From Candidatus Cloacimonadota bacterium (GTDB lineage: Bacteria; Cloacimonadota; Cloacimonadia; Cloacimonadales; TCS61): a DNA stretch of 15,723 bases. Shown here one piece after another: positions 1-15,723 of this stretch (the stretch's first letter is position 1; each line of letters begins with the position of its first letter). A program made the translations under genes and the position numbers. Below the pieces are notes generated by a model, which ran no database searches, was not told where the DNA came from, and saw nothing but the letters and a program-made list of their open reading frames with translations. Location: contig JAUVKM010000018.1 in the NCBI GenBank assembly GCA_030596265.1, forward strand, positions 1 through 15,723, given 5' to 3'.

Positions 1-1
1 A

Positions 2-241
2 GGTGTGGGTCTTCAATTATCTAAAGCTATGTATGAACAAATGGTCCTGGGAAAAGAAGCATTAGAATTTCAATTAGTTGAAACTCTAACTTCAGAAGAA
101 AAAGCAGAATTGGAAAAAGCTCTCGCAGAAGTTGAGCAAGAAATAAAAGAATTCGAAGAAGAGATGAATAGTGATGAATATGCTAACATTAAACATAATT
201 ATGAATTAATTTTTAAGATCAAAGAGGAACTGGATATCTAA
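2..241 (+). CDS. Partial unrecognised coiled-coil protein (3' end)
   Basis: The frame is open to the left edge, so this is probably the C-terminal end of a longer gene; a GTG at 5 and ATGs at 29 and 41 are in frame, but no ribosome binding site can be judged. The 78 or so visible residues are acidic and helical. A run of Glu, Lys, Ala and Leu (about residues 28-55, with the pattern EKAELEKALAEVEQEIKEF) should form an amphipathic helix or coiled coil. There are no cysteines, no membrane segment and no motif I recognise. It ends 24 bases before a strong terminator, so it closes its transcription unit. Function unknown. Confidence 0.55.
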   Translation, partial: GVGLQLSKAMYEQMVLGKEALEFQLVETLTSEEKAELEKALAEVEQEIKEFEEEMNSDEYANIKHNYELIFKIKEELDI

Positions 242-265
242 AATTAATAACAATAATATTCTTAT

Positions 266-296
266 AAGGATGAGTTTATTGCTCATCCTTTTTTTA
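266..296 (+). terminator. Rho-independent terminator
   Basis: A perfect 9-bp stem (266-274 with 282-290, arms AAGGATGAG and CTCATCCTT) with a 7-base loop is followed directly by a T run at 289-296. It separates the left-edge gene from the gene at 329. Confidence 0.92.
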
Positions 297-328
297 TTAA
301 TCTTATAAATGAATAACAAGAGGTTATA

Positions 329-727
329 ATGGAATCAAATAATATCTCTGAGCAAAAGAATGATTTATACATGCTGAAAATCAATAAAGGTGAAAAGATC
401 TATAAAATATTTATCTTCCGACCCAAAGCAGGAAAAGAACAAAATTTTGAATATCGTATTCTTACAAAAGAAATGAAAAATGGATTACTGGAACTTGTTA
501 GTTATAATTTTAAGATAATCGATAATATTCCGCAAAAATATTCAATTACACGTGCATCTGATATTAATAAGAAAAAGATTAAAAGTATAATTAGTAGTGT
601 TTTGGGAATGACAAATACAACAGCTTCTGAATTTGAGGAAATTGATCTTTCGATTTTTGATACAATTGAAGAGCAAATTAAATTCCTAGAAAAGAGAGAT
701 AGAATAAACAAAGAATTTATTATGTAA
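329..727 (+). CDS. Hypothetical protein, 132 residues
   Basis: A free-standing gene between two strong terminators. The ATG at 329 follows a purine-rich AAGAGG site at 318-323. The product is soluble, basic in the middle and acidic toward the end, with no signal peptide, membrane segment or cysteine. Residues 15-70 alternate hydrophobic and polar residues as in a beta-rich fold (KIYKIFIFRP, FEYRILTKE, LLELVSYNFKII). Residues 80-125 look helical, with a Lys-rich stretch (NKKKIKSII) that could touch nucleic acid. I do not recognise the family and assign no function. Its isolation by terminators argues against membership of the downstream operon. Confidence 0.7.
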   Translation: MESNNISEQKNDLYMLKINKGEKIYKIFIFRPKAGKEQNFEYRILTKEMKNGLLELVSYNFKIIDNIPQKYSITRASDINKKKIKSIISSVLGMTNTTASEFEEIDLSIFDTIEEQIKFLEKRDRINKEFIM

Positions 728-751
728 TCGTATTAAATTCGTATTTAGTTT

Positions 752-782
752 AGCTCCGATATTATTCGGAGCTTTTTTTTTT
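752..782 (+). terminator. Rho-independent terminator
   Basis: A perfect 8-bp stem (752-759 with 766-773, arms AGCTCCGA and TCGGAGCT) with a 6-base loop runs straight into ten T residues. It ends the gene at 329 and isolates the promoter of the DUF134 gene downstream. Confidence 0.95.
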
Positions 783-802
783 AAATTTTTTAAAATAAAA
801 CT

Positions 803-830
803 TGCATTTTGCACATATGTTCAATATATT
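803..830 (+). promoter_or_regulatory. Putative sigma-70-type promoter of the DUF134 operon
   Basis: TTGCAT (803-808) and TATATT (825-830) are separated by 16 bases and lie 29 bases upstream of the DUF134 ATG. Both boxes are close to the consensus, and the site sits just after a terminator, where a new transcription unit should begin. The spacer is occupied by the palindrome listed separately. Inferred from sequence only. Confidence 0.6.
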
Positions 831-831
831 G
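809..831. promoter_or_regulatory. Candidate operator: palindromes inside the promoter spacer
   Basis: Bases 809-824 (TTGCACATATGTTCAA) match their own reverse complement at 14 of 16 positions, with a perfect ACATATGT core. The overlapping 822-831 (CAATATATTG) is a perfect 10-bp palindrome that covers the -10 box. A dimeric repressor bound here would block RNA polymerase. The obvious candidate is the DUF134 protein encoded immediately downstream, acting on itself; that link is inference. Confidence 0.45.
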
Positions 832-858
832 TCTCATGAAGTTGATAAAGGAGAATTT

Positions 859-1314
859 ATGCCTAGAAGGAAAATGCAAAGAATCGTGCACAGACCTCCA
901 CTCTATACGGAATTTAAGCCAGTTGGAGTTAGAAGACTATCATTAGATTCAATAGAACTTTCTATTGATGAATATGAAGCAATCCGGCTTGCAGACAACA
1001 TCGGCATGAATCATAATAATGCTGCCGATGAGATGGAAATATCCCGTTCCACTTTTTCACGACTGATTGAGAATGCCCGTAAGAAGATCGCTGAATTTAT
1101 TATAGAAGGCAAACATCTTCAAATTGATGGGGGGAATATACACTTCCGAAGTAATATAATAAAATGTAATTCTTGTGGGCATATGTTCAATACAAATTTT
1201 GAAAGCGAAATTATTAAATGTCCTTCTTGCGGTTCAGATAATTTATTAGATCTAGCAGGAGGATTCGGACATGGAAGATGTTGCAGTAATAATAATAAAG
1301 GAAGAAGGAGATAA
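859..1314 (+). CDS. DUF134 (UPF0251) helix-turn-helix regulator with zinc ribbon
   Basis: A predicted DNA-binding protein of 151 residues. I chose the ATG at 859 because an AAAGGAG site (848-853) precedes it and because family members begin MPRRKM or similar; the in-frame ATG at 802 lies inside the promoter. Residues 12-30 carry the family's PP...FKPVG segment. Residues 33-85 resemble sigma-70 region 4 (LSIDEYEAIRLAD, then the recognition part ISRSTFSRLIENARKKIAE). C103-x2-C106 and C121-x2-C124 form a zinc-ribbon-like knuckle, and C141-C142 sit in a Gly-rich tail. DUF134 genes are known to accompany NifX-type and ferredoxin-MinD genes in anaerobes, as here. It probably controls this locus; its signal could be metal or redox sensed by the cysteines, which is inference. 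Confidence 0.9.
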   Translation: MPRRKMQRIVHRPPLYTEFKPVGVRRLSLDSIELSIDEYEAIRLADNIGMNHNNAADEMEISRSTFSRLIENARKKIAEFIIEGKHLQIDGGNIHFRSNIIKCNSCGHMFNTNFESEIIKCPSCGSDNLLDLAGGFGHGRCCSNNNKGRRR

Positions 1315-1316
1315 TT

Positions 1317-1475
1317 ATGCCAAGTGGAGACAGAACAGGTCCAGATGGTAAAGGACCAAGAACAGGACGCGGATTAGGAAAATCTGCAGGGAACGATATG
1401 GGTCAAGGTAGAGGACAGAATCAAGGTCAAGGTCAAGGTCGAGGACAAGGGCAAGGACAGGGAAAAAACAGATAA
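1317..1475 (+). CDS. Short Gly/Gln-rich protein with DUF5320-type N-terminus
   Basis: A 52-residue gene easily missed for its size. Its ATG follows an AGGAG site (1306-1310) that lies in the end of the DUF134 gene, whose stop codon is 2 bases upstream. Residues 1-21 follow the pattern MPxGDRxGPxGxGPxTGRGLG, the same signature that opens the next gene. The C-terminal half (about residues 29-50) is a low-complexity run of Gly-Gln and Gly-Arg dipeptides. It has no cysteine and lacks the coiled coil found in its neighbour. The TAA at 1473-1475 is fused to the next gene's ribosome binding site (TAAGGAGG), so the two are probably coupled in translation. Codon-regular glycine repeats and good ribosome binding sites at both ends support a real gene. 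Function unknown. Confidence 0.85.
   Translation: MPSGDRTGPDGKGPRTGRGLGKSAGNDMGQGRGQNQGQGQGRGQGQGQGKNR
1401..1463 (+). repeat. Degenerate hexamer tandem repeat encoding Gly-Gln/Gly-Arg
   Basis: About ten copies of a 6-base unit close to GGTCAA (variants GGTAGA, GGACAG, GGTCGA, GGGCAA) in frame with the 52-residue gene. Such tracts change length by slippage without shifting the frame, so the tail length may vary between strains. Confidence 0.7.
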
Positions 1476-1485
1476 GGAGGTTATT

Positions 1486-1812
1486 ATGCCAAGAGGTGAC
1501 AGAAGAGGTCCAGAAGGAATGGGTCCAGTGACAGGTAGAGGTTTAGGATATTGTAATGGTTATGAAAATCCTGGATACACAAAAGGAGCTCCACGCGGTG
1601 GTGCTGGTTTTGGAAGAGGGTTCGGTCGTAGTTTTGGAAGAGGTTACGGACGAGGATTCGGAAATTGGGGGTTTTCAAATTATCCGAATTATCCAGTTCA
1701 ACAATATTCAGTAAAAGATGAAGAAAAGTATCTTAAATCAGAAATGGATGCACTGAAAGAAGAACTCAAAACAATGCAAGCACGACTCTCCGAATTGAAA
1801 AAGGACGAGTAA
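1486..1812 (+). CDS. DUF5320 family protein
   Basis: A 108-residue protein with the classical DUF5320 layout. Residues 1-24 carry the signature (MPRGDRRGPEGMGPVTGRGL, then GYCNG with the only cysteine, C23). Residues 32-62 are a Gly/Arg/Phe-rich low-complexity stretch with repeated GFGRGFGR units. Residues 76-106 form a charged, leucine-spaced coiled coil (EKYLKSEMDALKEELKTM). The ATG at 1486 has a full AAGGAGG site at 1474-1480. In anaerobic bacteria and archaea, DUF5320 genes are regularly found beside NifX-type and ferredoxin-MinD genes; their molecular role is not established. The coiled coil suggests oligomerisation, and the Gly/Arg tract a flexible or RNA-like or anionic-partner binding region (inference). 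Confidence 0.9.
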   Translation: MPRGDRRGPEGMGPVTGRGLGYCNGYENPGYTKGAPRGGAGFGRGFGRSFGRGYGRGFGNWGFSNYPNYPVQQYSVKDEEKYLKSEMDALKEELKTMQARLSELKKDE

Positions 1813-1820
1813 TGTGGAAT

Positions 1821-1860
1821 GCGACAGGGGTTGAATCTCTCCTCCTCTGTCGCTATTTTA
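1821..1860 (+). terminator. Intra-operon hairpin, possible attenuator or weak terminator
   Basis: A 10-bp stem with one G-U pair (1821-1830 with 1844-1853, core GCGACAG/CTGTCGC) encloses a 13-base loop. It is followed only by TATTTTA rather than a clean T run. It lies 8 bases after the DUF5320 stop and just before the GGGAGGTGA ribosome binding site of the next gene. It may reduce read-through or stabilise the upstream message. Confidence 0.5.
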
Positions 1861-1877
1861 TAGGGAGGTGACTAAAT

Positions 1878-2144
1878 ATGACAGAGGGTAGACATTACGG
1901 TGGTTTTAAATATCGGAATAAACGAAATCAAAGTCATCGTGGGAGAAATTCTTTTATTGGCACGGTGATAACGGCTATTGCAGGAACTGTTGTAAAAGAC
2001 CTAACCAGCGAAGACAGTAAAATCAAAAAGCTATTTAACAAAGTAATTCACCCAAAACAAATAGAAGAAAAACAGAATGAGAAGAAAGTTATTGATGCTG
2101 AGTTTTCGGTTGTAAATGAAGAAAACGCTGAAAAAATAAAATAG
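1878..2144 (+). CDS. Small unrecognised basic/acidic protein, 88 residues
   Basis: The start is supported by a strong GGGAGGTGA site (1863-1871). The N-terminal 25 residues are basic and Gly/Arg/Asn-rich (HYGGFKYRNKRNQSHRGR). Residues 26-39 are a short hydrophobic stretch (FIGTVITAIAGTVV), too short for a confident membrane span. Residues 45-60 contain a Lys-rich helix, and the tail carries VIDAEFSVVNEE, a short motif I have the impression recurs at the C-terminus of various small bacterial proteins. There are no cysteines. Its place between DUF5320 and NifX-type genes suggests a role in the same locus, but no function can be assigned. A peripheral membrane or filament-anchoring role is one possibility. 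Confidence 0.75.
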   Translation: MTEGRHYGGFKYRNKRNQSHRGRNSFIGTVITAIAGTVVKDLTSEDSKIKKLFNKVIHPKQIEEKQNEKKVIDAEFSVVNEENAEKIK

Positions 2145-2311
2145 AAAGAATTTTGAAAATATAAAAAAGAAAGTAAAATATGATAATGATCTATGGATGA
2201 ATATACAAAACAGTTGAGAATATTTGTTTTGTAATCTATGGATTTGTAAAAATCTGCCTACTAAGTTGTAGCATTAACGAAGGCTAGTAAGTTAAATAAA
2301 AGGAGAGACAG
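2145..2311 (+). promoter_or_regulatory. Leader region with small hairpins upstream of the first NifX-type gene
   Basis: A noncoding stretch of 167 bases. It holds an 8-bp hairpin (TACAAAAC 2204-2211 with GTTTTGTA 2226-2233), a second hairpin (GATTT 2241-2245, GTAA loop, AAATC 2250-2254, extendable by two G-U pairs), and an imperfect direct repeat CTACTAAGTT/CTAGTAAGTT at 2258-2267 and 2284-2293, 26 bases apart. A weak promoter match (TTGAGA 2214-2219, 17-base gap, TATGGA 2237-2242) overlaps the hairpins. No T-rich terminator tail is visible, so it may be a leader or a second promoter rather than an operon end. It matches no riboswitch I know. Confidence 0.35.
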
Positions 2312-2650
2312 ATGAACAAAAAAATCGCAATACCTACAGAAAGAGGAAATCTATGTGCTCATTTTGGACATTGTGAAAAATTTGCAATTTATGAAGTTGC
2401 AGACGACAAGATTATTAATGAAGAATTTGTATCACCACCACCACACGAACCGGGTTCACATCCCGCTTTTCTACGCGAACTCGGCTGTACAGCAATTATT
2501 GCCGGTGGAATGGGAAGCAGAGCGCAACAGCTTTTTGCACAAAATAATATTGAAGTTATCATCGGGTTGAGTTCAGATAATCTGAAAGGACTCGTGGAAA
2601 CTTACATTTCAGAGGGCTTAAAATCCGGAGACAATCTCTGCGATCACTAG
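2312..2650 (+). CDS. NifX/NifB-C-terminal-fold metallocluster protein, CDH-tail type
   Basis: A dinitrogenase iron-molybdenum cofactor biosynthesis domain protein (PF02579 type), 112 residues, essentially one domain. The RNase-H-like fold is evident from IAIPTERGN at the start, the HFGHC motif (residues 17-21), AIIAGGMGSRAQQLF (61-75) and IEVIIGL (80-86). Two features place it in the MTH1175-like subgroup: the PPPHEPG segment (42-48) and the C-terminal Cys110-Asp111-His112. C15, H17, H20, C21, H45, C110 and H112 are plausible metal or cluster ligands. An AAAAGGAGAG site precedes the ATG. It stands 50 bases before the stress-protein gene and upstream of the two ferredoxin-ATPases, the pattern of Orp-type loci. 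It should bind or carry a metal-sulfur cluster; which metal is unknown. Confidence 0.92.
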   Translation: MNKKIAIPTERGNLCAHFGHCEKFAIYEVADDKIINEEFVSPPPHEPGSHPAFLRELGCTAIIAGGMGSRAQQLFAQNNIEVIIGLSSDNLKGLVETYISEGLKSGDNLCDH

Positions 2651-2700
2651 GTGTGTTTTTGAATTGTGAAAAAGAATGATTTTTATTTGAGGAGGATATT

Positions 2701-3153
2701 ATGAAAAGGATTTTAGCAGCTATCGATTTTTTAGACTCTACAGACAAAGTAATTAATTATACAAAGAAAATGATTAAAGAATCAGGAGGGCAATTACTTA
2801 TAGTTCACTCTGAGACATTAGAATCATATCTTTCTACAATTACAACAGAATTTAATCAAACACCCTCGATGGAATTAATCAATGTTCATAAAAAACAAAT
2901 CGAGGATCGGTTGAACGAAATTCACAATAACTTAAAAAAGGATGGGATTGAGGCTGAATGTATTTTAATGGAAGGATCAACGGTCGATAATATATTAAAA
3001 GAAGCAGATATATTTAAGGCTGATCTTATTGTTATTGGTTCTCATAAACATGGAAAATTCCATAATCTTCTGTTTGGAAGTATTCATAAATCTCTAATTG
3101 CTCTCTCTCGAATACCGGTCTTAATTGTACCCTCTGAAGATAAGAAAAATTAA
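2701..3153 (+). CDS. Universal stress protein (UspA family)
   Basis: A 150-residue single Usp domain. Recognisable parts are MKRILAAIDF with Asp9 in the nucleotide-binding start, the helix ending in GIEAECILMEGSTVDNIL, the core strand ADLIVIGSHKHG (107-118), GS at 126-127 and the closing strand RIPVLIVP (137-144). The ATP-binding signature G-x2-G-x9-G-S/T is altered: the second glycine position (116) is Lys, while the first Gly and the GS remain, so ATP binding is uncertain. Residues 40-80 form a longer helical linker than in short Usp proteins. The ATG has a GAGGAGG site. It sits between a NifX-type gene and the two ATPases, suggesting co-expression under the same stress or growth condition. 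Confidence 0.92.
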   Translation: MKRILAAIDFLDSTDKVINYTKKMIKESGGQLLIVHSETLESYLSTITTEFNQTPSMELINVHKKQIEDRLNEIHNNLKKDGIEAECILMEGSTVDNILKEADIFKADLIVIGSHKHGKFHNLLFGSIHKSLIALSRIPVLIVPSEDKKN

Positions 3154-3195
3154 AACTATTATTTTATTAATAGAAAACAAGAAAAAGGAAAAAAT

Positions 3196-4062
3196 ATGAA
3201 AATAGCAATTGCCAGTGGAAAAGGTGGAACAGGAAAGACCACTGTTTCCACAAATCTGGCTTCTTTGTTGTCACAACAAGAAACCATTGTTCTTACTGAC
3301 CTTGATGTGGAAGAACCAAATTCAGGTTTATTCATTTCAGGAGAAATAGTTCATCAGGAAGATAAATTTAAAATGATCCCTCAGTGGGAAAAAGATGACT
3401 GTATTCTTTGCGGAAATTGCCAGAAAGTGTGTAATTTTAACGCTGTGATGAAACTGGGTGAAATGATAATGGTTTTCCCTGAATTGTGTCACGGATGTTA
3501 CGCCTGCAGTGAATTATGTCCCACAAAATCACTTCCTATGAAACCCAAAAAAATGGGAGAATTGAAACATTTCAAATCAGGTAATTTGGATTTCATAGAA
3601 AGCAAACTTATCATTGGTGAAGAACAGGCTGTACCGCTCATCAAGCAAACCTTGGATTATATAGATGGAAATTTCCCAACTGAAATGATTAAGATATTCG
3701 ATGCTCCTCCGGGAACTTCCTGTCCTGTAATTGAAGCTACAAAAGATGCTGATCTTATCTTGCTTGTTACAGAACCAACACCTTTCGGATTACACGATCT
3801 TAAATTGGCTGTGGAAACAATGAAAAAGTTGAAAAAGGATCTTGGAGTAATTATCAACAGATTTGGAATCGGTGATGCTAATGTTGAAAAATACTGTAAA
3901 GAAAACAGTATTCCCATAATTGCTAAAATCCCCAATATGAGAAAGATCGCAGAGATATATTCGGATGGAAATCTAATCTACACTAAAATCCCGGAAGTAA
4001 AAGCTCAACTTGAAAACATAATTTTATTCATTTCCAAATATCAGCAGGAGAGTGCATTATGA
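3196..4062 (+). CDS. MinD/Mrp-type ATPase with inserted 2[4Fe-4S] ferredoxin domain (first of pair)
   Basis: A 288-residue SIMIBI-class P-loop ATPase. The deviant Walker A GKGGTGKT is at 8-15 with the DLDVEEPN switch at 35-42. Residues about 66-112 are an inserted bacterial-type ferredoxin domain: C69-x2-C72-x2-C75-x3-C79 and C98-x2-C101-x2-C104-x3-C108 would hold two [4Fe-4S] clusters. DAPPGTSCP (169-177) follows, with Cys176 next to the catalytic site, then VTEPTPFGLHDL, typical of this ATPase group. In Desulfovibrio the homologous pair belongs to the Orange Protein complex, and related Mrp/Nbp35 ATPases carry iron-sulfur clusters. The role here is probably ATP-driven cluster loading or electron delivery to the NifX-fold neighbours. 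Its stop overlaps the next start by 4 bases (ATGA). Confidence 0.93.
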   Translation: MKIAIASGKGGTGKTTVSTNLASLLSQQETIVLTDLDVEEPNSGLFISGEIVHQEDKFKMIPQWEKDDCILCGNCQKVCNFNAVMKLGEMIMVFPELCHGCYACSELCPTKSLPMKPKKMGELKHFKSGNLDFIESKLIIGEEQAVPLIKQTLDYIDGNFPTEMIKIFDAPPGTSCPVIEATKDADLILLVTEPTPFGLHDLKLAVETMKKLKKDLGVIINRFGIGDANVEKYCKENSIPIIAKIPNMRKIAEIYSDGNLIYTKIPEVKAQLENIILFISKYQQESAL

Positions 4063-4928
4063 AAGAAATCGTAATAATTTCAGGGAAAGGCGGAACAGGA
4101 AAAACATCAATAACTGCTTCTTTTGCTTATCTTGGTGGAAAAGATATTATTGTAGCAGATTGTGATGTAGATGCTGCTGACATGCATCTTTTAATGCAGC
4201 CGGATTGGAAAAGATCTGAAGATTTTTATAGCGGTGTACTTGCTGAGATCGATCAGGAAAAATGTATTAAATGCGGAAAGTGTGCAGAGGTTTGTCGTTG
4301 GGATGCAATTCCTGTTATTGATAATGAATACGTCGTTCAACCTCTTGATTGTGAAGGTTGCGGATATTGTGCACTTGTATGCCCATCCGATGCCATAAGT
4401 ATGAATGAGCAAAATGTGGGAAAATGGTATTTATCCAACGTGAAAACAGGCACAAAAATGGTTCACGCAAAATTGGGGATCGGTGCAGAGAATTCCGGCA
4501 AATTAGTTGCAAAAGTTAAGAACGAGGCAAAAGCATTAGCAGAAATAGAAGGGAAGAACATTGTTATTGTAGATGGCTCTCCGGGAATTGGTTGCCCTGT
4601 TGTCTCGTCACTTTCCGGTGCCAGTTATGTTGTGCTGGTTACAGAACCTTCTGTCTCCGGTATCCACGATTTGAAACGAGTTTATGAACTTGTAAAAAAA
4701 TTCGGTATCAAAGCAGGATGCATCATAAATAAAGCAGATATCAATTCTAAAAAAACAAATGATATTCATAAATTTTTAGAAGATGAAAAAATTGATTTCA
4801 TTGCCAGCATTCCTTATGATGAAAACTTCACAAAAGCAATGACGGAGGGAAAAACGATTGTAGAATTTGATAATGGGAAGATAAAACAGATTTTAGAAGA
4901 TAGTTGGAAAAAGATAAAAGAGATATAG
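4059..4928 (+). CDS. MinD/Mrp-type ATPase with inserted 2[4Fe-4S] ferredoxin domain (second of pair)
   Basis: A 289-residue paralogue of the preceding ATPase. It has Walker A GKGGTGKT (9-16), the switch ADCDVDAADMHLL (33-45), a ferredoxin insertion with C69, C72, C75, C79 and C98, C101, C104, C108, and DGSPGIGCP (172-180) with Cys179. All eight cluster cysteines sit at exactly the same residue numbers as in the first protein, although the flanking sequence is clearly different. The ATGA overlap couples translation and fits 1:1 production of a heterodimer, as for the Desulfovibrio pair. Differences from the first copy include DGSPG in place of DAPPG and a longer insert region after the ferredoxin domain. 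No terminator follows; a structured leader comes next. Confidence 0.93.
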   Translation: MKEIVIISGKGGTGKTSITASFAYLGGKDIIVADCDVDAADMHLLMQPDWKRSEDFYSGVLAEIDQEKCIKCGKCAEVCRWDAIPVIDNEYVVQPLDCEGCGYCALVCPSDAISMNEQNVGKWYLSNVKTGTKMVHAKLGIGAENSGKLVAKVKNEAKALAEIEGKNIVIVDGSPGIGCPVVSSLSGASYVVLVTEPSVSGIHDLKRVYELVKKFGIKAGCIINKADINSKKTNDIHKFLEDEKIDFIASIPYDENFTKAMTEGKTIVEFDNGKIKQILEDSWKKIKEI

Positions 4929-4981
4929 CATCTAACAAAACCAACAATACGAACTAAAAAAAGATAAATTAATTTTGTATT

Positions 4982-5010
4982 TTGTTTGTATTGTCCGTTG
5001 CTGAAATATA
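4982..5010 (+). promoter_or_regulatory. Weak promoter candidate upstream of the second NifX-type gene
   Basis: TTGTTT (4982-4987) and AATATA (5005-5010) are 17 bases apart. Transcription from here would start near 5017, at the first of the two hairpins in the leader. The match is modest in AT-rich DNA, so this is tentative. Confidence 0.25.
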
Positions 5011-5014
5011 CGCA

Positions 5015-5070
5015 GGTTCAGTCTTGTAGATTGAATCGTAACTGTTCGGACGCATCAAAATGATATGTCC
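5015..5070 (+). promoter_or_regulatory. Two tandem hairpins in the leader of the second NifX-type gene
   Basis: Hairpin 1 pairs GGTTCAGTC (5015-5023) with GATTGAATC (5029-5037) over 9 bp including two G-U pairs, loop TTGTA. Hairpin 2 pairs GGACGCATC (5048-5056) with GATATGTCC (5062-5070) with one G-U and one mismatch, loop AAAAT. Both arms are 9 bases, both loops 5 bases, and the hairpins are 10 bases apart, about 30 bases before the start codon. The compensating G-U pairs suggest a real RNA structure or paired protein site. It matches no riboswitch class I know, including the molybdenum-cofactor type. Confidence 0.45.
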
Positions 5071-5098
5071 TACATTATAATAAAAAAGGAGAAAAAAT

Positions 5099-5431
5099 AT
5101 GAAAATCTTATTAACAGCAAAAGGAACAGAATGGGATTCTAAAATGGATCCAAGATTTGGCAGAACAGAGTTTTTCTTTATCTATAATGAAGAAACTGAA
5201 AAAGTACAGACTTATGATAACCGAGCAATTGCCAATGAAGCACATGGAGCCGGACCCAAAACAGCACAAAAAATGACAGAGTTTGGCGTGAATGTACTTA
5301 TAACAGGCAACGGACCTGGTGGAAATGCAGCAGCGGTTGTTACTCAAACAGGTACTAAGGTATATGTCGGAGCAGGTGAAATGACTGTAAAAGAAGCGTA
5401 TGATGCTTATAAAAATGGAGAATTGAAATAA
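5099..5431 (+). CDS. NifX-fold metallocluster protein (second copy)
   Basis: A 110-residue PF02579-type protein. It opens MKILLTAKG, has DPRFGR at 17-22 where the family's cluster-binding loop lies, FFFIYNEET in the second strand, GAGPKTAQKM in the helix, VNVLITGNGPGGNAAAVV in the glycine-rich turn and TKVYVGAGEMTVKEAYDAYKNGELK at the end, very typical of the subgroup. Many relatives have DPRFGRC; here the residue after Arg is Thr23 and the protein has no cysteine at all, so any cluster must be held by other groups or non-covalently. The Orange Protein cluster is also bound without cysteine ligands, as I recall. The ATG has an AAAAGGAG site. A long terminator-like stem follows the stop. Confidence 0.92.
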   Translation: MKILLTAKGTEWDSKMDPRFGRTEFFFIYNEETEKVQTYDNRAIANEAHGAGPKTAQKMTEFGVNVLITGNGPGGNAAAVVTQTGTKVYVGAGEMTVKEAYDAYKNGELK

Positions 5432-5443
5432 TTATTGAATTTC

Positions 5444-5482
5444 AAACTTCCGAAGTTTCCAATAACTTCGGAAGTTTTCCTT
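5444..5482 (+). terminator. Long perfect hairpin, terminator-like
   Basis: A perfect 14-bp stem (5444-5457 with 5464-5477, arms AAACTTCCGAAGTT and AACTTCGGAAGTTT) with a 6-base loop. The T run after it is short and interrupted (TTTTCCTT). It lies between the second and third NifX-type genes, so it may be a partial terminator that sets their ratio. Confidence 0.75.
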
Positions 5483-5485
5483 ATG

Positions 5486-5497
5486 AGCTTATAAGCT
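5486..5497. promoter_or_regulatory. Perfect 12-bp palindrome before the third NifX-type gene
   Basis: AGCTTATAAGCT equals its own reverse complement and ends 6 bases before the AGGAGA ribosome binding site at 5504-5509. It could be a repressor site or simply a fold adding to the upstream terminator. It does not resemble the DUF134 promoter palindrome. Confidence 0.35.
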
Positions 5498-5514
5498 TTT
5501 AATAGGAGAACAAA

Positions 5515-5907
5515 ATGCAAAAATTTAAAGTAGCATTTGCAACAGATAATGGTAAAACATTTATGGGTCGTCATTTTGGTGATGCAGAATATTATTATAT
5601 TTATGAAATTGATGATAAGAATGCTGAATTTATAAAAAAGATCAGCAACACTACGGAAGAAGAGGAAGATGTTCACGCAGATCCTAAAAAAGCTAAAGGT
5701 ATTAGTAATCTACTTCTTGAGGAAAATATTTCGGTGGTAGTATCAAAAATATTCGGACCTAATATTAAACGAATTAAGAAAAAATTTGTTTGTATCGTTG
5801 TAAAAGATGAGGAATTAGATGTAGGAATTCGCAAGGTCTGTGAAAGCATTGGTAAAATCTACGAAGAATGGGAAAAAGGTGAAGATAGAAAACATCTTTC
5901 ATTCTAA
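5515..5907 (+). CDS. NifX-fold metallocluster protein (third copy, divergent)
   Basis: A 130-residue protein whose first half is a clear PF02579-type match: FKVAFATDNG, then MGRHFGDAEYYYIYEI (17-32), the equivalent of the HFGH/DPRFGR cluster loop. An acidic insertion (TEEEEDVHAD) follows, with helix KKAKGISNLLLEENISVVVSKIFGPNIKRI (58-87), where the glycine-rich turn becomes SKIFGPN. The C-terminal extension (about 105-130) is highly charged and contains no cysteine; the only two cysteines are in KFVCIVV and VRKVCESIG-like segments further in. It differs from the other two copies in loop and tail, suggesting a distinct partner or cluster. AGGAGA precedes the ATG. It ends 7 bases before the truncated methyltransferase. 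Confidence 0.88.
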   Translation: MQKFKVAFATDNGKTFMGRHFGDAEYYYIYEIDDKNAEFIKKISNTTEEEEDVHADPKKAKGISNLLLEENISVVVSKIFGPNIKRIKKKFVCIVVKDEELDVGIRKVCESIGKIYEEWEKGEDRKHLSF

Positions 5908-5914
5908 ATGAAAT

Positions 5915-6229
5915 ATGATCAAATTATCAGATTGGGAAAGTAAAACAGGTGTTGATTTCCTGAAAAAGGTTGGAATTGCAGAAGGCAATAATATTCTCGA
6001 TTTTGGCTGTAACGATGGGAACTATACAATTCCTGCAGCAATTGTAACCGGTGAGAAGGGAAGTGTTTTTGCCATTGATGAAAATGAGAATTCCCTTAGA
6101 AAAATTGCTGAAAAAGCAAAATTGTCAGATATTAATAATATTAGAACTATTAATTCAAATGGTGATTTGAATTTTGATTTTGCTACTAATCCATGGTGTA
6201 CATACAGTAACAATTATGCCTGCTCCTAA
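5915..6229 (+). pseudogene. Truncated class I SAM-dependent methyltransferase
   Basis: A 104-residue reading frame that covers only the N-terminal half of a Rossmann methyltransferase. Motif I is clear (ILDFGCNDGNYTIPAA, residues 27-42), followed by FAIDENENSLRKI with the ribose-binding acidic position Asp55. Complete relatives run to about 180-200 residues, with a motif IV strand (typically D-x-V-L-x-x-D-x-L-H) right after the point where this one stops. After about 6180 the frame turns into sequence unlike any methyltransferase (ATNPWCTYSNNYAC) and ends. No alternative frame restores the missing half before the next gene. The ATG at 5915 has no good ribosome binding site and follows the previous stop by 7 bases. 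Probably a decayed remnant; a short functional protein is less likely. Confidence 0.72.
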
Positions 6230-6306
6230 TTCCATTTGAGAATATTTTGAAAGTAGAGATCAAAACCGGTCAAAAGAGTTATAAATAAAAATATAGAGGA
6301 GCTGAA

Positions 6307-7653
6307 ATGTTAAAAGAAAGAGCACGAATTAACAAAAATTTTTATGATGAAATGAAATCGAAAACCCTGAAGATGAAAAACGACAATGCCATCAGAAACA
6401 GTATCCTGAATGTAGGACTTGATGAAGTTGCTTTAAACCACAAATCTAAAACAGATATGCAGCATACATTTTCTCTGGAATTAAAAACAGGAAAGATCAC
6501 ATCCCAGAATAAAAGCGGTAGATGCTGGTTATTTGCCGGATTGAATACTATGAGATTTAAAATTATGAAAGAACTTAAACTGAAAAATTTTGAACTTTCC
6601 CAGACTTACCAGATGTTCTTTGATAAAATAGAAAAGGCGAATTACTTTCTGGAAAATATTCTGGAAACCTTAGATGAAAAAACAGATTCAAGAATTATTA
6701 TGTGGTTATTAAATGCACCGCTGAATGATGGCGGGCAGTGGGATATGTTCACCAGTATTGTCGAAAAATACGGAGTTGTTCCCAAAGGAACTATGCCGGA
6801 AACCTTTGCCAGCAGTAATTCTGACAGAATGAATCAAATTCTTACATTAAAACTCAGAGGATATGCATCAATATTACGAGAAGATCATCGTAACGGTAAA
6901 CCATTTGATAAATTAAAAAGTGCTAAACAAGAAATAGTGTTTGAATTTTATCGTTTGTTAACAATGTTCTTAGGAATTCCACCCGAAGAATTCACATTTG
7001 AATATATCAATAAAGATAAAAAATTCCATCGTGATGTAAATATAACGCCAAAAGAATTCTATGCAAAATATGTTGATCTTGATCTAAAAGAATATATCAG
7101 TGTTATCAATGCTCCTACACGAGATAAACCATATAACCACACTTTTACGGTTCAATATCTGGGAAATGTAGTAGGAGGAAACAGGGTAAAATATCTTAAT
7201 GTCGATGTAAAAACTTTCAAAGGGTTAGCATTAGCTCAGCTTAAAGATGGAGTTCCTGTTTGGTTTGGCAGTGATGTCGGGCAGAAGATGAAAAGAGAAA
7301 ATGGCATTTTGGCTGATAATATTTATGATTATGAAAATGCGCTTCAAGCTAAATTCGATCTTGATAAAGCAGGACGACTTGATTACGGAGAAAGTTTAAT
7401 GACTCACGCAATGGTGTTTACTGGCGTTAACCTAATCAATAATGTTCCGAATAGATGGAAAGTAGAAAATAGTTGGGGTGAAAAAAACGGTGAGAAAGGT
7501 TATTTTGTGATGAGTGATAAGTGGTTTGAAGAATACACTTATCAGGTTGTGATCAATAAAAAATATCTTTCTGAAGAATTAAAAAAAGCCTGGGAATTAG
7601 AACCAATCATTTTGAAACCATGGGATCCAATGGGTTCGTTAGCATCACAATAA
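6307..7653 (+). CDS. pepC: Aminopeptidase C / bleomycin hydrolase family (peptidase C1B)
   Basis: A 448-residue papain-fold cysteine peptidase of the self-compartmentalising bleomycin hydrolase family, the usual family length. The catalytic residues are all present: Gln67 (oxyanion hole) and Cys73 in TSQNKSGRCWLFA, His367 in LMTHAMVFTG and Asn388 in VENSWGE. WMLNAPLNDGGQWDMF-like sequence around 136-148 and RDKPYNHTFTVQYLG (about 274-288) are family landmarks. There is no signal peptide, so it acts in the cytoplasm, trimming N-terminal residues from peptides. The C-terminus, which in this family reaches into the active site and sets aminopeptidase specificity, ends WDPMGSLASQ. GAGGAG at 6296-6301 supports the ATG. 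It fits an amino-acid or peptide-fermenting lifestyle. Confidence 0.96.
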   Translation: MLKERARINKNFYDEMKSKTLKMKNDNAIRNSILNVGLDEVALNHKSKTDMQHTFSLELKTGKITSQNKSGRCWLFAGLNTMRFKIMKELKLKNFELSQTYQMFFDKIEKANYFLENILETLDEKTDSRIIMWLLNAPLNDGGQWDMFTSIVEKYGVVPKGTMPETFASSNSDRMNQILTLKLRGYASILREDHRNGKPFDKLKSAKQEIVFEFYRLLTMFLGIPPEEFTFEYINKDKKFHRDVNITPKEFYAKYVDLDLKEYISVINAPTRDKPYNHTFTVQYLGNVVGGNRVKYLNVDVKTFKGLALAQLKDGVPVWFGSDVGQKMKRENGILADNIYDYENALQAKFDLDKAGRLDYGESLMTHAMVFTGVNLINNVPNRWKVENSWGEKNGEKGYFVMSDKWFEEYTYQVVINKKYLSEELKKAWELEPIILKPWDPMGSLASQ

Positions 7654-7695
7654 AAAATGGAGAGAAACATAAATTTTAAACGAGAGGTAATTGAA

Positions 7696-7962
7696 ATGAT
7701 TACTAAGATAGAGCATCCTGCGATCAATTATTCACTCTATGCTCTCGGTATAATCAAATCTTATAAAATAGATGATAACAATGTGCATATTATTATGGCT
7801 TTACCGGCTTTGAATATTCCAATTCTGGATATGCTTATTCAAAGCATAAAGCAGCCGTTAGAAGCCATAAAAGCTAAAGTATATTTTGAAAAAACAGTAA
7901 TGACACAGAAAGAATTACAAAAATTTCTAACAATGGAACAAAGTGCCTGGAAAGGAATGTAA
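7696..7962 (+). CDS. DUF59/MIP18-like small protein lacking the usual cysteine
   Basis: An 88-residue protein. I chose the ATG at 7696, with GAGAGG at 7682-7687, over the in-frame ATG at 7657, which lies 3 bases after the pepC stop and has no site. The MIP18/DUF59 pattern is visible: IEHPAINYSLYALGIIKSYKI (5-25) corresponds to the helix and first strand of the family, and VHIIMALPALNIPILDMLIQSI (30-51) to the strand and turn. Typical SUF-associated DUF59 proteins have a T-x3-C-P turn with a cluster-binding Cys; here that turn is ALNIPI and the protein has no cysteine. The same domain forms the N-terminus of many Mrp ATPases, a possible link to the ferredoxin-ATPases upstream. A scaffold or adaptor role is inferred. 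Confidence 0.7.
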   Translation: MITKIEHPAINYSLYALGIIKSYKIDDNNVHIIMALPALNIPILDMLIQSIKQPLEAIKAKVYFEKTVMTQKELQKFLTMEQSAWKGM

Positions 7963-7999
7963 TTCATATCTTTACCAGTAAATTACAGATTAAATAAAA

Positions 8000-9226
8000 A
8001 TGAATCTTAGTTTAACAGAAAATATCTCAAAAGTTAATTTCAGAGCTTTCATCTGGCACGGAATTTTTCTCTCGCTTGCTTCCAATTTTATGGATGTTCA
8101 CACAATCATTCCTTCAATGCTGATAAAAGCTGGTGGCGGTGCCATTTTATTGGGAATTCTGACTACTATAATGGTTGGAGGATCTGGTTTGATGCAAATT
8201 GTTTTTGCAAGTTTTTTATCTAACAAAATGCATAAAAAAAAGCCACTTATAATAGCAATTAGTCTAAGAGTTATCACGCTGATATTATTAGCTCTTATTC
8301 TTTTCAGATCAAATGCGATCAGCAACAATTTACTTATTTTATCTATATTTATTCTAATTTCGATCTTCTCTTTCAGCGGCTCTTTTGCTAGTATTTCTTA
8401 TACTGATATTATTGGCAAGTCTATAATAGATAATAAACGCAAGCAGTTTTTCTCTTTAAAACAAGTAATCAGCAGTTTAGGAATTTTTGCTTCAGCCATT
8501 ATTGTACGTGCCCTGCTCAAAAGTTTTTCATATCCTAAGAATTATGGGATATTGCTTTTGATGGCAGGAATATTATTATTTGTCGCATCTTTAGGATTTT
8601 GGAAGATCAAGGAAATAAGTGTACAAGTAAAAAAGAAGAGAAGTTTTTTACAATTTTTTAAAATGATCCCGCAGGAAATATCACAAAATTCTAATCTCAA
8701 AAATTATCTCTTTATCATAAACCTTTTAGGTCTTGGTTTTAGTTTTATTCCTTTCATGATATTATTTGCTAAGAAAAATTTTGAATTAAGTGCCGGCTTA
8801 ATTGGCAATATTCTTCTATTTAAAATAATCGGAATGTTGATAACCAGCCTGATTCTTTATAAAAGATCCAAACAATTTGAATATAAGAAATTACTATATT
8901 TCAGTTTTGTATTTGGTGCATCTCTGCCAATTTTAAGCTTGATCTTTAGTAATAATTATTTTGTATATCAATTAATTTTTGTTCTTTCCGGAGTTTTTAT
9001 TACAGCTTTTGGAATTGCCAGAAATGGAATTTTAGTAGAAATATCTAGTAATGAAAATCGGGCAATTTATACAGGAATTTCCGGTGCTGGAAGTATTCTG
9101 CCGACAATTTTCCCACTTATTGCCGGTGTTTTAATATCTGTCTGGGGATATAATATAACATTTATTGTTGTCTCTTTAATCGTTTTCACAAGTTTTGTCT
9201 TTATAAGAAAATTAAATTGTAGATAA
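8000..9226 (+). CDS. Major facilitator superfamily transporter
   Basis: A 408-residue integral membrane protein with about 12 hydrophobic helices in two halves, split by a charged cytoplasmic loop near residues 200-225 (KIKEISVQVKKKRSFLQF). Basic residues dominate the short loops, e.g. SNKMHKKKPL after the second helix, the position of the MFS loop 2-3 motif, consistent with the positive-inside rule. The N-terminal helix begins FRAFIWHGIFLSLASNF, and the GISGAGSILPTIFPLIAGVLI segment near 356-376 resembles helix 11. No substrate-specific motif is recognised. The ATG lacks a clear ribosome binding site (only A-rich sequence upstream), so expression may be low or the start differs slightly. It lies 37 bases after the DUF59-like gene and 15 before a methyltransferase gene. 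Confidence 0.9.
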   Translation: MNLSLTENISKVNFRAFIWHGIFLSLASNFMDVHTIIPSMLIKAGGGAILLGILTTIMVGGSGLMQIVFASFLSNKMHKKKPLIIAISLRVITLILLALILFRSNAISNNLLILSIFILISIFSFSGSFASISYTDIIGKSIIDNKRKQFFSLKQVISSLGIFASAIIVRALLKSFSYPKNYGILLLMAGILLFVASLGFWKIKEISVQVKKKRSFLQFFKMIPQEISQNSNLKNYLFIINLLGLGFSFIPFMILFAKKNFELSAGLIGNILLFKIIGMLITSLILYKRSKQFEYKKLLYFSFVFGASLPILSLIFSNNYFVYQLIFVLSGVFITAFGIARNGILVEISSNENRAIYTGISGAGSILPTIFPLIAGVLISVWGYNITFIVVSLIVFTSFVFIRKLNCR

Positions 9227-9241
9227 TAGGAGTTAAAAAAT

Positions 9242-9895
9242 ATGAGTAAGTTCTATCCTAATTCTGGTGTTGAAATTCAAGGCTTTGCAGCAAAATTTTA
9301 TGATAAAATAATGAACATTATGACGTTTGGCGGTTATAGCCTATTTATAAAAAAAGCGATCAAATCAATGGGGATTCTTCAAGATGATAAAATTCTTGAT
9401 TTTGGTTCAGGAACGGGCAGAAATGCACTTTTGATGAATGAGTATATTTCCGATAAAGGTGAAATTCTGGGATTGGAAATTTCTGATCTAATGATTGCTC
9501 AATTTAAAAACAAAACAGAAAAGTTCAAGAATATTAATATAATTAATCAGCGAATCGACCAACCTTTTAAGTTCGAAAAAAGATATGATAAAGTATTTAT
9601 CTCTTTCGTATTGCATGGCTTTCCTTTTGAAATTCAGAAAAATATAATCCAAAATGCTTTCAATGCTTTAAAAGAAGATGGTGAATTTATTATACTTGAT
9701 TTCAATGAATTTGTTACAGAGAAAACACCGCTTTATTTTAGAATTCCTTTCAAAATCATCGAATGCAAATACGCTTTTGAATATGTGGAACGAGATTGGA
9801 AACAAATACTATCTGAATTTGGTTTTAGAGATTTCCAAAAAAAATTATCTTTAGGAAAACACATCCGTTTATTAAAAGCAAAAAAAAGGATTTAA
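9242..9895 (+). CDS. Class I SAM-dependent methyltransferase
   Basis: A 217-residue UbiE/methyltransf-11-like enzyme, full length for the fold. Motif I is ILDFGSGTG (51-59), preceded by an N-terminal helix pair (AAKFYDKIMNIMTFGGY) as in quinone and small-molecule methyltransferases. LGLEISDLMIAQF holds the acidic ribose-binding residue, YDKVFISFVLHGFP is motif IV/post-IV, and FNALKEDGEFIILDFNEF is the typical strand 5 segment. The C-terminal third (VERDWKQILSEFGFRDFQKK...KHIRLLKAKK) is the conserved tail. The substrate cannot be read from sequence. An AGGAG site precedes the ATG. It is followed after 2 bases by the tRNA editing-domain gene, so the two are translated together. Confidence 0.9.
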   Translation: MSKFYPNSGVEIQGFAAKFYDKIMNIMTFGGYSLFIKKAIKSMGILQDDKILDFGSGTGRNALLMNEYISDKGEILGLEISDLMIAQFKNKTEKFKNINIINQRIDQPFKFEKRYDKVFISFVLHGFPFEIQKNIIQNAFNALKEDGEFIILDFNEFVTEKTPLYFRIPFKIIECKYAFEYVERDWKQILSEFGFRDFQKKLSLGKHIRLLKAKKRI

Positions 9896-9897
9896 AT

Positions 9898-10308
9898 ATG
9901 AAATTATTAATGATCTATGCTGACAAATTTGCCTATAATACCAACATCAAAAATTTGGAATCAGTAGAGAGTTACGAAGAGAATAAACAGATTGAAAATG
10001 TACTCGTTGGTTTTATTCAAGTAGAGCAAAAAGATGAAGAAGATATTGCCAAAGCGGAGACCAAAATGATAAAAAATCTGAAATGGGCAGCAAAGAAAAA
10101 TAAATCAAGTAATATAATTTTACATTCTTTTGCTCATTTATCGATGAGTAAAGCAGATGAGACAATAACCAAAGAGATGTTTGATCGAGCTGAGAAAAGA
10201 TTAAAAGATTCCGGTTACAAAGTTTTTCAAACTCCGTTCGGATATTTTCTCGATTTAGATATTCAAGCACCCGGAAAATCGTTAGCAAGGATTTTCAAGG
10301 AATTCTAA
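9898..10308 (+). CDS. Freestanding archaeal-type threonyl-tRNA synthetase editing domain
   Basis: A 136-residue protein matching the tRNA-Thr_ED domain (PF08915), a D-aminoacyl-tRNA-deacylase-like fold that in archaeal ThrRS removes serine from tRNA-Thr. Landmarks are the start MKLLMIYADKFAY, IENVLVGFIQVEQKDEED (32-49), NIILHSFAHLS (72-82; archaeal YPYAHLS) and GYKVFQTPFGYFLDLDI (106-122; archaeal APFGWYKxFxI). No synthetase catalytic core or anticodon domain is present, so it acts in trans or on another substrate. The lysine that follows the FGWY segment in archaeal domains is Leu118 here, which may change specificity or activity. It is sandwiched between a methyltransferase and a Sir2 gene, with stop-start spacing of zero bases to the latter. 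Confidence 0.87.
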   Translation: MKLLMIYADKFAYNTNIKNLESVESYEENKQIENVLVGFIQVEQKDEEDIAKAETKMIKNLKWAAKKNKSSNIILHSFAHLSMSKADETITKEMFDRAEKRLKDSGYKVFQTPFGYFLDLDIQAPGKSLARIFKEF

Positions 10309-11043
10309 ATGATAGAAAAAGCTGCCAAGCTTATCAAGAATGCAAAACACGTTACAGCTTTTACGGGAGCAGGAATTTCTGTGGAAAGCGGCATTCCACC
10401 TTTTCGTGGAGAAAATGGATTGTGGAACAAATTCGATCCGATATGTTTAGATATTAACTATTTCCGGCAAAATCCTCTTGAATCTTGGAAACTTATTAAG
10501 GAAATATTTTATGATTTCTTTGGAAAAGTAAAACCGAATGCAGCTCATCTTGCCCTTGCGGAGATGGAAGAATCGGGTTATATTAATTTTGTTATTACAC
10601 AAAATATTGATAATCTTCACCAAGAAGCCGGGAGCAAAAAAGTATATGAATTTCACGGAACTTCTCAAAATCTACTTTGCACAAATTGCAACAAAATTTA
10701 TTCTGCAAACAATATTGATCTATCATATTTGCCGCCGAAATGTGAAGATTGTGGAACTGTTCTTAAACCTGATTTTGTCTTTTTTGGTGAGCCAATTCCA
10801 GAACCGGCAAGAACAAATTCCTTTACTGAAGCCGAAATAGCTGATGTTTTTATTCTTATTGGTACTACAGGTGAAATTATGCCTGCTTCTATAATTCCAA
10901 TTGAAGCAAAAAGAAATAATGTGAAGATAATCGAAGTAAATATTTTGCCATCAAATTATACAAATACAATAACCGATATTTTCTTAGAAGGTAAAGCAAC
11001 TGAAATAATGATAAAATTACTTAACCAATTGGAGGAAAATTAA
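10309..11043 (+). CDS. cobB: Sir2-family NAD-dependent protein deacylase
   Basis: A 244-residue sirtuin of normal bacterial length. It uses NAD+ to remove acyl groups from lysine side chains. Conserved elements in order: TGAGIS (19-24), GIPPFRG (28-34), the ITQNIDNLHQEAGS loop (96-109), catalytic His116 in EFHG, the structural zinc site C124-x2-C127 and C145-x2-C148, KPDFVFFGE (153-161), GTTGEIMPAS (185-194, the NAD-binding GTS equivalent with Thr for Ser) and IIEVN (207-211). All catalytic and zinc residues are intact, so it should be active. The symbol is the usual bacterial one and is given by family only. The start codon immediately follows the preceding TAA, indicating translational coupling, and the next ATG is 1 base after its stop. 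Confidence 0.95.
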   Translation: MIEKAAKLIKNAKHVTAFTGAGISVESGIPPFRGENGLWNKFDPICLDINYFRQNPLESWKLIKEIFYDFFGKVKPNAAHLALAEMEESGYINFVITQNIDNLHQEAGSKKVYEFHGTSQNLLCTNCNKIYSANNIDLSYLPPKCEDCGTVLKPDFVFFGEPIPEPARTNSFTEAEIADVFILIGTTGEIMPASIIPIEAKRNNVKIIEVNILPSNYTNTITDIFLEGKATEIMIKLLNQLEEN

Positions 11044-11044
11044 T

Positions 11045-11683
11045 ATGAAAATTACAATAATTTACGATAATACAACAAACAAACCCAATTTGATCGAGGA
11101 TTGGGGATGGTCGTGTTTTATTGAAACAGAAGAGAGGAATATTCTGTTTGATACAGGTGGAAACGGAAAAATACTGCTGGAGAATATGCTGAATCTGAAA
11201 ATTGATCCAGAATCAATTAATGATATTATCATTTCACATCCCGATTTTGATCATATCGGCGGACTTTCTACATTCTTAAATTTGAATCATAAAGCAATTG
11301 TTCATATACCGATTTCCTTCCGTGGAATTCGGTATCCGAATGACATAAAATATTATGACAAACCTACAGAAATTTACAAAAATATTTTCCTCACTGGTGA
11401 ATTAGATGAACGAGAACAATCTTTAGCAATTAAAACCGAGAAAGGTCTTGCACTCATAATCGGCTGCGGACATCCAGGAGTCAGAAATATTATTGATTTG
11501 GTCTCAAAATTCGGGAATGTCTATGCAATTATCGGCGGGTTACACGGTTTTAAGGAATTTGAAATTCTTGAAAATATCGAAAAAATCTGTCCTGCACATT
11601 GCACGAAATACAAGAATAAAATTAAAATACTACATCCTGAAAAATACATTGAAGGTGGTGTTGGAGAGGTATTTGAGTTTTAA
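11045..11683 (+). CDS. Metallo-beta-lactamase-fold hydrolase, RFAP-synthase-like subgroup
   Basis: A 212-residue single-domain enzyme resembling the MBL proteins annotated as 7,8-dihydropterin-6-yl-methyl-4-(ribofuranosyl)aminobenzene-phosphate synthase. The metal motif is H65-P-D67-F-D69-H70-IGGL, so the usual HxHxDH has Asp in the second position, as also seen in ComEC-type MBL domains. Other ligands are probably H143 (IIGCGHPGVRNII), H167 (IGGLHGF) and H185 (CPAHCT). NILFDTGGNG (32-41) is the strand before the metal site. It is shorter than many of this subgroup (about 250-280 residues), mainly between 85 and 125. Cytoplasmic; the true substrate is unknown and the RFAP label should not be taken as a function. 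A GGAGG site precedes it within the Sir2 end. Confidence 0.87.
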   Translation: MKITIIYDNTTNKPNLIEDWGWSCFIETEERNILFDTGGNGKILLENMLNLKIDPESINDIIISHPDFDHIGGLSTFLNLNHKAIVHIPISFRGIRYPNDIKYYDKPTEIYKNIFLTGELDEREQSLAIKTEKGLALIIGCGHPGVRNIIDLVSKFGNVYAIIGGLHGFKEFEILENIEKICPAHCTKYKNKIKILHPEKYIEGGVGEVFEF

Positions 11684-11684
11684 T

Positions 11685-12239
11685 ATGTATTCAAAAAAAG
11701 AACTTCAAAATTGTAAACTTTGCGAATTATTTAAAACTCGGTTAAATGCTTTGGCAGGTGAAGGCAACAAAGATGCAGCAATAATGCTGATAGCCCAAGC
11801 TCCGGGAGAATTGGAAGATAAAGAAAATAAAATGTTTGTGGGACCTTCAGGAAAAATGCTTGATAAATTGTTTAAATACTCTCAGATTTCCAGAGATGAA
11901 ATTTATATGACAAATTTGATAAAGTGTAATCTTCCACAAAACCGAAGGCCAAAACAAAGAGAGATAAAAACGTGTTCCAAATATTTGGAAATGGAAATAG
12001 CAGAAATTGCTCCGAAAATAATAGCTCCTCTTGGTTATTATGCTACCAAATATATGTTTGAAAAAAATGGATTGAAGAAGTTTTCCAAAAAAGAATTCCC
12101 TGAATTGATCGGGAAAATATTTGTGGCAGAAAATTATAAAATTTTTCCATTATCTCATCCTGCATCATTGCTTTATCATAATGAATTTACTGAAAGAACA
12201 TCTGAGAACTTTAGAAAACTAAGAAAACTAAAAGGTTGA
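11685..12239 (+). CDS. Iron-sulfur uracil-DNA glycosylase, family 4-like
   Basis: A 184-residue base-excision repair enzyme. I start it at the ATG at 11685, 1 base after the MBL stop; a longer in-frame opening to 11493 would overlap the MBL gene by 190 bases and adds nothing conserved. C10-x2-C13, C81 and C97 match the four [4Fe-4S] ligands of family 4 enzymes. Motif A is LIAQAPGELEDKENKMFVGP (35-54), where family members usually have GE rather than AQ before APG or GPG. MTNLIKCNLPQNRRP (75-89) and the uracil-binding HPASLL motif (158-163) follow. The Ala-Gln change in motif A could affect catalysis or place it in a related subfamily. It removes uracil arising from cytosine deamination. Confidence 0.9.
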   Translation: MYSKKELQNCKLCELFKTRLNALAGEGNKDAAIMLIAQAPGELEDKENKMFVGPSGKMLDKLFKYSQISRDEIYMTNLIKCNLPQNRRPKQREIKTCSKYLEMEIAEIAPKIIAPLGYYATKYMFEKNGLKKFSKKEFPELIGKIFVAENYKIFPLSHPASLLYHNEFTERTSENFRKLRKLKG

Positions 12240-12241
12240 AA

Positions 12242-13042
12242 ATGATTTCGAAAAATAATGATTTAAGTTTGATATATTTTTCACCTACAGGTGGAACACA
12301 AAAGGTTATGAGAGCAATTGCTGCGGGAATGGAATATGGAAATTTTCGTGACATAAACATAACAAAAAATAAAAATATTCCAAGGTTACAATTTAGTAAG
12401 AATGATAACGTGCTAATAGGAATTCCAGTTTATTCTGGTAGAATCCCGTTAGTAGCTTTACAGAGATTAAAAAAAATAGGAGGCAAAAATACTAATGCAA
12501 TTTTAGTAGTTGTATATGGAAATCGTCATTATGACGATGCGCTTTTAGAACTAAAATATCTGGTGATTGAGCTTGGATTTTCCCCGATTGCAGCAGCAGC
12601 TTTTATTGGAGTTCATTCGTTTAGTAGTTCCAAATATCCTATTGCAGAGGGAAGACCAAATGCAGAAGATCTGAAAATTGCCAAAGATTTTGGAAAGCAG
12701 ATTAGAACAAAACTTGAAGAAGACAAAAAAATTCAAGTTCCCGGAAATTATCCGTATAAAGAACTATCCAAGAAGCTAAAAGTTAAACCTAAAATTGATA
12801 TGGATCTTTGTGATTTCTGTGGATTGTGTGAAAATGTGTGTCCGGTAGATGCAATCTCAATATTGAAAAACAGTATAGATTTTGATGAAGATCTCTGTAT
12901 TTATTGTCATGCTTGCGTAAAAGTTTGTCCACAAAAAGCACTAACAATCGATGATGAAAAAATTATTGAATCCGCTAAAAGTTTACACGAAAAATGCAGA
13001 CAACCTAAAACTCCTGAATTTTTTATGAACATAACATTATAG
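12242..13042 (+). CDS. EFR1-type flavodoxin domain fused to 2[4Fe-4S] ferredoxin
   Basis: A 266-residue electron-transfer protein. The ATG at 12242 is preferred over a TTG two codons upstream; it is 2 bases past the glycosylase stop with AAAGG upstream. Residues 9-160 are a flavodoxin-like domain: LIYFSPTGGTQKV (10-22) is the FMN phosphate loop, VLIGIPVYSGRIP (57-69) and ILVVVYGNRHYDDAL (87-101) are flavin-binding loops. C190, C193, C196, C200 and C219, C222, C225, C229 bind two [4Fe-4S] clusters. This is the architecture of the EFR1 family of anaerobes. It should pass electrons one at a time between a flavin and low-potential clusters in the cytoplasm; the partner is unknown. A basic linker (KELSKKLKVKPKI) joins the domains. 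Confidence 0.93.
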   Translation: MISKNNDLSLIYFSPTGGTQKVMRAIAAGMEYGNFRDINITKNKNIPRLQFSKNDNVLIGIPVYSGRIPLVALQRLKKIGGKNTNAILVVVYGNRHYDDALLELKYLVIELGFSPIAAAAFIGVHSFSSSKYPIAEGRPNAEDLKIAKDFGKQIRTKLEEDKKIQVPGNYPYKELSKKLKVKPKIDMDLCDFCGLCENVCPVDAISILKNSIDFDEDLCIYCHACVKVCPQKALTIDDEKIIESAKSLHEKCRQPKTPEFFMNITL

Positions 13043-13055
13043 TAGTGAGATCAAC

Positions 13056-13811
13056 ATGATTAAAATTAAAAATACTGTAGAAATAGGAAAAATGAGAAAA
13101 GCTGGAAAACTGGCTGCAAAACTATTAAACTACATTGAACCATTTGTAAAAGAAGGTGTTACAACTCTTTATCTGAATGATCTTTGTGAAGGTTTCACGA
13201 AGAAACACGGAGCAATTTCGGCTCCATTAGATTACAATGGATTTCCAAAAAGTATCTGCACTTCGATTAATAATGTTGTTTGCCACGGAATTCCATCCCA
13301 AAAAGATATTCTGAAAAGTGGTGATATTGTAAATATCGATGTAACTGTAATTTTAGATGGTTTTCACGGTGATACATCTCGTACATATATAATTGGAGAT
13401 GTAAATGATCAGATACAAAATTTGGTAAAACGGACAGAAAACGCGATGTATCGAGGAATTAATGCTGTAAAACCCGGAAATTATTTATATGAAGTTGGTA
13501 AAACTATTGAAAGATATATTTTAAAATTTGGGTATTCTATTGTTCGTGATTATAATGGTCATGGCATTGGACGAGAATTTCACGAAGAACCACAGGTTTT
13601 TCATCATTTCACACTGGATAATAAAATTCGTCTCCGCAAAGGAATGGTATTCACTATTGAGCCAATGATAAATATGGGGAATTCATATCTAGTGAAAACT
13701 TCTCAAAAAGATGGTTGGACAGTAACAACTGCTGATAGAAGTTTAAGTGCACAATTTGAACATACAATTTTAGTCACAGACGAAGGTGCTGAAATTCTAA
13801 CAAAAGTATGA
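13056..13811 (+). CDS. map: Methionine aminopeptidase, type I
   Basis: A 251-residue enzyme that removes the N-terminal methionine from new proteins. The five metal ligands are present in their normal contexts: D95 (VNIDVTV), D106 (FHGDTSR), H169 (YNGHGIGREFHEEP), E202 (FTIEPMI) and E235 (AQFEHTI). The substrate-contacting His77 (VVCHGIP) is also intact. It starts directly with the catalytic domain, so it lacks the N-terminal zinc-finger extension of type Ic enzymes. The GTGAG before the ATG is a weak ribosome binding site. In most bacteria map sits beside secY or ribosomal genes; here it ends a run of repair and redox genes, so this may be a second copy. The 190-base gap after it marks the end of the run. 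Confidence 0.95.
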   Translation: MIKIKNTVEIGKMRKAGKLAAKLLNYIEPFVKEGVTTLYLNDLCEGFTKKHGAISAPLDYNGFPKSICTSINNVVCHGIPSQKDILKSGDIVNIDVTVILDGFHGDTSRTYIIGDVNDQIQNLVKRTENAMYRGINAVKPGNYLYEVGKTIERYILKFGYSIVRDYNGHGIGREFHEEPQVFHHFTLDNKIRLRKGMVFTIEPMINMGNSYLVKTSQKDGWTVTTADRSLSAQFEHTILVTDEGAEILTKV

Positions 13812-13967
13812 AAAACAAATGTATAGAAAGAGTGTAAATGGTATTTTGTTTGCTCAATAAAATATTTTTTAGGGTAAAGTAAATTAGATAAAAAATGGGT
13901 AGAAAAATATTGCCATAATGATTGACTAAATTGTTTTTGTTTTCAAAAAGAAGAAAAAGGGATTTAT

Positions 13968-13995
13968 CATCCTGATAATATGTTATCGGATGGAG
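13968..13995 (+). promoter_or_regulatory. Hairpin next to the DUF89 ribosome binding site
   Basis: CATCC-T-GATAA (13968-13978) pairs with TTATCGGATG (13983-13992): 10 bp with one bulged T and a TATG loop. The 3' arm ends at the first base of GGAG (13992-13995), the ribosome binding site of the DUF89 gene. It could tune initiation, for example by temperature or a bound factor. The rest of the 13812-14001 gap is AT-rich with no strong terminator or clear promoter. Confidence 0.4.
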
Positions 13996-14001
13996 AACTA
14001 G

Positions 14002-14844
14002 ATGAAAACTTATCTTGATTGTCTGCCTTGTTTTATGAATCAGGCATTACGAACAGGACGAATTGCTACAAATGATGAACCTAAAATAAAGAGGCTATTG
14101 GATGAAGTGGGAATGCTGATCCAGAAAATTCCAATGGAAAATACTCCACCAGAAACCGGAGCACTAATCTATAAGAAGGTCAGTGAAATTACAGGTAATC
14201 TTGATCCTTACAAAAAGATCAAAGAAAGAAATATCGAACATGCGCTGCATTTATATCCCGAACTAAAACAGAAGGTCAAGGCATCGGATGACAGTCTTCT
14301 AACAGCTATTCGGCTTGCCGTTGCAGGAAATGTGATCGATCTCGGAGTGAATAAAGAATTTAATATAGTAAAAGATGTAGAAACGATCTTACATCAAGAA
14401 TTTGCCATCTTTGATTACAAATTATTCAAGCAGGAATTGAATAAAGCAAAAGAAATTCTCTACATCGGAGACAATTCGGGAGAAGCAGTTTTTGATAAAA
14501 TTTTGATTGAACAATTAGGAAAACCTGTTATTTTCGCTGTTCGAGAAATTCCGGTAATAAACGATATTACACTTAAAGAAACTAAGCAGATTGGAATTGA
14601 TAAAGTTGCAAAAGTCATTTCTTCCGGTACAACTGCTCCCGGTACAATCCTTGATTTTTGTAATGATGAATTCCTAGAAATTTTTAATAATGCTGATATG
14701 ATAATCAGTAAAGGTCAGGGAAATTATGAAGGTTTATCCAATGTAAACAGATCAATATTTTTTCTTTTAAAAGCAAAATGTCCTGTTATTGCCAGAAATA
14801 TCGGTGTTAAAGAAAATGATATAATTTTGAAAGGAATGAAGTAA
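14002..14844 (+). CDS. DUF89 / ARMT1-like metal-dependent phosphatase
   Basis: A 280-residue stand-alone prokaryotic DUF89 protein (subfamily with the N-terminal CxxC). C7-x2-C10 in YLDCLPCF opens the protein. The phosphatase core shows GDNSGEAVFD (156-165), VREIPVINDIT (180-190) with Asp188, and the signature SKGQGNYEGLS (236-246). D157, N158 and D188 are the expected metal ligands. DUF89 proteins are described as damage-control phosphatases acting on phosphometabolites, including over-reactive sugar phosphates; the exact substrate for this subfamily is not known to me. GGAG at 13992-13995 supports the ATG. The stop is adjacent to the double-hairpin element at 14845, so no canonical terminator is needed to explain the gap. 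Confidence 0.92.
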   Translation: MKTYLDCLPCFMNQALRTGRIATNDEPKIKRLLDEVGMLIQKIPMENTPPETGALIYKKVSEITGNLDPYKKIKERNIEHALHLYPELKQKVKASDDSLLTAIRLAVAGNVIDLGVNKEFNIVKDVETILHQEFAIFDYKLFKQELNKAKEILYIGDNSGEAVFDKILIEQLGKPVIFAVREIPVINDITLKETKQIGIDKVAKVISSGTTAPGTILDFCNDEFLEIFNNADMIISKGQGNYEGLSNVNRSIFFLLKAKCPVIARNIGVKENDIILKGMK

Positions 14845-14895
14845 CTCAAAGCTCCTGCTTTGAGAGGTAGTCACAAACGAGAATGTTTGTGTTAC
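14845..14895. repeat. Double-hairpin element, possible interspersed (REP-like) repeat
   Basis: Hairpin A is perfect: CTCAAAGC (14845-14852), loop TCCT, GCTTTGAG (14857-14864). Hairpin B follows after two bases: GTAG-T-CACAAAC (14867-14878), loop GAGAAT, GTTTGTG-TTAC (14885-14895), 11 bp with one bulged T and one G-U pair. Neither is followed by a T run, so they are poor terminators. The first hairpin starts at the base after the DUF89 stop codon and the second ends 21 bases before the next start. Paired compact palindromes filling an intergenic gap are typical of interspersed repeats such as REP elements, but only one copy lies in this window. Confidence 0.5.
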
Positions 14896-14916
14896 ATTAA
14901 AAAAGGTTAAGAAAAA

Positions 14917-15723
14917 ATGAATTTATTAATCGAAGTTTTTAAACACACTTTAATGATTACAGGATTTGTATTCGTGATGATGTTGATAATTGAGTATATA
15001 AATGTTCAAACAAAAGGTTTGTGGCAGAATGATCTTGCTGAATCCAAATGGAAACAATATTTTCTGGCAGCTTTTTTAGGAGCTATTCCGGGTTGTCTGG
15101 GAGCTTTTACAGCTGTAACTTTGTTTTCTCATCGCATCATTTCCTTTGGGGCGGTAGTTACCGCTATGATTGCAACCAGTGGTGATGAAGCTTTTATAAT
15201 GCTGGCAATGTTTCCACAAAAAGCTATTCTCCTGACTGCTATAATTTTTGTAATTGGAATTATTGCTGGATTTATTACAGATAAATTTATTTCTAAAAAG
15301 CATTTTGAGACAAAATTTTCCAACAATAAATTACCTTTTCACGAAGAAGAAAAATGCGATTGTTTCCCGCATAATAATCTTCTTTCAAATTTCCAGAAAT
15401 CATCTATTCCTCGCATATTGATGATTATCATAATTACAATATTCTTATTAGGAACTGTTTCCGGTGAGATCGGACCGCAAGAGTGGAATTGGATAAGAGT
15501 AACTATAATGCTCACATCTATGATAGCATTATTTATTGTTGTCACCGTTCCAGAACACTTTTTAGAAGAACATCTCTGGGATCATATCGTCAAGGTTCAC
15601 ATTCCAAGAATTTTCCTTTGGACTTTTGGAACACTATTTATAGTTAATATTTTACTTAAGTTTTTAGATATACATATTTGGATAGCAGATAATATGTTTG
15701 TTGTCTTGGCAATAGCACTTTTG
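14917..15723 (+). CDS. ArsP_2-type putative metal transporter (5' part, runs off the window)
   Basis: The frame is open from the ATG at 14917 to the end of the window (269 codons), with AAAAGG upstream. It is a multi-pass membrane protein of the ArsP_2 family, often annotated as putative manganese transporter or 10-TM heavy-metal exporter. Landmarks: KHTLMITGFVFVMMLIIEYIN (9-29), FLGAIPGCLGAFTAV (53-67), MIATSGDEAFIMLAMFP (84-100) and VPEHFLEEHLWDHIVK (211-226). Hydrophobic helices lie near 12-29, 48-70, 74-98, 103-120, 166-181, 196-211 and 230-249. Between helices, a loop with H142, C147, C149 and H152 could bind metal. The substrate is not established for the family. It is a possible metal-handling partner for the metallocluster locus upstream, though about 9 kb away. 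Confidence 0.88.
   Translation, partial: MNLLIEVFKHTLMITGFVFVMMLIIEYINVQTKGLWQNDLAESKWKQYFLAAFLGAIPGCLGAFTAVTLFSHRIISFGAVVTAMIATSGDEAFIMLAMFPQKAILLTAIIFVIGIIAGFITDKFISKKHFETKFSNNKLPFHEEEKCDCFPHNNLLSNFQKSSIPRILMIIIITIFLLGTVSGEIGPQEWNWIRVTIMLTSMIALFIVVTVPEHFLEEHLWDHIVKVHIPRIFLWTFGTLFIVNILLKFLDIHIWIADNMFVVLAIALL

Follow-up and report, generated by a model that had tools for sequence, protein, structure and literature searches.

The window (the whole 15,723-nucleotide stretch of DNA analysed here) carries a cluster of genes at 803..5907, all on the + strand. ORF calling and a Pfam search of the window recovered, in one co-directional stretch, every gene that a sequence-only reading of this DNA had named there, and two additional genes encoding a universal stress protein (USP) and an 88-aa protein. 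The features are as follows.

752..773, + strand, terminator-like hairpin with a T run (inverted repeat I4; 8 pairs, 5 of them G-C, T-rich tail)
802..830, + strand, candidate promoter read by eye: TTGCAT (802-807), 17 b, TATATT (825-830)
809..824, + strand, DUF134 box TTGCACATATGTTCAA (WTGMRCATATGYKCAW), a palindrome and candidate operator, 16/16 to a consensus that the window sequence itself helped to define
859..1314, + strand, DUF134 regulator, 151 aa (PF02001, 3.5e-20, searched from 856)
1317..1475, + strand, short DUF5320 protein, 52 aa (PF17253, 1.7e-7)
1486..1812, + strand, second DUF5320 protein, 108 aa (PF17253, 4.2e-30)
1878..2144, + strand, 88-aa orphan protein (ORF; 71 database matches including itself)
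2312..2650, + strand, NifX1 (PF02579, 8.2e-20)
2701..3153, + strand, USP (PF00582, 6.5e-19)
3196..4062, + strand, ATPase 1, ferredoxin-insert MinD type (CbiA/ParA and Fer4; tree)
4059..4928, + strand, ATPase 2, ferredoxin-insert MinD type (CbiA/ParA and Fer4; tree)
5099..5431, + strand, NifX2, ORP/MTH1175-like (PF02579, 6.8e-17)
5444..5477, + strand, hairpin with a perfect 14-bp stem in the gap from NifX2 to NifX3 (inverted repeat)
5515..5907, + strand, NifX3, divergent NifX-type (PF02579, 2.1e-10)
14917..15723, + strand, ArsP_2, a predicted heavy-metal exporter with 10 TM segments, cut short by the end of the window (PF11449, 3.2e-28)

The hairpin at 752..773 lies upstream of the cluster and divides it from a gene at 329-727; its terminator match alone is not significant because shuffled sequences average 2.7 such sites. 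The hairpin at 5444..5477, which a terminator scan of the window did not pick up, is possibly a terminator or a processing site. The 88-aa protein has no match in a Pfam search. The three of its matches with an organism name are all Cloacimonadota-type, including Tenebribacter, which we take to belong to the Cloacimonadota, and the matches suggest that several relatives share contigs with relatives of ATPase 1. The USP and the 88-aa protein were considered as core parts and rejected; neither has a relative in 80 related loci (0/80), and both are therefore lineage-specific. Outside the cluster, the window has a DUF59-like gene (7657-7962). The ArsP_2 exporter is 57% identical to a gene of L002 and 59% to one of L001, where these relatives directly precede NifX3-type genes, and is a possible distant associate of the cluster.

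The two ATPase genes overlap by 4 b. A tree of 44 of 81 sequences places the ATPases in two clades, neither of which joins Mrp/NBP35, and 14 Mrp-like rows form a clade of their own (100/100), as expected from the proposal that the pair is distinct from general Mrp/Nbp35 carriers. The close-relative group is one clade for each ATPase (100/100 and 99/98). The ATPases are nearly always paired, with a single chain in L012.

The three NifX-fold proteins carry the loops previously read from the sequence, two of which turn out to be known signatures (MrpORP Di-Nase and ORP). NifX1 (112 aa) has the loop CAHFGHCE and a C-terminal CDH, and matches only positions 264-363 of the 365 in the NCBIfam MrpORP model (4.2e-35; below the full-length cut-off). 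NifX2 has the loop DPRFGR, and by composition its chain holds no cysteine. Its matches in the PDB include MTH1175-like proteins: 1rdu (9.4e-15) outscores the gigas ORP chain 2wfb (1.4e-11), and is joined by 1eo1 (3.3e-9); the entries 1rdu and 1eo1 are labelled only as hypothetical proteins. NifX3 has the loop MGRHFGD, and RHFGDA, EE, HADPxK and FVC are conserved in an alignment of 32 sequences. Its structure is predicted with a pLDDT of 90 and a pTM of 0.85, and its best match in a profile search of PDB sequences is NifX 9ian (1.1e-3). The three proteins may differ in the metals that they bind and in their specificity as carriers.

Genomes from several phyla share the gene set, consistent with the earlier claim of one co-occurring system. 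The surroundings of ATPase 1, within 5 kb, contain ATPase 2 in 78 of 80 loci, NifX in 75, stand-alone DUF5320 in 42 and DUF134 in 27. In a genome-wide search of 15 genomes that have close ATPases, a PF02579 match is present at most 5 kb from 18 of the 20 DUF134 genes and from 14 of the 15 DUF5320 genes (matches over the Pfam cut-off, one of the DUF134 matches, G009:C24, having an internal stop); three of these genomes have no DUF5320 match. DUF134, NifX and DUF5320 are also fused in all three pairings, above both Pfam cut-offs: DUF134 with PF02579 (L026, L107, L140, L147, L150), PF02579 with DUF5320 (L022, L031, L060, L072, L076) and DUF134 with DUF5320 (L151).

The DUF134 regulator belongs to the UPF0251/DUF134 family. 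Its start, read by eye, is likely the ATG at 859 behind AAAGGAGAA, rather than 803. Alignments (10 close-group rows, and a larger one with 27) divide the protein into an HTH, a CxxC/CxxC zinc ribbon and a GGFGHGRCC tail; the GGFGHGxCC tail is present in 7 of the 10 close-group rows. The predicted structure has a pLDDT of 84, with the tail (139-151) below 50, and the best match in a profile search of PDB sequences is a deoxyribonucleoside regulator (7bhy, 6.3e-6). The portions available of the literature searched describe no target site or function for this family, and the sole passage on UPF0251 in the part seen of PMC5886521 concerns an adapted strain in which a transposon may have inserted.

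Upstream of the DUF134 gene is a 16-letter palindrome, the box, which is new here and undescribed in the available portions of the literature searched. It is the sole exact site within the window, and through it DUF134 seems to switch the gene set, so that the proposed DUF134 control gains a recurring candidate operator. At 14/16 or better, the box occurs within 120 b upstream of DUF134 in 22 of 58 held-out loci, against a background of 3 sites in 175 kb elsewhere and a maximum of 2 of 58 loci for 60 drawn permutations of the box. It is absent from 36 of the 58 at 14/16 and from 28 at 13/16. The held-out set derives from 96 DUF134 matches over the cut-off, reduced to the best one per genome (60), of which 58 were used; L109 and L137, whose genomes helped to find the consensus, are left out. 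These counts, like those of co-occurrence, ignore kinship among loci. The position also recurs: of 25 held-out sites before DUF134, 17 lie between -35 and -47. In whole genomes the box is found in 17 of 79 with DUF134 and 11 of 218 without (p 6.5e-5, kinship ignored), with a pattern that was widened after the held-out result and applied to the same phyla, so that the counts are not independent of the held-out test; in one of the two phyla the difference is not significant (5/45 versus 5/103, p 0.17). The 79 DUF134 genomes hold 21 exact sites: 11 lie at most 65 b upstream of the DUF134 domain, one about 690 b upstream of DUF134 and two before NifX genes, and the remaining seven are without a recognised link or outside the sequences examined. 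Box sites before NifX genes without an adjoining DUF134 occur in L089, L170 and L182.

The box of the window lies in the spacer of the candidate promoter, whose -35 is weak (3/6) and which failed both the box-framing scan and a general promoter scan. The scan for framing covered 35 box loci: 16 places out of the 22 sites in the first 81 sequences, and 19 held-out loci out of 22, with L100, L130 and L149 left out. A sigma-70-like promoter of the same geometry, but with better hexamers than in the window, frames the box in 18 of the 35, where shuffled sequences give a mean of 1.7 and a maximum of 6. Such framing would be as for a repressor site.

The 52-aa DUF5320 protein has a pI of 11.7 and 18 Gly. 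The 108-aa protein has a cationic Gly/aromatic region (first 80 aa: pI 9.7, 22 Gly, 13 FWY, 11 RK), followed by a charged stretch that looks coiled-coil-like by eye. For these glycine-rich proteins the better analogue may be the cationic tail of IssA from Pyrococcus furiosus, a link that the sequence-only reading did not make. In the part seen of PMC5524996, IssA joins a PF02579 domain to a partner sequence that is cationic and rich in glycine and aromatic residues, and this tail is proposed to bind an iron-sulfide polymer. The DUF5320 composition is close to the chemistry of that tail. The NifX-DUF5320 fusions listed above resemble this architecture. Unlike IssA, the window encodes the tail as a separate protein, and none of its chains joins PF02579 to a tail. 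According to the same excerpts, IssA particles contained no further protein when purified, whereas in the window an ATPase pair accompanies the system; IssA-type storage takes the form of thioferrate nanoparticles. IssA homologues of M. voltae rise on pyrite, according to the text available, and neither MinD nor NifX is mentioned in the portions seen of two methanogen proteome papers (PMC9431491, PMC10846266).

The Orp complex of Desulfovibrio vulgaris consists of Orp3, Orp4, Orp5, Orp8 and MrpORP (PMC6345978, PMC3897727, as far as their text was available). The window resembles it in the paired ferredoxin-MinD ATPases of Orp3/Orp4 (Pfam and tree), in NifX2, which like ORP/Orp8 lacks cluster cysteines, and in NifX1, which carries the Di-Nase motifs of MrpORP reported in those passages (CXHFGHCE, a proline stretch, CDH). 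The locus could thus be the same complex, with its Mo-Cu-S protein and septum placement, in another phylum and with unchanged function, which we consider unlikely. It is favoured by ATPase pairs near sigma-54 activators (L006, L017, L038, L063, L064), which fall in the same two clades; these pairs, such as that of L064 (Desulfonatronospira), rather than D. vulgaris sequences, stand for Orp3/Orp4 in the tree. However, the excerpts describe MrpORP as a Mrp/NBP35 domain fused to Di-Nase, whereas the Di-Nase-type domain of the window is a separate protein, and no further Mrp-type protein is among the window's genes. They also describe divergent operons with sigma-54, DVU2106 and IHF; the window is co-directional, with DUF134 and a sigma-70-type site, and has no Sigma54_activat match among its genes. 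Strict membership in the Orp complex fails on the fused MrpORP and the sigma-54 activator, both missing from the window. Relative to the Orp complex the window has DUF5320, NifX3, the USP and the orphan protein as extras, and DUF5320, DUF134 and NifX3 are outside the five members named in the text seen. Across loci, DUF134 (29/80, L030 added by hand) and sigma-54 activators (16/80, found with the L006 protein as query, 5 of the 16 confirmed by Pfam) coincide at one locus (p 0.007, kinship ignored); with a stricter motif search (5 activator loci), p is 0.15.

Another explanation is that an ArsR/SmtB-type metal repressor, and not DUF134, binds the palindrome. The half-sites TGAAC..GTTCA resemble ArsR/SmtB operators, and by eye two box-like sites in DUF134-less genomes (L154, L173) adjoin ArsR-like genes. 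The recurring distance before DUF134 argues against this, as does the way in which the box tracks DUF134: of the 12 close-group loci where DUF134 adjoins the ATPases, 11 have it at 15/16 or better (the exception is L004), and it is absent at that level from L006 and L008, both from genomes without a DUF134 match. We regard this explanation as improbable. General Fe-S maturation genes that are neighbours by chance, with no single system, are less probable still. Some loci do have Mrp-like ATPases close to the cluster, and the window has its DUF59-like gene, but the separation of the ATPase pair from Mrp already disfavours this reading, and the co-localisation and fusions oppose mere neighbourhood. 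NifX-type carriers serving the nitrogenase cofactor are the least credible alternative: NifX3 weakly matches TIGR02663 (nifX) and TIGR01290 (nifB), far below the cut-offs, and nitrogenase-type PF00148 is present in 2 of the 15 genomes with close ATPases, but its absence from the searches of the other 13, some of them incomplete drafts, argues against this role, in line with the earlier argument against nitrogen fixation.

The interpretation in the sequence-only reading is thus partly supported. The genes probably form a group in anaerobes that builds, carries or stores metal-sulfur clusters. With somewhat better than even confidence, we read the locus as a self-regulated system of this kind, related to Orp and IssA, in which DUF134 repression replaces sigma-54 activation. 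The ATPase pair would assemble or load metal-sulfide species, consuming ATP and electrons, and the NifX-type proteins would carry them, NifX1 resembling the [3Fe-4S] Di-Nase domain of MrpORP, NifX2 resembling ORP and NifX3 being a further type. The DUF5320 proteins may supply, in trans, a cationic glycine-rich tail, as proposed for the IssA tail with an anionic iron-sulfide polymer. DUF134 would sit on the box in the promoter spacer and repress the operon, and be released once its C-terminal sensor meets the metal-sulfide product or its metal. The sensor would here be the zinc ribbon with the GGFGHGxCC tail; in some relatives a NifX or DUF5320 domain fused to DUF134 would take that role.

A wider and more tentative reading, possible but less likely than not, is that DUF134 serves throughout bacteria as the dedicated repressor for ORP/IssA-like metal-sulfide systems. 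It would sense the product directly via exchangeable modules (the ribbon with its GGFGHGxCC tail, or a NifX domain or DUF5320 tail fused to DUF134), and DUF5320 proteins would be detached IssA-type tails that hold metal sulfide in polymeric form for the NifX carriers. Little is known about the ways in which anaerobes sense, store and ration clusters of iron-sulfide and other metal-sulfides. The box would provide a regulator family that is still an orphan with a predicted DNA site and suggests a regulon, DUF5320 and NifX3, families without known function, would be tied to the same pathway, and ORP and IssA, so far the subjects of separate studies, could be tested as variants of a single system.

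Ten genes, all co-directional, were identified at 859-5907 by ORF and Pfam search of the window. They run from a DUF134 regulator through two DUF5320 proteins, an 88-residue orphan, NifX1, a universal stress protein and ATPases 1 and 2 to NifX2 and NifX3. The sequence-only reading had named its genes correctly, but two members, the orphan and the stress protein, escaped it; its start at 803 gives way to a likely ATG at 859. Ahead of the group lies a terminator-like hairpin (752-773), although such sites also arise in shuffled sequence, and an imperfect 20-bp inverted repeat (4939-4999) separates ATPase 2 from NifX2.

Features of the window (counts refer to the best 80 of at least 238 confirmed related loci, L001 and so on, from a genome scan by ATPase 1 alignment)
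809-824: box, 16-letter palindrome, candidate operator upstream of DUF134
2312-2650: NifX1 (PF02579)
3196-4062: ATPase 1, ferredoxin-insert MinD ATPase
4059-4928: ATPase 2, ferredoxin-insert MinD ATPase
5099-5431: NifX2 (PF02579)
5515-5907: NifX3 (PF02579)
7657-7962: DUF59-like gene, downstream of the cluster
11045-11683: metallo-beta-lactamase gene; relative no more than 5 kb from the ATPase in 10/80 loci
12236-13042: flavodoxin-ferredoxin gene, downstream of the cluster
14002-14844: ARMT1-like gene; relative no more than 5 kb from the ATPase in 14/80 loci
14917-15723: predicted ArsP_2 heavy-metal exporter, incomplete at the window end; identity to the L001 and L002 exporters 57-59%

Among the 120 best listed relatives of ATPase 1, those with an organism name are nearly all Candidatus Cloacimonadota/Cloacimonetes, with one Marinimicrobia; three organism-named relatives of the orphan share this Cloacimonadota-type affiliation. 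An origin of the window in this phylum is most likely. At 5915-6229 there is a methyltransferase frame of 104 residues, apparently shortened (PF13847 covers its first part only), and related frames occur near the cluster in L002, L012, L014, L015 and L031.

ATPase 1 identity is 55-71% in 15 loci (the close group, from Calditrichota, Bacteroidota, Marinimicrobia, Spirochaetota and Campylobacterota) and, after a gap, at most 47% in the others. With our own profiles, the 5-kb surroundings of ATPase 1 were seen to contain ATPase 2 in 78 of the 80 loci, NifX proteins in 75, DUF5320 as a separate protein in 42, DUF134 in 27 and NifX3 in four, these four all in the close group. Across the 15 close-group whole genomes, a PF02579 match is no further than 5 kb away for 18 of 20 DUF134 matches that pass the Pfam cut-off (exceptions: G011, where PF02579 matches are absent, and G012, about 8.5 kb off) and for 14 of 15 such DUF5320 matches (exception: G008, about 20 kb off). 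Where DUF134 loci were chosen regardless of the ATPases, 40/58 have a NifX (32), ATPase (15) or DUF5320 (9) neighbour within about 1.5 kb on each side. Three types of fusion link these families: DUF134 with PF02579 (L026, L107, L140, L147 and L150 above both cut-offs, L123 below that of PF02579), PF02579 with DUF5320 (L022, L031, L060, L072 and L076 above the cut-offs, L065 below) and DUF134 with DUF5320 (L151). ATPases 1 and 2 form a single chain in L012.

Phylogenetic analysis of 97 ATPase rows drawn from 44 of 81 sequences (43 ATPase 1, 40 ATPase 2, 14 Mrp-like) places the Mrp-like rows in a single clade (100/100), with support of 100/98 for the ATPase 2 grouping and 96/83 for ATPase 1; the close group forms a clade within each ATPase (100/100 and 99/98). 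The sequence-only reading took a grouping with Mrp/NBP35, together with a lack of co-occurrence in other genomes, as counting against one system; such a grouping is contradicted by the tree. Control of orp in Desulfovibrio vulgaris is described as involving sigma-54, DVU2106 and IHF (PMC3897727). ATPase pairs near Pfam-confirmed sigma-54 activators (L006, L017, L038, L063, L064), compared in place of the true D. vulgaris Orp3/Orp4, fall within the same two clades as the window's ATPases. A search with the L006 protein located an activator in 16/80 loci (five Pfam-confirmed) and DUF134 is present in 29/80 when L030, added by hand with its DUF134 part cut, is included; the two share one locus (p 0.007, kinship ignored), and a stricter earlier activator search gave p 0.15.

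Comparison of the DNA upstream of DUF134 genes revealed the palindrome WTGMRCATATGYKCAW. In the 81 sequences that also supplied the consensus, 21 of 22 sites matching at 15/16 positions or better adjoin a cluster gene; Markov sequence yielded 1-2 sites at this threshold. A held-out set drawn from two phyla, with 58 DUF134 loci (60 taken of 96 DUF134 matches), has the box (at least 14/16) within 120 b upstream in 22 loci, with 25 sites in 7.0 kb (kinship ignored) and 3 in the remaining 174.9 kb; 60 drawn permuted palindromes reached at most 2 loci (mean 0.17). At 13/16 or better, 30/58 held-out loci have a site, with 14 sites elsewhere. The box stands 35-47 b ahead of the DUF134 domain in 17/25 held-out sites, and TTGACA-like and TATAAT-like hexamers spaced by 16-18 b frame it in 18/35 aligned loci (200 shuffles of the flanks: mean 1.7, maximum 6). 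The window's promoter candidate is TTGCAT-17-TATATT, its -35 below the threshold of that scan. A location inside the promoter spacer would suit a repressor. A second box-like site with one mismatch (1175-1190) lies within the DUF134 zinc-ribbon codons.

The 28 chosen whole genomes contain 13 exact sites, spread over 9 genomes, and no site of the reversed pattern. Seven precede DUF134 genes (L082, L084, L085, L086, L088, L090, L093), and others stand ahead of DUF5320-ATPase 1 (L081, with DUF134 on a different contig), ferredoxin and a MinD ATPase (L083), a zinc-ribbon protein and NifX3 (L089), a transporter (L092) and, 238 b upstream, a HypD-like hydrogenase maturation gene assigned by eye (L091, genome G020); the L087 box, inside an ORF, is probably due to chance. 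Among the 13 genomes of the close group that have DUF134, 7 lack the exact site.

A wider pattern occurs in 17/79 genomes with DUF134 above the cut-off versus 11/218 others (pooled p 6.5e-5; by phylum, 2.4e-5 and 0.17), and its reverse in 5 of the former and 3 of the latter. The DUF134 genomes contain 21 such sites: 11 are no more than 65 b upstream of DUF134 and one about 690 b upstream, two precede NifX genes away from DUF134 (L170, L182), and seven have no recognised link or surroundings outside the comparison. Two sites in DUF134-less genomes adjoin ArsR-like genes (L154, L173), and the site can thus be likened to ArsR/SmtB operators; that the palindrome serves an ArsR/SmtB-type metal repressor, with DUF134 not binding it, is a rival reading, which we rate as improbable.

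For DUF134 as the predicted regulator, the simplest reading is a constant DNA-binding end with an exchangeable sensor end. GG[FY]GHGxCC follows the zinc ribbon in 7/10 aligned close-group rows, the L009 and L010 proteins lack the ribbon, L012 has it without this motif, and in six relatives outside the close group the DUF134 domain is followed by one of NifX or DUF5320 type. A PAS-like protein gene adjoins the box and DUF134 in three genomes (L176, L179, L181; by eye). A short Gly-rich protein with two CxxC pairs directly follows the box in L089 (genome G007) and is encoded at 3600-3797 in L013, after DUF5320 and before ATPase 1 or the reverse. Near the L049 cluster (8105-8596) we observed a FUR-family regulator (PF01475) with a Gly-rich N-terminus, perhaps a third regulatory solution; related frames occur in L031, L034, L048 and L051.

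NifX1 has CAHFGHCE, SPPPHEPGSHP and a C-terminal CDH, a set of Di-Nase domain motifs for which the MrpORP study proposes a role as [3Fe-4S] cluster ligands or as a contact stretch (PMC6345978); it matches NCBIfam MrpORP at 4.2e-35, over positions 264-363 only. NifX2 is ORP/MTH1175-like and contains no cysteine. NifX3 belongs to a distinct family (517 matches including itself, 120 listed) with conserved RHFGDA, EE, HADPxK and FVC, a confident predicted model (pLDDT 90) and NifX 9ian as best PDB profile match (1.1e-3). The G007 order is box, NifX3, then a TusA-DsrE protein; NifX3 directly follows a predicted ArsP_2 exporter in L001, and in L002 a gene of weaker NifX3 resemblance has the same position. 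These surroundings, and the window's own ArsP_2, give a hint of roles in exporting metal and delivering sulfur; of the 80 loci, just 2 have an ArsP_2 relative no more than 5 kb from ATPase 1. Different cargo for the three NifX proteins, as put forward by the sequence-only reading, is a hypothesis. The window also encodes a methyltransferase beside a free-standing threonyl-tRNA editing domain of archaeal type (PF08915; 9242-10308), and relatives of this pair occur in reversed order near NifX3 in L002 (7158-8230).

No description of a DUF134 target site or of this system was found in a search of mostly open-access literature, and the box letters gave no match there; one DUF134 and one DUF5320 protein are named in one paper solely as holders of predicted quadruplex-binding motifs (PMC7565180). 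New here is the predicted regulator-operator pair of DUF134 and the box.

The sequence-only reading argued against nitrogen fixation, and as a shared role it is indeed unlikely, with PF00148 in 2/15 close-group genomes. For Archaeoglobus AF2378-AF2380, highly expressed and with NifX and CbiA domains, molybdenum cofactor synthesis has been suggested (PMC3949148). Residues 1-80 of the long DUF5320 protein (22 Gly, 13 aromatic, 11 cationic, pI 9.7) resemble in their Gly-rich, aromatic and cationic character the 70-residue tail of IssA, the Pyrococcus furiosus iron-sulfur storage protein (15 Gly, 14 aromatic, 7 cationic, pI 10.7), for which thioferrate binding is proposed (PMC5524996). Because DUF5320 also occurs fused behind NifX domains, it may represent a detached IssA-type tail. 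IssA is described as responding to sulfur, and two homologues in Methanococcus voltae as rising on pyrite (PMC8516115). These published IssA data would point to iron-sulfide handling.
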